The notes under the pieces were generated by a model. That model did not search any database. It worked only from the letters and a program-made list of their open reading frames with translations, and was not told the DNA's origin. Below are positions 1 to 64,000 of a stretch of 64,000 nucleotides of DNA, piece by piece. This DNA is from Acidobacteriaceae bacterium. Its GTDB lineage: Bacteria; Acidobacteriota; Terriglobia; Terriglobales; Acidobacteriaceae. The stretch is taken from contig JAPWKE010000003.1 in NCBI GenBank assembly GCA_028283655.1, positions 62,001 through 126,000 on the forward strand. Direction: 5' to 3'. The first letter of the stretch is position 1, and every line of letters begins with the position of its first letter. The position numbers and the translations under genes are program-made.

Positions 1-1
1 A

Positions 2-415
2 GAGTTGAAGAAGCCCGGCCGCGATCCGCGCGACACCTTCGTCGCTCCTTCGTTCAACGAAGCTGTTCGCGAAATTTCTGACGTAGAGCAGGGCATGGTG
101 CTCGAAGGTGTCGTCACGAACGTCACAAAGTTCGGTGCCTTCGTCGACGTCGGCGTCCATCAGGACGGCCTCGTGCACATCTCCGAAATCTCGAACCGCT
201 ACATCAAGGACCCGTCCGAAGCCTTGAAGGCTGGCGAGATCGTCAAGGTGAAGGTGCTCAACGTCGACACGAAGACCAAGCGCATCTCGCTTTCGATCAA
301 AGCGCTGCTCGCACCTTCAGGAGCGCAGCCAAAGCGGCGCAACTCGCCCCCTCCGGCCGAGGTCTCCATGCAGGACAAGCTCGCTTCGCTCTCCTCGCGC
401 TGGCGCACCAACTAA
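2..415 (+). CDS. tex: Tex-like transcription accessory protein, C-terminal fragment
   Basis: This is the C-terminal end of a Tex protein; the gene begins left of the window. The visible part starts with the KKPGRDPR stretch that links the helical core to the RNA-binding domain. It continues into a complete S1 domain (about residues 28-100 of the fragment) with [21 protein letters not shown] and [12 protein letters not shown] basic, proline-rich tail of about 35 residues follows. Tex binds nucleic acid through S1 and is associated with transcription and RNA turnover in bacteria. The frame stays open to the left edge, so the TTG at position 5 is probably not a real start. A strong hairpin follows the stop codon. 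Identification is good; the full length cannot be judged. Confidence 0.85.
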
Positions 416-436
416 CGCCGCACTCGCGGCCACAAA

Positions 437-472
437 CAGAGACGCCCACAGCCTCGGCTGTGGGCGTCTCTG
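437..472. terminator. Bidirectional hairpin terminator between tex and the GH2 gene
   Basis: A perfect 17-bp inverted repeat (arms 437-453 and 456-472) with a two-base centre lies between the stop codons of two convergent genes. The T-rich flank is weak on both sides, but position and stem strength suggest it ends transcription from both directions. Confidence 0.7.
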
Positions 473-486
473 TTGGCACTCTCACG

Positions 487-3400
487 TTAGCGAAGCGTCT
501 GTCCCGTCAGATAAGCCACCGTATTCGCCATCCAGCGCATCTGCAACGGAGCCGCAAACGCAGGCGCGCGATGCACCATCACAGGCGTCTTGCCCACATT
601 GCACAGGAAGCTCGCCGCACCCACTTCGCGGTCATGATCGCGGCTATAACCCATGATCACCACCGGGTCGCTCGCCCCCGCCGCACGCTCAATCATCAGC
701 CCGTTGGAGAGCTTGCCATGCGCCTGGTAATGCACGCCCAGCGCACGGTCCACGGGCATTCCCGCAAACGTAGCGTGCTCGCGTACAAACAGCCAGTTGC
801 CCATCCACGGCGCGCGCGTATCACCCACTTGGCTCGTATAGGTGAACGCACCCATCGTGGCAAGCTGCTTTGCCACGCCATCGGCAAGGTAATCATCCGG
901 CACAACCGCCAGCAGCGGAGTGCCGCTCCTCACGGCCTTCAGCACCGCTTCGTCAATGTGGCCAAGCGGCTCCTTCTCGTGCAGATCGCCCTTCTTCGCC
1001 TGTGCTTCCAGCCCGGTCTCATCGCCAATCTGGCGGTCGAACTTCGAGCCCACCTGCACGCCCGAAGCCACCAGCAGATCGTATGTTTCGCCTGCCTTGA
1101 ACTCCTCCACCGTAACGCCGGCAATCGCCTCAAGCTGCTTGCGCGTCGGGCTTAGCAGACTGCTCACGCCCACGCGCACCGGCTTCTTGAAGCCAAGCTT
1201 CGTGTTCGCCACCCAAAGGTCACGAGTGAACGCTGCGCCCGTCGTCAGTGGCGCTTCAAACACCAGCTTGTGGATGCCTTCTTCCTCAAACGCCGGTGTC
1301 TGCACATCGCCTGCAAGCAGGTAGCTGAACTGATCGGCAACGTTTGCCGGCACGTCATACTCACCCACAACCTTCCGCTTGCCGGTCGGCGAAACCACCG
1401 TCAGCTTCACCTTTTTCGCCGCCTTCACCTCGGCCAGCGAAGCGCCCGTATCGTTCAGCAGAAAGAGGTCGACCGTCGCGCTTTCACCTACGGCGTAGTT
1501 GAGGTTGTGCTGCTTGGCCACCAGCCGTATCGGACGCAGGCTCGACGCAATGTACTCGGGATCGCCCTTGAAGTTGCGCAGATTGTCCACGATGCCCGAG
1601 TGGTTTTCAATCGCCGTCGACTCCCATCCGCTGATCGCTGCAAAGTCAATCTCGTCGCAGATGCGCGCGTTCTCCATGTACTGCTGCCAGCTCTCGTAGC
1701 ACTTGTCGCCCAGGGATCGAAAGAGCTTGTCCGTCGTCGGAAACGCCTTCTCAAATCCCCACCGGCGGAAGAACTTCACATAGCTCGTAAGGATCTCGCG
1801 ATGGTCCGTCAGGTCGTAGCTATGGCCCGTGCCGCCGAACTCCTTGTTCTCCAACTGGTGCACCATCAGCGAGTGGTTGTCCGCAACCGCGCAGCCTTCC
1901 ATCTCACCAAACTCCACCAGCACCTTCTTCAGCGGCTCGTTGTAGGTGAACTTCTGTGCGCTCTTGTAGAACTCGTCGTACCACTGGTCGCCAGAGCCTT
2001 GATGGTTGTTCCACCATCCGCCCCACTCTTCCTTATCGCTGCGATGGATGTCCTCGTTGTACGGCTCATACCAGGCCTGCGCCGCACCACGAGCGACGAA
2101 GCCATCGTTCAGCACCACCATGCGAGAAGGGTCTTCCTCATGCATGATCTCCAGTGGGCGGAACGTGTCCGGGTTCTTCAGGTCCGCGCCAATCTCGTTC
2201 TGCAGCGCATACTCAATCAGCGACGGATGGCTGCGGAACGCGCGCACCATGTAGCGGCACTTCGCCAGCATGAAGCGCTGCGAGAACAGGTCGGCAAAAT
2301 CCTTCGGCTTCGCCATGATCAGGTCCGGCGTGTTCGTGTCAGCCTTTGCCGGAATCTTGCCCATCGCAAGCTTGCCGCCACCCGGCTCCATGTAACGCAG
2401 CAGCCCCAGGCGGTCATGCACGCGGAAGACATCTTCCTTGCCCACGTTGCGATGGAAGTTCAGGCAGTTCAATCCCAGCTTCTTCGCCTGCACCACCTCG
2501 CGCTCCGCAAGCTCCAGCGTCGGGAAGAGAGCGTTGTGCCCCCAGTAGCCCCATGAGATCGACGTATAGATCTTGAAGCGGCGACCGTTCATGCGGAAGA
2601 GCGCATTCGTCCCCAGCCCTTCAGGCGCAAACCAGCGGAAGCCGAACGGAACCACACGCACATGCTGCGCTCCGTCAGTGCTCTTCGCCGTCACGCGCAC
2701 GTGATACATCACCGGCGTATGCAGGTCCCACAGCTGCGCCTTCGGATAGCTCAGCTTCGCCTGCATCGCAGGAGCTTGCGGATCAGCCGCAAGCTTCACA
2801 CCCTCTCCCGCAGCCTTCGCCACGACGTTGCCCGTTCGCGGGTCCAGCACCTCGAACTCCGTCGAAGTCACCTTGCCCTCAAACTTCGCAAACGCCGTCA
2901 CCGTGCGGCCTTCAGGCGTATTCAGCACCCAGGCGTCTTCAATGTGCCCGCCCATCGGCGCGGCTTCAATCTCCATGCCGCGATCGAGCCCGCCAAAGCC
3001 ATGCGACCGCATGAACTTCACCTTGCCCCACGTAATCGTGCCGCCGTCCACCCAGTCGTAGCGTCCGCCGGGGTTGGTAATGCGCACGCTCAGCATGTTC
3101 TTGCCGCCGGGCTTTGCAGCCTCGGTCAGGTCGCAGCGTAACGGCAGCTCTTCCATGATCGAGTAGCCCACCAGCTTTTCGTTCAGGAAGACTTCGGCCC
3201 GCATACGCGCTCCCCGAATGTGCAGCAGAATCCGCTTGCCCTGCATCGACGCCGGAATCTCCAGCGAGCGTGTCCACCAGCTCACGCCTTCGTACGCTCC
3301 GTTTTGCGGCACCGCGTCGGTCGCGGCGTAGCGATACTCCTCCGGCGTATAGGGTCGCGAGCCATTGGTTCCCCAGAAGTACTGCTCGACCGTCGCAGGT

Positions 3401-3699
3401 AAAGGAACAACCGCGCACTCCTTGCCGGGCTTCTGCGCATACAGCGCCTGCCATCCACCGGTTGGCGGTCGTACCTCCAGCTTGCTCAACTCAAACTCAG
3501 TCGGAAGGAAGATGTCATCGTCTTCCCACTTCGCCTGCGTATCCAGCCAGACGGTCCATCCTGTATCGGGAACCAGCGTGCCTTTCAGCACTGTCTCGGG
3601 GCCGCTCTTCGTCGCTTCGGGCTTTGCTGCCATTGCTCCGCGAGCTGTTGAAAGCGCACCAACCGCAGCACTGGTCTTCAAGAATGTCCGTCTATCCAT
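487..3699 (-). CDS. Secreted glycoside hydrolase family 2 protein
   Basis: This 1070-residue exported glycosidase resembles beta-galactosidase/beta-mannosidase-type GH2 enzymes. The N-terminus MDRRTFLK followed by a hydrophobic stretch is a twin-arginine signal. A sugar-binding jelly-roll domain (about residues 90-220) and an Ig-like sandwich precede a TIM-barrel region that begins near residue 370. The likely acid/base Glu lies in ALQNEIG (about residue 501) and a candidate nucleophile Glu in VEFGE (about 596). The last 250 residues resemble an amidotransferase-like or trimerisation fold, but this is only suggested. It lies 30 bp downstream of a GH28 gene on the same strand, with AAGGAAG as ribosome binding site, so the two probably form an operon for breaking down plant polysaccharide. 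The exact substrate cannot be read from sequence. Confidence 0.8.
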   Translation of the reverse strand: MDRRTFLKTSAAVGALSTARGAMAAKPEATKSGPETVLKGTLVPDTGWTVWLDTQAKWEDDDIFLPTEFELSKLEVRPPTGGWQALYAQKPGKECAVVPLPATVEQYFWGTNGSRPYTPEEYRYAATDAVPQNGAYEGVSWWTRSLEIPASMQGKRILLHIRGARMRAEVFLNEKLVGYSIMEELPLRCDLTEAAKPGGKNMLSVRITNPGGRYDWVDGGTITWGKVKFMRSHGFGGLDRGMEIEAAPMGGHIEDAWVLNTPEGRTVTAFAKFEGKVTSTEFEVLDPRTGNVVAKAAGEGVKLAADPQAPAMQAKLSYPKAQLWDLHTPVMYHVRVTAKSTDGAQHVRVVPFGFRWFAPEGLGTNALFRMNGRRFKIYTSISWGYWGHNALFPTLELAEREVVQAKKLGLNCLNFHRNVGKEDVFRVHDRLGLLRYMEPGGGKLAMGKIPAKADTNTPDLIMAKPKDFADLFSQRFMLAKCRYMVRAFRSHPSLIEYALQNEIGADLKNPDTFRPLEIMHEEDPSRMVVLNDGFVARGAAQAWYEPYNEDIHRSDKEEWGGWWNNHQGSGDQWYDEFYKSAQKFTYNEPLKKVLVEFGEMEGCAVADNHSLMVHQLENKEFGGTGHSYDLTDHREILTSYVKFFRRWGFEKAFPTTDKLFRSLGDKCYESWQQYMENARICDEIDFAAISGWESTAIENHSGIVDNLRNFKGDPEYIASSLRPIRLVAKQHNLNYAVGESATVDLFLLNDTGASLAEVKAAKKVKLTVVSPTGKRKVVGEYDVPANVADQFSYLLAGDVQTPAFEEEGIHKLVFEAPLTTGAAFTRDLWVANTKLGFKKPVRVGVSSLLSPTRKQLEAIAGVTVEEFKAGETYDLLVASGVQVGSKFDRQIGDETGLEAQAKKGDLHEKEPLGHIDEAVLKAVRSGTPLLAVVPDDYLADGVAKQLATMGAFTYTSQVGDTRAPWMGNWLFVREHATFAGMPVDRALGVHYQAHGKLSNGLMIERAAGASDPVVIMGYSRDHDREVGAASFLCNVGKTPVMVHRAPAFAAPLQMRWMANTVAYLTGQTLR

Positions 3700-3729
3700 C
3701 GTTGCTTCCTTTGCCTCTGTTTCGCTTGT

Positions 3730-4974
3730 TTACTTCGTGGTCGTTGTCATGCCCGCCCCGGTTGCAATGCCCGGTCCCGTGGCGGCTTTTACGTTGAACT
3801 CTTTTACGCCCACTTCGGCGTACTGTAGCCGCGCACCCTTTTGCGCGCTCAACTGCACATTCCGTAGCCGAAGCCCGCGAATCGGAGCTTCCGGCAGCCC
3901 CACCACCAGCATTGCTTCCTTGGCTCCCGTGGCTTTCACGTTCTCCAGCGTGATGTCATGAAAGTGAGGTGTCAGCCGTGTCAGCGGGGCTTGTTCAATC
4001 GTCGGCGGAACCTTCGGATAGAACGCGCTGATCAGCACCGCCGTCCCCACGTCTTCCATCTCGATGTCCCGATAGGTGAAGTCGCCGATATCGCCCCCGC
4101 GATCGCGGTTGCTCTTGATCCGGATGCCCGTTCCCGTGCCTTTGAAGTGAATGCGTTCGGCCAGCACATGCTGCACACCGCCAGCGATCTCGCTTCCAAT
4201 CGAAAGCCCATGCCCGTGCAGCATCACGCAATCGCGAATCGTAATGTACGCGCTCGGCGCATCCGGCCCCGGTGATCCCGGCTGTCCGCTCTTGATCGCA
4301 ATGTTGTCGTCGCCGGTATCAATCGTGACGTGGTCGATCAGCACATGCGTCGACGAGAACGGATCGATCCCATCGGTGTTGTGCGACGTCTGCGGCGCAT
4401 ACACCTTCATGTTGCGAAACGTCACATCGTCCGAGTAGTAGGGAACGATCTGCCACATCGGGCTGTTCTCCACCAGCACATCTTCCATCAGCACATGCTT
4501 GCAGTGGTCGAAAACAACCAGCCGTGGTCGCGTATAGCCCTTCTCATCGCGATGGTTCCACCACGTGTCGCCGCGCCCATCAATCGTGCCGCCACCTGTG
4601 ATGACGATGTCGCTCGCATCCTTTGCCGAGAGCAGCGACTGCCGTCCCCGATCATGAAACTCTTCCATCTCCGGAAAGTCTTCATGATTGGGCGAAGCAG
4701 CCAGCGTCGCGTCCTTCGCAATCTTCAGCGTTACACCACTCGGCAGCACCAGCGGTCCACTCAGAAAGACCCCGCCCGCCAGCGTCACCGTACCGCCATG
4801 CGCGCAGCCGTCCAGCGCCTTCTGCAGCGCGGTCGTACTCACGCTCTGGCCGTCAGCTTTAGCACCAAACGCGGTCGCGTCACAAACCTTTTGCGCATGC
4901 GCTGCCAGCCCCAGGCTGGTGAGCAGCAGGGCAGTGGCAAATCGTCTCTTCGGGGAGGTCGCTGGCGATTTCAT
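3730..4974 (-). CDS. Secreted polygalacturonase-type glycoside hydrolase family 28
   Basis: This is a 414-residue GH28 enzyme, a right-handed beta-helix protein that hydrolyses polygalacturonan or related pectin chains outside the cytoplasm. All four family motifs are visible in order: NTDGID, GDDNIAIKS, GHGLSIGSE and RIKSNRDRG. These supply the catalytic Asp residues, the His and the substrate-binding Arg/Lys. A Sec signal peptide (RRFATALLLTSLGLAAHAQ) precedes the mature part, which starts with the usual DATAFGAKADG segment. I chose the ATG at 4974 because the signal peptide begins just after it. A TTG at 5016 would add 14 residues and would run through a palindrome. It is the promoter-proximal gene of a pair with the GH2 enzyme. 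Confidence 0.88.
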   Translation of the reverse strand: MKSPATSPKRRFATALLLTSLGLAAHAQKVCDATAFGAKADGQSVSTTALQKALDGCAHGGTVTLAGGVFLSGPLVLPSGVTLKIAKDATLAASPNHEDFPEMEEFHDRGRQSLLSAKDASDIVITGGGTIDGRGDTWWNHRDEKGYTRPRLVVFDHCKHVLMEDVLVENSPMWQIVPYYSDDVTFRNMKVYAPQTSHNTDGIDPFSSTHVLIDHVTIDTGDDNIAIKSGQPGSPGPDAPSAYITIRDCVMLHGHGLSIGSEIAGGVQHVLAERIHFKGTGTGIRIKSNRDRGGDIGDFTYRDIEMEDVGTAVLISAFYPKVPPTIEQAPLTRLTPHFHDITLENVKATGAKEAMLVVGLPEAPIRGLRLRNVQLSAQKGARLQYAEVGVKEFNVKAATGPGIATGAGMTTTTK

Positions 4975-4985
4975 AAGTCGCCAGC

Positions 4986-4999
4986 AAGTGTAGACACTT
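4986..4999. promoter_or_regulatory. Palindrome just upstream of the GH28 start, possible operator
   Basis: AAGTGTAGACACTT has two perfect 6-bp arms around a 2-bp centre and sits about 11 bp upstream of the chosen GH28 start. Its size and place fit a binding site for a sugar-responsive repressor of the LacI or GntR type. No regulator gene is adjacent, so the function is inference only. Confidence 0.35.
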
Positions 5000-5053
5000 T
5001 TATTTCGGTCTGACAACTAATTATTCTGACCGCGCGTAAAAGCTTTCAAAACA

Positions 5054-5086
5054 CGCAAAACGCGTCATTTCGCGACGCGTTTTGCG
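5054..5086 (-). terminator. Intrinsic terminator of the lipoprotein gene
   Basis: A 13-bp perfect stem (5054-5066 with 5074-5086) with a 7-base loop follows the stop of the minus-strand lipoprotein gene. Read on the minus strand it is followed by TGTTTTG, a short U-rich tail. Confidence 0.7.
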
Positions 5087-5094
5087 GCCTGTTT

Positions 5095-5625
5095 TTAGCG
5101 AATATTGCCTTCTTCGGGGTCGTAGACCACGATTCCAAGGTCGGTCAGCTTGTCGATGGCCCGCTCCATGGAGCGCCGAACCGTGGGTTCGGCGGACGCC
5201 GGAACCTTGTGAGCTTCTTCGAGCGCGATCACGCGGCCATAGGGCCACGCGCTTTCGGGAATCGACGAAACAGCCTCACCCAGCTTGTCAAAGCTGATAT
5301 TCAGCTCCTGTTTGCGGGCGCCGATCGGGCGTGTGATGCCTCCAACTCCAATGGGGGAAGGGTTGGCATCTGCCAGCGTCACGCGCAGCTCCAGCATCGA
5401 CGCCTGCACTGTAATGCTGGGGTTTTGCCACGATTCCATCGAGTGGATCGCCATAAAGCGCGACTTGGACGGCGGCGGAATCATCGCCAATTCAGAGCGC
5501 TGCGAGTCGACAATAGCCTGTGCGTCTGCTTTCGCCTGTTCGCTCTGCGGCGTCGGAATCGACGACGAATGGCAACCGGTAAGCAGAAAAACGAGGCCGA
5601 TAGCTGGAAAGATCTTGCGGAGCAT
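5095..5625 (-). CDS. Small putative lipoprotein of unknown function
   Basis: This 176-residue protein has a lipoprotein signal peptide: MLRKIFPAIGLVFLLTGC ends in a clear lipobox with Cys18 as the acylated residue. The mature part is largely hydrophilic and begins with a Ser/Pro/Gln-rich segment. I do not recognise a domain. The ATG at 5625 was chosen over a GTG one codon earlier. It is divergent from the next gene with only about 60 bp between them, so both promoters must lie in that short gap. A strong terminator follows. Likely membrane-anchored on the periplasmic side; function unknown. Confidence 0.65.
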   Translation of the reverse strand: MLRKIFPAIGLVFLLTGCHSSSIPTPQSEQAKADAQAIVDSQRSELAMIPPPSKSRFMAIHSMESWQNPSITVQASMLELRVTLADANPSPIGVGGITRPIGARKQELNISFDKLGEAVSSIPESAWPYGRVIALEEAHKVPASAEPTVRRSMERAIDKLTDLGIVVYDPEEGNIR

Positions 5626-5683
5626 CACCGAAACAGCATAGCAAGTTCAGGGTTCTGTATCCTCAGGCAATATCGTGTCGAGA

Positions 5684-6775
5684 ATGAAGCGTCGGCCAAT
5701 TCGCAGTTTCCCGCTCCAGCTTGGCCTGCTCGTCGCCGTCTGTGGGTTCACCGCTGCGCCCTACAACGCCGCAGCGCAGACCCTGCCACAGGCTCCTTTT
5801 GCGCCGCAGGCGCTGCCACAGGCCCCGTCCGCGACGCTGACGTCGGCTGTGACCGGAACCGTTGTGGATTCGGGCGGCAGCGTCATTCCCGGCGCTACGG
5901 TGAGGTTGTTGCCTGCCCTTGCGCCGGAGTCTGCTGCGCGCAGCGTCACCACAGGTGCAGACGGCACCTTCCGCTTCAACAACGTGCCTCCGGGAACCGT
6001 AACGCTTACGGTGACGGACAGCGACTGGGCGACCGTGACGATGCAGCAGGCGATTGCGCCTTCCAGTGTGATCACGCTTCCGGCGATTGTCTTCACCATG
6101 CCTACGGCGCACTTCGAGGTTTCCGCGATCACCCAGCACCAGGCGGCGGAGCTGGAGGTCAAGAAGGCCGAGCAGCAGCGTCTTCTGGGCGTTCTACCGA
6201 ACTTTGGCGTGGTCTACAACTGGAACGCGCCGCCGATCGATACGAAGCAAAAGTTTGAGCTGGCAACGCGGTTTGTCATCGATCCGGTCACGATCGGGCT
6301 CAACTTCGCCATCGCTGGCGCTTCACGGGCTGGTGGCGGGTACACCACCTTTGGGCCGGGAGCGAAGGGCTACTTCAGGCTGGTGGGGACGTTCACGCTG
6401 GATACCGTGATCGGTAATGAGTTGACCGGGGCGATCTACCCGACGATCTTCCATCAGGACCCTCGCTACTTCTGGAAGGGCACGGGCAGCGTGGGCTCGC
6501 GTATCGGCTACGCGCTTTCGCGTGCCGTTATCTGCCGTGGCGATAACGGGAAAAATCAGCCGAGCTACTCCGGGATTCTCGGCAGTTTTTCGGCGGGCGC
6601 GCTTTCGAACCTTTACTACCCGGCGAGCGATAACAAGGGCGCAACGCTTACGCTGGAGAACGGCCTGATCTCTATCGGCAGCACGGCGCTGGGCAATATC
6701 GTGCAGGAGTTTGTCTTCAAGCGATTCACGCCGAAGTCACACAAGCCGAAGGACGTCGACCAGACCGCTCCATAA
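5684..6775 (+). CDS. Exported protein with carboxypeptidase-regulatory-like domain
   Basis: The protein has about 363 residues with a Sec signal peptide ending near AAAQ. A carboxypeptidase-regulatory-like Ig fold follows (about residues 50-140: GTVVDSGGSVIPGATVRL and GTFRFNNVPPGTVTLTV). Such domains are frequent in acidobacterial surface proteins, often at the N-terminus of TonB-dependent receptors. Here the remaining 220 residues are far too short for a receptor barrel. They contain Gly/aromatic-rich segments (FGPGAKGYFRLVG) that may form an outer-membrane-associated domain. The ATG at 5684 is used; a GTG at 5675 in the same frame is equally possible. No function can be assigned beyond export and probable envelope location. 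Confidence 0.65.
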   Translation: MKRRPIRSFPLQLGLLVAVCGFTAAPYNAAAQTLPQAPFAPQALPQAPSATLTSAVTGTVVDSGGSVIPGATVRLLPALAPESAARSVTTGADGTFRFNNVPPGTVTLTVTDSDWATVTMQQAIAPSSVITLPAIVFTMPTAHFEVSAITQHQAAELEVKKAEQQRLLGVLPNFGVVYNWNAPPIDTKQKFELATRFVIDPVTIGLNFAIAGASRAGGGYTTFGPGAKGYFRLVGTFTLDTVIGNELTGAIYPTIFHQDPRYFWKGTGSVGSRIGYALSRAVICRGDNGKNQPSYSGILGSFSAGALSNLYYPASDNKGATLTLENGLISIGSTALGNIVQEFVFKRFTPKSHKPKDVDQTAP

Positions 6776-6814
6776 CGCAGTACCACAGCGTCGGGGCGAT
6801 ACAATCGTAGAGTT

Positions 6815-7684
6815 ATGGTCAAGGGAATTACATCTATCGTCCCGCTTGCGTCGGGCGAAACATTGGAACGTCTCAGCAGCCTCTTTCGCGCCCTCGGTTT
6901 TGAGGACGGCAAGGGCTGGAGCGATGCCTCCGGTCGCGGCTCAGCGCACATTGCGCCACTGGGAAATCTTGAGTTTGTCTCCGGCCGCATGCCGTCTGTT
7001 CCGCAACTGCTGATTGAAGTTACGCAGCTGGACCAGATGTACAGCATTGTGCGTGCATGGATGGCGGAGAACGTCGCGCCGACAGAGCTCGATAGCCGTC
7101 TTTCGGTTGCGGCTGCGACCCACTGGAACTCGCGCCTCTTTACCGTCAAGTTTGCTGAAGGCGTGGAGCTGGGCTTCTGGGAGTCGGAGAATCCGCTGCA
7201 TGGCAAGCCTGCGGCGATTGAAGGCGACCTCGTTGTCACCGGTCAGCGTTATGCGATCGTGGTGGCGCGTTGGAACGCGGTGATTACGGACCGCCTGCTG
7301 CAGGGTTCGCTGGATGCGTTGCACCGCTCAGGCTGCAAGCCTACGGACATTGAGATTGTGCGCGTTCCTGGCGCGTGGGAGATTCCTTCTGCCGCACGTA
7401 CGCTGGCGGAGACGAAGCGTTTTGCAGGCATCATCACGCTCGGCGTGCTGCTGCGCGGAGAGACGGCCCACTACGAGGCGATCTACACCGAAGTAGCGCG
7501 CGGCATCGGCCAGGCACAGCAGGAGACGGGCGTGCCCCATGCGTTCGGCGTACTGACGTGCGAGACGCTAGAGCAGGCGTTGGACCGCGCCGGCCTGAAG
7601 GCTGGCAACAAGGGTTTTGAAGCTGCGATTGCTGCCATTGAGATGGCGTCGATTCAAAGCAAGATTGCAGGAGGCGTGCGCTAA
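6815..7684 (+). CDS. ribH: 6,7-dimethyl-8-ribityllumazine synthase with N-terminal VOC-like domain
   Basis: The C-terminal half (about residues 138-289) is a complete lumazine synthase, which makes 6,7-dimethyl-8-ribityllumazine, the penultimate step of riboflavin synthesis. Visible family motifs are ARWNAVITDRLL with Trp153 at the aromatic ring-stacking position, VPGAWEIP, RGETAHY with catalytic His219, FGVLT and AGNKGFEAA. The usual enzyme is about 150-160 residues. This one carries an extra 135 N-terminal residues resembling a glyoxalase/VOC fold (SLFRALGF, GNLEFVSG, GVELGFWES), and there is no internal start near the junction. The stop codon overlaps the nusB start by one base (TAATG), so the two are translationally coupled. 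The RibH part is certain; the nature of the N-terminal domain is inference. Confidence 0.88.
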   Translation: MVKGITSIVPLASGETLERLSSLFRALGFEDGKGWSDASGRGSAHIAPLGNLEFVSGRMPSVPQLLIEVTQLDQMYSIVRAWMAENVAPTELDSRLSVAAATHWNSRLFTVKFAEGVELGFWESENPLHGKPAAIEGDLVVTGQRYAIVVARWNAVITDRLLQGSLDALHRSGCKPTDIEIVRVPGAWEIPSAARTLAETKRFAGIITLGVLLRGETAHYEAIYTEVARGIGQAQQETGVPHAFGVLTCETLEQALDRAGLKAGNKGFEAAIAAIEMASIQSKIAGGVR

Positions 7685-8109
7685 TGGGCAGCCGTCGTAA
7701 GAGTCGTGAACTTGCCATGCAGATGCTCTTTCAGGGAGATCTGGGCAAGCAGAAGCCGGAAGACGTCGAGCGCGTCTTCTGGGAGTCGCGTGATGACATT
7801 GACGATGAGACCCGAGGCTTTGCCGACGATCTTCATCGCCTTGCTACCAAGCACGAAGACGAAGTGGATGCGCTGATCACCAAGCACGCGCAGAACTGGC
7901 GTCTGGAGCGCATGGCTGCGGTGGACCGTAACGTCCTGCGGACGGCTGTGGCCGAGATGCTGGGCTTCCCCAAGACGCCTGCCGCGGTGATCATCAACGA
8001 GTCGCTGGAGATTGCCCGCCGCTATGCCGCGCCGGAGAGCGTTCAGTTCCTGAACGGTGTGCTCGACGCGATCGGCCGCGAGATGCTGGAAAAGCGCCTG
8101 GCTCTTTAG
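7684..8109 (+). CDS. nusB: Transcription antitermination factor NusB
   Basis: This 141-residue all-helical protein has the NusB signature: SRRKSRELAMQMLFQ at the N-terminus, DRNVLRTAVAEML in the middle and PAAVIINESLEIARRY near the end. NusB pairs with NusE (ribosomal protein S10) on boxA RNA to support antitermination of rRNA operons. The ribH-nusB order is common in bacteria, and here the two genes share one base. A very strong hairpin with a T-rich tail follows about 50 bp after the stop codon. Confidence 0.95.
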   Translation: MGSRRKSRELAMQMLFQGDLGKQKPEDVERVFWESRDDIDDETRGFADDLHRLATKHEDEVDALITKHAQNWRLERMAAVDRNVLRTAVAEMLGFPKTPAAVIINESLEIARRYAAPESVQFLNGVLDAIGREMLEKRLAL

Positions 8110-8160
8110 TCAGCCGCAAGTCACTTCCATGTCTCTCTGAGTTCAACCCATAACTTTCGA

Positions 8161-8207
8161 GCAGCAACAGCAAGGCCCTCCGCGATGGAGGGCCTTGCTG
8201 TTGCTGC
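8161..8207. terminator. Strong terminator between nusB and the Ig-like lipoprotein gene
   Basis: A perfect 21-bp stem (8161-8181 with 8187-8207) with a five-base loop is followed by TTTGCTTTG on the plus strand. It lies between convergent stop codons and probably serves both. Confidence 0.85.
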
Positions 8208-8220
8208 TTTGCTTTGTGGC

Positions 8221-10674
8221 TTAGCTGCGTACCTTGCGCGGACGCTGCACGATCAGGTTCGGTGTTGCCGTTCCGGAGTTCGTGAGGTTCGGCAGAGCCG
8301 GTGCGAGCTGGCTGCTGTCGGTCAGGGTCGGCGTTCCGCTGGTCGGGTAGGAGACGGTGATGAGATGCACCACGTTGTCGCCAGCCGTTCCGAGGTAGAA
8401 CGTGTCATCATCGCTTGCCCATGTTCCCGCTACGGGCGCTGTCGGCGTTCCGCTGGCGGTAGACAGGGTGAAGTTCTGAAGCGTTCCCGTTGCCGCCGTA
8501 GCGTTGGTGAGGTAGTAGGGAACCACACCGTTGCCGGTTCCGGTGAAGGTCACGAAGGCGATCTCACCGTTCGACGCAGGCTGGACACCGGTGATGGTTG
8601 TCGGGGTCACGTTTGAGAGAGCCTTGGTGGAAGGCGTGCTGGTGAACGTCACTGCGGCGGTAGCCGTGGTGCAGTCCGTGGCAGCCGTCAACTGGGCGCT
8701 GGGCAGGTACAGGTCCGACACGCCCGTCGCGGTGGAAGCGCCGAGGATGTGCAGACCGCCCGTGGTGGTTGCCGTTGCCAGACGATCGGTCTTCACAGCC
8801 TGTGAGTCGGCGATCGGAACGTAGGCGTTGCTGGTCGTCGGGGGCGTGCTCGTTCCCGTCGTTGTGGTGGTCGAGCAGTACGAGCGACCGTCGGTGTTGG
8901 GCGAACCGGCGAAGTACGCGCCGATCGCCGGCACCATGGTGACGACATCGTTGTAGGTGGTATCGGTGCCCGTCAGGGTGACCGGCTGCCAGTTGGTGTT
9001 GGTGGAGTACATCAGCACCAGATTCGTGTTGGTGGTGACGTACAGCGTGGTGCTGTCCGGCGACCAGGAGGCGTGCGTTGCCGTTGCGCCGTAGTAGGTC
9101 GCAACAGAGCCTGCGCTCGATACCAGCGAGACCGTTCCGCGGGAGGAGTCGGTGACCACAACACTGGTTCCGTTCGGGGAAACCGACAGAACGGTTCCGG
9201 GGACGGTGGTGAAGGTGGCAGATACCGCGTTGCTGGAGGTGCTGTACTCCATCAGCGCGCCGGGGCCACCGGTGGGGTAGGTGGTGCTGATCGTCGTGGG
9301 GTTATTGCCGCCCATCCAGATCGTCGAGCCATCGACGGACATGACCATCGAGTTCGGGATGTAGGGGAGCTTGACCAGGTTGCCGGTGGTGCCGGTGGAG
9401 TAGTCAATCGGGTAGATGTACTGCGAGTTGGTGCTCGCGACGTACAGAGCCGAGGAGACGGATCCGCCCGAGACCACATTGATGCCGTTGGAGGCGATCG
9501 GCTTGCCGTTGCCGTTGTAGCCGAGTGCCGTGGAAGGCCCGGGGTTACAGGTCGGCGGCTGGCAGACGGCCGTGATCGTGGCCGAGCTTGGATACGTCGG
9601 TGTGATGCTGCCGGTGGCGGCAGGAATCGTAGCCGGGTTGGAGGACTGGTAAGTGAGGGTGAGTCCTGTTAGAGACTTTCCTGCCGTATCCAGAATCGTG
9701 GCGTTGAACGGCTGCGTGTTGTTCACCGGAACGCTCAGCGGCGAGGTCGCCGTGGTGCCGGTGGCTGCCAGGGTAATCGAAGCAGGGGGGCAGACCGAGA
9801 AGTAGCCGGTGTTGAAGCCGCTGGCTGACTGTGCGATCGTCGCCGTAAGGATGGCGGAACCGGGCAGGAGCGCTGTCGCCACACCGTTCTGGTCGAAGCT
9901 TACGATGCCTGTGCTGCCCTGTGCTGCCAGCGTGATCTTGCCGGCTTTGCAGGTGATGTTGTCCGCAGCGTTCGTCGTATTGTTGGCGTACACACGCACG
10001 GCAACCTGGCGGGTGTCGTTCTGCGAGATGCAGCTTGTTCCGTCATAGACCGTAGCGCCGGTGACGACCGTGGTCGGATCAGCCGGGCAGCAGGTGGTGT
10101 CGGGGTCTACGAACGTAGATATGTCCGTGCCGGAACAACTTCTTTGCGCCGATTGGCCGAACGCAATACCTGTCGCAGGGGCGTGAACGTAGACGGCGAT
10201 GGCATTTGAAGAGATGCCGTTGCTCGTCAACGTGACGTAGGCCTGGTAGTTGGTGGTGCTGGTCGGAGCGGTGCAGGTGGTGTAATCCGCAATGCCGCCG
10301 CCGGTGTTGCGGTTCCAGGAACCGCCGCAGATCGAACCCGTTGTCGGGTTGATGTCCGCGAGGGCCATGTTGCTGGTTCCGTAGGTGACCGAACCCAGAG
10401 ACACCGAGGAGCCTTTGCAGTCATAGCCGGTCGCGGCCAGCGAGGACTGGTAGATCTGGCCATAGTTGACCGAGATTCCCGTCACCGAAAGCGAGGGAGA
10501 GAGCTGGATCGACGTCAGCTGCCCGATGACGGGACCGGAGTCGCCGCCGTTGCAGTACTGAACCGTCGTCTTTTTTGCGCAACCAGCAACGGTCATACCG
10601 AAGGGAATTGCAAAGAAAAGAAGCATTGCCAGGCCTAACACACGCCGAGCCACATAGTTGGAAAGCAACCGCAC
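8221..10674 (-). CDS. Large exported lipoprotein with Ig-like domains and a beta-propeller-like region
   Basis: The 817-residue protein has a hydrophobic leader ending in the lipobox VAGC (Cys32), so it is probably lipid-anchored. The first 400 residues are Ser/Thr/Gly-rich and look like bacterial Ig-like repeats (SIQLSPSLSVTGISVNYGQ, SITLAATGTT). From about residue 405, blade-like repeats appear (ALYVASTNSQYIYPIDYSTG, SMVMSVDGSTIWMGG, VLSVSPNGTSVVV, HASWSPDSTTLYV), suggesting a beta-propeller. Several Cys residues are scattered through the Ig part. The GTG at 10674 is supported by GGGAGGG eight bases upstream. Proteins of this build are common and poorly characterised in Acidobacteria. A role at the cell surface in binding or adhesion is inference. 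Confidence 0.7.
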   Translation of the reverse strand: MRLLSNYVARRVLGLAMLLFFAIPFGMTVAGCAKKTTVQYCNGGDSGPVIGQLTSIQLSPSLSVTGISVNYGQIYQSSLAATGYDCKGSSVSLGSVTYGTSNMALADINPTTGSICGGSWNRNTGGGIADYTTCTAPTSTTNYQAYVTLTSNGISSNAIAVYVHAPATGIAFGQSAQRSCSGTDISTFVDPDTTCCPADPTTVVTGATVYDGTSCISQNDTRQVAVRVYANNTTNAADNITCKAGKITLAAQGSTGIVSFDQNGVATALLPGSAILTATIAQSASGFNTGYFSVCPPASITLAATGTTATSPLSVPVNNTQPFNATILDTAGKSLTGLTLTYQSSNPATIPAATGSITPTYPSSATITAVCQPPTCNPGPSTALGYNGNGKPIASNGINVVSGGSVSSALYVASTNSQYIYPIDYSTGTTGNLVKLPYIPNSMVMSVDGSTIWMGGNNPTTISTTYPTGGPGALMEYSTSSNAVSATFTTVPGTVLSVSPNGTSVVVTDSSRGTVSLVSSAGSVATYYGATATHASWSPDSTTLYVTTNTNLVLMYSTNTNWQPVTLTGTDTTYNDVVTMVPAIGAYFAGSPNTDGRSYCSTTTTTGTSTPPTTSNAYVPIADSQAVKTDRLATATTTGGLHILGASTATGVSDLYLPSAQLTAATDCTTATAAVTFTSTPSTKALSNVTPTTITGVQPASNGEIAFVTFTGTGNGVVPYYLTNATAATGTLQNFTLSTASGTPTAPVAGTWASDDDTFYLGTAGDNVVHLITVSYPTSGTPTLTDSSQLAPALPNLTNSGTATPNLIVQRPRKVRS

Positions 10675-10901
10675 TAGTAAAACCCTCCCCGCTCAACCGG
10701 AACTCCAGCTCGAACGGTTAATACCCCGCACATCTGCGCAGAAATCCGAGTTTCCAGTTTACAGGAAGGGCGTCGGTCCTGCGGGCACAAGAATGATGCT
10801 GAAGAGACCGAGATTCTGGCGTTTGGTGAGCGATACAGCGGAGAAGCCTGAAATCTTTGTCCCGAGAACGCTGCAGACGGCTGGAAAATCTCTCCAGAAC
10901 G

Positions 10902-10939
10902 CAGTGAGGGCCGGTGAGGTGTCTCACCGGCCCTCACTG
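10902..10939 (-). terminator. Hairpin after the S9 peptidase gene
   Basis: A 17-bp perfect stem (10902-10918 with 10923-10939) with a GTGT loop lies 8 bp beyond the S9 peptidase stop. A T run follows only on the plus strand, so on the minus strand it is a hairpin without a good U tail. Confidence 0.55.
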
Positions 10940-10947
10940 TTTTGGAG

Positions 10948-12927
10948 CTACTTCATGTTGTCGTCAAACCACTTCTCAATTCGTTGGCTGCGATCGCGGA
11001 TGTGCGCGGGATCGCGGAAGCCATGGCCTTCGTTGGGGTAAACGACGAGTTGTGTTATTACGCCGCGGGCCTTGAGCGCGCTCCAGAACTCGAAGCTCTG
11101 CGGGGCAGGGCACTCGCCGTCGCGGTCGCCCACGATCACGAGTGTCGGGGTGACGACGTTCTTGATGAAGGTGATGGGGGAGGACTTGGCGTAGACGGCA
11201 GGATCGTCATAGACGCTTGCGCCGAAGAACGGGATCATCCATTCGGAGATCTGGTTCTCGCCGTAGTAGCTCTGCCAGTTGGCGACGCCTGCTCCAGCCA
11301 TGGCGGCCTTGAAGCGCGGTGTCTGGGTGACGGCAAACATCGTCATGTAGCCGCCATAGCTCCAACCGAGGATGCCTTCGCGGTTCTTGTCGACGGAGGG
11401 GAGGTCGTGCTCGAGTTTGTCGAGGCCGGTGAGGATGTCGCGGAGATCGCCGTAGCCGAAGTCCTTGCGGTTGGCCTGGGTGAAGGCCTCGCCCTGGCCG
11501 AAGGAGCCGCGCGGGTTGGGCTGGAAGATGAAGTAGCTCTTCGGCAGCGTTCCGCTCATGGACCAGCGCGAACCGATGGAGGCCGACGGGCCGCCGTGGA
11601 CCTCGGTGAGGATGCCGTACTTCTTGTGCTCGTCGAAGTTGGCAGGGAAGGTGAGCCAGCCCTGTACGTGGAAGCCGTCGGAGACCCACTCGACCGAGAT
11701 GGTCTTGCGGTCGGGTGTTGCGCCTGCGTTGAAGTGTGTCAGCGGATGGAGCTTATCAGGCTCCCCACCCCAGATCTCCGGCGCTTTGTTGATGCCGGAT
11801 TCGACGAAGGCGAAGATGCCGTTGTTGGAGAAGGAGATGGCGTTCTTGATCGGACCGCCGCCGACGGAGACCTCGCCCAGATCGGTTGCGCTGCCGGGAA
11901 CGAGCGCGTGGGTGTTGGTGTCGTAAGAGGGGATGAGGATGTGGCCGCGGTGATCTTCGGTGAAGCCGATGGTGTGGTCGCTTACCCAGGCCTCGTAGGT
12001 GGGGGTGCCGTCGATGTCGGGTGTGATGTCGACAGGGGTAGAGCCAGGCTTGGCGTCGAGGACGTAGATGTCGCCGCCGGTGGAGCCCTGATCGCTCATC
12101 AGGCCGCCGATAAGAGCGATCTTCTTGCCGTCAGGTGACCACCGCGGGACGGCGATCTGCAGGCCGTGGAGCGCGCCGGGGGCGGTGACGGGGTCGAGGA
12201 GGAGTTCGTCCTTGCCGTTCCTGACGGCGAAGAGCTTGGCCACCCACCAGTTGTTCTCGCCGGGAGCCTTGGCGCTGACGGTGGCGAGGGTCTTCGAGTC
12301 AGGAGCCCAGGAGAACTCGTAGGTGTACATGGCGCGCGAGGCCGGAACGAGCCACTCGCCCTTGCCGCTGGCGGTATCTACGCCGTAGACGCCCTGAATT
12401 TCGATATTGTCCTCGCCGATGACGCCGGCGAAGGGCTTCATGGCATCGAGTGCACCGGCCGAGCGGGTGGCGTTCTCGACGAAGAGGAAGGCGATCTTCT
12501 TGCCGTCGGGGGACCAGGCGGCCTGCTCCAGGTTGCCGGTGATGTGCGTCAACTGGCGGCTCTTGCCGTCGGCCGGAGTGTAGAGGAAGATCTGCTCCTG
12601 GCCGGGCTTGGCTTCTTTGCCGGTGCAGGTCGAGGTGTAGGCGAGGGTCTTCGAGTCCGGCGACCAGACCGGCGAAGTGTTCGAGCAGTTCGTCTGGTCA
12701 GAGGGGACGACGATCTTTTCCTTGCTCATATCTGCCGAAGGCATGGGGAGCAGATGGAGTTGAGAGCCCTCTTTGCTGCGTATGGTGTACGCCACGGTGC
12801 TGCCGTCCGGCGAAATCGCTACGGCACCCGGGGTGCGCAGCGCGGGGGATTTAGGCGTGTGGCTTTGAGCGAAGGTCAGCGCGGGCGCGAGAGCGAAAAT
12901 GGCGGCCGAAAAGAGGGAAATTCTCAT
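10948..12927 (-). CDS. Secreted S9-family (prolyl oligopeptidase-like) serine peptidase
   Basis: This 659-residue protein begins with a Sec signal peptide (MRISLFSAAIFALAPALTFAQ). A seven-bladed beta-propeller of WD40/TolB-like repeats covers about residues 35-380 (AISPDGSTVAYTI, PVWSPDSKTLAY, AAWSPDGKKIAFL, PRWSPDGKKIALI). A C-terminal alpha/beta-hydrolase domain follows. The nucleophile is Ser in GWSYGGYMT (about residue 523), the acid lies in VGDRDGECP (about 602) and the His in EGHGF (about 632). This is the arrangement of acylaminoacyl-peptidase and DPP IV-type S9 enzymes, which cleave short peptides. Periplasmic or extracellular location is inferred from the signal. It is divergent from the str operon with a 600-bp spacer. 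Confidence 0.88.
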   Translation of the reverse strand: MRISLFSAAIFALAPALTFAQSHTPKSPALRTPGAVAISPDGSTVAYTIRSKEGSQLHLLPMPSADMSKEKIVVPSDQTNCSNTSPVWSPDSKTLAYTSTCTGKEAKPGQEQIFLYTPADGKSRQLTHITGNLEQAAWSPDGKKIAFLFVENATRSAGALDAMKPFAGVIGEDNIEIQGVYGVDTASGKGEWLVPASRAMYTYEFSWAPDSKTLATVSAKAPGENNWWVAKLFAVRNGKDELLLDPVTAPGALHGLQIAVPRWSPDGKKIALIGGLMSDQGSTGGDIYVLDAKPGSTPVDITPDIDGTPTYEAWVSDHTIGFTEDHRGHILIPSYDTNTHALVPGSATDLGEVSVGGGPIKNAISFSNNGIFAFVESGINKAPEIWGGEPDKLHPLTHFNAGATPDRKTISVEWVSDGFHVQGWLTFPANFDEHKKYGILTEVHGGPSASIGSRWSMSGTLPKSYFIFQPNPRGSFGQGEAFTQANRKDFGYGDLRDILTGLDKLEHDLPSVDKNREGILGWSYGGYMTMFAVTQTPRFKAAMAGAGVANWQSYYGENQISEWMIPFFGASVYDDPAVYAKSSPITFIKNVVTPTLVIVGDRDGECPAPQSFEFWSALKARGVITQLVVYPNEGHGFRDPAHIRDRSQRIEKWFDDNMK

Positions 12928-13531
12928 GCACGGAGAATATCAGCCGCAGCCAGAGGAGGCGTTTTGGCAACTGTTGCCGTGTTATCTCTTGCGGAATCAA
13001 GAGTTCCGAGCTGATGCGCGGGTGGGAGGGCTCTGTTTCGTTGCTATCTGACGCTTGCTGAAGAGTTTGTGCCGTATCACGGTTGCAGGAGAATCCTTGA
13101 CTCCCGGTACCGGAATTGATACCTTGACTAGGTTCCGCGTGTTTCGGGAATAGGTGTATCTGCACGACAGGATCACCGCTGTCTGCGACTCGCAAGCCTT
13201 GTCCCTGTGACAGGCCAGAGCGGGCCGGAACGAACCGGAAACGGAGTTGGGCAAGCGTTTGTAAGAGTGCGAGAAGCCCCGGCCACCGTCCGATCGTCTC
13301 AATGAATTGAGCAGAATGCAGTACGCGCAAGGTTTTTAAGATGTACGGCCACGCGCAGGATTCAGAACTTCGCCGGAGCTTGTTTGCAAGCTCCGCCTTT
13401 CGTGTGTGCGCTGTAAGTTACAGCCGCATGAATGAAGAGTGAAGGAGCTGCCCTGTGTTTGTGTTCGAGGAAGAAATCGGAAGTTCCTGGCGTCATCGGC
13501 GCTCAGGACTGCAACCAGTAAAGGAATTGAA
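12928..13531 (+). other. Divergent intergenic region and rpsL leader
   Basis: About 600 bp separate the S9 peptidase start and the rpsL start. I see no convincing gene. The plus-strand reading frame that extends rpsL upstream to 13439 lacks ribosomal protein homology in its first 31 codons. Promoters for both directions must lie here, but no clear sigma-70 pair could be picked with confidence. A hairpin at 13374-13395 is the most obvious structure. Confidence 0.5.
13374..13395 (+). promoter_or_regulatory. Hairpin in the rpsL leader
   Basis: CGGAGCTTG and CAAGCTCCG form a 9-bp stem with a TTTG loop, followed by CCTTTCG. It stands about 135 bp before rpsL and could be an attenuator or the 3' end of a short leader RNA. 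Confidence 0.35.
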
Positions 13532-13915
13532 GTGCCTACATTTCATCAGCTCGTAAAGCAGGGCCGTACCCCGACCCGTTACAAGACCGCCTCGCCTGCC
13601 CTGCAGGGTTCGCCCCAGCGCCGTGGCGTTTGCACCCGCGTCTACACCCAGACGCCGAAGAAGCCGAACTCGGCTCTCCGTAAGGTTGCTCGTGTACGCC
13701 TGACCAACGGCATCGAAGTCACCACCTACATCCCGGGCATCGGCCACAACCTGCAGGAGCACTCGATTGTGCTCATCCGCGGCGGCCGTGTGAAGGATTT
13801 GCCGGGTGTTCGTTACCACGTCGTGCGCGGCACGCTGGATTCGGTAGGCGTTGCCAACCGTAAGCAGAGCCGCTCGAAGTACGGCGCAAAGCGTCCGAAG
13901 GCGACTGCCAAGTAA
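13532..13915 (+). CDS. rpsL: 30S ribosomal protein S12
   Basis: This 127-residue protein matches S12 along its whole length: [47 protein letters not shown] and [13 protein letters not shown]12 sits at the decoding centre and contributes to accuracy. The two lysines that are mutated in streptomycin-resistant strains (in TPKKPNS and RVKDLPG) are both present. The start is the GTG at 13532, with AAGGA six bases upstream. The ATG-less extension to 13439 is not homologous to S12. First gene of the str operon; heptameric repeats start right after its stop codon. Confidence 0.97.
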
Positions 13916-13916
13916 A

Positions 13917-13947
13917 GGATTCAGGACCCAGATTCAGGGTTCAGAGT
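13917..13947 (+). repeat. Heptameric tandem repeat after rpsL
   Basis: About four units with the pattern AGGRYYC, one shortened to six bases, begin one base after the rpsL stop codon. The same pattern recurs after rpsG and tuf. Confidence 0.6.
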
Positions 13948-14001
13948 TGAAATAAACGTTTGCAAACCCGGGGCCATAAAGCCCCGGGCCCTTGCACCTA
14001 A

Positions 14002-14523
<522 letters not shown>

Positions 14524-14527
14524 AGAC

Positions 14528-14604
14528 AGGGCCGAGGGTCACGGGCCAAGTGCTCTGACCCTCGCGCCAGTTTTGAGATTGGCCCCGGCCCTCGGCCTTT
14601 GGCC
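14528..14604 (+). repeat. Heptameric repeats in inverted orientation between rpsG and fusA
   Basis: Three 7-bp units of the type AGGGCCG start at 14528, five bases after the rpsG stop. Three units of the opposite orientation (type CTCGGCC) occupy 14584-14604. The two sets can pair (14530-14538 with 14589-14597), giving a possible stem with a large loop just ahead of fusA. Confidence 0.55.
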
Positions 14605-14660
14605 CTGACAAGGTAAGACGTAACCGCGAGCCTGAGTTGCTCGCAGAAAAGACACGAAAC

Positions 14661-16751
14661 GTGGCACGCACGATTCCTCTTCAAAAATGTCGCAACATTG
14701 GCATCATGGCGCACATCGACGCCGGCAAGACGACGACGACGGAGCGCATCCTGTTCTACACAGGTGTCAACCACCGCATCGGCGAAGTGCATGAAGGCAC
14801 TGCGACCATGGACTGGATGGAACAGGAGCAGGAGCGCGGTATCACCATCACCTCCGCTGCTACCACCTGCACCTGGAATGGCATCCGCATCAACATTATC
14901 GACACCCCCGGCCACGTGGATTTCACGGCCGAAGTAGAGCGTTCGCTGCGCGTCCTCGACGGCGCAGTCGCCTGCTTTGACGCTGTTGCCGGTGTGCAGC
15001 CGCAGTCGGAGACGGTGTGGCGTCAGGCTGACAAGTACAAGGTTCCTCGCGTTTGCTTCATCAATAAGATGGACAAGGCCGGTGCGGATGCTGTGTACGC
15101 AACCTCGACGATCGTCGACCGTCTCGGCGCTCGCGCTGTGCCGATCAACATCCAGATTGGTGCAGAGGCGAAGTTCCTTGGCGTGGTCGATCTCGTCAAG
15201 ATGAAGGCGATTTTCTGGCACGACGAGACCATGGGCGCCGAGTACTCGGTGGAAGAGATTCCTGCCGACCTGCTCGAGAAGGCCAAGACGGCTCGCAACT
15301 TCCTGATTGAAGCTGTTGCTGATTCGGACGACGCGCTGATGAACCACTTCCTCGAAGGCACCGAGCCGAGCGAAGCCGAACTGAAGGCTGCGATCCGTAA
15401 GGCGACCATCGGAATGCACATCTTCCCGGTTCTCTGCGGTTCTTCGTTCAAGAACAAGGGTGTTCAGACACTGCTCGACGCAGTGGTTGACTACCTGCCG
15501 AGCCCGCTGGACATTCCTCCCATGATCGGTCACAACCCCGACAACATGGAAGAAGAGATCATCCGCAACGCGAACGACGAAGAGCCGTTGTCGGCACTTG
15601 GTTTCAAGATCATGACGGATCCGTTCGTCGGTCAGCTGATCTTCATCCGTATCTACTCGGGCGTTCTGCGCACGGGCGATACGACGCTGAACCCGCGTAC
15701 CGGCAAGACCGAGCGCATCGGCCGTCTGTTGAAGATGCACGCCAACAAGCGCGAAGAAATCACAGAGATCATGGCCGGCGATATCTGCGCGGCTGTGGGT
15801 CTGAAGAACCTCGTGACGGGCGACACCATCTGCTCGACGAAGGACCCGGTTGTTCTCGAGTCGATCGACTTCCCGAAGCCTGTTATCGAGGTTGCGGTAG
15901 AGCCGAAGACGAAGGCCGACCAGGAAAAGATGGGCATCGCTCTCGCCAAGCTGGCGCAGGAAGATCCCACCTTCAACGTGCGTACGGATACGACGAATGG
16001 TCAGACGATCATCGCCGGCATGGGCGAGCTTCACCTGGAAATCATCGTGGATCGTATGATGCGCGAGTACAAGGTGGAAGCAAACGTTGGTAAGCCTCAG
16101 GTGAACTACCGCGAGACGATCCGCGGCAACGGCGAAGCGGAAGGCAAGTACATCCGCCAGACCGGTGGTTCGGGTAACTACGGCCACGCCAAGATCCGCA
16201 TCTCGCCGAACGAGCCTGGTAAGGGCTACGAGTTCTCGAACGACACCAAGGGCGGCACGATTCCCAAGGAGTACATCAAGCCGATCGACCAGGGCATCCA
16301 GGAAGCGATGTCGGGCGGCGTGCTGGCAGGCTACGAGATGGTCGACATCAAGGTGTCGCTCTATGACGGCAGCTACCACGATGTCGATTCCAACGAAATG
16401 GCGTTCAAGATTGCCGGTTCGATGGCGTTCAAGGAAGCTGCTCGCAAGGCGAAGCCTGTACTTCTGGAGCCGGTGATGGCTGTTGAAGTGACTGTTCCCG
16501 AAGACTTCATGGGCACGATCATCGGCGATCTGAACTCGCGTCGTGGTCGCATCGAAGGCATGGAAATGGTCGGCAACACGCAGGCCATCCGCGCAACGGT
16601 GCCGTTGTCCACGATGTTCGGTTATGCCACGCACATGCGTGGTGCGACCCAGGGCCGTGCGAACTACTCGATGCAGTTCAAGCAGTACGAGGAAGCTCCG
16701 CGCTCGGTGTCGGAAGAAGTTATCGCAAAGGTTCAGGGCAAGGACAAGTAA
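14661..16751 (+). CDS. fusA: Elongation factor G
   Basis: This 696-residue translational GTPase drives translocation and, with RRF, ribosome recycling. The G domain shows [12 protein letters not shown] (P-loop), [11 protein letters not shown] (switch I), DTPGHVDF (G3) and NKMDKAG (G4). Domains II-V follow to the usual length, including GMGELHLE and the domain IV segment [13 protein letters not shown]. The start is the GTG at 14661, giving the standard [20 protein letters not shown] opening. A TTG at 14637 would add eight unrelated residues. Canonical position between rpsG and tuf. No second EF-G gene is in the window. Confidence 0.97.
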
Positions 16752-16873
16752 GTCAGGTCCTAGCTTTACGACTTTCGCAATCGTAAGCCGCGCGCTGGAG
16801 CCGAAAAGTACTATTCGGCGCGCGCACAAACAAGGGTTTGCAACAGAAGCACATCCAGGACGGAGAAGGACTC

Positions 16874-18061
16874 ATGGCGAAGGAAAAATTTGACCGTAGC
16901 AAACCGCACGTAAACGTAGGCACGATCGGTCACATCGATCACGGCAAGACGACGTTGACTGCGGCGATTACGAAGGTGTTGTCGAAGCACAACCCGAAGA
17001 ACGCGTTCAAGTCGTTCGATCAGATCGATAACGCACCGGAAGAGCGCGAGCGCGGTATCACGATCTCGACGTCTCACGTGGAGTATGAGACGGCGAACCG
17101 TCACTATGCACACGTTGATTGCCCGGGCCACGCGGATTACATCAAGAACATGATCACGGGCGCAGCGCAGATGGACGGCGCGATCCTCGTGGTTGCAGCG
17201 ACCGACGGCCCGATGCCCCAGACGAAGGAGCACGTTCTGCTCGCTCGTCAGGTAGGCGTACCGTACATCGTTGTGTTCCTGAACAAGTGCGATGCGGTGG
17301 AAGACGAAGAACTGATCGACCTGGTCGAGATGGAAGTTCGTGAGCTTCTGTCGAAGTACGAGTTCCCGGGCGACGACGTTCCCGTGGTTCGTGGTTCGGC
17401 CCTGGGCGCGCTGAACGGCGAAGCACAGTGGGAAGCGAAGATCGACGAGCTGATGCAGGCAGTGGACGACAACGTTCCCCAGCCTGACCGTCTTGTCGAC
17501 CTGCCGTTCCTGATGCCGATCGAAGATATCTTCTCGATCTCGGGTCGTGGCACGGTGGTCACGGGTCGTATCGAGCGCGGCAAGATCAAGGTTGGCGAAG
17601 CGGCACAGATCGTCGGCTTCCGCGACACGCAGGCGACGACGGTTACCGGCGTTGAGATGTTCAAGAAGCAGCTTGACGAAGGTCTTGCCGGCGACAACGC
17701 AGGTCTGCTGCTCCGCGGCACGGCGAAGGACGACGTTGAGCGCGGCATGGTTCTTGCCAAGCCGGGTTCGATCACTCCTCACACGGTGTTCACGGGCGAA
17801 GTGTACGTGTTGTCGAAGGAAGAAGGCGGTCGTCACACCCCGTTCTTCAACGGCTACCGTCCCCAGTTCTACTTCCGCACTACGGACGTGACGGGATCGG
17901 CGAAGCTGCCGGAAGGTACGGAGATGGTGATGCCTGGCGATAACATCTCGCTGGAGATCACGCTTCACACGCCGGTTGCGATGGAAAAGGGTCTGCGTTT
18001 CGCTATCCGTGAGGGTGGCCGCACCGTTGGTGCAGGCGCGATCTCGGAAATCATCAAGTAA
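16874..18061 (+). CDS. tuf: Elongation factor Tu
   Basis: This 395-residue GTPase carries aminoacyl-tRNA to the ribosome. Visible motifs are GHIDHGKT (P-loop, residues 19-26), [22 protein letters not shown] with the catalytic His, NKCD, and the C-terminal [13 protein letters not shown]. Length and all three domains are standard. The ATG at 16874 is preceded by GGAGAAGG; a frame from 16838 adds 12 unrelated residues. It is the last gene of the str operon here. rpsJ does not follow; a hairpin terminator does. Confidence 0.97.
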
Positions 18062-18063
18062 CG

Positions 18064-18093
18064 AGGGTCCAGGGCTTAGGGCCCAGGGTCCAG
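18064..18093 (+). repeat. Heptameric tandem repeat after tuf
   Basis: Four consecutive 7-bp units of the form AGGGNNN begin two bases after the tuf stop. The first and fourth units are identical (AGGGTCC), 21 bp apart. Confidence 0.7.
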
Positions 18094-18100
18094 AACGACA

Positions 18101-18132
18101 AGAACGGCCACCGAGGAATCGGTGGCCGTTCT
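18101..18132 (+). terminator. Terminator of the str operon
   Basis: A perfect 14-bp stem (18101-18114 with 18119-18132) with a GGAA loop lies 40 bp after the tuf stop. The T tail is weak (GCGTTGGG), so termination may need more than the hairpin. Confidence 0.65.
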
Positions 18133-18450
18133 GCGTTGGGTGGAAGGCCGGAGCTGAAGCCCACCTCGACTCGGGTCGGGAGTCGGGAGTCGGGAAGGCA
18201 AAGGCCTAACGCGAAGTTCGTGAAGGGGACCGGGGCGCGCGGAGACGTGGTGGCTCGGCTCGTGGTAAGCAAACCCGTCACTGCGTTCAGGATGGCAAAC
18301 TTGGCTGGTCGTGGAGTCGCTGAGTGCTTGATGGCCGAGGGGGCGTGGAGGGTAAGGGCTGTGGGCGATTCAGGCGAAGGGATGTTCTGAAAAAACGAAA
18401 CAACTTTGTTGGCGCAGTGTTTCTCTAATGGAAGGTAAATGGAGGTTCCC
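18133..18450. other. Non-coding spacer after the str operon
   Basis: No convincing gene is seen. The stretch contains three exact tandem copies of GTCGGGA (18175-18195), preceded by a diverged copy, so it shares the 7-bp periodicity of the str intergenic repeats. The 3' end supplies the ribosome binding site for the next gene. Confidence 0.5.
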
Positions 18451-18924
18451 ATGTTTGGAAAAAGAATCGCGCAGCTTTCGGTTTTAGGTCTGGCTTTTGC
18501 AGGACTCGCAGGAACAGTGGCATTAGAACCGGCATCCGCACAGGTTGTTGTCGGTGTGGCTCCGGCTTGTCCGTATGGCTATTTCGACTATGCGCCCTAT
18601 GATTGCGCACCATATGGATATTACGGTCCTGATTGGTTTACGGACGGTATCTTTATCGGCGCGGGCCCCTGGTTCCATGGTGGACGTGGGTTCTATGGTC
18701 ACGTCGACAATCGGTATGACCCGCGTCATGGCTACAATGGTCCGTTCCCAGGACGTGGCGTACAGGCGTTCAACAACTTCCACGGCAATGAGGCTCGTGA
18801 TGGGCGCGGCCATGTGGGCAACGCCGGACATAGCGCCGGTGGAGAGCACATGGGCGGCTTCTCTGGCGGCGGGCATGCTGGCGGTGGTGGCGGACACGCA
18901 GGTGGTGGCGGTGGTCGCCACTAA
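18451..18924 (+). CDS. Small exported Gly/His/Tyr-rich protein, unknown function
   Basis: This protein of about 157 residues has a Sec signal peptide ending near PASAQ. The mature part opens with a Tyr/Pro/Cys-rich segment (VAPACPYGYFDYAPYDCAPYGYYGPDW). It continues with Gly, His, Asn and Arg-rich sequence and ends in GGGHAGGGGGHAGGGGGRH. Proteins of this composition are often metal-binding or structural envelope proteins, but no family is recognised. The ATG at 18451 is chosen because GGAGG lies five bases before it; an ATG at 18439 overlaps that site. It is a single gene with its own terminator, between the str and rpmG operons. Confidence 0.65.
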   Translation: MFGKRIAQLSVLGLAFAGLAGTVALEPASAQVVVGVAPACPYGYFDYAPYDCAPYGYYGPDWFTDGIFIGAGPWFHGGRGFYGHVDNRYDPRHGYNGPFPGRGVQAFNNFHGNEARDGRGHVGNAGHSAGGEHMGGFSGGGHAGGGGGHAGGGGGRH

Positions 18925-18985
18925 AGCCTAAAGCCACCGCGCTTTCTGTTCATAGAAGGCGATGGCGGCGAATCGGAACAAAGCA

Positions 18986-19012
18986 AGAGGGCCATGCCGA
19001 TTATGGCCCTCT
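18986..19012 (+). terminator. Intrinsic terminator of the small exported protein gene
   Basis: A 10-bp stem (18986-18995 with 19003-19012) with a 7-base loop is followed by TCGCTTTT. Confidence 0.7.
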
Positions 19013-19018
19013 TCGCTT

Positions 19019-19046
19019 TTGCAAAAAGCTAATGTTGTGGGATAAT
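19019..19046 (+). promoter_or_regulatory. Putative sigma-70 promoter of the rpmG-secE-nusG operon
   Basis: TTGCAA (19019-19024) and GATAAT (19041-19046) are separated by 16 bp and lie directly after a terminator. The expected leader of about 150 bases contains small hairpins, including one of CCAGCC with GGCTGG just before the rpmG ribosome binding site. Confidence 0.45.
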
Positions 19047-19203
19047 ACGAAGAGCCTCGTGTGAGCCTGACCACGTGGTTCCAGCAGTACAACTCAGGTT
19101 ACAAGTCAGCAGGGGACTCAAGCCCTGCGTCGCGGCGTGTCGGGAGTGATCCTGCCAAGCTGCTTGCCAGCCAAAGCGGCTGGCCACGATAGGAGTAACA
19201 AAC

Positions 19204-19353
19204 ATGCGCGAAATCATCACCCTCCAGTGCCCCGATTGCAAGAACAAGAACTACTCGACCACAAAGAACAAGAAGACGACCACCGGTCGCCTCGAGTTTT
19301 CGAAGTTCTGCAATACGTGCCGCAAGCACACCGCTCACAAGGAAACGAAGTAA
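19204..19353 (+). CDS. rpmG: 50S ribosomal protein L33, zinc-binding form
   Basis: This 49-residue protein reads [20 protein letters not shown] at its N-terminus and ends [14 protein letters not shown]. The two CxxC pairs mark the zinc-binding form of L33. The length is typical and AGGAG lies about nine bases before the ATG. It precedes tRNA-Trp, secE and nusG, which is the usual bacterial arrangement. Confidence 0.95.
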
Positions 19354-19404
19354 ACTGTTTCCTGTAGCGCGAGCCAGCGGGCTCTAAACAAGCCCGCCTC
19401 CCAC

Positions 19405-19480
19405 AGGGGAGTAAGCTCAACGGTTAAACTGTCGGTCTCCAAAACCGAACTTCTCGGTTCGAATCCGAGCTCCCCTGCCA
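19405..19480 (+). tRNA. trnW: tRNA-Trp (anticodon CCA)
   Basis: A 76-base tRNA with encoded CCA end. The acceptor stem AGGGGAG (19405-19411) pairs fully with CTCCCCT (19470-19476), with discriminator G. The anticodon stem TCGGT/ACCGA closes the loop CTCCAAA, whose middle gives anticodon CCA, reading UGG. The T-loop GTTCGAATC is canonical. The gene lies between rpmG and secE, a common bacterial position. Confidence 0.97.
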
Positions 19481-19552
19481 AACATCTTTAGAGCACTACC
19501 CGGGCGCCGCATGTTCTACACGCGCCGCATGTTTCAGGAGCAACCCAGCACC

Positions 19553-19807
19553 ATGTCGAACGCAGTCGTCGAAACCCAGGATACCGGCGTAGCTGAGCAG
19601 ACTCTGTCTGGTCCTCAGCGCTTGATGCAGTTCCTCCGCGATACGCGGAGCGAAATGGATAAAGTGGTTACGCCCACTCGCGAAGAAGTCAAGACAGGAA
19701 CGATCGTTGTGATTGCGACCGTGTTCATCTTCGCTGCGTACTTCGAACTCGTCGATCTGGTGATCGGCAAGGGCATCGATCGACTTTTCGTACACGCGAC
19801 CAAGTAA
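19553..19807 (+). CDS. secE: Preprotein translocase subunit SecE
   Basis: This 84-residue, single-span SecE has an amphipathic helix (PQRLMQFLRDTRSEMDKVVTP) followed by PTREEVKTGT and one membrane segment (about residues 50-70). SecE holds the SecYEG channel together. The ATG at 19553 gives the usual short form. In-frame ATGs at 19511 and 19529 would add residues with no similarity, and the only Shine-Dalgarno-like GGAG lies about 12 bases upstream of 19553, a little far. Position between tRNA-Trp and nusG supports the call. Confidence 0.93.
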   Translation: MSNAVVETQDTGVAEQTLSGPQRLMQFLRDTRSEMDKVVTPTREEVKTGTIVVIATVFIFAAYFELVDLVIGKGIDRLFVHATK

Positions 19808-19838
19808 CACCAGCCCCGGCAAAGAGAGCAACGACCCA

Positions 19839-20513
19839 ATGGCAGAAGAATTCAATAACCAGGAAGCCGAAAACCTCGAAGCAGAAGTGCTGATGAGCGG
19901 CGAGGTCGAAGGCGATCACGTTGCACTGCCGGGCGAAGAGCCGCAGGCGGAAGAGGCTGTTCCGGCGCAGAACGAGAATTTCAAGTGGTACATCATTCAC
20001 GCGTACTCAGGCTTTGAGCGCAAGGTGAAGGAGTCGCTTGAGAGCCGCGTGCGCGCGTATCATCTCGAGGATCGTGTGGGTCGTATCGAAATCCCGACCG
20101 AGCCGACGACCGAGATGCGCAATGGCAAGAAGTACACGATTGATCGTGTGTTCCTGCCGGGCTATGTTTTTGTTGAGATGGCGCTGGATAATGATCTCTG
20201 GCACGTGGTGAAGAACACGCCGCGCGTTACGGGCTTCCTCCAGACGGGCGATCAGCCGAACGCGCTGAGCGAGCAGGAAGTCAACAGCATGTTGAACCGC
20301 TCGGACGTTACGCGCGACAAGCCGCGTCTCAAGCTCAAGTTTACGAAGGGCGAGATTGTCCGTATTACCGAGGGACCATTCGCCAACTTTAACGGTGCTG
20401 TGGACGACATCAACGAAGACAAGCAGACCCTCAAGGTCATGGTTTCGATCTTCGGCCGTCCGACGCCTACCGAGGTTTCTTTCTCCAACGTCGATAAGTC
20501 CGACGAGGAGTAG
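19839..20513 (+). CDS. nusG: Transcription termination/antitermination protein NusG
   Basis: This 224-residue NusG binds RNA polymerase and couples it to Rho or to the ribosome. The NGN domain starts near residue 48 (KWYIIHAYSGFERKV) and includes RVFLPGYVFVEM. The KOW domain near the end shows FTKGEIVRITEGPFANFNGAVDDI. The first 47 residues form an acidic extension rich in Glu, absent from E. coli-type NusG but seen in various phyla. It follows secE by 31 bp. A 190-bp spacer leads to rplK. Confidence 0.96.
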   Translation: MAEEFNNQEAENLEAEVLMSGEVEGDHVALPGEEPQAEEAVPAQNENFKWYIIHAYSGFERKVKESLESRVRAYHLEDRVGRIEIPTEPTTEMRNGKKYTIDRVFLPGYVFVEMALDNDLWHVVKNTPRVTGFLQTGDQPNALSEQEVNSMLNRSDVTRDKPRLKLKFTKGEIVRITEGPFANFNGAVDDINEDKQTLKVMVSIFGRPTPTEVSFSNVDKSDEE

Positions 20514-20702
20514 ATTTTCGGGCACTGGCAGGAGGAGATCAGACGTAAGTAAGGGACGGAAATCCCTACTGCTGTCTACGGTCTCACCCGCTGATGTCCC
20601 GCTTTACAGGAGCCCAGCCCGGGCGCTTCCCCGGACCTTCTAACTCCTGGCCCTGCAGTACAAATTCGCGCGCTCGTCGCGCATATGAAGAGGTAAGTAA
20701 CA

Positions 20703-21140
20703 ATGGCACCGAAGAAAATCACTGGTTACGTCAAGCTCCAGATTGTTGCCGGCAAGGCGACTCCGGCACCCCCGGTTGGTCCCGCGCTCGGTCAGGCTCA
20801 GGTCAACATCATGGAGTTCTGCAAGCAGTTCAACGAACGCACGAGCAAGGATCAGAGCGTTGCTGGCATGACCGTTCCGGTTGTGATCACCGTTTACGCT
20901 GATCGTACTTTCTCGTTCATCACGAAGACCCCCCCGGCTCCGGTGCTTCTGCTCAAGGCAGCTGGCATCGAAAAGGGTTCGGGCAAGCCGAACTCCGAGA
21001 AGAAGGGTTCTGTGACCGAGAAGCAGATCATCGAGATCGCAAAGGTCAAGATGCCCGACATGAACGCCGCTTCGATCGAAGCGGCTGCGAAGACCATCCG
21101 CGGCACCGCTCGCTCGATGGGCATCGATGTTGTCGCGTAA
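20703..21140 (+). CDS. rplK: 50S ribosomal protein L11
   Basis: This 145-residue protein is a full-length L11: [34 protein letters not shown] at the N-terminus and the C-terminal rRNA-binding part GIDVV. L11 organises the GTPase-associated centre of the 50S subunit. RBS AAGAGG lies about ten bases before the ATG. In most bacteria rplA follows directly. Here a strong terminator and three minus-strand genes intervene, so L11 is transcribed apart from L1. Confidence 0.97.
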
Positions 21141-21159
21141 CTTCTGACAATTGCTCTTT

Positions 21160-21191
21160 GCAAACGGCGTGCCTTCGGGCACGCCGTTTGC
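21160..21191 (+). terminator. Intrinsic terminator after rplK
   Basis: A perfect 14-bp stem (21160-21173 with 21178-21191) with a TTCG loop and tail TTTCTCGTTT. It ends the rpmG-secE-nusG-rplK unit. Confidence 0.9.
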
Positions 21192-21220
21192 TTTCTCGTT
21201 TGTGCTTTGTGATGCAGAAA

Positions 21221-21253
21221 ACAAAGGGCACTCCTTAAAGGAGCGCCCTTTGT
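21221..21253 (-). terminator. Intrinsic terminator of the TonB-like gene
   Basis: Stem 21221-21234 with 21240-21253 (one mismatch) and a five-base loop. On the minus strand it is followed by TTTTCTGC, and it stands about 50 bp beyond the stop codon of the TonB-like gene. Confidence 0.8.
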
Positions 21254-21301
21254 TGCAGCAAACGCGAGCTAGAGGCTCGCCAGTGAATCGGATGTTCGGT
21301 G

Positions 21302-21835
21302 TTACTGCTTGTCGATGGTCACGGTCACGGTGACTGGAGCTTCAACGGGGATGTGGTTCACCGTTGCAGGCTCGAAGCGGTAATCCTTCACAGTCTGAAG
21401 GGCTGCTTCGTCAAAGTTCTTGCCTGCGGACTGAGCGATGGACAGATCTCCCGGGACACCGTTGCGGTCGACGACCAGGTGGACTGCAACCTTGGTTTCC
21501 TTGTCGGCTGTGACGATCTCGGCCTGCGGAATGGAAAGACCGGAAGCACGCACGAGGCGGGGAGCGGTCGTATCCGTCGGAGCGCCGAAGGAGTAGGAGA
21601 GCGAAGGATCGGTCGAGGACATAAGCGGATGGGCGAAGTCAGAGTCGACAACGGCGCGAATGTACTGGTGGGTGATGATGCGGGGAAGCTTGACGGCTAC
21701 AGCAGCAGCTGCAGGGTTGGCACCGTGAATCCCGGCTGCCATTGCGCTATCAGGCGCGACGGAAGCTACGGTGTGGGTTTGGGCGAACGCAGCGGTCGAA
21801 ATCAGGGCAAACGAGAGTAAGAAAGCGGGGCGCAT
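21302..21835 (-). CDS. Exported protein with TonB C-terminal domain
   Basis: This 177-residue protein starts with a cleavable Sec signal (MRPAFLLSFALISTAAFAQ) rather than a membrane anchor. The C-terminal 90 residues form a TonB-like domain (VAVHLVVDRNGVPGDLSIAQSAGKNFDEAALQTVKDYRFEPATVNHIPVE). It may be a soluble periplasmic relative of the TonB energy transducer. Many such proteins occur in Acidobacteria and Bacteroidetes without a tested role. The ATG at 21835 is supported by GGAGG; a longer frame from 21892 has no ribosome binding site. It is the last gene of a minus-strand block inserted between rplK and rplA. Confidence 0.75.
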   Translation of the reverse strand: MRPAFLLSFALISTAAFAQTHTVASVAPDSAMAAGIHGANPAAAAVAVKLPRIITHQYIRAVVDSDFAHPLMSSTDPSLSYSFGAPTDTTAPRLVRASGLSIPQAEIVTADKETKVAVHLVVDRNGVPGDLSIAQSAGKNFDEAALQTVKDYRFEPATVNHIPVEAPVTVTVTIDKQ

Positions 21836-21974
21836 TGGTATGTCCTCCGTGAAAAAAGCCAGATGTAACCAACACCAGAATATTTCTGCCACTATACGAC
21901 TGTCAATAGAAAAAGCAGATATTTGAAAAGACTGTGGTTTTCACTTCTTTTCAGACGGGAATGTGCAAGAAAAA

Positions 21975-21997
21975 TGGCCTCCGTAAATCGGAGGCCA
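21975..21997 (-). terminator. Intrinsic terminator of the radical SAM gene
   Basis: TGGCCTCCG pairs with CGGAGGCCA (9 bp) around TAAAT. On the minus strand the stem is followed by a TTTTTTCTT run, an excellent intrinsic terminator. Confidence 0.85.
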
Positions 21998-22109
21998 CGA
22001 AAACGAGCGCGCAGGCATGAGCTCGAAAGCAGGCAGACGAGTCTTCTGCAGAAGCTGCTCCCTGAGGTCGGCAGAGGCAAAGCAGCCGGGTTAGCCCAGA
22101 GAGTGGAGC

Positions 22110-23243
22110 TTAGGCGAAGAGTTGAGTCTGCCGTTCAGAACGGGCGGGTGCGGGGCCGAAGCGTCCACGAGGAAGGACGGCATCGGCGGATCCGGCATCG
22201 CGCGTCAGCAAAGCGTCCGTCGAGCGCTCGTTGAGTTTGAAGCGCCGGACGGCCGTTCGAATTCTTCCCGCCATCAACTGCCGGTAGTTGCTATCCGCAA
22301 AGTCCATGGTGGAGAAGCGGCGCGTGTACTCGTCAGAGAGGTGCGGGAAGTGCTCGCGGACGAAGCTCAGATACGTAGGGCGCGAACAAGACTTGAGGAA
22401 GAGCGGATGGCCGCCGAGGAAGCTGGCGTCCGCTTCGGCGGCACGTTTCGCGACGGCGTCTATCGAGGCCTGCGAGTCGTTGATGCCGTAGAGCAGCGGC
22501 GAGCAGAGCACGCCGGTCGTGATACCGGCCTCGCGCAGCTTTTTTACGGCGCCGAAGCGAAGATCGGGCCGCGGAGCGCGGGGTTCGAGCAGACGAGCGA
22601 GCCCACTGTCCGTGGTGGTGATGGTGATGTGAACCACGAGCTGATTGCGTTGGGCGATCTGGGCCAGGAGATCGACATCGCGTTCAATGAGTCGTGATTT
22701 GGTGATGATGCCTATCCGCAGTCCCTCGCGTTTGGCGAAGACCTCCAGAAGAGAGCGTGTGATGCCCACACGGCGCTCGATGGGCTGGTACGGATCGGTT
22801 GCTGTGCCGATGGCGATCTCCTGGGTGGAGTCGAAGCCGCGCAACTCCTGCTCCAGCAGCCAGGCGGCGTTCTCCTTCAGGTAGATCTCGCGTTCGAAGG
22901 CCAGGGCCCAGTTCTGCTGCGGTACATCATGGGTTCCAATCGGGACGGCGGCCACCGGCTCCGGTTGTAGAAACTCATGGGTGTAGCGCGCGTAGCAGTA
23001 CTTGCAGCCGAACTCGCAGCCACGGTAGGGATTGATCGACCAGGCAACCCAGCCCATCCGCTTGGAGACGGAGTGGTTCATGATGGAGCGAGAGCGCATG
23101 GCCTTGAACTCGATCAGATGGCCGTCGTCGGCGTGGGTGGCTTCAGCAGCGAGCTTTGCCAGGCCGGACGGCTGCGAGGGAAGTATGGGGAACAACGTCG
23201 CGCCGCTCAGGTGTTCGGAGTTGGTCGTCATGTTATTCGCCAT
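22110..23243 (-). CDS. Radical SAM protein, PA0069/SplB-like
   Basis: This 377-residue protein has the radical SAM cluster motif CEFGCKYCYAR (Cys76, Cys80, Cys83), which binds a 4Fe-4S cluster for S-adenosylmethionine cleavage. The surrounding NPYRGCEFGCKYCYARYTHEF, EIAIGTATDPYQPIER and ITTGVLCSPLLYGIND segments are typical of the PA0069/Rv2578c family, related in sequence to spore photoproduct lyase. The biological substrate of the family is not established. The start is well supported (GAGGCGAAG upstream). The C-terminal 40 residues are Arg/Pro-rich and probably disordered. It is the middle gene of the minus-strand block between rplK and rplA. Confidence 0.85.
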   Translation of the reverse strand: MANNMTTNSEHLSGATLFPILPSQPSGLAKLAAEATHADDGHLIEFKAMRSRSIMNHSVSKRMGWVAWSINPYRGCEFGCKYCYARYTHEFLQPEPVAAVPIGTHDVPQQNWALAFEREIYLKENAAWLLEQELRGFDSTQEIAIGTATDPYQPIERRVGITRSLLEVFAKREGLRIGIITKSRLIERDVDLLAQIAQRNQLVVHITITTTDSGLARLLEPRAPRPDLRFGAVKKLREAGITTGVLCSPLLYGINDSQASIDAVAKRAAEADASFLGGHPLFLKSCSRPTYLSFVREHFPHLSDEYTRRFSTMDFADSNYRQLMAGRIRTAVRRFKLNERSTDALLTRDAGSADAVLPRGRFGPAPARSERQTQLFA

Positions 23244-23309
23244 ATCTTCGCCTCGTTGAAAACAGATACTAGGCGTTGCGGCTTATCGTGTCAATTGGAA
23301 TTTTCGACG

Positions 23310-25166
23310 TCAGGAACGATGTCTTGGTTTCCAGACGGCATAGCCGAATTGCTCCGGGGTTGCCGTTTCGGCTAGTTCGTAATGGGAGTCGATGTATCGG
23401 CAGAGCCGCAGTTCAGGCGCGTCGGTATGGCGTATCGACGCGCGATAGTGCGTCAGAAATAGCATTTGCATGAGTTGCTGTGCTTCGGGTTCTGAGACCG
23501 TGCAGGGTGCCATCTGTTCGGGCATGATCAGCAGCGGGGCGTCGGGGTGCGCGACAAGTTCCCCGATTTTCCGGTTGATCTCTTCCTCTGTTACGGCATT
23601 TAGTGTGCCGAAAAAGTAGCCATCGTAAAGCTCTGGAGCATGAGAGGTGCCGAAGCGGGAAGGCGCGTAGGTTTGAGGCGCCAGTACCGTCTGCCCCGGA
23701 GCGAGATGGAAGATCGCATCTGGAGCGAAGGTTGTCGTATGGCTGAGGTCCCTATACATAGCGAGCTTTTGCTTCGCCTTCTCCGGGCCCAGCTCCTTCG
23801 TCATGCGCTTCAGTGTCCAGCGATCGAACGCGGTGGAACTGTCGATAGGTTCCTGTGCTAATCGGGAGAGGATTACAACTTTGCCAATGTTGCTGGGCTG
23901 TTTCCGCAGGTAAAGCAGGCTGGGCAATACGACGATGATCAACAGGTTCACCGGAAGCATCAACCGCCAGATGCGAGGATAGCCGGCAAGGACGAGAAGC
24001 CCGACGAGCACGATCCCGTAAGTGTTGTTCCATAGATGCAGGGAATCGCAACGGCCAAGTGCTGCGGGTAGCGCTGGGAAAGAGACTGCCAGGATCATCA
24101 TCCAGGAATCCGGGCTGCTTTGCCGCAGCCGTGTTGCGGCATAGCAGGTGGCAACCGTGACGATCGCGAGAAAGAGCACGGTGTAAACATTCAGGCTGAT
24201 GGGAAAGTTCATGCCGCCCTTGCTGAAAGCTTTGAGGGTGTCAAGGGCGTGCAGGCGATTGGCGAGTGAGATGAGGGCGGCGTTAAGCAGGAGCAGGAGA
24301 GCGCACCAGGGTAGCCCCCTGCGCTTGTCAGAGAGAAAGGCGTCCCAGCAGAAGAAGGCAAGTGATCCAATGGCACAAGCGATTGCAAGCTCCGGTGAGA
24401 GGACTAGCATCACTGCCGTGCCGCAAGCAGCGACAAGCGTGGTTTGCCCCCAGTGGCTGCCGTGATCACGTCTGAGGATACGGAGCGCAAGAAGCCCGAA
24501 GAAGCAAGGAGTTACGAAGCGCAGCAGGGTGTAGTTGAGGCCGTTGGAGAGGAGGCCGGGCAAGCTGCTGCCCCAAAGAATCAGAAAAATAACGTTTGCG
24601 CGTGGCCATTTGGGAGCGCTCCAGCGGAGCACCTGCGCCAGCATCAAAACGCCAGCTACGGAGGACAGAATCCAGCAGAGACCGTAGGCGTCTCCAATCG
24701 GGAGCCGCAACCATCGCATCAGGGCTGCCGGAGCGTAAAGGAAGAAGGCACCGTAAGCATATTCAAAGTCGATGTACGGGCGCTGACCATTGGCTACGTG
24801 CCAGATGCGATCAATCAAGTAGATGGACTCGTCATATCCGTTTACCCGGCGAGTGAGCAGGTAGAAAGCTAGGCAAAGCAGCGCGGTGCACGCAGAGGCC
24901 AGCGCAATCGTACGGGTCGAAAGCGGGGCTGGCTGTTGTCCGTCCTGCATCTGCAGGGAGGGCCCGAGTGCCAGCACCAGGAGGATTCCGACAGCCACCA
25001 GGGCCAGAGCCGCACGATTGCTGTAGCCAAACTCATAAGATAGTGACACGGTTGGCTGCATGGCCACGTGGTAAGGAACGGTGCAAAGAAGGACGAGAAG
25101 CGCGCAGAAGCCAACTACAAGCCAGAGCCAGCGTTTGCTCTGCAGTGCCTTGGATGGTGAGGTCAT
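23310..25166 (-). CDS. Multi-pass membrane protein, probable GT-C-type glycosyltransferase
   Basis: This protein of about 618 residues has some 10-11 hydrophobic segments over its first 430 residues, then a soluble C-terminal domain of about 180 residues. The first large periplasmic loop contains NGYDESIYLIDRIWHVANGQRPYIDFEYAYG. Its acidic pair after the first helices and its YxDFEYxYG segment are typical of GT-C glycosyltransferases that use polyprenyl-phosphate sugars. No named subfamily is recognised, so acceptor and sugar are unknown. The ATG at 25166 is used; a GTG two codons earlier is possible and no strong ribosome binding site is visible. It is the first gene of the minus-strand block, divergent from rplA. 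Confidence 0.65.
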   Translation of the reverse strand: MTSPSKALQSKRWLWLVVGFCALLVLLCTVPYHVAMQPTVSLSYEFGYSNRAALALVAVGILLVLALGPSLQMQDGQQPAPLSTRTIALASACTALLCLAFYLLTRRVNGYDESIYLIDRIWHVANGQRPYIDFEYAYGAFFLYAPAALMRWLRLPIGDAYGLCWILSSVAGVLMLAQVLRWSAPKWPRANVIFLILWGSSLPGLLSNGLNYTLLRFVTPCFFGLLALRILRRDHGSHWGQTTLVAACGTAVMLVLSPELAIACAIGSLAFFCWDAFLSDKRRGLPWCALLLLLNAALISLANRLHALDTLKAFSKGGMNFPISLNVYTVLFLAIVTVATCYAATRLRQSSPDSWMMILAVSFPALPAALGRCDSLHLWNNTYGIVLVGLLVLAGYPRIWRLMLPVNLLIIVVLPSLLYLRKQPSNIGKVVILSRLAQEPIDSSTAFDRWTLKRMTKELGPEKAKQKLAMYRDLSHTTTFAPDAIFHLAPGQTVLAPQTYAPSRFGTSHAPELYDGYFFGTLNAVTEEEINRKIGELVAHPDAPLLIMPEQMAPCTVSEPEAQQLMQMLFLTHYRASIRHTDAPELRLCRYIDSHYELAETATPEQFGYAVWKPRHRS

Positions 25167-25257
25167 GTGCACTGATGCTATCGCAAGTCAGACAGACTCC
25201 CTTGGCTGCAAGTTGTCCTTCCGGACCATCCTGTGAGGTAAATCATCGTAGAAAGCA

Positions 25258-25286
25258 TTGACTAATCTGAGCAGATACTCCATACT
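25258..25286 (+). promoter_or_regulatory. Putative promoter of rplA-rplJ-rplL-rpoB-rpoC
   Basis: TTGACT (25258-25263) and CATACT (25281-25286) are spaced by 17 bp, about 120 bp before rplA, in the only gap where this operon can start now that rplK has its own terminator. Confidence 0.5.
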
Positions 25287-25408
25287 TAGAGGGTTGTCTG
25301 CACGCTATGTGTGGGCTCCCGTCGAAACCACGCCCATGCAGTGAACCGCATGTCCCGCCGGCGCCAGCCGTGACAAGGGAACCGGGGTGGAAGACAGAGA
25401 GAGAGTTT

Positions 25409-26122
25409 ATGGCACGTAAAGTTTCCAAGAATGTCGCGAAAGCGCGCGCGCTCGTAGAGCAGCGTCCTTATTCGCTGGGCGATGCGATTCCCTTGCTCCA
25501 GAAGGCAAAGTTCGCAAAGTTTGATGAGACCGTCGACCTGACGCTGCGCCTCGGCGTAGATACCCGCCACGCTGACCAGATGGTTCGCGGTACGGTTGTG
25601 CTTCCGCACGGCCTCGGCGGCAAGTCGAAGATCGTTGCTGTTATCGCTTCGGGTGACAACCTGAAGGCTGCAGAAGCTGCCGGCGCTGAGTTCGTCGGTG
25701 GTGAAGATCTCGTTGAGCGCATCCAGAAGGAATCGTGGACCGGCTTTGATGCCCTGATCGCGACCCCTGACATGATGCGTTCGGTCGGTAAGCTCGGTAA
25801 GGTTCTCGGTCCCCGCGGCTTGATGCCGAACCCGAAGACCGGCACCGTGACCACGGATGTCGCTTCAGCGATCGCGGAAATCAAGGCCGGTAAGGTCGAG
25901 TTCCGCGCTGACAAGACCGCTCTGGTTCACGTTCCCGTGGGCAAGCTGAGCTTCCCGATCGAAAAGATCGCGGAGAACGCGATGAGCGTGATCTCGGCAG
26001 TGGTCAAGGCGAAGCCGTCGGCTGCCAAGGGCAAGTATGTGAAGCGCATCGTGCTTTCGTCGACGATGGGCCCGGGCGTTGAGCTCGAGGCTGCTACCGC
26101 TGAAGCTGCTTCCAAGGCGTAA
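25409..26122 (+). CDS. rplA: 50S ribosomal protein L1
   Basis: This 237-residue L1 binds the mobile L1 stalk of 23S rRNA and is often an autogenous repressor of its own mRNA. Key segments are [50 protein letters not shown] and [14 protein letters not shown]. The ATG at 25409 is the normal L1 start (MARKVSKN); the frame from 25307 adds 34 residues with no homology. It is the first gene of the L1-L10-L12-beta-beta' unit, divergent from the GT-C gene. Confidence 0.97.
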
Positions 26123-26129
26123 GTGTTCC

Positions 26130-26175
26130 GCGCCGGCTTCCGGCGCACAGAAATTTCGCTGACCGCAGGGTCAGC
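26130..26175 (+). promoter_or_regulatory. Two tandem hairpins between rplA and rplJ
   Basis: GCGCCGG/CCGGCGC (26130-26146) and GCTGACC/GGTCAGC (26158-26175) form two small perfect stems in the 71-bp gap. The rplJ ribosome binding site follows at once. This is where L10-dependent autoregulation of rplJL acts in other bacteria; the match to that leader is inference. Confidence 0.4.
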
Positions 26176-26193
26176 ACGAAGGCGAGATTCCCT

Positions 26194-26856
26194 ATGGCAT
26201 TGACCAAGGCGAAAAAGAATCAGAAGGTCCAGTTCCTCGCGCAGGAACTGGAAAGCTCGACTTCCGCGATCATTGGCACCTTCAAGGGCCTGACCGCGTC
26301 GAAGGATTTTGAGCTTCGTAAGGTCGTCCGCAATGCGGGCGGTCACTACCACGTTGTGAAGAACAAGCTCGCGGCTCAGTCGTCGAAGGGCACCAAGGTT
26401 GAGGCTGCTCTGCAGGGTCTCAAGGGTGTTTCGTCGGTAGCCTACACGTCGGGTGACCCGGTGGCGCTGGCAAAGGCTCTGTCGACCTGGGTGAAGGACA
26501 ACGCAGAGTTCACGTTCAAGCTCGGCATCGTTGATGGCAAGGTCATCGACGTGAGTGAAGTCCAAGCTCTGGCAAGCCTGCCGGGCAAGGAAGAGCTCTT
26601 CTCGAAGCTGCTGTTCCTGATCAACGCCCCGGCTACGCGCCTGGCAACGGTGATCAACGCTACCGGCCGCAACCTTGCGGTGGTGGTGAACCAGGCTGTC
26701 GAGCAGAACAAGTTCGCTGGCGCTGCTCCTGTCGCTTCGGCTCATACCGAAGAGGCAGCCGCAGGCGAGCAGCCTTCGGGTGCAGCACAGCCGGAAAATT
26801 CGACAGCCTCGCAGGCTGGCGAAGCGGTTGACGAAGCACCGGCAGAAGGCGCGTAA
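26194..26856 (+). CDS. rplJ: 50S ribosomal protein L10
   Basis: This 220-residue protein anchors the L7/L12 stalk. The conserved core is present: KNQKVQFLAQELESSTSAIIGTFKGLTASKDFELRK, HYHVVKNKLA and LLFLINAPATRLATVINA. The usual length is about 165-180 residues. Here a C-terminal tail of about 45 residues rich in Ala, Glu, Gly and Ser follows the L7/L12-binding helix. The ATG at 26194 has GAAGGCGAG upstream. It lies between rplA and rplL as expected. Confidence 0.95.
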   Translation: MALTKAKKNQKVQFLAQELESSTSAIIGTFKGLTASKDFELRKVVRNAGGHYHVVKNKLAAQSSKGTKVEAALQGLKGVSSVAYTSGDPVALAKALSTWVKDNAEFTFKLGIVDGKVIDVSEVQALASLPGKEELFSKLLFLINAPATRLATVINATGRNLAVVVNQAVEQNKFAGAAPVASAHTEEAAAGEQPSGAAQPENSTASQAGEAVDEAPAEGA

Positions 26857-27016
26857 GAGCGTAGACGCAAAGTTTCGCTGTTTCTAAGTCCCCGTGGGGC
26901 GCATGTCTGGCGCAACGGAACCTGCGGACGATGAAGGGCAGCAACCCTGGGCAGAAGAACGCCAAGGGCAGGCAAAAACATCAGCAACATCAATTTTGTA
27001 ATACCGGAGAATAACA

Positions 27017-27385
27017 ATGGCAGACATCCAGCAGTTGGAAGATCAGATCGTTTCGCTCAGCCTGCTCGAAGCAGCTGAGTTGGTAAAGAAGCTCGAAGAG
27101 CGCCTCGGCGTTTCGGCAGCAGCAGCAACCGTTGCAGCAGCACCGGCTGGTGCAGCAGCACCGGCAGCAGAAGAGAAGACCGAGTTCACGGTCATCCTCA
27201 AGGAAGCTGGCGCAAACAAGATCAACACCATCAAGGCTGTTCGTGAAGTTACGGGCCTCGGCCTGAAGGAAGCTAAGGACCTGGTTGACGGTGCTCCGAA
27301 GCCCCTGAAGGAGAACATCTCGAAGGACGACGCGCAGGCACTGGCGAAGAAGTTCGAAGGCATCGCAGCAGTCGAACTCAAGTAG
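27017..27385 (+). CDS. rplL: 50S ribosomal protein L7/L12
   Basis: This 122-residue stalk protein has an N-terminal dimer domain, an Ala-rich hinge (about residues 36-52) and the C-terminal factor-binding domain [39 protein letters not shown]. Length and sequence are normal. A 160-bp gap separates it from rplJ. CGGAGAA precedes the ATG. A terminator-like hairpin 30 bp after its stop lowers, but probably does not block, transcription into rpoB. Confidence 0.97.
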
Positions 27386-27414
27386 TTCGGTGCGGGCTTT
27401 TCGCCCGCAGCAGG

Positions 27415-27442
27415 CAAAGGCAGGGCTTCGGTCCTGCCTTTG
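27415..27442 (+). terminator. Attenuator-like hairpin between rplL and rpoB
   Basis: A 12-bp stem (27415-27426 with 27431-27442, one G-T pair) with a TTCG loop is followed by TTGTGTG. Its place between rplL and rpoB matches the partial terminator known from E. coli that sets the ratio of L7/L12 to RNA polymerase. Confidence 0.65.
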
Positions 27443-27977
27443 TTGTGTGTGAAGCAGGTGCGGACTTGCATCCCGAGGCCGACCGCGGTATCCTCTTTTA
27501 TGGGGAGGCTTGCGGTAGCCTCGGTGTGCACTGCATTCCCGCTTCCCGAAACGTTCAAGTCCTGGGCAGTACCCCGGTTCATCCTGGCAATGCGAAGCAG
27601 GTTACGGAGCCGGCCACACTATCGTTCGAGCAGCGGATCGATAGCGTGAAACATAAGCAATCCAGCGCAATTCTTGAAAGCTCGGCCAGGCTTTCAGAGG
27701 CGGCGTTATACCGGGTTTCCATCAACTGATTTCAGTGCAACGGTCTTTACCGGCGCTCTTGGGACTACGTGTCCGCAAGGCGCTTTTCGTGTTTTCCGCG
27801 ACATTTTAGCCATTTTTTAGTTTTGACCTCGCAGAATGCTTCGCGAGGGTATCAACCTGCGCTGAGGATCAGCCACCACGAGGAGTGGTTGAGCCGGAAG
27901 GGCGCAACAGAAGTCAAAGACAGTGATGCCGATTTCGGCAGCACCGTTCTTCCTCGAGACAAGTAACAGGAGAGCTC
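27443..27977 (+). other. Long rpoB leader without a recognisable gene
   Basis: About 535 bp follow the attenuator hairpin before rpoB. No frame with protein homology was found. Inverted repeats such as CCTCGC/GCGAGG around 27828-27849 could form RNA structure. An internal promoter for rpoBC could lie here, but no clear -35/-10 pair stood out. Confidence 0.4.
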
Positions 27978-32477
<4,500 letters not shown>

Positions 32478-32697
32478 CTCATTCCGCCCGACTCTGTTCT
32501 TCCTGAGCTTGCGTAACGGCAGGGAAGAACGGAGGGCAGGGCGATGACTTTGAACCATTCGCGGAGTGCAGAGGATCGCGCCGCATAGCAACTTAGCAGA
32601 AAGACAGCAGCGAAGCTCGCAACAGGCTCTGATGGAAACGCGACAGAGCGAAGTACAAAGTTGGCATCGAGCTAAGCACTGCAACGGAGAGAAAAAT

Positions 32698-36888
<4,191 letters not shown>

Positions 36889-36913
36889 CGCTGCAGGTCA
36901 GACTGAAACAGCG

Positions 36914-36941
36914 AAGGGCAGACTCGAAAGAGTCTGCCCTT
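36914..36941 (+). terminator. Intrinsic terminator of the rpoBC operon
   Basis: A perfect 12-bp stem (36914-36925 with 36930-36941), GAAA tetraloop and a T run ending in TTTTGCTTT. Confidence 0.92.
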
Positions 36942-36986
36942 TTTGCTTTGCTGGAACTCTCTTTCGCCATCCTCGTCTAACGGGAT

Positions 36987-38159
36987 ATGCGCTCCTTTTG
37001 TGTGTTTGGCTCCTTGCTGCTGGCGGGTGTTCTTGCCGTGGATGGACAGCAGCCTGTTGCGTCTCAGCCTGTTGCTGTGGATGCAGGTTCTACGCTTTCG
37101 GTTGAGGCCCGGCTGGTGGTTGTGCCCGTGGTGGTGCGGGACAAGCATGGGGCGATTGTCAAAGGGCTGGCGCAAAGTAACTTTGCGTTGCAGGTGGATG
37201 GCGTGGCGCAGAACGTTCGCTACTTTGACCGCGACAGCGACGTGCCTCTGACGGTTGGACTGCTGGTGGACAGCAGTCGCAGCCAGCGGGAGGTGCTCGA
37301 AGATGAGCGAAGCGCGAGCACAACGTTCTTGCAGAAGATGCTTGCGCCCGAGCGTGATCGCGCGTTTGTGTTGCAGTTTGCGGGCAGCGTTGAGCTGCTG
37401 CAGGACATCACAAACTCGCGGCCGAAGCTGCAGGAGGCGTTGCAGCAGGTGGACACGGCACCGTCTCGTCCGACGGGCAGAGATTCGAACGATCCGGATG
37501 CGAACGACCCTGACCATCGGGGTGGAGGGCGTCAGCGTGGTGGTGGCACGGCGATGTATGACGCTGTGTTTCTTTCAGCCGATGAGGTCGTGAACAAGCA
37601 GGCGGGACGCAAGGCGTTCATCCTGCTGACGGACGGTGTGGACAATGGCAGCCGCGAGACGCTGGCAAAGTCGATAGAAGCGGCGCAGCGTAAGGATGTT
37701 GTGATCTACGCGATTTATTACAAGGGCAAAGAGCATGATGGCGGTGGCCGTGGCTTTGGGTTTCCTGGCGGTGGTGGGCATGGGATGGGGCTGCCGGGTG
37801 GAGGAGGAGGACGTGGTGGTGGATGGCCCGGAGGCGGTGGTGGTGGCGGTCGCAATGGTGGTGGTGATCATCACGAGAACGTCGATGGGAGGAAGATTCT
37901 GGAGCGTCTCTGTGGCGAGACCGGCGGGCGTGTCTTTGAGGTGACGAAGAAGGAGACGGTGGAGAAGATCTATGCGGAGATTGGTGAGGAGTTGCGCTCG
38001 CAGTTCCGGCTTGGGTTTACGCCTTCGGAGGCAACGGCTTCGGAGGGCTATCACCAGATTTCAGTGACACTGGCCGGATCGGCGGCGAAGGAGAAGGACA
38101 CGATACAGACTCGCGATGGCTACTATACAAAGGTGGCGAAGCAGGGTGTCGATCGATAG
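36987..38159 (+). CDS. Exported VWFA-related domain protein
   Basis: This 390-residue protein has a Sec signal peptide, a short beta-rich domain (VVVPVVVRDKHGAIVKGLAQSNFAL) and a von Willebrand A domain. The metal-dependent adhesion site begins with DSSRS (DxSxS) and includes LLTDGVDNG. This is the build of the acidobacterial VWFA-related family (TIGR03436). A Gly-rich insertion of about 65 residues (roughly 250-300) splits the domain before its last helices (GGRVFEV to LGFTP). Such proteins are secreted or surface-bound and may bind protein partners; the role is unknown. It follows the rpoBC terminator and is convergent with the nuclease gene. Confidence 0.8.
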   Translation: MRSFCVFGSLLLAGVLAVDGQQPVASQPVAVDAGSTLSVEARLVVVPVVVRDKHGAIVKGLAQSNFALQVDGVAQNVRYFDRDSDVPLTVGLLVDSSRSQREVLEDERSASTTFLQKMLAPERDRAFVLQFAGSVELLQDITNSRPKLQEALQQVDTAPSRPTGRDSNDPDANDPDHRGGGRQRGGGTAMYDAVFLSADEVVNKQAGRKAFILLTDGVDNGSRETLAKSIEAAQRKDVVIYAIYYKGKEHDGGGRGFGFPGGGGHGMGLPGGGGGRGGGWPGGGGGGGRNGGGDHHENVDGRKILERLCGETGGRVFEVTKKETVEKIYAEIGEELRSQFRLGFTPSEATASEGYHQISVTLAGSAAKEKDTIQTRDGYYTKVAKQGVDR

Positions 38160-38171
38160 AGTGTAGAGCGT

Positions 38172-38209
38172 AACAAGGGCGGCTTGCCAAATGGCAAGCC
38201 GCCCTTGTT
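38172..38209. terminator. Bidirectional terminator between the VWFA and nuclease genes
   Basis: An 18-bp perfect inverted repeat (38172-38189 with 38192-38209) around AA lies between two convergent stop codons and has a T-rich flank on the plus strand. Confidence 0.85.
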
Positions 38210-38223
38210 TGTTGGGGCTTGAG

Positions 38224-39060
38224 TTAGTGCGCCGCAGATGTGGCGAAGGCTGTATTCAGAAGCTTGGCGAGGCGGATGCCGGCGAGTTCGAGGCGGGTTT
38301 CGACGATGGGGATGTTCTTGTCGTAGTACGCCTCGTCGATGTTGGTTCCGGGGAGGACGAGCGCGGTGTCGGCGAGGTCGTGCGACTCCTGGGCCCACGC
38401 TACGGAGTCGCCGTCGCCGGGTTCGAGATGCTTGTCGGTGATCTGCTGCTCGAGCCTCTTGAGCCACTCGGCATCGGTGTGGTGTGCGTGGTCGATGAGG
38501 CCGTCGTCCCAGACTTCGTGGAGTTCATGGTGGCCCCACTTGCTCTTCTCTTCGCCGAAGAAGGTGACGGGGATGTCGTTGGCTCCGCGGCCGAGACCGT
38601 AGGCGTGGAAGGGCTGGTGCTCGTCGCCGACGAGGTGGACGAGGAACTTGAGCGCGACGGCGCGGTCGGCGGTGTCGAGCGAGGGATCGTTGATGCGTTC
38701 TAGGTTGTAGGGGATGCGATCGACGACGCAGTCGCGCCACTTGTCCGCGTGCGAACCGAGGGTGACGCCGGGTTGCGTCTGGCAGTCGCGGTCTCTGTTG
38801 TAGGTCAGGCTGGGCGGGATGTTGACGTAGTGCCAGAAGGCGGTCTGGCGATTGCCTGAGAGGTAACCATCGGCCCATGAAGCCACGTCGCCGAGGCTCT
38901 CTTTGCCGAGCAGGGCCTGCACCTGTGCCTTGGCCTGCGGGGTGAGGTGGTCCCAGGCCACTTCCGCGACGAGGCGGTGACCGGTGCGTCCCCAGGCCCA
39001 TGCAGGGGCCGAGAGCGTGAGTAGCAAAGCAGCAGCGAAGAGCGTGCGCAGTGATTTCAT
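38224..39060 (-). CDS. Secreted S1/P1-type nuclease
   Basis: This 278-residue enzyme belongs to the zinc-dependent S1/P1 nucleases, which degrade single-stranded DNA and RNA and remove 3'-phosphates. The signal peptide ends in AWA, so the mature protein would begin with Trp23 (WGRTGHR). This residue supplies the N-terminal amine and carbonyl ligands to zinc in the family. Other zinc ligands are visible in SWAD, FWHYVN, FLVHLVGDEHQPFH and HHELHEVWDDGLI. The length is normal. It acts outside the cytoplasm, probably for nucleic acid scavenging. Divergent from the RcnB-like gene. Confidence 0.92.
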   Translation of the reverse strand: MKSLRTLFAAALLLTLSAPAWAWGRTGHRLVAEVAWDHLTPQAKAQVQALLGKESLGDVASWADGYLSGNRQTAFWHYVNIPPSLTYNRDRDCQTQPGVTLGSHADKWRDCVVDRIPYNLERINDPSLDTADRAVALKFLVHLVGDEHQPFHAYGLGRGANDIPVTFFGEEKSKWGHHELHEVWDDGLIDHAHHTDAEWLKRLEQQITDKHLEPGDGDSVAWAQESHDLADTALVLPGTNIDEAYYDKNIPIVETRLELAGIRLAKLLNTAFATSAAH

Positions 39061-39399
39061 GAGGGAAGTATAAGCGGTGACGTTTTTTCCTGTGTGAGAT
39101 CTCGATGTTGGGTTTCTAGCCCCACTGAGATGAGGCGTTTCTGACAGATACTGTCATGTCCTTGGTGCTTATCGATGGCACGAGCGTTTTTAGAACAGTA
39201 AGTGCTGCGCGTGTTGCGGATGTGATTTGCTATTTGAATCGGAGCAACGGTGTGTTTTCCGCAAGTGATTGATTCCTTGATGCGTGGCTTTTCTTCCTGT
39301 AGAAACGACCGATGAGGCACATCTCGTGGAGCGATGCGTGCATCTACAATCACTGAACCGCTTGCTGCGCATGACGCTGGCAAGGGAATTGGAGAAGAG
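39061..39399. other. Divergent spacer between the nuclease and RcnB-like genes
   Basis: This 340-bp stretch holds the 5' regions of two divergent genes. I see no gene and no clear promoter pair. The right end carries GGAGAAGAG, the ribosome binding site of the RcnB-like gene. Confidence 0.5.
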
Positions 39400-39720
39400 A
39401 TGAAATTCAAGATTGCTTCAGGTCTCGTTCTGTCTGCGTTGCTTGCTGGTGCTCCTGTCGTGGCTTTGGCACAGCATCATGATGATCACGATAACCACGG
39501 TGGAAGCCCCCATGGTTATGTGCAGCATAACGATTGGCACAAGGGTGGACGTATGCCCTCCGGTGACTGGAACCGTGGAGCTCGTGTGGATTATCGCTCG
39601 CACCATTTGAACGCTCCTCCTCGTGGTTACGAGTGGCGCGAAGTGGACGGTAACTACGTCCTCGCTGGCATCGCTACCGGCATCATTGCATCGACGATCA
39701 TTGCTTCGTCAGTTCACTAG
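39400..39720 (+). CDS. RcnB-family small periplasmic protein
   Basis: This 106-residue protein has a Sec signal peptide (MKFKIASGLVLSALLAGAPVVALAQ). A His/Asp-rich segment (HHDDHDNHGG) follows. The C-terminus PPRGYEWREVDGNYVLAGIATGIIASTIIAS is the signature of RcnB-like proteins. In E. coli RcnB is a periplasmic protein affecting nickel and cobalt homeostasis. The His-rich part here fits metal binding, but no efflux gene is nearby, so the role is inferred only from the family. ATG at 39400 with a strong GGAGAAGAG; a longer frame from 39334 is not supported. Confidence 0.75.
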   Translation: MKFKIASGLVLSALLAGAPVVALAQHHDDHDNHGGSPHGYVQHNDWHKGGRMPSGDWNRGARVDYRSHHLNAPPRGYEWREVDGNYVLAGIATGIIASTIIASSVH

Positions 39721-39743
39721 ACTGCTGTTGAATCGCGAAAATA

Positions 39744-39777
39744 ATAGAGGCGGATTGAGAAATCAATCCGCCTCTAT
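39744..39777. terminator. Bidirectional terminator after the RcnB-like gene
   Basis: A perfect 15-bp stem (39744-39758 with 39763-39777) with GAAA loop and tail CGTTTT, between convergent genes. Confidence 0.88.
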
Positions 39778-39829
39778 CGTTTTAAGCATTGCAGGGTGTG
39801 CGCTTTTTGTTGGCGATTTCCCGTGATCG

Positions 39830-40336
39830 TCAGGCCTGCAGGAGTGCGTGCAGGTCGAGGGGGCGAGTGTACATGGTGAGGTTGCCGCTGGCGTCGAGGG
39901 GCCACTCTTCGCGGGGACGGTCCCAGTAAAGTTCGACGCCGTTGCCGTCAGGGTCGCGGAGGTAGAGAGCTTCACTGACACCGTGGTCGGCGGCCCCATC
40001 GAGCGCGATGTTGGCCTGCATGAGGCGGCGGAGAGCGTCGCCGAGTTCTGCGCGTGTGGGATAGAGGATGGCTGTGTGAAACAGGCCGGTGGCGCCGAAG
40101 GGCGGCTGCTGGCCGTTCAGGCTCTCCCAGGTGTTGAGGCCGATGTGATGGTGGTAGCCCCCTGCAGAGAGGAACGCGGCCGAGGTGCCGAACATCTGCA
40201 TGAGCTGAAAGCCGAGTACGCCCGAGTAGAAGGCGAGGGCGCGCTCAATGTTGGCGACCTTCAGATGGATGTGGCCAATGCGGACGCCGGGGTGGATCGG
40301 TGGGGTAGCCGCGGGTGATTGCGTTGTCGATGCCAT
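39830..40336 (-). CDS. VOC-family protein (glyoxalase/extradiol dioxygenase-like)
   Basis: This 168-residue protein contains vicinal oxygen chelate repeats: IGHIHLKVANIERALAFYSGVLGF at the start and FHTAILYPTRAELGDALRRL later. Candidate metal ligands are the His of GHIHL, the His of LFHTAIL and the Glu of GVELYWDRP. The family includes catechol 2,3-dioxygenases, glyoxalase I and resistance proteins. The DPDGNGVELYWDR ending resembles the dioxygenase-like branch. The ATG at 40336 is used because the longer frame from 40372 adds 12 basic residues without similarity. Substrate unknown; not linked to neighbours. Confidence 0.78.
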   Translation of the reverse strand: MASTTQSPAATPPIHPGVRIGHIHLKVANIERALAFYSGVLGFQLMQMFGTSAAFLSAGGYHHHIGLNTWESLNGQQPPFGATGLFHTAILYPTRAELGDALRRLMQANIALDGAADHGVSEALYLRDPDGNGVELYWDRPREEWPLDASGNLTMYTRPLDLHALLQA

Positions 40337-40475
40337 ATAGCATCCGATGCGACGGAGCGTGGCAGGACGCAAAAGCGCGGTGACGTCTGCGTCATTTTGT
40401 CGCGCTAAGAGGCTTGTCGCAAGGCCAAAAAACTCGCGTAGACTAAGGCCACTTTTTCGAAGGAGGCGTTACGGT

Positions 40476-41024
40476 ATGCGGAAGTTCTTTGGCTGGCTGG
40501 TGGGCTTGGTGACATTGGTTGTGATCGTGGTGCTGATTGCGGCTTCCCAGAAGCCGGATACGTATCGTGTCGAGCGCGGCATAGATATCAATGCGCCGTC
40601 GAGCAAGGTTGCGCCTCTGGTGCAGGACTTCCACTACTTTGCGCTGTGGTCGCCGTGGCAGCATCTTGATCCCAAGATGAAGGAGACATACTCGGGTGCG
40701 GCTTCGGGAGTGGGTGCAGTGTTGGCCTGGGAAGGGAACAAGGACGCAGGTTCGGGGCGTATGGAGATTCTGCGCGCGGTGCCCCTGGAGACGGACGTCA
40801 AGCTTGATTTTTATAAGCCGTTTGAAAGTTCAAGCAGCGTGACGTACACCATGACTCCGCTGGCTTCGGGAGGCACGCATGTGGTGTGGTCGATGAGCGG
40901 AGCGATGCACCTGCCGGAGAAGGTGATGTGTCTGTTCAAGAACATGGACGCGATGATTGGCCCGGACTTTGAACGCGGACTGGCGAAGATGAAGCAGGTG
41001 GCTGAAGACCCTACGCAACCGTAG
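40476..41024 (+). CDS. Membrane-anchored SRPBCC-family protein
   Basis: This 182-residue protein begins with one membrane segment (FFGWLVGLVTLVVIVVLIAAS) followed by a START/polyketide-cyclase-like domain (YRVERGIDINAPSSKVAPLVQDFHYFALWSPW, and LETDVKLDFYKPFESSSSVTYTMTP). Such domains form a cavity for hydrophobic ligands. The function is unknown. AGGAGG nine bases before the ATG fixes the start. It is convergent with the histidine kinase gene; the two stop codons are only about 12 bp apart with no room for a terminator. Confidence 0.78.
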   Translation: MRKFFGWLVGLVTLVVIVVLIAASQKPDTYRVERGIDINAPSSKVAPLVQDFHYFALWSPWQHLDPKMKETYSGAASGVGAVLAWEGNKDAGSGRMEILRAVPLETDVKLDFYKPFESSSSVTYTMTPLASGGTHVVWSMSGAMHLPEKVMCLFKNMDAMIGPDFERGLAKMKQVAEDPTQP

Positions 41025-41036
41025 TTGGTTTGCGGC

Positions 41037-43580
41037 TTAGGTCAGGTGGCCGTGTGGCTGAGTGGGCAGCGTGAAGTGGAAGGTGGAACCTTCGCCGAGC
41101 GTGCTGGTGGCCCAGATGTGGCCGCCGTGCTGCTGCAGAATGGAGCGGCAGATGGCGAGTCCAAGGCCTGTGCCACCCATGGTGCGTGAGTCCGAGGCAT
41201 CCACTTGTTTGAAGCGTTCGAAGATCTGCTGTAGCTTGTCGGCAGGAATGCCGCGACCGTGATCCTGAACCTCAAGGATGGCTTCATCCGGTGCAACATA
41301 CTGCGCAGAGAGCCGCACCTCGCTAGGCAACGTTGCGGTGGTGGGCGAGAACTTGATGGCGTTGGAAAGAAGGTTCGTCAACGTCTGCAGAATGCGGTCC
41401 GGATCAGCCCATACCATCACGTCGTTCGGCTCGATCTGGAAGCGGATGTTGGCCTTCTGGGCTGTCGCCTGCATCAGGTGTGTGGCTCGCTCAAAGAGTT
41501 CGGCGACAGAGCATTGGACCGCGTGCATCTCCGATTTGCCGGAACCGATGCGCTCCAGATCGAGGATGTCGTTGACGAGGCGGCCGAGGCGGTCGGTGTT
41601 GCCGATGGCGATGTCCATCATCTGCTTCATCTTCTCGGGACGTGAGCTGAGCGCGCCGCCGCTGATCAGACCAAGGGCCGCTCGCAACGAAGTAAGCGGT
41701 GTACGCAGTTCATGAGAGACAGTCGAGATGAACTCGTCCTTCATGCGGTCGAGCTGGTTGCGTTCTGAGATGTCAGAGAACGCGACGACGACGCCGACGG
41801 CGCGTCCTGAGATGGGGATTCCGTCCACCATGGAACCGACGGTTATGGAGGAAGAGGACGCAGGAGGCAGCGCTGTGATGTGCGCTCCGGAAACGGTTGT
41901 CACGGCCTGGTTCGACTCCCATGCTGAGGGTGCAGCGCTCTCGCCAATGAAGCTGTCGTCCGTGGCTTCAATCTGCGGTCGCGCGACGTACTCCACGGGG
42001 AAGCTTGTGCCGTCCTTGCGCCAGAAGACTTCGTTGGAGACGCGGATCGAAGTCATGTTGCGCAGCGTCGCCTGGATGGGGCATTCGCTGATAGGGCATG
42101 GTGTGCCGTCTGCGCGAGTGTGGTGGATGAGGTCGTGCATGTTGCGACCGAGCATCTCTTCCGGCTTGTAGCCGAACATCTGCGCGGCGGCGGTATTGAC
42201 GACGGTGCAGTTGCCCTGCAGGTCGATGCCGTAGATGCCGTCGCCAACTGATTCGAGCACTGAGTTCGATTGACGGATGAGGGTATGGAGCTTTTCGTCG
42301 GCGCGGACCTGGTCCGTGATATCGATGCCGAAACCGAGGATATAGCGTTCGTTGTTCTGAGGTTCGACGAGCCGGTTGCGATAGGCGATGACGCGTTCAG
42401 AGGCGTCAGGTTGACGCAGATACAACAGGCCGGAGGCTTCGCCCTGAGCAAGCAGTTCCTGGAAGTACGGCGCAATCTTATGACGACGATGAGGCTCGAC
42501 AAACTCGGCGAGTGAGTGGCCGATAACCTCGTCTACCGTGCGGCCTGCGAGCTGTGCGCCGAAGTCGTTGATCGACAGTATCGTGCCGGAGAGGTCGTGG
42601 GTGCAGACCATGCCGAGCGAACCTTCGACGATCTGCCGATAACGTGCTTCGGATTCGCGGATGGCGCTTTCTGCAACGCGCTGCTCAGTGACGTCGATGC
42701 CGGTGGCGATCACGAAGGCGACCTCGCCAAGGGAGTCGACGAGTGCGGTGGCAGACCAGGAGATACGGCGACGAGTGCCGTCGGCGGCCGTCCAGTAGTT
42801 TTCGTACGCGGTGGGAAACTCGCCGTTGCGGATGCGTTCGAAGCTTTCGATGTACTCGGGTACATCCTCTTCGGGGATGAGGCGTTCCCAGGCGTACTTG
42901 CCGAGGAGTTCCGAGGAGTTATAACCGGAGATGATTTCGCAGGCACGGTTGAAGCGCACGATGCGGCCAGCGGTGTCGTAGACAACGACGAGTGCGCCGA
43001 CGGTGTCGAGCACGGCAGAGACGAAGTTGCGCTCGACGGTCAGCGCACTTTCGACGCGCTGGCGAGCACGGGTGGCGGTGTCACGCTGGCGCACACGTAC
43101 GGAAAGCTCAAGGCGCGTGGTGACCATGTGTGCGAGGCTTTCGAGCGCGTCGACCTGCGGCTCTGTAAGCTTGCGCGCTGTGTGGTCCATGACCGAGAGC
43201 GCGCCGATAGCGATAGCGTGCGGTGTGAGCACCGGAGCGCCAGCGTAAAAGCGATAGCGGTGGTCTGCCAGCGCGATGCCGCCGGGTGAGTACACCGGGT
43301 CGCGACGCGCGTCGGGAATCTGATAAACACCGTCGCCGGCGATCGTGGTTTCGCAGGGCAGAGAGTAACGAGGAGTCGTCGTGGCGTCGATGCCGTGGCG
43401 CCCGAGCAGAAGGACCTCATCGTGTTCGATGATGGAGACAAAAGCCACGGGAGAGTTGGTTATCTGCGCCGCGAGACGAGCGATGTCATCGTACGCAGGA
43501 TCACGCGGCAGTTCGTCGAGCGCATAGTGCTCGAGAGCTGCGAGGCGAGCCTCATCGGATTCGTACAGGGTGGACATCAT
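41037..43580 (-). CDS. Sensor histidine kinase with GAF and three PAS domains
   Basis: This 847-residue soluble kinase has an N-terminal GAF domain (about residues 25-165), three PAS/PAC units (about 185-305, 310-430 and 435-610), a HisKA domain with FISTVSHELRTPLTSL (phospho-acceptor His near 623) and an HATPase domain with N box NLLSNAIKF, G1 DHGRGIP and G2 GGTGLGLAI. No membrane segment is seen, so it senses a cytoplasmic or diffusible signal. The third PAS unit carries CPISECPI and a Ser/Thr-rich insertion of about 55 residues before VVVAFSDISERN. No response regulator gene is adjacent, so the partner is unknown. Two ATGs overlap at the start; AGGATG precedes them. Confidence 0.9.
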   Translation of the reverse strand: MMSTLYESDEARLAALEHYALDELPRDPAYDDIARLAAQITNSPVAFVSIIEHDEVLLLGRHGIDATTTPRYSLPCETTIAGDGVYQIPDARRDPVYSPGGIALADHRYRFYAGAPVLTPHAIAIGALSVMDHTARKLTEPQVDALESLAHMVTTRLELSVRVRQRDTATRARQRVESALTVERNFVSAVLDTVGALVVVYDTAGRIVRFNRACEIISGYNSSELLGKYAWERLIPEEDVPEYIESFERIRNGEFPTAYENYWTAADGTRRRISWSATALVDSLGEVAFVIATGIDVTEQRVAESAIRESEARYRQIVEGSLGMVCTHDLSGTILSINDFGAQLAGRTVDEVIGHSLAEFVEPHRRHKIAPYFQELLAQGEASGLLYLRQPDASERVIAYRNRLVEPQNNERYILGFGIDITDQVRADEKLHTLIRQSNSVLESVGDGIYGIDLQGNCTVVNTAAAQMFGYKPEEMLGRNMHDLIHHTRADGTPCPISECPIQATLRNMTSIRVSNEVFWRKDGTSFPVEYVARPQIEATDDSFIGESAAPSAWESNQAVTTVSGAHITALPPASSSSITVGSMVDGIPISGRAVGVVVAFSDISERNQLDRMKDEFISTVSHELRTPLTSLRAALGLISGGALSSRPEKMKQMMDIAIGNTDRLGRLVNDILDLERIGSGKSEMHAVQCSVAELFERATHLMQATAQKANIRFQIEPNDVMVWADPDRILQTLTNLLSNAIKFSPTTATLPSEVRLSAQYVAPDEAILEVQDHGRGIPADKLQQIFERFKQVDASDSRTMGGTGLGLAICRSILQQHGGHIWATSTLGEGSTFHFTLPTQPHGHLT

Positions 43581-43729
43581 TCTGCATCCTTAAGCATAGA
43601 AATCAGGAGCTTTTCGGGCTGTCCCACTTTCAGGCAAGGTTGCGAACGTCAGTCACCAAAGGGTAACCAAAAATTCATTATGGGAAATCGGAGATGATCT
43701 GACGCAAACCGAGAAAGGTCGCAAGGGCG

Positions 43730-44257
43730 TCAGGGCTTAGGCAGGGCGCAGCAGTCTGCTGCGGCATCGTTGGCGGAGGCGTCGAGGGCGACCTTCCACT
43801 GGCCGTTTACCTTCTTCCAGACGGTGATGTAGCGGCCTTCGCGCAGCACGGGCTGGCCGGAGGCGTCGTGGGAGCGGCCGGTGTAATGGCCCCAGGTGAA
43901 GCCGGAGTCGCCGGAGGGGCCGATACGCGCGCCGTCGGGCGTCCAGGAGAGCTGGTACTGTTTGGGGTCCCACTGGGTGTGGGAGGCGATGGCGGTGTGG
44001 CCGATGAGGGGGGCCTTGCCGTCGGGGAGTTCGATGCCGTCGTCGGCAAACCAGCGAGAGAAGGCTGCTCCGCCGCCCTGGGCGGTGTCGGCGGCAAACT
44101 TTGCTTCGAGTTGCAGGAGTTCGAGCTCGCCGGGAGTGGTGGAGGGCGAGGTGAGCGGCTGGGGGGCGCTCGTGGCGGGCTCGGGCGTGAGCATTTGTGC
44201 GCGGACGCTGCAGGACGCAACGAGCAGGGCGGCGACGAGAACGGCAGAGCGCAGCAT
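43730..44257 (-). CDS. Exported SnoaL/DUF4440-like protein
   Basis: This 175-residue protein has a hydrophobic leader with VASC, so it may be a lipoprotein. The remaining 130 residues look like an NTF2/SnoaL fold: LLQLEAKFAADTAQGGGAAFSRWFADDGIEL, then GHTAIASH, GFTWGHYTGR and ITVWKKVNGQWKVALDASAN. The last segment, with a conserved Trp and a final beta-strand, is typical of DUF4440 proteins. No catalytic assignment is possible. It is divergent from the symporter gene with about 90 bp between the starts. Confidence 0.7.
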   Translation of the reverse strand: MLRSAVLVAALLVASCSVRAQMLTPEPATSAPQPLTSPSTTPGELELLQLEAKFAADTAQGGGAAFSRWFADDGIELPDGKAPLIGHTAIASHTQWDPKQYQLSWTPDGARIGPSGDSGFTWGHYTGRSHDASGQPVLREGRYITVWKKVNGQWKVALDASANDAAADCCALPKP

Positions 44258-44349
44258 GAGTGAATTTTACGGCGGCCGCTTTGAGCGCGGTTGCGCGTTT
44301 ACCGTGGCGCTGGTTTTTCCGTGGCTGCGCGAAGGCAGGTCAGGCTGGT

Positions 44350-45798
44350 ATGCTCGGCTGCAAGATGCCGAAACGGATGGAACGAAAAGAGTTGACGGTG
44401 ATTGCCGTCGCAGTGGTGGCGCTTGCGCTTGGCGCCGGACTTCAGGTGGCTTCTCTGCATGCTGGAATCACGGCTGCATCGCTGCATGTTGCAGGTGTGG
44501 TGACCCGCTGGGCAGGTGTGCTGGCGCTGGTGTGGTTTGGTATTCGTCGCAAGAGCCTGACACCCTGGATCTTCGTCGCGATGGTGGCGGGAGCAGAGCT
44601 GGGGTTTGACGCACCGCACTTTGCCGTCGACCTGAAGGTCTTTTCGGATATCTTCCTGCGTCTGATCAAGACGATCGTTGCTCCGCTGATTCTGGCGACG
44701 CTGGTGGTGGGCATTGCGGGCCACGGCGACCTGAAGGGCGTAGGGCGCATGGGTGTGAAGGCACTTGTGTACTTTGAGGTGGTCACGACGCTGGCGCTGG
44801 GCGTGGGACTGCTGGCGATCAATGTGACGAAGGCCGGTGTCGGGTTGACGTTTCCGGCGACGAGCGCGGCTGTGGTGGCGACGGTGAGCAAGCCGCCTGC
44901 ACAGCATTGGAACGACGTGCTGTTGCATATGTTCCCGGAGAACCTGGCGAAGAGTATTGCCGATGGGCAGATTCTGCAGGTTGCGGTCTTTGCGATTATC
45001 TTCGCGATCGCGCTGGCGACATTGAGCGAGGCCAAGCGCGCGCCGGTGATGCGGTTGTGCGAAAGCCTGGCCGAGGTGATGTTCCGTTTTACGAACGTCG
45101 TGATGTACTTTGCGCCGGTGGGTGTGGGTGCGGCGATGGCGTACACCGTGGGCAGCATGGGGCTGGGTGTGCTGGTGAACCTGGGCAAGCTGCTGCTGAC
45201 GCTATATGGTGCGCTGGCGATCTTTGCCGTGCTGGTGCTGCTGCCGGCAGCGCTGATCTTCAAGGTGCCGATTGCGAAGTTTATTGCCGCAGTGGCTGAG
45301 CCCGCGACGATAGCGTTTGCAACGGCGACGAGCGAGGCAGCCCTTCCGCGTGCGATGGAGCAGATGGAAGCTCTGGGTGTGCCGCGGCGCATTGTGGCGT
45401 TTGTGATCCCGGCGGGGTATAGCTTCAATCTCGATGGGTCGACGCTGTACCTGGCGGTGGCGAGTATCTTTGTGGCGCAGGCAGCGGGGATTCACCTGAC
45501 GCTGGGGCAGCAGTTGGTGATGATGTTGACGCTGGTGCTGACGAGCAAGGGCGTTGCCGGTGTGCCGCGCGCGACGCTGGTGGTGTTGCTCGCAACAGCC
45601 GCGACGTTCAAGCTGCCGGAAGCACCTATCTTTGTGATCCTGGGCATTGACGCGTTGATGGACATGGCGCGCACGATGGTGAACGTGGTGGGCAACTGTC
45701 TCGCTTCGGTGGTGGTCGCGAAGTGGGAGGGGCAGTTTGGTATTGAGCCTCTGGACCCGGTGGTAGCTGAAGGCGTAGGACTGGAGCTCGAGGGGTAA
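44350..45798 (+). CDS. Dicarboxylate/amino acid:cation symporter (DAACS family)
   Basis: This protein of about 482 residues belongs to the GltP/DctA family, which couples uptake of glutamate, aspartate or C4-dicarboxylates to H+ or Na+. Hydrophobic segments cover the whole length. Family motifs are FATATSEAALPRAMEQM in hairpin loop 1, SFNLDGSTLYLAVASIFVAQ in TM7 (the NMDGT-like position reads NLDGS), TSKGVAGVPRAT in hairpin loop 2 and MVNVVGNCLASVVVAKWEG in TM8. The start is uncertain: ATGs at 44350 and 44365 are both plausible, and a frame from 44260 overlaps the divergent gene's promoter. Substrate not predictable from sequence alone. Confidence 0.87.
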   Translation: MLGCKMPKRMERKELTVIAVAVVALALGAGLQVASLHAGITAASLHVAGVVTRWAGVLALVWFGIRRKSLTPWIFVAMVAGAELGFDAPHFAVDLKVFSDIFLRLIKTIVAPLILATLVVGIAGHGDLKGVGRMGVKALVYFEVVTTLALGVGLLAINVTKAGVGLTFPATSAAVVATVSKPPAQHWNDVLLHMFPENLAKSIADGQILQVAVFAIIFAIALATLSEAKRAPVMRLCESLAEVMFRFTNVVMYFAPVGVGAAMAYTVGSMGLGVLVNLGKLLLTLYGALAIFAVLVLLPAALIFKVPIAKFIAAVAEPATIAFATATSEAALPRAMEQMEALGVPRRIVAFVIPAGYSFNLDGSTLYLAVASIFVAQAAGIHLTLGQQLVMMLTLVLTSKGVAGVPRATLVVLLATAATFKLPEAPIFVILGIDALMDMARTMVNVVGNCLASVVVAKWEGQFGIEPLDPVVAEGVGLELEG

Positions 45799-45807
45799 AG
45801 GGTAGAG

Positions 45808-45850
45808 AAACGCGAAAGCGGTGGCTGAAGAGGCCACCGCTTTCGCGTTT
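45808..45850. terminator. Terminator after the symporter gene
   Basis: An 18-bp stem (45808-45825 with 45833-45850) with a seven-base loop and a T-rich tail, between convergent genes. Confidence 0.88.
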
Positions 45851-45904
45851 TGATTTGCTGTCTGGGGTGGGCTGAATCCCTGTTCCCTGAAACTAGAGCT
45901 GTGG

Positions 45905-46846
45905 TTAGTGCGAGGGTGCGGGGATGATTTTCTGGAAGACCAGCCAGTCTTTGAGCAGTGTGGGGAAGGCTGAGGCGGTGACTCCGGTAGGGGAGAGGCC
46001 GAAGCCGTGGCCACCGTCCGCGAAGATGACGAGCGAGGCGGAGACGCCTGCGTCCTTGAGCGCACGGTAGTAAACGGGGGAGTTGTTGCCGTAGCTCTTG
46101 TCGTTTTCTGCAGCGGCGATGAAGGTGGGCGCGACGTCTTTGGTCGGCACCATGTTCGGGTCCACGGTGTGCTGGTCAGGGTCGACGGCGAGGTAGGCCG
46201 GATAGCCCAGGATGACGAAGTCAGGACGCGCGGTGATGGTGGCGAGGACGTCCTTGGCCGCAGGCGTAGACAGTACGTGGTCGTTGTCGTAGTGCATGGA
46301 GAGGTCGGCGGAGAGGTGGCCTCCTGCAGAGAAGCCCATGACGCCAATGTGGTGCGGGTCGATGTGCCACTCCGCAGCGTGCGAGCGGACGATGCGGACG
46401 GCCTGCTGCGCGTCTTCGAGCGGGGCGAGGTTGTCGTGGTAACGCTGCGGCCACGGGACGCGGTACTTGGCGACCGCGCAGAAGACACCCAGCTGATTGA
46501 ACCACTGGCAGGGGAGCACGCCCTCGTGAGTGTAGGCGAGACGCTGGTAGCCTCCACCGGGGAAAACGACGACGGCGGAGCCGGTGGGCTTGATGCCAGC
46601 AGGCACGGGATAAAGCGCGAGCGTGGGAACGGTGACGTTGGAGACGCGTGTGACATTGATGCCGGGGTAGAGAGGGCTGGTGCCGTCGACGCTGGACTCG
46701 GCTTCCTTGGTTTGTGGAGGCTCCGGCGTGCCGTGAGGCCAGAGTGGAAGCGTCTGTGCGGAAGCTGTGCAGGCGGCGAAGGCGATCACGGACGCAGAGG
46801 CGAGGTGAAGAGCGGAGCGGGACAGACGGTTCAGCATGGACGCCAT
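45905..46846 (-). CDS. Secreted alpha/beta-hydrolase, esterase-like
   Basis: This 313-residue protein has a signal peptide ending in ASAQ. An alpha/beta-hydrolase fold follows, with oxyanion strand VVVFPGGGYQRLAYTHEG, nucleophile Ser in GFSAGGHLS (about residue 200), Asp in the ENDKSYGNN region and His in GGHGFGL. It resembles acetyl-xylan esterase and other carbohydrate esterases of the BD-FAE type, which would fit the polysaccharide-degrading enzymes elsewhere in the window, but the substrate is inference. The ATG at 46846 has CGGAGT upstream; a longer frame from 47038 runs through a terminator. The gap to the upstream gene's stop codon is about 90 bp. Confidence 0.82.
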   Translation of the reverse strand: MASMLNRLSRSALHLASASVIAFAACTASAQTLPLWPHGTPEPPQTKEAESSVDGTSPLYPGINVTRVSNVTVPTLALYPVPAGIKPTGSAVVVFPGGGYQRLAYTHEGVLPCQWFNQLGVFCAVAKYRVPWPQRYHDNLAPLEDAQQAVRIVRSHAAEWHIDPHHIGVMGFSAGGHLSADLSMHYDNDHVLSTPAAKDVLATITARPDFVILGYPAYLAVDPDQHTVDPNMVPTKDVAPTFIAAAENDKSYGNNSPVYYRALKDAGVSASLVIFADGGHGFGLSPTGVTASAFPTLLKDWLVFQKIIPAPSH

Positions 46847-46888
46847 GGTACTCCGATGGTGTGGCGATTGGCTTTGGAATGCAAAGGA

Positions 46889-46918
46889 AAACGGCTGCGT
46901 CCGAGGACGCAGCCGTTT
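46889..46918 (-). terminator. Intrinsic terminator of the lamin-tail protein gene
   Basis: A 14-bp perfect stem (46889-46902 with 46905-46918) around GA. On the minus strand it is followed by TTCCTTT after the closing AAA/TTT pairs. Confidence 0.75.
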
Positions 46919-46935
46919 GGGTGATGCCGGTTCGC

Positions 46936-48741
46936 TTACTGCACCTTGAGGGTGAAGGTCGCGGTCTTGGTGTAGGAGGTGGACTTGGCAGTGACGGTCA
47001 CGGTCGACGAGCCGACTGGGGTTCCGTCGTTGCCGCAACCGGTGATGCCAGCCAGCGTGAGGCCGAAGGCCAGAACGATAGCGAGCGTTCCGATGCGCGA
47101 GCGCATGCGGCGACGGAAGGCCAGAGGCAGAGCGAGCAAGCCAAAAGCCAGTGCCGTTTCACCACCATGCTTGCCGAAGGGCGAGCTGTTGTGGTGGAGA
47201 GCAGCGTTGTCGACTGCGATGGTCACGGTAGAGGTTCCCGAGCCGGTGAGGCTGGCCGGAGAGAACGAGCAGCGCGATCCCGAGGGCAGGCCCGAGCAGG
47301 TGAGAGCAACCGTCTCGCTGAAGCCGTTGACAGCCTGAATGCCGACGGTCATGAGCTGCGTCTTCTGCTCAGCAGAAGCTGTCAGTGAGGTGTTGCTGAG
47401 GATCAGAGTGAAGTCAGCAACCGGAACCGGGACGATGGTAACCGGGGCGGGTGTAGCCGTCGTATAGGGGGTGGTGTAGGTCGTGTCGCCGTTGTAGGTT
47501 GCGGTGACAGAGTGAGATCCGAGAGCGAGCGTGGTGGTGGTGTAGGTCCAGGTGCCGTTGCCGGTCGAGGTGCCTGCGCCAAGCGTGTTGCTGCCGTCGG
47601 TGAAGGTGACTGTTCCGGTCGGGGTGCCGACGTTGCCACCGAAGACCGCAGTAAAGACCACGCTGGTTCCGAGCGTCGCCGAAGATGTCGATGCGGAGAT
47701 GGTTCCGCTGGTGATCTCAGGCGGGGTGGTAGCGTCCTGCACCGACAGCGAAGCGGTAGCTGTGGAGCTCAAGCTGTTCGAATCCGTAGCCTTGAAGGTG
47801 ATGGTGTAGCTGCCTGTCGCAACTGTTGTCGGGATGGAGTACGTGTAGCTGTAGGTGCCGGTGCCACTTGCTGTTAGAGCCTGGGTGGCCGATCCGCCGA
47901 TGCTGCTGAGGTCAACAGTTTCGGTTGTCAGGGCGCCGGTTCCAGGAGCGATCGCCACGCTAAAGGCGACGGGGTTGCCGGCAACGATGCTGGAGGGAGT
48001 CGCAGTAGCGGAGGTCAGGGTGGGGGCGACGGCTGTGCCTGCGCAGGGAGCGGTTGTTGAGGCCAAGTCGTGCGGCACAGCAGAGGTAGATGTAGAGAAA
48101 TCGGTCGAGTTGTTACCCGTGTTTGTGCAGGTAACCGTACGTACGCTTGCCGAGGTTGCCGCGATTGTGGGGGCGGCACCTGTGCCCTGGTAGCAATTTG
48201 CGGCAGAGCTGCCGACATAGTCAATAATTGCTGAATTAACGCAGGCCGTTCCATTGAGTGTGATCGTCAGTGCGGTGGTATTGTTCACGAGAAACACTTT
48301 GCCACCTGCACCAGCCATGGAAAAAGAACCAACGGCTGCTGTTACGTCAGCCGCGACCGGGAGAGCTGCCCCCGTATAGGTTGCCGTCGAGCTTCCCGTG
48401 GGACCTGCAATCAGGTAGTACTGGCCCGGAGCCAGAGTGACTCCGCTGGGGATCGCTACAACGTTTGTCGCTGTGGTCGCTGTTTGCCCAGTCGACATGT
48501 ACTGGACAGACCATCCGCCGATGCTTTGGGTGGTTCCACTCATGTTGAAGAGCTCAACATAGTCCTGGCTGTACAGATAATTGCTAGCTGTGCCAGTACC
48601 GCCTCCACCGCCAAATACTTGCGAGATCACGACAGTTGATGAGGTCGATTGAGCCGACGCAAGACTGGACGCTGCGAAAAGTACAAAAACAGCGGCACAC
48701 AAACGCCGCATGGCGCGTGGAGCAACAGTAAATAGGGACAT
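46936..48741 (-). CDS. Exported lamin-tail and Ig-repeat protein
   Basis: This protein of about 601 residues has a Sec signal peptide ending in SLASAQ. A lamin-tail-like domain follows (VVISQVFGGGGGTGTASNYLYSQDYVELFNMSGTTQSIGGWSVQYMS to about residue 190). Two or more Ig-like repeats come next (VTFTDGSNTLGAGTSTGNGTWTYTTTTLALGSHSVTATYNGD is Big_3_5-like). Near the C-terminus two hydrophobic stretches flank a basic cluster (FGLLALPLAFRRRMRSRIGTLAIVLAFGLTLAGITGCG), a pattern often seen in acidobacterial surface proteins. The extreme C-terminus is a final beta-rich segment. Function unknown; adhesion or matrix contact is inferred. Start chosen at the ATG at 48741, ahead of the signal peptide. Confidence 0.72.
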   Translation of the reverse strand: MSLFTVAPRAMRRLCAAVFVLFAASSLASAQSTSSTVVISQVFGGGGGTGTASNYLYSQDYVELFNMSGTTQSIGGWSVQYMSTGQTATTATNVVAIPSGVTLAPGQYYLIAGPTGSSTATYTGAALPVAADVTAAVGSFSMAGAGGKVFLVNNTTALTITLNGTACVNSAIIDYVGSSAANCYQGTGAAPTIAATSASVRTVTCTNTGNNSTDFSTSTSAVPHDLASTTAPCAGTAVAPTLTSATATPSSIVAGNPVAFSVAIAPGTGALTTETVDLSSIGGSATQALTASGTGTYSYTYSIPTTVATGSYTITFKATDSNSLSSTATASLSVQDATTPPEITSGTISASTSSATLGTSVVFTAVFGGNVGTPTGTVTFTDGSNTLGAGTSTGNGTWTYTTTTLALGSHSVTATYNGDTTYTTPYTTATPAPVTIVPVPVADFTLILSNTSLTASAEQKTQLMTVGIQAVNGFSETVALTCSGLPSGSRCSFSPASLTGSGTSTVTIAVDNAALHHNSSPFGKHGGETALAFGLLALPLAFRRRMRSRIGTLAIVLAFGLTLAGITGCGNDGTPVGSSTVTVTAKSTSYTKTATFTLKVQ

Positions 48742-48878
48742 GGAGGCAATCCTAACCCGTCGAGGAGGCTTTTGTGTGTAATTTTGCGTCAAAAAAATGT
48801 GAGCGCGGTGGATTGCCGCTCTGATTGGTACACTTGATCGTTAGGCGTCCGGAGTGGGTGCCCCTGGATTTGAGCAAC

Positions 48879-50753
48879 ATGAGTGAGTATTTGAGCCGGA
48901 TCAAGTCTCCGGCAGATGTAAAGAAACTCGGAATGGTTGAACTGGAACGGCTGGCGGAAGAGATTCGCGAGCGTTTAATCCAGGGTGTGGCCAAAACCGG
49001 CGGACATATCGGGCCGAACCTTGGCGTGGTGGAGCTGACCATTGCCATGCACTACGTGTTCGATACTCCTCAAGACAGCTTCGTTTTCGACGTGAGCCAC
49101 CAGAGCTATGTTCATAAGCTGCTTACCGGGCGTGAGGATCGTTTTGACACGATTCGTCAGCCGGGCGGCTTGAATGGCTTTATGCTTCGGACAGAAAGCG
49201 AGCACGACAGCTTTGGCGCAGGACATGCCGGAACAGCTCTGAGCGCAGCGCTGGGCATGGCCGTGGCGCGCGATATGAGCGGTGGCGACGAGCATGTGGT
49301 GGCGCTGGCGGGAGATGCGGCGTTTACCAACGGCATCAGCTTTGAGGCGTTGAACAATGTGGCTGCCCAGACCAAGCGGCTGATCATTGTGCTCAACGAC
49401 AACGAGTGGTCAATTGATAAGAACGTCGGCGCAATTGCGGAGTACTTCCACAAGATTGCGACGAACCCGACGTATGTGAATCTGCACGAGCGCGTGACCG
49501 ACCTGCTGCATAAGTTCGGTGGCGATGCTGCGCGTCATGTGGCACGCAAGGCAGAGGAAGCGGCCAAGGGTGTGATCGGCCGCAGCATGATCTTTGAAGA
49601 GTTTGGCTTGAACTACTATGGCCCGATCGATGGCCATAATCTGCCGCTGCTGATCGAAACCTTCCAGTTTCTGAAGACGCAGAACCGGCCGGTGATCCTA
49701 CATGCCTTGACCCAGAAGGGCCGCGGCTTCCAGCCTGCGCTGGACAAGGTCAAGAAGTTCCACGGACTGGGACCGTATGACCCGGCGACGGGCGAGACCA
49801 AGGCTGTTGGTCAGAAGACGTACTCGGAGATCTTTGCCGAGAGTCTGAACAAGCTGGCGGACATGGATCGCAATGTTGTGGCGATTACGGCTGCGATGCC
49901 GAACGGCACCGCGCTCGATGTCTTCCGTCCAAAGCATCCTGATCGCTACTTCGACGTAGGCATTGCGGAAGAGCATGCGGTGTTGTTTGCCGCAGGTATG
50001 GCGACAAAGGGCTATCGACCGTTCTGCGCGATCTACTCGACGTTCCTGCAGCGCGCGTTCGACCAGGTGGTGCATGACGTTGCCTTGCAGGAGTTGCCGG
50101 TTGTGTTCTGCATGGACCGTGGCGGTTTGAGCGGCGATGACGGTCCGACGCACCACGGACTCTTCGACATCAGCTATCTGCGCAGCGTTCCAAACCTCAT
50201 CCACATGGACCCCAAGGATGAGGATGAGATGCAGGACATGATGTTCACCGCGCTGAAGCACAATGGCGCAAGCGCGATCCGTTATCCGCGAGGAACGGGG
50301 CCGGGCGTTGCGGTGAAGGATGTTCCGGTAGCACTTGAGATCGGCAAGGCTGAGGTGATCCGCGATGGCTCGGATGTAGCGATTTTCTCGCTGGGCAATA
50401 TGCTGCCCGATGCGGAAAAGATTGCTGCCCAGTTGACGGCGGAAGGGCATTCGGTCGCGGTGATCAACGCTCGCTTTGCGAAGCCGGTCGATGCAGAGTG
50501 CGTGGTGAAGTATGCGCGCCGTTGCGGTCTTCTGGTAACGCTGGAAGATCATGTGCTGGCGGGTGGCTTTGGCTCGGCTGTGCTGGAGACGCTGAACGCT
50601 GCCGGGCTTGAGACGCCGGTGGTTCGCGTGGGCTGGCCGGATGAGTTCATCGAGCACGGTAAGCCCGAGGACCTGCGCAAGAAGTATGGTCTTACAGCGG
50701 AAGCAGCGCTCGAACGTGTGCGTCCGCTAATGCGTAAACCGGTTTCAGCTTAG
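48879..50753 (+). CDS. dxs: 1-deoxy-D-xylulose-5-phosphate synthase, slightly divergent
   Basis: This 624-residue thiamine-diphosphate enzyme joins pyruvate and glyceraldehyde 3-phosphate in the first step of the MEP isoprenoid pathway. Family segments are GGHIGPNLGVVELTIAMHYVF, FGAGHAGTALSAALGMA, FEALNNVA, ELNYYGPIDGHNLP-like FGLNYYGPIDGHN, VGIAEEHAVLFAAGMA, HHGLFDISYLR and IRYPRG. Two positions differ from the usual enzyme. The ThDP motif reads GDAAFTNG (residues 145-152) instead of GDGAxTGG, and DVGHQ is DVSHQ. The metal-binding Asp and the downstream LNDNEWSI remain. ATG at 48879; longer frames add unrelated residues. It stands alone, with a strong terminator after it. Confidence 0.9.
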   Translation: MSEYLSRIKSPADVKKLGMVELERLAEEIRERLIQGVAKTGGHIGPNLGVVELTIAMHYVFDTPQDSFVFDVSHQSYVHKLLTGREDRFDTIRQPGGLNGFMLRTESEHDSFGAGHAGTALSAALGMAVARDMSGGDEHVVALAGDAAFTNGISFEALNNVAAQTKRLIIVLNDNEWSIDKNVGAIAEYFHKIATNPTYVNLHERVTDLLHKFGGDAARHVARKAEEAAKGVIGRSMIFEEFGLNYYGPIDGHNLPLLIETFQFLKTQNRPVILHALTQKGRGFQPALDKVKKFHGLGPYDPATGETKAVGQKTYSEIFAESLNKLADMDRNVVAITAAMPNGTALDVFRPKHPDRYFDVGIAEEHAVLFAAGMATKGYRPFCAIYSTFLQRAFDQVVHDVALQELPVVFCMDRGGLSGDDGPTHHGLFDISYLRSVPNLIHMDPKDEDEMQDMMFTALKHNGASAIRYPRGTGPGVAVKDVPVALEIGKAEVIRDGSDVAIFSLGNMLPDAEKIAAQLTAEGHSVAVINARFAKPVDAECVVKYARRCGLLVTLEDHVLAGGFGSAVLETLNAAGLETPVVRVGWPDEFIEHGKPEDLRKKYGLTAEAALERVRPLMRKPVSA

Positions 50754-50767
50754 TCAATTCTTTCGTT

Positions 50768-50802
50768 CGAACAGCCCGACATCTTCGATGTCGGGCTGTT
50801 CG
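50768..50802 (+). terminator. Intrinsic terminator of dxs
   Basis: A perfect 16-bp stem (50768-50783 with 50787-50802) with a TTC loop followed by CTTTTT. Confidence 0.92.
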
Positions 50803-50813
50803 CTTTTTGGTCA

Positions 50814-51365
50814 TCAGGCGAAACGAGTTCCAGCCGACTGGGCTGCTCTGGCGAGCAGAGGTAACGTTCGTTCCTGGCGTATGCGAAAGGCGTAGGCCAG
50901 GGCGCGGCGGGCGATGAGGAGGTTCGCCAGCGCGCCGAGAGGGCCGAGCGGAAGCTCATAGGTGATGTCGTCGGTGACGCGAGTGCCAGGGCGGCCGTCC
51001 GGGCCGGGTTCCGGCTTCACAGAGTGGCAGTGGCGCCAGCTCTTGAAGGGACCACGGAGCTGTATGTCGCAGAAGCCTTCGTTCCAGCGGAAGTCTTCGA
51101 TCAGGGCTTCCCAGCCACCGCGCGCTGGTATGCGAGGGAGTGCGCGGGCGCTGATGAGGATACGGCTGCCGTTGCCAGCAACGATGCCGGGAAACCGCGG
51201 TGAGTCGAGTGGGCGCGGAGGCGGAGGGGCAAAGGACCCCTCCTCAATGCGGACCTGCTGCCAGGGTGGCATGAGACGGGGGAGATTTTCAGGATTCGCG
51301 AAGAAAGCGAAGACCAGTTCCGACGGGTAGGGAAGCCATTGCTCTGCGTGGAATCGGTGAGGCAT
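50814..51365 (-). CDS. SRPBCC-family protein (cyclase/dehydrase-like)
   Basis: This 183-residue protein opens with HRFHAEQWLPYPSELVFAFFANPENLPRLMPPWQQVRI, the usual first helix and strand of SRPBCC ligand-binding proteins of the polyketide-cyclase type. The middle part has the antiparallel strands (WEALIEDFRWNEGFCDIQLRGPFKSWRHCHSVKP) and TRVTDDITYELPLGPLG leading to a long C-terminal helix. Close relatives are sometimes annotated as cell-division inhibitors next to SulA-like genes, but this is not supported by experiment. ATG at 51365; the longer frame from 51410 adds basic residues only. Confidence 0.78.
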   Translation of the reverse strand: MPHRFHAEQWLPYPSELVFAFFANPENLPRLMPPWQQVRIEEGSFAPPPPRPLDSPRFPGIVAGNGSRILISARALPRIPARGGWEALIEDFRWNEGFCDIQLRGPFKSWRHCHSVKPEPGPDGRPGTRVTDDITYELPLGPLGALANLLIARRALAYAFRIRQERTLPLLARAAQSAGTRFA

Positions 51366-51568
51366 CACGCTTAGGATGCCGCATCGGACACGTCTGCACA
51401 TTTTTTGCACAGGAAAATCTATATGCGACTTTCGCAGTCCGATATTTGGGGTAAGGTAGTAAGTGAATTAGGACTACTTGAGTCGCAGATGGGCGGATGG
51501 TAAGCCTCTCAGCTTTGCTGCCGCTCGACTCAGGTTTGTGGTTCTCCATTCATATGCTCGATTCCTGG

Positions 51569-51605
51569 CTGCAGCGCAGTGTTTTGTCTCCGTGCTGTGC
51601 TGCAG
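51569..51605 (+). terminator. Orphan terminator-like hairpin on the plus strand
   Basis: CTGCAGCGCAG pairs with CTGTGCTGCAG (one G-T pair), followed by a T-rich tail. Both flanking genes run on the minus strand, so it would end an unannotated plus-strand transcript. Confidence 0.4.
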
Positions 51606-51706
51606 TTTCTTTTCGGCTTAGACATCAGGCTTTGGCAGCGCATACTGCCAAAGAAGCGCTCGCATCACCCTCATGGTGCGAGCGCCAAATTGTTTTCGGG
51701 CAAAAA

Positions 51707-51732
51707 ACGGCGTGGGCCGAAGCCCACGCCGT
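51707..51732 (-). terminator. Intrinsic terminator of the fasciclin gene
   Basis: A perfect 11-bp stem (51707-51717 with 51722-51732) with a CGAA centre. On the minus strand it is followed by six T residues. Confidence 0.85.
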
Positions 51733-51761
51733 GAAGTGTGCGTCTTCATTGAGAGATTTTG

Positions 51762-52316
51762 TTAGGGCATCAGGACGGTGTCGATGACGTGGATGACGCC
51801 GTTCGACTGGAAGACGTCTGCGGTGGTGATCCAGGCTGTGCCGCCCTTTTCGTCCGTGATCTTGATCTTGCCCATGTCCATGGTGAAGGTCAGCATGCCG
51901 CCCTCAACAGTCTTGGCGCTGTAGGTGCCGCCGCCCTTCTTGATCCACTTCATCAGTTCCTTCGATGAGATCTTGCCGGGGACGACGTGGTAGGTGAGGA
52001 TCTTGGTGAGCGTGGCCTTGTTCTCGGGCTTGACGAGGTTTTCCACCGTGCCTGCGGGGAGCTTGGCGAAGGCTTCGTCGGTGGGAGCGAAGACGGTGAA
52101 GGGGCCGGGGGAGTTGAGCGTGTCGACGAGCCCGGCAGCCTTGACGGCTGCGACGAGCGTCTTGTGGATCGGCGAGTTGACTGCGTTCTCAACGATGGTC
52201 TTGGTGGGGTACATGGCAGCGCCACCCACGGTGGGGTCCATCTTCTGTGCGGATGCTGCGCCGGTGGTGAGTGCGAGAGCGGCGACGGCCGCGAAAGCGA
52301 GTAGTGTCTTCTTCAT
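51762..52316 (-). CDS. Secreted fasciclin-domain protein
   Basis: This 184-residue protein has a Sec signal peptide (MKKTLLAFAAVAALALTTGAASAQ) and one FAS1 domain. The domain shows LVAAVKAAGLVDTLNSPGPFTVFAPTDEAFAKLP (H1 region), LTKILTYHVVPGKISSKEL and the H2 region GVIHVIDTVLMP at the end. FAS1 proteins act in cell adhesion in many organisms; bacterial members of this size are secreted and of uncertain role. Start at ATG 52316 with AGGAGG upstream. A terminator lies about 30 bp after the stop. Confidence 0.9.
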   Translation of the reverse strand: MKKTLLAFAAVAALALTTGAASAQKMDPTVGGAAMYPTKTIVENAVNSPIHKTLVAAVKAAGLVDTLNSPGPFTVFAPTDEAFAKLPAGTVENLVKPENKATLTKILTYHVVPGKISSKELMKWIKKGGGTYSAKTVEGGMLTFTMDMGKIKITDEKGGTAWITTADVFQSNGVIHVIDTVLMP

Positions 52317-52508
52317 CGGGAAAATCCTCCTGGTACGTGGTGCGTGAAGTGCGGGACAGTTCGCTTCTCCGGCCGGAGCGAGCAACATGATGGAAACGCT
52401 GCCACGAGGGAAGTGGATTGCCTTGGGCGAAAAATTCTTTTGATGGTGTTTGCGAGGCAGGGTCCGTTGCGTTGACAAAGAGGGCCGTTCGCTCGTCAAC
52501 TCAAAGCG

Positions 52509-53027
52509 ATGGATGCGGTCACCAAAACGATGAGCACGAAGAGCGGAGCTGCGACGAAGAAGACATCGCGCCATGATGGCGGATTGCTGCTGGTTGCGCT
52601 CTTCAAGCTGGGCAAAGCGCTCTTCTTTGTCTGCGTGGGCTTTGGGGCGCTGCATCTGGTGCATCGCGATGTCGGCAATGTGGCGATGCATATTGCCAGC
52701 ATTTTTCGACTCGACACGGAAGGCCCGGTGGTGCGGTTTCTGCTGGATCGCGCAGACCTGATCCAGGGGCACCAGCTTCGGAGAACCGCGCTCTTTGCGC
52801 TGCTGTACTCCGGCGTGTGCGTGGTGGAGGGAACTGGGCTTTACCTAGAGAAGGTGTGGGCGGAGTACTTCACCATCACCCTGACCGTGCTGGCGCTGCC
52901 GTGGGAGATTTATGAGCTGATTCACGATCCCAATATGTTTCGGGCGGGATTGCTGGTGCTGAACCTGGTGGTGCTGGGGTATCTGCTGCTGATCCTGCGG
53001 AACAGCCGACGCAAGCGCGTGGAGTAG
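52509..53027 (+). CDS. DUF2127-family membrane protein
   Basis: This 172-residue protein has about four hydrophobic segments (LLLVALFKLGKALFFVCVGFGALHL, ALFALLYSGVCVVEGTGLYL, YFTITLTVLALPWEIYEL, AGLLVLNLVVLGYLLLIL). The segments GTGLYLEKVWAEYFT and PWEIYEL are typical of DUF2127. The function of the family is unknown. The start is uncertain: ATG at 52509 or 52530. It precedes the mraZ regulatory region and runs in the same direction, but a gap of over 600 bp separates them. Confidence 0.75.
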   Translation: MDAVTKTMSTKSGAATKKTSRHDGGLLLVALFKLGKALFFVCVGFGALHLVHRDVGNVAMHIASIFRLDTEGPVVRFLLDRADLIQGHQLRRTALFALLYSGVCVVEGTGLYLEKVWAEYFTITLTVLALPWEIYELIHDPNMFRAGLLVLNLVVLGYLLLILRNSRRKRVE

Positions 53028-53400
53028 TTAGGGCTTGTGCGTTGTCGGGTCTGAAAACCCTTCTTTTTGTGACCGAGACGGCGGGCTAGGCCACCTCTAC
53101 TCCGGTGGCGTTGCGCCCCGGGGATTTCGTGTCTGCGCCACAACATTGGCGGCAGGAAGCGATTCTGGTTTTGCGGTTTGCCGATCTGCTCCACTTTCTT
53201 CCACTCAGAGCTCGAAAATGGTTTCGGGAGTGAGGTTCGCAGGTGAGGAATGCGGTTTGGTGACTTCGATTCAGGATTTCGCGAATGCGCTGAACCATGA
53301 TGAATACTGAGTTTTGTGGTGTATTTTCGCCCCAGCTTCGCCTTTAGCTGAGAGCGAACTCCGTCGCAAGTAAGACATTTGCTACGACTCAGCCATGCAA

Positions 53401-53416
53401 ACACTATATGTAGTGG
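53401..53416. promoter_or_regulatory. NrdR-box-like palindrome
   Basis: ACACTATATGTAGTGG matches 14 of 16 positions of the NrdR box pattern acaCwATATATwGTGt as I recall it, with perfect CACTA/TAGTG arms. NrdR boxes normally come in pairs about 31 bp apart. Only a poor second match is seen downstream, and no nrd gene is here, so a different regulator may bind. Confidence 0.3.
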
Positions 53417-53526
53417 TGGTGTTACCGATTACAGCTATCCGCTGTTTTTTCCACACTTATGCCGCGAAAAATTCTGCGGCGTTCCCAATTTAGGGCTTGC
53501 ACCGGGAGGTGCCTTGCGAGATTCTT

Positions 53527-53560
53527 GTGGAGTCAAGTGGTTAAAAGTGGTCTAAAGGGG
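53527..53560 (+). promoter_or_regulatory. MraZ-type operator with four boxes at 10-bp spacing
   Basis: GTGG occurs at 53527, 53537 and 53547 and GGGG at 53557, exactly 10 bp apart, with five-base AT-rich spacers. MraZ in E. coli binds tandem TGGGN boxes separated by 5 bp in front of its own gene. The period, number and place here fit the same autoregulatory site. Confidence 0.7.
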
Positions 53561-53651
53561 TTGACCGAAGCAAGATTTCGACTCAATCCTACGTCGTTCC
53601 GGGCTCTGAAGGAAGTAGTCGCCTAGGTTCCGTGTCCGAAAGGCAATAAAC

Positions 53652-54089
53652 GTGTTTCGCGGAAATCATCCAGCTCGGGTCGACGAAAAGGGACGCCTTA
53701 AGGTTCCTGCCGATTTCAAGCGCCGCGTCGACGAGTTGTACGGGCCACAGTTCTTCATCACGAGCCGCGACGGCAAGCGCGCGGAGATTTACCCGATGAA
53801 GGAGTGGGAAAAGATCGAGGAATCGATCGCGAAGGCTCCCGCTTCGGGTGCGAAGCGCAAGTTTCTGGACGTAACGAACTATTACGGCCAGGTGGTTGAG
53901 ATGGATGGGCAGGGCCGGTTGCTGATTCCGCAGGTATTGCGCGGTGCGGCCGTGATCGAAGGCGATGTTGCGGTACTGGGGCAGCAGACGTTCCTGGCAG
54001 TGGTGAACGACCAGAAGCATAAGGCGGCGCTTGAGGCAGAGCCTCTGACGGATGCCGATATCGAAGCTCTGGGTGTGATTGGTTTGTAG
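53652..54089 (+). CDS. mraZ: Transcriptional regulator MraZ
   Basis: This 145-residue protein has two AbrB-like halves, each with the DxxGRxxxP motif: DEKGRLKVPADF near residue 11 and DGQGRLLIPQVLR near 85. MraZ forms a ring that binds repeat boxes upstream of its own operon and controls the division and cell wall cluster. The start is the GTG at 53652, giving MFRGNHPARVDEKGRLKVP, with AAAGG upstream. It is the first gene of the dcw cluster and lies 39 bp before rsmH. A fitting four-box operator is found about 95 bp upstream. Confidence 0.95.
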   Translation: MFRGNHPARVDEKGRLKVPADFKRRVDELYGPQFFITSRDGKRAEIYPMKEWEKIEESIAKAPASGAKRKFLDVTNYYGQVVEMDGQGRLLIPQVLRGAAVIEGDVAVLGQQTFLAVVNDQKHKAALEAEPLTDADIEALGVIGL

Positions 54090-54128
54090 GACTTTGCTCC
54101 TGAGTGGAGCGCATGAGGCGGATGACCG

Positions 54129-55052
54129 ATGGAAAAGCCGCAACATGTTCCGGTTCTTTTCGATGAATGTCTTGACTATCTGAATTTGAAGCCCGGCGCG
54201 ACGGTGGTAGACGCGACGCTGGGGTTCGGTGGGCACTCTTCGGGGATTATCCGGAGGCTCGGACCGAGCGGCAAGCTGATCGCGTTTGATCGCGATCCCA
54301 AGGCGATGGCTTTGGCGAAGGAACGGCTGGCAGGAGTTGCTGCTGAACTGGGTTCCGAGATGCCGCAGGTTGAGTTTGTGCCGCGAGCGTTTTCTGAGGC
54401 GCGCGAAGTGATCGCGCCGAGGTCGCTCGATGGTCTGCTGGCGGATTTTGGCGTCAGCAGCATGCAGCTGGATGAAGCTGCACGAGGGTTTAGTTTTCGG
54501 GCCGATGGGCCGCTGGATATGCGCATGGACGCACGCAGCGAGCTGACGGCCGAACAAGTGGTAAATCAGGCGGACGAAGAGGATCTCGCCAACCTGATTT
54601 ACGAATTCGGAGAGGAAAGGAGGTCGCGGAGAATCGCCAGAGCAATTGTGCGGGCGCGGCCGGTGACGAGTACTGCAGAGCTTGCAGCAATCGTCTCGGC
54701 CGCTGCCCCGCCCAATAAATCGGACAAGATTCATCCGGCGACGCGCACTTTCCAGGCAATCCGAATTCGCGTGAATGATGAGCTGGGTGAGATCCGATCG
54801 CTGCTGGAAAGCGCGGGGAGCTTGCTGAAGCCGGGTGGCAGAGTGGTGCTGATCAGCTTCCACTCGCTGGAAGACCGGTTGGTGAAGGATGCGTTTCGCG
54901 ACGGCGCGCAGAAGGGTGAGTGGGAGATGCTCACACGTAAGCCGGTTGTGGCAACAGAAGAAGAAGCGCGAGTGAATCCGCGCAGTCGCAGTGCAAAGAT
55001 GCGCGCGGCAGAGAAGATTTTTGTAAGGCAACCGAGGCTTAGGCCGAGGTGA
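54129..55052 (+). CDS. rsmH: 16S rRNA (cytosine-1402-N4)-methyltransferase
   Basis: This 307-residue SAM-dependent enzyme methylates N4 of C1402 in the 16S rRNA decoding centre. Motifs are HVPVLFDECLDYLNLKPGATVVDATLGFGGHS (SAM-binding loop), IAFDRDPKAM, LLADFGVSSMQLDEAARGFSFRADGPLDMRMD and GGRVVLISFHSLEDRLVKDAF near the end. Length and start (ATG at 54129 after GAGGCGG) are standard. Second gene of the dcw cluster, as in most bacteria. Confidence 0.97.
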   Translation: MEKPQHVPVLFDECLDYLNLKPGATVVDATLGFGGHSSGIIRRLGPSGKLIAFDRDPKAMALAKERLAGVAAELGSEMPQVEFVPRAFSEAREVIAPRSLDGLLADFGVSSMQLDEAARGFSFRADGPLDMRMDARSELTAEQVVNQADEEDLANLIYEFGEERRSRRIARAIVRARPVTSTAELAAIVSAAAPPNKSDKIHPATRTFQAIRIRVNDELGEIRSLLESAGSLLKPGGRVVLISFHSLEDRLVKDAFRDGAQKGEWEMLTRKPVVATEEEARVNPRSRSAKMRAAEKIFVRQPRLRPR

Positions 55053-55126
55053 GCAGTTGGGCTCGAAAGCGCAGCCGGTATTTGTAACGGGAACGGTGAA
55101 GGCTGAAGGCTTTTGGAGGCAGAACA

Positions 55127-55645
55127 ATGGCGACGATGGTAATGGCAGGCGAACAGATGGAGCGGATGCACTCTCGCAAGGCGGCTGGCCGCGGCGTGAG
55201 CATGGCAGACCGTAACCGTGAGCTGTATGAAGCGCAGCGTTCGCGTCGTCGCGGGCCTACGCCTGAGATGTTCTTCACCAAACACCTGGACAACAGCCGC
55301 ATTGTGAAGGCGGATGATCCTGAACGCCGCCGCGAGATGAAGACGTTCACCGTGGTGACGATGGTCTTCTTCATGCTGACGATGGTGTATGTCTACCAGC
55401 ATTTTTCGGCGATCGAAGTGGGCTACAAGGTGGAAGCGCAGAAGCAGCAGGTGGAGCAGTTGCGTGAGACCAACCGCCAGCTTCGTTTGAGCGAAGCGCA
55501 GTTGAGCGATCCGGGCCGCATTGACCGCATTGCGAAGCAGCTTGGCCTGGATGAGCCGTTGCCTGGGCAGGTTGTTCGCCCGAATGGCGGGGACGGCACG
55601 GTGCTTGCACAGGCGAAGCTGCCAGGCGCTCCCTTCGTCAACTAA
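55127..55645 (+). CDS. ftsL: FtsL-like cell division protein
   Basis: This 172-residue bitopic protein has a charged cytoplasmic N-terminus of about 70 residues, one membrane segment (about 71-91, KTFTVVTMVFFMLTMVYVYQ) and a periplasmic coiled coil (about 97-125, KVEAQKQQVEQLRETNRQLRLSEAQ). The closing LSDPGRIDRIAKQLGLDEP is typical of FtsL. FtsL with FtsB and FtsQ activates septal peptidoglycan synthesis. The identification rests on topology, this end motif and the position between rsmH and ftsI. The N-terminal part is longer than in E. coli. Confidence 0.85.
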   Translation: MATMVMAGEQMERMHSRKAAGRGVSMADRNRELYEAQRSRRRGPTPEMFFTKHLDNSRIVKADDPERRREMKTFTVVTMVFFMLTMVYVYQHFSAIEVGYKVEAQKQQVEQLRETNRQLRLSEAQLSDPGRIDRIAKQLGLDEPLPGQVVRPNGGDGTVLAQAKLPGAPFVN

Positions 55646-55683
55646 CGAGGTCGTCTACTACAACATTTTTCAGCAGGGTCCCC

Positions 55684-58032
55684 ATGAAAACATCGCGACA
55701 GACATTGACCGCACCCATTCGTCGGGTGCGCTTTGTCTATGTGGCGATGTTTTTCTGCTTCTGGACGATTGTGATTGCATTGCGCCTGGTGTGGCTGCAG
55801 GTGATTCAGCACCAGCATTACGTGGAACGCGCAGCGCAGCAGCAGGAGCGTACGTTTGAGGTGGCCCCGCGGCGTGGTGTGCTCTATGACCGCAACCTTC
55901 GCGAGCTGGCGATGACGGTGCTGACGGACTCGGTGTATGCGGTGCCGAAGGAGCTGGGCGAGAACCGCGAGAACGCTGCGGAGCTGCTGGCGAAGATCGT
56001 TCATACGGACCCACAGGACCGGTTTACAAGCGAACACCAGATGATGGCGCGTTTCAATGCCTCGCGCAACTTTGCATGGGTGGCTCGCAAGCTTGATCCG
56101 GATACAGCGCAGCGTGTGCGTGAGCTGAACCTGAAGGGCGTGTACTTCCAGAAAGAGTTCAAGCGCTTCTATCCGAACTCTGATCTAGCGGCGCATGTGC
56201 TGGGGTATGTGGGCACGGATGACAACGGTCTGGCCGGCCTGGAGAGCGAGTTTGACGATGAGTTGCATGGCACGCCGGGGCACATGCTCACGGCGGTGGA
56301 TGCGAAGCGGCATGTGATGGGTTCGGTGGAGAGTGAGCCTATGCCGGGTGAGAACCTGGTGCTTACTATCGACGCAAATATCCAGTACATGGCGGAGCGC
56401 GCGCTGGATGCGCAGGTGGCGAAGTTCAAGGCGTTGCACGGAACGATTGTGGTGCAGGACCCGCACACGGGGAACATTCTGGCGCTGGCGGTGAGCCCGC
56501 GTTTCAATCCGAATGATTCGAGGCATATTGAGCCCGGCCAGTTGAATAATCTCGCGGTGAGCGATGTGTATGAACCTGGTTCGACGTTCAAGCTCGTGAC
56601 GTATGCAGCGGCGCTGGATGGCGCAGGTGTTGAGCCGACGGACAAGGTCGATTGCCAGGGCGGCGCGTGGACGATGTATGGCCGTACGCTGCATGACGAT
56701 AAAGACGACCACTTCGGCGTGGTGAGCGTGCAGTATGCGCTGGAGCACTCGAGCGATGTGGGCGCGGCGAAGCTGGCGATGAAGCTTGGCAACGACAAGT
56801 TCTACAAGTACATCAAGGGCTTCGGGTTTGGCGATCGCAGCGGCATTGAACTGCCGAGTGAGACGCGCGGGCTGCTGCGGAATCCGCGCAAGTGGGGCGC
56901 GACGAGCTTCATGTCGATTGCTATCGGCCAGGAAGTGGGCGTGACGCCTGTTCAACTGGTGACGATGGTGTCGACGATTGCGAATGGTGGCGTGTATCTG
57001 CCGCCGCACGTTCTGCTGGAGTCGACGGACGAGGTGAAGGGTGATCCTCGGTTGGCGACGCGTCCGTTCAAGCCTGTGATGCAGTTGCCGAAGGATCTGC
57101 CGGATGGTTCCCGGCGCGTGATCAGCGAGATGACCAGCGCGAAGATGCGCATGATGATGCAGGGCATCGTGACCGAGGGCACGGGCAGGCTGGCTGCGCT
57201 GAACGGCTATAGCTCGGCGGGTAAGACGGGCACGGCGGAGAAGATTGATCCGGCGACGCATACGTACTCGCACACGAAGCTGGTGGCGAGTTTTGCAGGA
57301 TTCGCCCCGGTGAGTGCGCCGGCGATTTCTGTGGCGGTTGTGATTGACCAGCCCAGCGTGGGAACGGGCTACGGTGGAACGACGTCGGCACCGGTGTTCA
57401 GCGAGGTTGCGCAGGAAGTGCTGGAGTATCTGGGTGTACCGCATGACCAGCCGCTGAAGTCGAAGACGCAGTTTACACAGGAGCTGGCGGCGGTGAAGCC
57501 AGAGGCTGATGGCCCGAGCGATGTGGAGCCTTCGAGCGATCTGCAGGCGATGTATGACGAGGTGAACACATTGCCTCCGGATGATCCTTTGCGCCAGCCA
57601 CAGGCCGCAGCAGCGATTGCAGCGAACCAGGTGGCAGATGCTGCCGCGGCGGAAGCTTCGCAGCGTGCGGCGCTAGCGTCGGGTCAGCGCAAGGGTATTC
57701 TGGGGCTGCCGGATAAGGTGCTGGCAGCGTTCCATGCGAATGGGAATACGACCTCGGTGATGCCGGGGGCGAGCGTAACGACGCCCGTGCCAGCCACAAC
57801 GGTGCAGCCTTCTGTGCAAGTACGCAGTTCCACGGCCGTGGTGGTGGATGCAGGCAAGCGTGTGGCTGTGCCGGACTTCCACGGGCAGGCGTTGCGCAGC
57901 GTGGTGGAGAACGCCGGTGCGCTGGGGCTGCGTGTGCAGATGCTGGGCAGCGGACTGGCGAAGGACCAGGCCCCCGCTGCGGGGACGATGGTGCCTCCCG
58001 GCACGGAAGTGGTTGTGAGGTTCGCACGCTGA
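55684..58032 (+). CDS. ftsI: Division-specific class B penicillin-binding protein with a PASTA domain
   Basis: This 782-residue transpeptidase cross-links septal peptidoglycan. A single N-terminal membrane helix (FVYVAMFFCFWTIVIALRLVWLQVI) precedes the pedestal domain (RRGVLYDRNLRELA). The transpeptidase domain has the active site SxxK as Ser300-Thr-Phe-Lys303, the second motif as Ser356-Ser-Asp358 and KTG at 514-516. The second motif is normally SxN; Asp replaces Asn here. A linker of about 130 Ala/Pro-rich residues (roughly 590-720) leads to a C-terminal PASTA domain (VAVPDFHGQALRSVVENAGALGLRVQMLG). The stop codon overlaps the next start by one base. Confidence 0.95.
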   Translation: MKTSRQTLTAPIRRVRFVYVAMFFCFWTIVIALRLVWLQVIQHQHYVERAAQQQERTFEVAPRRGVLYDRNLRELAMTVLTDSVYAVPKELGENRENAAELLAKIVHTDPQDRFTSEHQMMARFNASRNFAWVARKLDPDTAQRVRELNLKGVYFQKEFKRFYPNSDLAAHVLGYVGTDDNGLAGLESEFDDELHGTPGHMLTAVDAKRHVMGSVESEPMPGENLVLTIDANIQYMAERALDAQVAKFKALHGTIVVQDPHTGNILALAVSPRFNPNDSRHIEPGQLNNLAVSDVYEPGSTFKLVTYAAALDGAGVEPTDKVDCQGGAWTMYGRTLHDDKDDHFGVVSVQYALEHSSDVGAAKLAMKLGNDKFYKYIKGFGFGDRSGIELPSETRGLLRNPRKWGATSFMSIAIGQEVGVTPVQLVTMVSTIANGGVYLPPHVLLESTDEVKGDPRLATRPFKPVMQLPKDLPDGSRRVISEMTSAKMRMMMQGIVTEGTGRLAALNGYSSAGKTGTAEKIDPATHTYSHTKLVASFAGFAPVSAPAISVAVVIDQPSVGTGYGGTTSAPVFSEVAQEVLEYLGVPHDQPLKSKTQFTQELAAVKPEADGPSDVEPSSDLQAMYDEVNTLPPDDPLRQPQAAAAIAANQVADAAAAEASQRAALASGQRKGILGLPDKVLAAFHANGNTTSVMPGASVTTPVPATTVQPSVQVRSSTAVVVDAGKRVAVPDFHGQALRSVVENAGALGLRVQMLGSGLAKDQAPAAGTMVPPGTEVVVRFAR

Positions 58033-58391
58033 TGCCTTCGCTCTGGCTCGCGGTTCCGATTGGTCTGTTGATTGGCGTGTGTGTGGGGCTGGCGGGAACA
58101 AGCGGTGCGTTTCTGATTCCCACGCTGGTGTATGTCTTCGGAGAGAGGCAACTACGGGCACAAGGAACGGCGCTCTTCATTGCGTTGACGCCGGTGTGGC
58201 TGGGGCCGCTGATTCCTTACTGGCGGTCCGGGCATGTGAACTGGCGTCTTGGCGCGGTGCTTGGAATAGGTTTGGCTGTGGGTGGGTATTACGGCGCACA
58301 ATGGGCGCAGCGGCTTCCGGAAGCCGTGGCGCGGCGATGCTTTGGCGGCATGTTGCTGGTGGTGGCGATACGTATGCTGGTGCAGCGATAG
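58032..58391 (+). CDS. Short TSUP-family (TauE/SafE) membrane protein
   Basis: This 119-residue protein has about four hydrophobic segments (WLAVPIGLLIGVCVGLAGTSGAFLIPTLVYVF, GTALFIALTPVWLGPLIPYW, GAVLGIGLAVGGYYGAQWA, CFGGMLLVVAIRML). The G-AGTSGAFLIP and LPEAVARRCFGGMLL segments resemble one half of TauE/SafE (TSUP) transporters, which usually have 240-270 residues and two such halves. It may work as a homodimer, like small TSUP members known elsewhere. The start overlaps the ftsI stop (TGATG) and murE starts nine bases after its stop, so it is translated within the dcw operon. Substrate unknown. Confidence 0.75.
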   Translation: MPSLWLAVPIGLLIGVCVGLAGTSGAFLIPTLVYVFGERQLRAQGTALFIALTPVWLGPLIPYWRSGHVNWRLGAVLGIGLAVGGYYGAQWAQRLPEAVARRCFGGMLLVVAIRMLVQR

Positions 58392-58400
58392 GAGAACAGG

Positions 58401-59909
58401 ATGCAGTGGCGAACGTTGCTGGAAGAGGTAAACCCTCTCGCTTTCGGCGGTGCGGATGTGAATGTCACGGGGGTGCAGTATGACTCCCGACGTGTGGGTG
58501 CGGGCGATTTATTTGTAGCGATGCGTGGCGGCACGGTGGACGGCAATCAGTTCATCGCGAAGGCGCGTGAGCTTGGCGCGGTAGCTGTGCTGACGGATTC
58601 GCGAGAGATGTTTGATGTGTTGGGTCAGCAGGACTTTCCTGTGGCTCTGGTGGAGCATGGTCGGCGAGCGCTGGCTGAAGCTAGTGCTGCGTTGTTCGGA
58701 CATCCTGAGCGAGTGTTGAAGGTGAGTGCTGTGACCGGCACCAACGGCAAGACGACGACGGCGTTTCTGCTGGCTCAGTTGCTGGAAGCCGTTGGACGCA
58801 AGCTGCTGCTGCTGGGTACGGTGGAGACTCGGATTGCCGGGCAGGTGCTGGAGAGCAAGCACACGACGCCGGAAGCGCGTGACCTGTATGCGTTGTTTGC
58901 CGAGGCTGTGAAGGCCGGATGCACGGAAGTGGTCATGGAAATGAGTTCGCATGCGCTGGATCAGGAGCGCGTGTGGGGCGTGCCGGTGGATGTGGCGATG
59001 TTCACGAACCTGACGCAGGACCATCTGGATTATCACGGCTCGATGAAGGAGTATGCACGCGCGAAGGCGAAGCTCTTTCATGGCGTGGGTGGCGGAGCGC
59101 CGCGTGTGGCGGTGATCCATGACGACGCCGAGTTTGCGGGCCTGATGATGGATGCGTACGACGGGGAAGAGTTCGTTGTGCGCTACGGAACGACGGAGAG
59201 TGCGAACCATCGTGCGGAGAAGATTGCGCTGGCTGCAGGCCGGACGGAGTTTGCGTTTGTGACACCGGAGAAGACGGTGCAGGTGGTTTCTCCGCTGACG
59301 GGCATGGTGAACGTCGAGAACTTGATGGCGGCGATGTGTGCGGCGTTGGCTCGGGGACTGTCGCTGGAGCAGGTGGTGGAAGCTGCGGCGAAGTTGAAGG
59401 CTGCACCGGGACGGTTTGAAGTGGTGCCGGGGAGCGAGGCTGCTGGCTTTACGGTGGTGGTGGATTACGCGCACACCGAGGATGCGTTGGCGAACCTGCT
59501 GCGGCTGGCGCATGATCTGGTAGCTCCGCGGGGTGGACGTGTGATTACGCTGTTTGGTTGTGGCGGCGATCGCGATCGCACAAAGCGACCGAAGATGGGC
59601 CGCGTGGCTGCTGCGGCGAGCGACTTCGTGGTGCTTACGAGTGACAATCCTCGCAGCGAAGAGCCGATGGAGATACTTGATGAAGTGATGTCTGGCGTAC
59701 GCGAAGCTGTGGGGCAGTTCGCCGGTGAGTTTGTGGTGGAAGAAGATCGCCGCGCAGCGATTGAGATTGCGATTCGTGCGGCGAAGCCCGGAGACATTGT
59801 GTTGCTGGCGGGTAAGGGGCACGAGAAGACGCAGACATTCGCGGACCGCACGGTGGAGTTTGATGACGTAGCTGAGGCTGCGAAGGTGTTGAAGGAGTTG
59901 AGCGCTTGA
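58401..59909 (+). CDS. murE: UDP-MurNAc-L-Ala-D-Glu:meso-diaminopimelate ligase
   Basis: This 502-residue Mur ligase adds the third amino acid to the peptidoglycan precursor in the cytoplasm. Motifs are YDSRRVGAGDLFVAMRG (UDP-MurNAc binding), TGTNGKTTT (P-loop, about residues 112-120), NLTQDHLDYHG, YAHTEDALANLL and SDNPRSEEP. The DNPR motif marks the meso-diaminopimelate-adding type rather than the lysine type, so the wall is predicted to be of the meso-DAP kind. ATG with AGGAGAACAGG upstream. The end overlaps the murF start by four bases. Confidence 0.96.
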   Translation: MQWRTLLEEVNPLAFGGADVNVTGVQYDSRRVGAGDLFVAMRGGTVDGNQFIAKARELGAVAVLTDSREMFDVLGQQDFPVALVEHGRRALAEASAALFGHPERVLKVSAVTGTNGKTTTAFLLAQLLEAVGRKLLLLGTVETRIAGQVLESKHTTPEARDLYALFAEAVKAGCTEVVMEMSSHALDQERVWGVPVDVAMFTNLTQDHLDYHGSMKEYARAKAKLFHGVGGGAPRVAVIHDDAEFAGLMMDAYDGEEFVVRYGTTESANHRAEKIALAAGRTEFAFVTPEKTVQVVSPLTGMVNVENLMAAMCAALARGLSLEQVVEAAAKLKAAPGRFEVVPGSEAAGFTVVVDYAHTEDALANLLRLAHDLVAPRGGRVITLFGCGGDRDRTKRPKMGRVAAAASDFVVLTSDNPRSEEPMEILDEVMSGVREAVGQFAGEFVVEEDRRAAIEIAIRAAKPGDIVLLAGKGHEKTQTFADRTVEFDDVAEAAKVLKELSA

Positions 59910-61303
59910 AGCTGACGCTGGGGCAGATTGCGGATTGGATTCATGCAGAGGGCGAGTTCGACTCGGCGAAGGAAGCGCTGGGGTACTCGATCGATACGCG
60001 CACGATTGGTGCGGGTGATTTGTACTTTGCGGTGAAGGGCGAGCGGCTGGATGGGCACGACTTTATCGAGCAGGCATTGGCGAACGGCGCTGTGGCTGCG
60101 GTGGTGAGCCAGCACTGGCTGGCTCCTTCGGGCTTTGATGAGTGCCTGCTGTTGCGTGTGCCGGAAGAGTGCGACGACTGTGTGTTGAACGCGATGCAGA
60201 AGCTGGCGAGCGCCGTGCGCAGGTATTGGGGCAAGCGTGTTATCGGCGTGACGGGGTCGGCGGGGAAGACGACGACGAAGGAGTGCATCGCTGCAGTGCT
60301 GGCGGCAAGGTTCGCTGTACTGAAGACGGAAGGCAACTACAACAACCACTTCGGTGTGCCGCTGACGCTGTTGCGACTGGAGTCGGAGCACGAGGTTGCC
60401 GTGGTCGAGATGGGCATGAACCACGCGGGCGAGATCGCGCTGCTGGCGAAGATTGCTGCGCCGAACTGGGGCGTGGTGTCGAACGTGGGCATGGCGCATA
60501 CGGAGTTCTTCGCCGATGGGATTGATGGCGTGGCGCGCGCGAAGCGGGAGCTGATTGAAGCTCTGCCTGCGGATGGTGTGGCCTTTTTGAACGCCGATGA
60601 TGAGCGCGTGCGTCGCTTCGGCGAAGGGCTTGTGGTGAGGGTGGTGCTTTATGGCACGAACGAGGGCGCTGACGTTCGCGCGACGGAGATTACCGAGCGC
60701 GGGTTGTTTGGCACAGAGTTTGTTCGCGTGAGCGAGGGCGTCGCGCCGGGTGTGGAGACGCGTTGGCCTGTGCATTTGCATCTGCCGGGAAGGCACAATG
60801 TGCTGAACGCGCTGGCGGCCTTTGCGGTGGCGCGCGAAGCGGGCGTTGAGCTGGGCGATGCGGTGGCGGCGATGGAGAAGCTGCAGCCAACGGAGAAGCG
60901 CGGCAGCACGCTGGAGTGGAACGGCGCGATGATCGTGAACGACACGTATAACTCGAACCCTTCGGCGCTGCAGGCGATGATTCGGGCGCTGGCAGGAACG
61001 GGTGCTGAGCGTCGGGTGCTGGTCGCGGGCGAGATGCGCGAGTTGGGGCCGGAGGGCGAGGCGCTGCATCGGGCGTGCGGCAAAGCTGCGGCCGATGCGG
61101 GGATTGATGTTGTCGTGGGCGTGCATGGGCTTGCGGCGGCGCTGGTAGACGCTGCGCGGGAGGCCGGTGCGGAAGCGCACTTTGTCGAAACGCCGGAAGA
61201 GGCTGGCGAGTGGATGAAGACGCAGCTGCGGGATGGTGATGTGGCTCTGCTGAAGGCTTCGCGTGGGGTTCGGCTGGAGCGGGCGCTTGCCGTGTTGTCG
61301 TAA
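59906..61303 (+). CDS. murF: UDP-MurNAc-tripeptide:D-alanyl-D-alanine ligase
   Basis: This 465-residue Mur ligase adds D-Ala-D-Ala to complete the pentapeptide precursor. Motifs are SIDTRTIGAGDLYFAVKGERLDGH, TGSAGKTTTKE (P-loop), EMGMNHAGEIALLAKIAAPNWGVVSNVGMAH and NDTYNSNPSALQAMI. The start is the TTG at 59906, which overlaps the murE stop (TTGA) and has GGAG ten bases upstream, so the pair is translationally coupled. Length normal. Confidence 0.95.
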   Translation: MKLTLGQIADWIHAEGEFDSAKEALGYSIDTRTIGAGDLYFAVKGERLDGHDFIEQALANGAVAAVVSQHWLAPSGFDECLLLRVPEECDDCVLNAMQKLASAVRRYWGKRVIGVTGSAGKTTTKECIAAVLAARFAVLKTEGNYNNHFGVPLTLLRLESEHEVAVVEMGMNHAGEIALLAKIAAPNWGVVSNVGMAHTEFFADGIDGVARAKRELIEALPADGVAFLNADDERVRRFGEGLVVRVVLYGTNEGADVRATEITERGLFGTEFVRVSEGVAPGVETRWPVHLHLPGRHNVLNALAAFAVAREAGVELGDAVAAMEKLQPTEKRGSTLEWNGAMIVNDTYNSNPSALQAMIRALAGTGAERRVLVAGEMRELGPEGEALHRACGKAAADAGIDVVVGVHGLAAALVDAAREAGAEAHFVETPEEAGEWMKTQLRDGDVALLKASRGVRLERALAVLS

Positions 61304-61390
61304 ACCATTGGCCTTGCAGGTTCCCGTGTCGAAATCAACAATCGCGAAGGCGATACGCCCCGCGTATTCTTAGCCGGAGGTCTCGCGCGT

Positions 61391-62524
61391 TTGCTTTTCT
61401 GGCTGCTTTATCAAAAGCTCTTTCCGTACTTTCGCCTGTTCCGAATTTTTCGGTACGTTACGTTTCGCTGCGTCTTCGCGAGCCTGACGGCGTTGCTGAT
61501 CGGGCTGCTGATTGGACCGTTTGTGATTGATCGGCTGCGGCAGTTTCAGATTGGCCAGTACATCCGCGAAGAAGGTCCGCAGAGCCACCAGAAGAAGGGT
61601 GGTACGCCGACGATGGGCGGCGTGCTGATCTGCATCAGCATTCTGGTCCCGACGCTGCTCTGGAGCGATCTGTCGAATCCCTTTGTGTGGCTGGTGATCT
61701 TCTCGACGCTGGCGTTTGCGGCGATTGGCTTTGCAGATGACTACATCAAGGTGGTGCATAAGCGGAACCTTGGGCTTACGTCGAAGCAGAAGTTGCTGTG
61801 TCAGTTTGTGGCGAGTGGAGCGGTGGCGATTGCGCTGCTGGTGCTGGATTGGCGCGGCATTTATTCGACGCGGCTGGTCGTGCCGTTTCTGAAGCAGTAC
61901 AGGCCGAACCTGATTATCGACAGCCTGCTACATACGCATCTTTGGCCGCTGGCTTTTTTGCCGTTCGTGCTGTTTGTGATGTTTGTGATCACGGGTTCGT
62001 CGAACGCCGTGAACCTGACCGATGGGCTGGATGGGTTAGCGATTGGCTGCACGATCATCGCTGCTGGTGCGCTGACAATGCTGACGTATGTGAGTGGCCA
62101 TGCGGTGTTTTCAAATTATCTCGAGCTGCAGCGAATGCCTGCGGTCAGCGAGCTGACGATCTTCTGCGGAGCGATGGTGGGGGCCTCGATCGGCTTCCTT
62201 TGGTACAACGCTCATCCGGCGGAGATCTTCATGGGTGACGTTGGATCGCTTATGCTGGGCGGCGCGATTGCGACGGTCGCGGTAGTGATCAAGCAGGAAC
62301 TGCTGCTGCCGTTTATAGGCGGTGTGTTCATCCTGGAAGCGCTGAGTGTGATGCTGCAGGTGGGCAGTTATAAGCTGCGCAAAGGCAAGCGTATCTTCCG
62401 CATGGCGCCGATTCATCATCACTTCGAACTGCTGGGATGGAGCGAGTCGAAGGTGATTGCGCGGTTCTGGATTCTGGCGCTGGTGTTTGCGCTGTTTGCG
62501 TTGACTACGTTGAAGCTGAGGTAG
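61391..62524 (+). CDS. mraY: Phospho-MurNAc-pentapeptide transferase
   Basis: This 377-residue integral membrane enzyme makes lipid I from UDP-MurNAc-pentapeptide and undecaprenyl phosphate. About ten membrane segments are seen. Motifs are EEGPQSHQKKGGTPTMGG, FADDYIKVVHKRNLGL (the catalytic Asp pair near 116-117), SSNAVNLTDGLDGLAIG and MAPIHHHFELLGW. The start is a TTG at 61391 with GGAGG about eleven bases upstream; no ATG gives the usual N-terminus. In most dcw clusters murD follows directly. Here the mazF stop codon lies eight bases beyond mraY on the other strand. Confidence 0.95.
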   Translation: MLFWLLYQKLFPYFRLFRIFRYVTFRCVFASLTALLIGLLIGPFVIDRLRQFQIGQYIREEGPQSHQKKGGTPTMGGVLICISILVPTLLWSDLSNPFVWLVIFSTLAFAAIGFADDYIKVVHKRNLGLTSKQKLLCQFVASGAVAIALLVLDWRGIYSTRLVVPFLKQYRPNLIIDSLLHTHLWPLAFLPFVLFVMFVITGSSNAVNLTDGLDGLAIGCTIIAAGALTMLTYVSGHAVFSNYLELQRMPAVSELTIFCGAMVGASIGFLWYNAHPAEIFMGDVGSLMLGGAIATVAVVIKQELLLPFIGGVFILEALSVMLQVGSYKLRKGKRIFRMAPIHHHFELLGWSESKVIARFWILALVFALFALTTLKLR

Positions 62525-62532
62525 GACGTGAG

Positions 62533-62868
62533 TCAGGCTGAACGAATTGCAGCTATTAATGTTTCTCGAATTTGCTCAAAGGCTGTGGTGCTTAGCTGGC
62601 CGAGCGTTTGTGTGATGAGATTCTCATGTGCTGAAAATAACTTCGTCGGGCGAGCATAGCTCACATGAGGAAGGCCGCCGGAAACGAAGGATGGTTTGTC
62701 GAGTGCAACGGCAAAGCGATCTGCAAAAGGATTGCTTGTGATTTGGCAGATAATCCAGTCGTGATGCTGTAACGGCACGAGAAGCAACGCTGGGCGAAGC
62801 TTGCGACCTGTGAGGTCGGAGTAAGGAAATGGAACAGCGACTACTTGACCAGCTGCAAGTATGCCCAT
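62533..62868 (-). CDS. MazF/PemK-like toxin endoribonuclease
   Basis: This 111-residue protein has the PemK/MazF fold: GQVVAVPFPYSDLTGRKLRPALLLVPLQHHDWIICQITS. It keeps the arginine-proline pair (RKLRPALLL) and the ITS segment that form the RNA-cleaving site. Members cut mRNA at short sequence motifs. The start overlaps the end of the upstream antitoxin gene by 28 bases in another frame, typical for toxin-antitoxin pairs. It stands antisense between mraY and murD and is AT-richer than its neighbours, suggesting acquisition by transfer. Active toxin function is inference from the family. Confidence 0.85.
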   Translation of the reverse strand: MGILAAGQVVAVPFPYSDLTGRKLRPALLLVPLQHHDWIICQITSNPFADRFAVALDKPSFVSGGLPHVSYARPTKLFSAHENLITQTLGQLSTTAFEQIRETLIAAIRSA

Positions 62869-63044
62869 GCTTCGTCCTCTTCCGGTCGCAACCAGTCGGC
62901 GAGTGCTTGTTCTGAGGCCTGGTAGAGTTCGTGATCTGCTGAGTCCCAGACCAGCGTTGCGTGACCATTGGGCAGAGTAATAGACGCATCTACTGGGCGG
63001 ATATTGCCGACTTTGTCGATTACGACCTCAACAGACCTTGTCAT
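62841..63044 (-). CDS. Antitoxin of the MazF-like pair
   Basis: This 67-residue protein begins MTRSVEVVIDKVGNIRPVD, resembling an AbrB-type or related antitoxin N-terminus (VxIDxxGxIxP). It ends with an acidic helix SEQALADWLRPEEDEAWAYLQLVK that could fit the toxin surface. It is the upstream partner of the mazF-like gene and overlaps it by 28 bases. ATG at 63044 with GAGG upstream; a longer frame to 63365 runs inside murD and is not supported. The start lies 61 bp from the murD start, head to head, so the pair's promoter must overlap the murD leader. The exact antitoxin family is not certain. Confidence 0.75.
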   Translation of the reverse strand: MTRSVEVVIDKVGNIRPVDASITLPNGHATLVWDSADHELYQASEQALADWLRPEEDEAWAYLQLVK

Positions 63045-63105
63045 CTCAACCTCGCGCTGGCGATCTTGATACAGTGCGATGATAGCAGTCGAGGAATTTG
63101 CGCGG

Positions 63106-64000
63106 ATGAGCATGGACGTCAAAGGCAAACGGATTCTGGTTGCAGGCATTGGGAAGAGCGGGCTTGCGGCGGCGCACTTTTTGAAGCAGCGTGGAGCGCG
63201 GGTGACGATCTCGGATTCGCGTCCGGCGACGTTGATTGCGGAGCTTCCGGGGTTGTTGGATAGTGCTGTCGATGTTGAGGTTGGCGGGCATGGCTTGCTG
63301 ACCTTTCGTCGGCAGGATTTGATTGTAGTTTCGCCAGGTGTGCCGCTGAGCGTGCCGGAGATCAAGCAGGTACGCGCGCTCGGGATGCGTGTGATCGGCG
63401 AGTTGGAGCTGGGGTATCAGTTCCTCGCAGGTGAGGTGATTGCGATCACCGGATCGAATGGCAAGACCACGACGACGACGCTGGTGGGCGAGATTTTGCA
63501 GGCCTCTGGCAAGCCTACGCAGGTGGGTGGGAATATCGGTACGCCTGTGACCGAGATGGTGGAGGGCTCGACAGCGGAGACGTGGTCTGTGCTTGAGGTT
63601 TCCAGCTTTCAACTGGAAACGATCGAGACGTTCAAACCTCGCATTGCGGCGGTGTTGAACATTACGCCCGATCATCTCGATAGGCATGGGTCGTTTGAGA
63701 ACTATGCGGCGGCGAAGGCGCGCATCACCGAGAAGCAGGATGCGAGTGATTTCCTGGTATTGAACGGTGAGGATGAGCCGACGAAGCTGGTCGCTGCGAA
63801 GACGAAGGCGCAGATTTTCTGGTTTAGCGCGAAGCGGCAGGTGAAGCGCGGAGCGTTTGTGGATCGCGATGCGGTGGTGTTTCGTCGCGAAGAAAATGGG
63901 CCGTTTGAGCCGGTGTTGCCGGTGAGCGAAATTCCGCTGGCCGGGCAGCACAACGTGGAGAATGTGCTGGCTGCGGTGGTAATGGCGAAGCTGGCGGGTG
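63106..64000 (+). CDS. murD: UDP-MurNAc-L-alanine:D-glutamate ligase, 5' part
   Basis: The first 298 codons of a MurD gene run off the right edge. MurD adds D-glutamate to UDP-MurNAc-L-Ala. Visible parts are GKRILVAGIGKSGLAAAHFLKQRGARVTISDSR (Rossmann-like UDP-binding domain), VSPGVP, ITGSNGKTTTTTLVGEI (P-loop), GGNIGTPV, LEVSSFQLETI, NITPDHLDRHG and PLAGQHNVENVLAA. The ATG at 63106 is preceded by GAGGAA nine bases upstream; a second ATG lies two codons later. The gene is partial only because the window ends. Between it and mraY lies an antisense toxin-antitoxin pair. Confidence 0.95.
   Translation, partial: MSMDVKGKRILVAGIGKSGLAAAHFLKQRGARVTISDSRPATLIAELPGLLDSAVDVEVGGHGLLTFRRQDLIVVSPGVPLSVPEIKQVRALGMRVIGELELGYQFLAGEVIAITGSNGKTTTTTLVGEILQASGKPTQVGGNIGTPVTEMVEGSTAETWSVLEVSSFQLETIETFKPRIAAVLNITPDHLDRHGSFENYAAAKARITEKQDASDFLVLNGEDEPTKLVAAKTKAQIFWFSAKRQVKRGAFVDRDAVVFRREENGPFEPVLPVSEIPLAGQHNVENVLAAVVMAKLAG

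What the first reader, a model, noticed from the sequence alone, without database searches (positions are those of the whole stretch)
62533..63044. Antisense toxin-antitoxin pair inside the dcw cluster, between mraY and murD
A MazF-like toxin and its antitoxin fill the gap between two normally adjacent essential cell wall genes, on the opposite strand. The toxin stop is only 8 bp from the mraY stop and the antitoxin start is 61 bp from the murD start. Readthrough from mraY to murD makes RNA antisense to the whole pair, so cell wall gene expression could repress the toxin operon, or the pair's promoter could collide with the dcw transcript. The block is AT-richer than its neighbours, which suggests recent insertion.
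Basis: partly seen in the sequence, partly recalled or inferred. Interest (0 to 1): 0.6.

Follow-up and report, generated by a model that had tools for sequence, protein, structure and literature searches.

The report
Long-resident antisense toxin-antitoxin pair in dcw
A bacterial self-poison gene and its antidote sit backwards between two essential cell-wall genes; they are not a fresh arrival, because relatives in two genera carry the same pair, or its wreckage, in exactly that gap, which makes it a good natural test of how an essential operon and a toxin on the other strand control each other.

Summary
The toxin is a MazF-fold protein (Pfam 1.4e-7; model pLDDT 92.7, Z 15.6 to MazF-mt3) with both catalytic-position residues (R25, T44). 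The antitoxin family has no Pfam or NCBIfam model, but is found across the class with a near-constant overlap.

'Recent insertion' is not supported. Of 398 genomes of the taxonomic family, 8 hold this antitoxin. They fall in two genera, and all 8 have it at the mraY-murD junction, antisense. None of 41 homologous loci from outside the family has a recognisable dcw gene in the fetched flanks. The eight form one branch (support 99). The toxin is intact in three; in four it is broken or lost, and in one it is replaced by a broken VapC. An extended -10 box (TGnTATnnT) lies 29-43 bp upstream of the antitoxin in 7 of 8, so the pair probably has its own promoter opposing the dcw transcript: a 'noncontiguous operon'. 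Mutual repression with dcw transcription is plausible but rests on architecture; no RNA or toxicity data exist.

The parts
62533..62868 (-). PemK/MazF-family toxin, 111 aa, ATG start inside the antitoxin gene; catalytic-position residues R25 and T44
   Evidence: PF02452 E 1.4e-7; MSA-based AF2 model pLDDT 92.7, Z 15.6 to MazF-mt3; K23/P26 invariant and R25/T44 at least 90% conserved in 31 homologues
62841..63044 (-). antitoxin, 67 aa, unnamed family with C-terminal motif DWxRPEEDEAWAYLQ; overlaps the toxin by 28 nt
   Evidence: homologues in 29 of 399 genomes of the class; 28-nt overlap in most loci; no Pfam or NCBIfam family at a meaningful score
63079..63087 (-). putative extended -10 promoter element TGCTATCAT, motif start 43 bp upstream of the antitoxin start
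   Evidence: TGnTATnnT at 29-43 bp upstream of the antitoxin in 7 of 8 carriers; shuffles give 0.05 of 8 on average, at most 3; motif chosen after seeing the sequences
62525..62532 (.). 8-bp gap between the mraY stop and the toxin stop; no room for a terminator
   Evidence: scan finds only one terminator-like site in 62300-63300, at chance level; the same gap is 6 bp in G290 and about 3 bp in G172
61391..62524 (+). mraY (host operon, upstream flank)
   Evidence: Glycos_transf_4 and MraY_sig1
63106..64000 (+). murD (host operon, downstream flank; runs past the window end)
   Evidence: Mur_ligase_M and MurD-like_N; start by comparison with relatives

Best explanation
The block is a type II toxin-antitoxin operon: a MazF/PemK-fold endoribonuclease and a small antitoxin of an unnamed family, encoded as an overlapping pair behind its own extended -10 promoter next to the murD start. 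It occupies the mraY-murD junction antisense to the dcw operon and has probably done so since before the two genera that carry it diverged (or spread between them long ago), being lost or broken in most lineages. Because the murD-side promoter fires towards mraY with no terminator, while the dcw operon must be read through to reach murD, the locus has the anatomy of a 'noncontiguous operon'. The likely behaviour is that dcw transcription in growing cells keeps the pair low, by polymerase collision and double-stranded RNA decay, and that the pair rises when dcw transcription falls. Shown: genes, fold, catalytic-position residues, site conservation, decay pattern, conserved promoter-like box. 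Inferred: ribonuclease activity, neutralisation, promoter activity, mutual repression.
For: Fold and residues; role of Arg25 and Thr48 in MazF from PMC7354611. Same site and orientation in all 8 carriers among 398 genomes of the family. No dcw gene near 41 homologous loci elsewhere. One branch for the dcw-resident pairs, support 99. Empty junctions of 2-37 bp in many relatives. Own promoter-like box in 7 of 8. Constraint on both proteins. Near-constant 28-nt overlap. Precedents for antisense control: noncontiguous operon (PMC7154746; PMC11087260) and a type II pair with antisense RNA processed by RNase III (PMC9325379).
Against: No RNA data, no toxicity data. The distribution is very patchy: one origin with vertical descent needs about 13 losses on the mraY tree, against 8 changes under free parsimony. 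In 5 of 8 carriers the PemK-type toxin is broken, lost or replaced, so the pair is not essential to dcw control. The consensus sigma-70 scan finds no promoter above chance, and the extended -10 motif was chosen after the fact. The antitoxin role rests on position, overlap and co-occurrence. Relatives express murD without the pair.
Confidence: 0.6

Rival explanations
1. A decaying selfish module in a tolerated spot: the mraY-murD gap accepts cargo, and the pair persists by addiction without regulatory exchange with dcw.
For: The junction holds other cargo in relatives: alpha/beta hydrolase in six genomes, small membrane proteins in about four, other ORFs. The PemK-type toxin is broken, lost or replaced in 5 of 8 carriers with the antitoxin frame usually kept, the usual order of decay of an addiction module.
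Against: All TA cargo found lies on the antisense strand while the other identified cargo is mostly co-directional; a promoter-like box is conserved; constraint on both proteins across genera.
Confidence: 0.4
2. Repeated arrival: the pair moved between lineages and re-entered the same junction by homologous recombination in the conserved flanking genes.
For: Patchy distribution; within the family the pair tree does not follow the genera well: genus monophyly is 16 log units worse, p-AU 0.08, not rejected.
Against: Flank identity between carriers is not raised near the junction compared with non-carriers, so no recent exchange is visible; the eight form one branch against all others.
Confidence: 0.3
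3. Recent insertion in this genome alone.
For: Low GC and GC3 of the block; the two closest relatives lack it (G140, G169).
Against: Homologous pairs or relics at the same junction in G172 and G154 of the same genus and in five genomes of a second genus; the pair of G000 lies inside that branch; relative G140 keeps 32 bp of the spacer upstream of murD, promoter-like box region included.
Confidence: 0.05

Closest known systems
MazF/PemK type II toxin-antitoxin systems (PF02452)
   Same: toxin fold, catalytic-position Arg and Thr, small upstream antitoxin gene overlapping the toxin gene
   Different: antitoxin is not MazE, PemI or another family in Pfam or NCBIfam; site is fixed, antisense inside the dcw cluster
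Noncontiguous operon (S. aureus menE-menC-MW1733-ytkD; phage 80alpha tha-1/ith-1), PMC7154746, PMC11087260
   Same: gene(s) with their own promoter inside an operon on the opposite strand
   Different: here the antisense unit is a toxin-antitoxin pair and the host operon is the essential cell-wall cluster; co-transcription across the block not shown
Type IIb relBE2-asRelE2 of M. tuberculosis, PMC9325379
   Same: type II pair with RNA made from the opposite strand that could drive RNase III decay
   Different: there a dedicated antisense RNA; here the antisense would be the dcw mRNA itself, untested

Membership tests
MazF/PemK toxin (PF02452) | profile score above the curated cut-off | tested here: met
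   32.1 bits against 23.1
MazF/PemK toxin (PF02452) | MazF fold | tested here: met
   model pLDDT 92.7; top 50 Foldseek chains all MazF-like; Z 15.6, rmsd 2.1 over 100 residues to 9ikd_B
MazF/PemK toxin (PF02452) | catalytic Arg and Thr | tested here: met
   R25 and T44 in the window, at least 90% conserved in 31 homologues, aligned with the K-R-P and T-S positions of MazF6; roles from PMC7354611
MazF/PemK toxin (PF02452) | sequence-specific endoribonuclease activity | not testable with these tools
   needs a bench assay
MazE / PemI / other named antitoxin family | profile match | tested here: not met
   none of nine members matches a Pfam or NCBIfam antitoxin at a meaningful score; best is RelN at 0.03 for one member
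Type II toxin-antitoxin operon | two small overlapping genes, antitoxin first, conserved as a pair | tested here: met
   28-nt overlap in 13 of 15 tabulated loci, 25 and 31 nt in the other two
Type II toxin-antitoxin operon | antitoxin protein neutralises the toxin | not testable with these tools
   needs a bench assay
Noncontiguous operon | antisense gene between genes of one operon | tested here: met
   mraY and murD are 2-37 bp apart in many relatives, block antisense between them here; that they are one operon is inferred from spacing
Noncontiguous operon | antisense unit has its own promoter | tested here: inconclusive
   conserved extended -10 in 7 of 8, but no consensus promoter by the general scan
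Noncontiguous operon | operon mRNA spans the antisense gene; reciprocal regulation | not testable with these tools
   needs strand-specific RNA data

The most novel reading that the evidence does not exclude
A selectively kept noncontiguous operon, shared by two genera, in which an essential cell-wall operon and a MazF-type toxin operon silence each other, so that the toxin pair reads dcw transcription as a growth signal; the same antisense slot also takes other toxin families (VapC in one relative, with the antitoxin N-terminus kept in a chimera).
Probability: 0.2. Interest if true: 0.8.

Novelty: new variant of a known kind. Interest (0 to 1): 0.5.

Why it matters
The dcw cluster is among the most conserved gene orders in bacteria (established knowledge), and a toxin operon lodged antisense inside it poses a clear question: does transcription of an essential operon gate a toxin? 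The mix of intact, broken and empty junctions in related genomes is a ready-made natural experiment, and the VapC module in the same slot shows how toxin families can exchange while an antitoxin N-terminal domain stays. The antitoxin family itself has no model in Pfam or NCBIfam.

Tried and rejected
Mobile carriage: no phage match; plasmid matches for the toxin only at 30-52% identity to distant toxins, none for the antitoxin. Defence-system models: none. Named antitoxin families: none. Single-sequence structure: useless (pLDDT 44), replaced by the 31-sequence model. Recent flank-mediated transfer: local identity of mraY and murD ends not raised between carriers. Consensus promoter and terminator scan: nothing above chance. 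The first 150-genome searches with one protein each found no further carrier of the pair (only a weak, stop-ridden toxin match in G027), since the sample lacked G172 and G154 and a single sequence of a fast-evolving family reaches little; the profile search corrected this. The organism and genus names were not determined. No paper found on a toxin-antitoxin pair at mraY-murD (only openly licensed papers held).

Full report
What is there. Between mraY (61391-62524, plus) and murD (start 63106, plus) lies a minus-strand pair: an antitoxin of 67 aa (62841-63044) and a toxin of 111 aa (62533-62868), overlapping by 28 nt. GC is 0.52 against 0.57-0.60, GC3 0.45 and 0.58 against 0.71-0.77.

The toxin. 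PF02452 PemK_toxin at 1.4e-7, above the curated cut-off. A 31-member alignment gave a model with mean pLDDT 92.7. The top 50 Foldseek chains are all MazF-like proteins, and VIA-align 2 gives Z 15.6 to MazF-mt3, rmsd 2.1 over 100 residues. A profile of the alignment finds MazF6, MazF and EndoA in the PDB at 3e-8 to 2e-7. Arg25 and Thr44 match the Arg and Thr positions that carry activity in B. cereus and B. subtilis MazF (PMC7354611). Ribonuclease activity is therefore likely but not shown.

The antitoxin. No Pfam, NCBIfam or PADLOC family. Its profile hits 29 of 399 genomes of the class, some of them only with fragments. The better-preserved loci carry a PemK-type ORF whose start lies 28 nt before the end of the antitoxin gene (13 of 15 tabulated; 25 and 31 nt in the other two). 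A tryptophan and the EED-x-A-W stretch near the C-terminus are invariant in nine members.

The site. With the nine-member antitoxin profile, 8 of 398 genomes of the family are carriers, three in the window's genus (G000, G172, G154) and five in a second genus (G290, G311, G690, G686, G357). All eight lie between mraY and murD, antisense. The toxin stop abuts the mraY stop by 8 bp in G000, 6 bp in G290 and about 3 bp in G172. The antitoxin start is 61-118 bp from murD in six of the eight, 308 and 1029 bp in G154 and G290. None of 41 homologous loci from other families or phyla has a detectable dcw gene in the fetched flanks, usually 1.5 kb a side. The eight form one branch with support 99.

Decay and exchange. 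The toxin is intact in G000, G290 and G686, frameshifted in G172, cut after about 5 aa in G154, after 21 aa in G311, and gone in G690. In G357 the first 33 residues of the antitoxin (52% identical, E 2e-11) are joined to a different C-terminal part and followed by a VapC-family toxin (TIGR00028, 4.9e-14) that is itself broken across frames. In G686 a HigA-like helix-turn-helix ORF lies on the same antisense strand (weak, HTH_3 0.008). Some breaks could be assembly errors. Protein change is constrained: pN 0.19-0.34 against pS 0.58-0.84, with synonymous sites near saturation.

History. Many relatives have an empty junction of 2-37 bp. On the mraY tree one gain with vertical descent needs about 13 losses, and free parsimony needs 8 changes. 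Constraining the pair tree to the two genera costs 16 log units, p-AU 0.08. Flanks of carriers show no raised identity, so no recent exchange is visible. The nearest relative G140 lacks the pair but shares 32 bp of the spacer upstream of murD. I therefore favour one old arrival at this site with frequent loss, some old exchange not excluded.

The junction as a cargo site. Among the junctions measured over 20 genomes of the genus, mraY-murD varies from 14 bp to 1.1 kb, while most other short junctions stay tighter; murG-murC is 1.2-3.5 kb wherever it could be measured, and ftsI-murE holds a TauE-like gene in four. Other cargo at mraY-murD, where identified, is mostly co-directional: an alpha/beta hydrolase in six genomes, small membrane proteins, and others. 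The toxin-antitoxin cargo seen is antisense.

Control. The general scan finds no consensus promoter or terminator above chance. Comparing the eight carriers, TGnTATnnT lies 29-43 bp upstream of the antitoxin in seven (window 63079-63087, minus); shuffled sequences give 0.05 of 8 on average and never more than 3. The motif was chosen after inspection, so this is strong but not clean evidence. With 8 bp to mraY and no terminator found, the toxin transcript should run into mraY antisense, and dcw transcripts must cross the pair to reach murD. That is the noncontiguous-operon arrangement described in S. aureus (PMC7154746) and used by phage 80alpha to switch the Tha defence (PMC11087260); a type II pair with antisense RNA and RNase III is known in M. 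tuberculosis (PMC9325379). Mutual repression here is inference.

Verdict. Real, well-preserved pair with a known toxin fold and an unnamed antitoxin family, in an unusual and old location. New variant of a known kind.

Noticed in passing
window 58032-58391 (+): A 119-aa TauE/SafE-like half protein (PF01925, profile positions 124-237) sits between ftsI and murE; the same junction holds it in 4 of 20 genomes of the genus.
   Followed up: partly
L095:13231-14190 (-), past the window end: murG-murC is 1.2-3.5 kb wide in every genome of the genus where it could be measured; here it holds an antisense glycine-rich protein with a WXXGXW repeat. A second antisense gene inside the dcw cluster.
   Followed up: partly
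L050, L051, L052, L045, L049, L056 (mraY downstream region): In six relatives an alpha/beta hydrolase of about 233 aa lies just after mraY on the plus strand, between mraY and murD where murD is on the same contig.
   Followed up: partly
L035, L057, L044, L040 (mraY-murD gap): Small membrane-protein-like ORFs (about 74-94 aa where intact) lie in the gap in four relatives, one with its ATG overlapping the mraY stop.
   Followed up: no
L164:4602-5447 (-): Chimeric antitoxin: N-terminal 33 residues of the PemK-type antitoxin joined to another C-terminal part, next to a broken VapC toxin, at the same antisense site.
   Followed up: partly
L163:7150-7566 (+): HigA-like helix-turn-helix ORF (weak HTH_3 match) on the antisense strand of the same junction, beside an intact PemK-type pair.
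   Followed up: no
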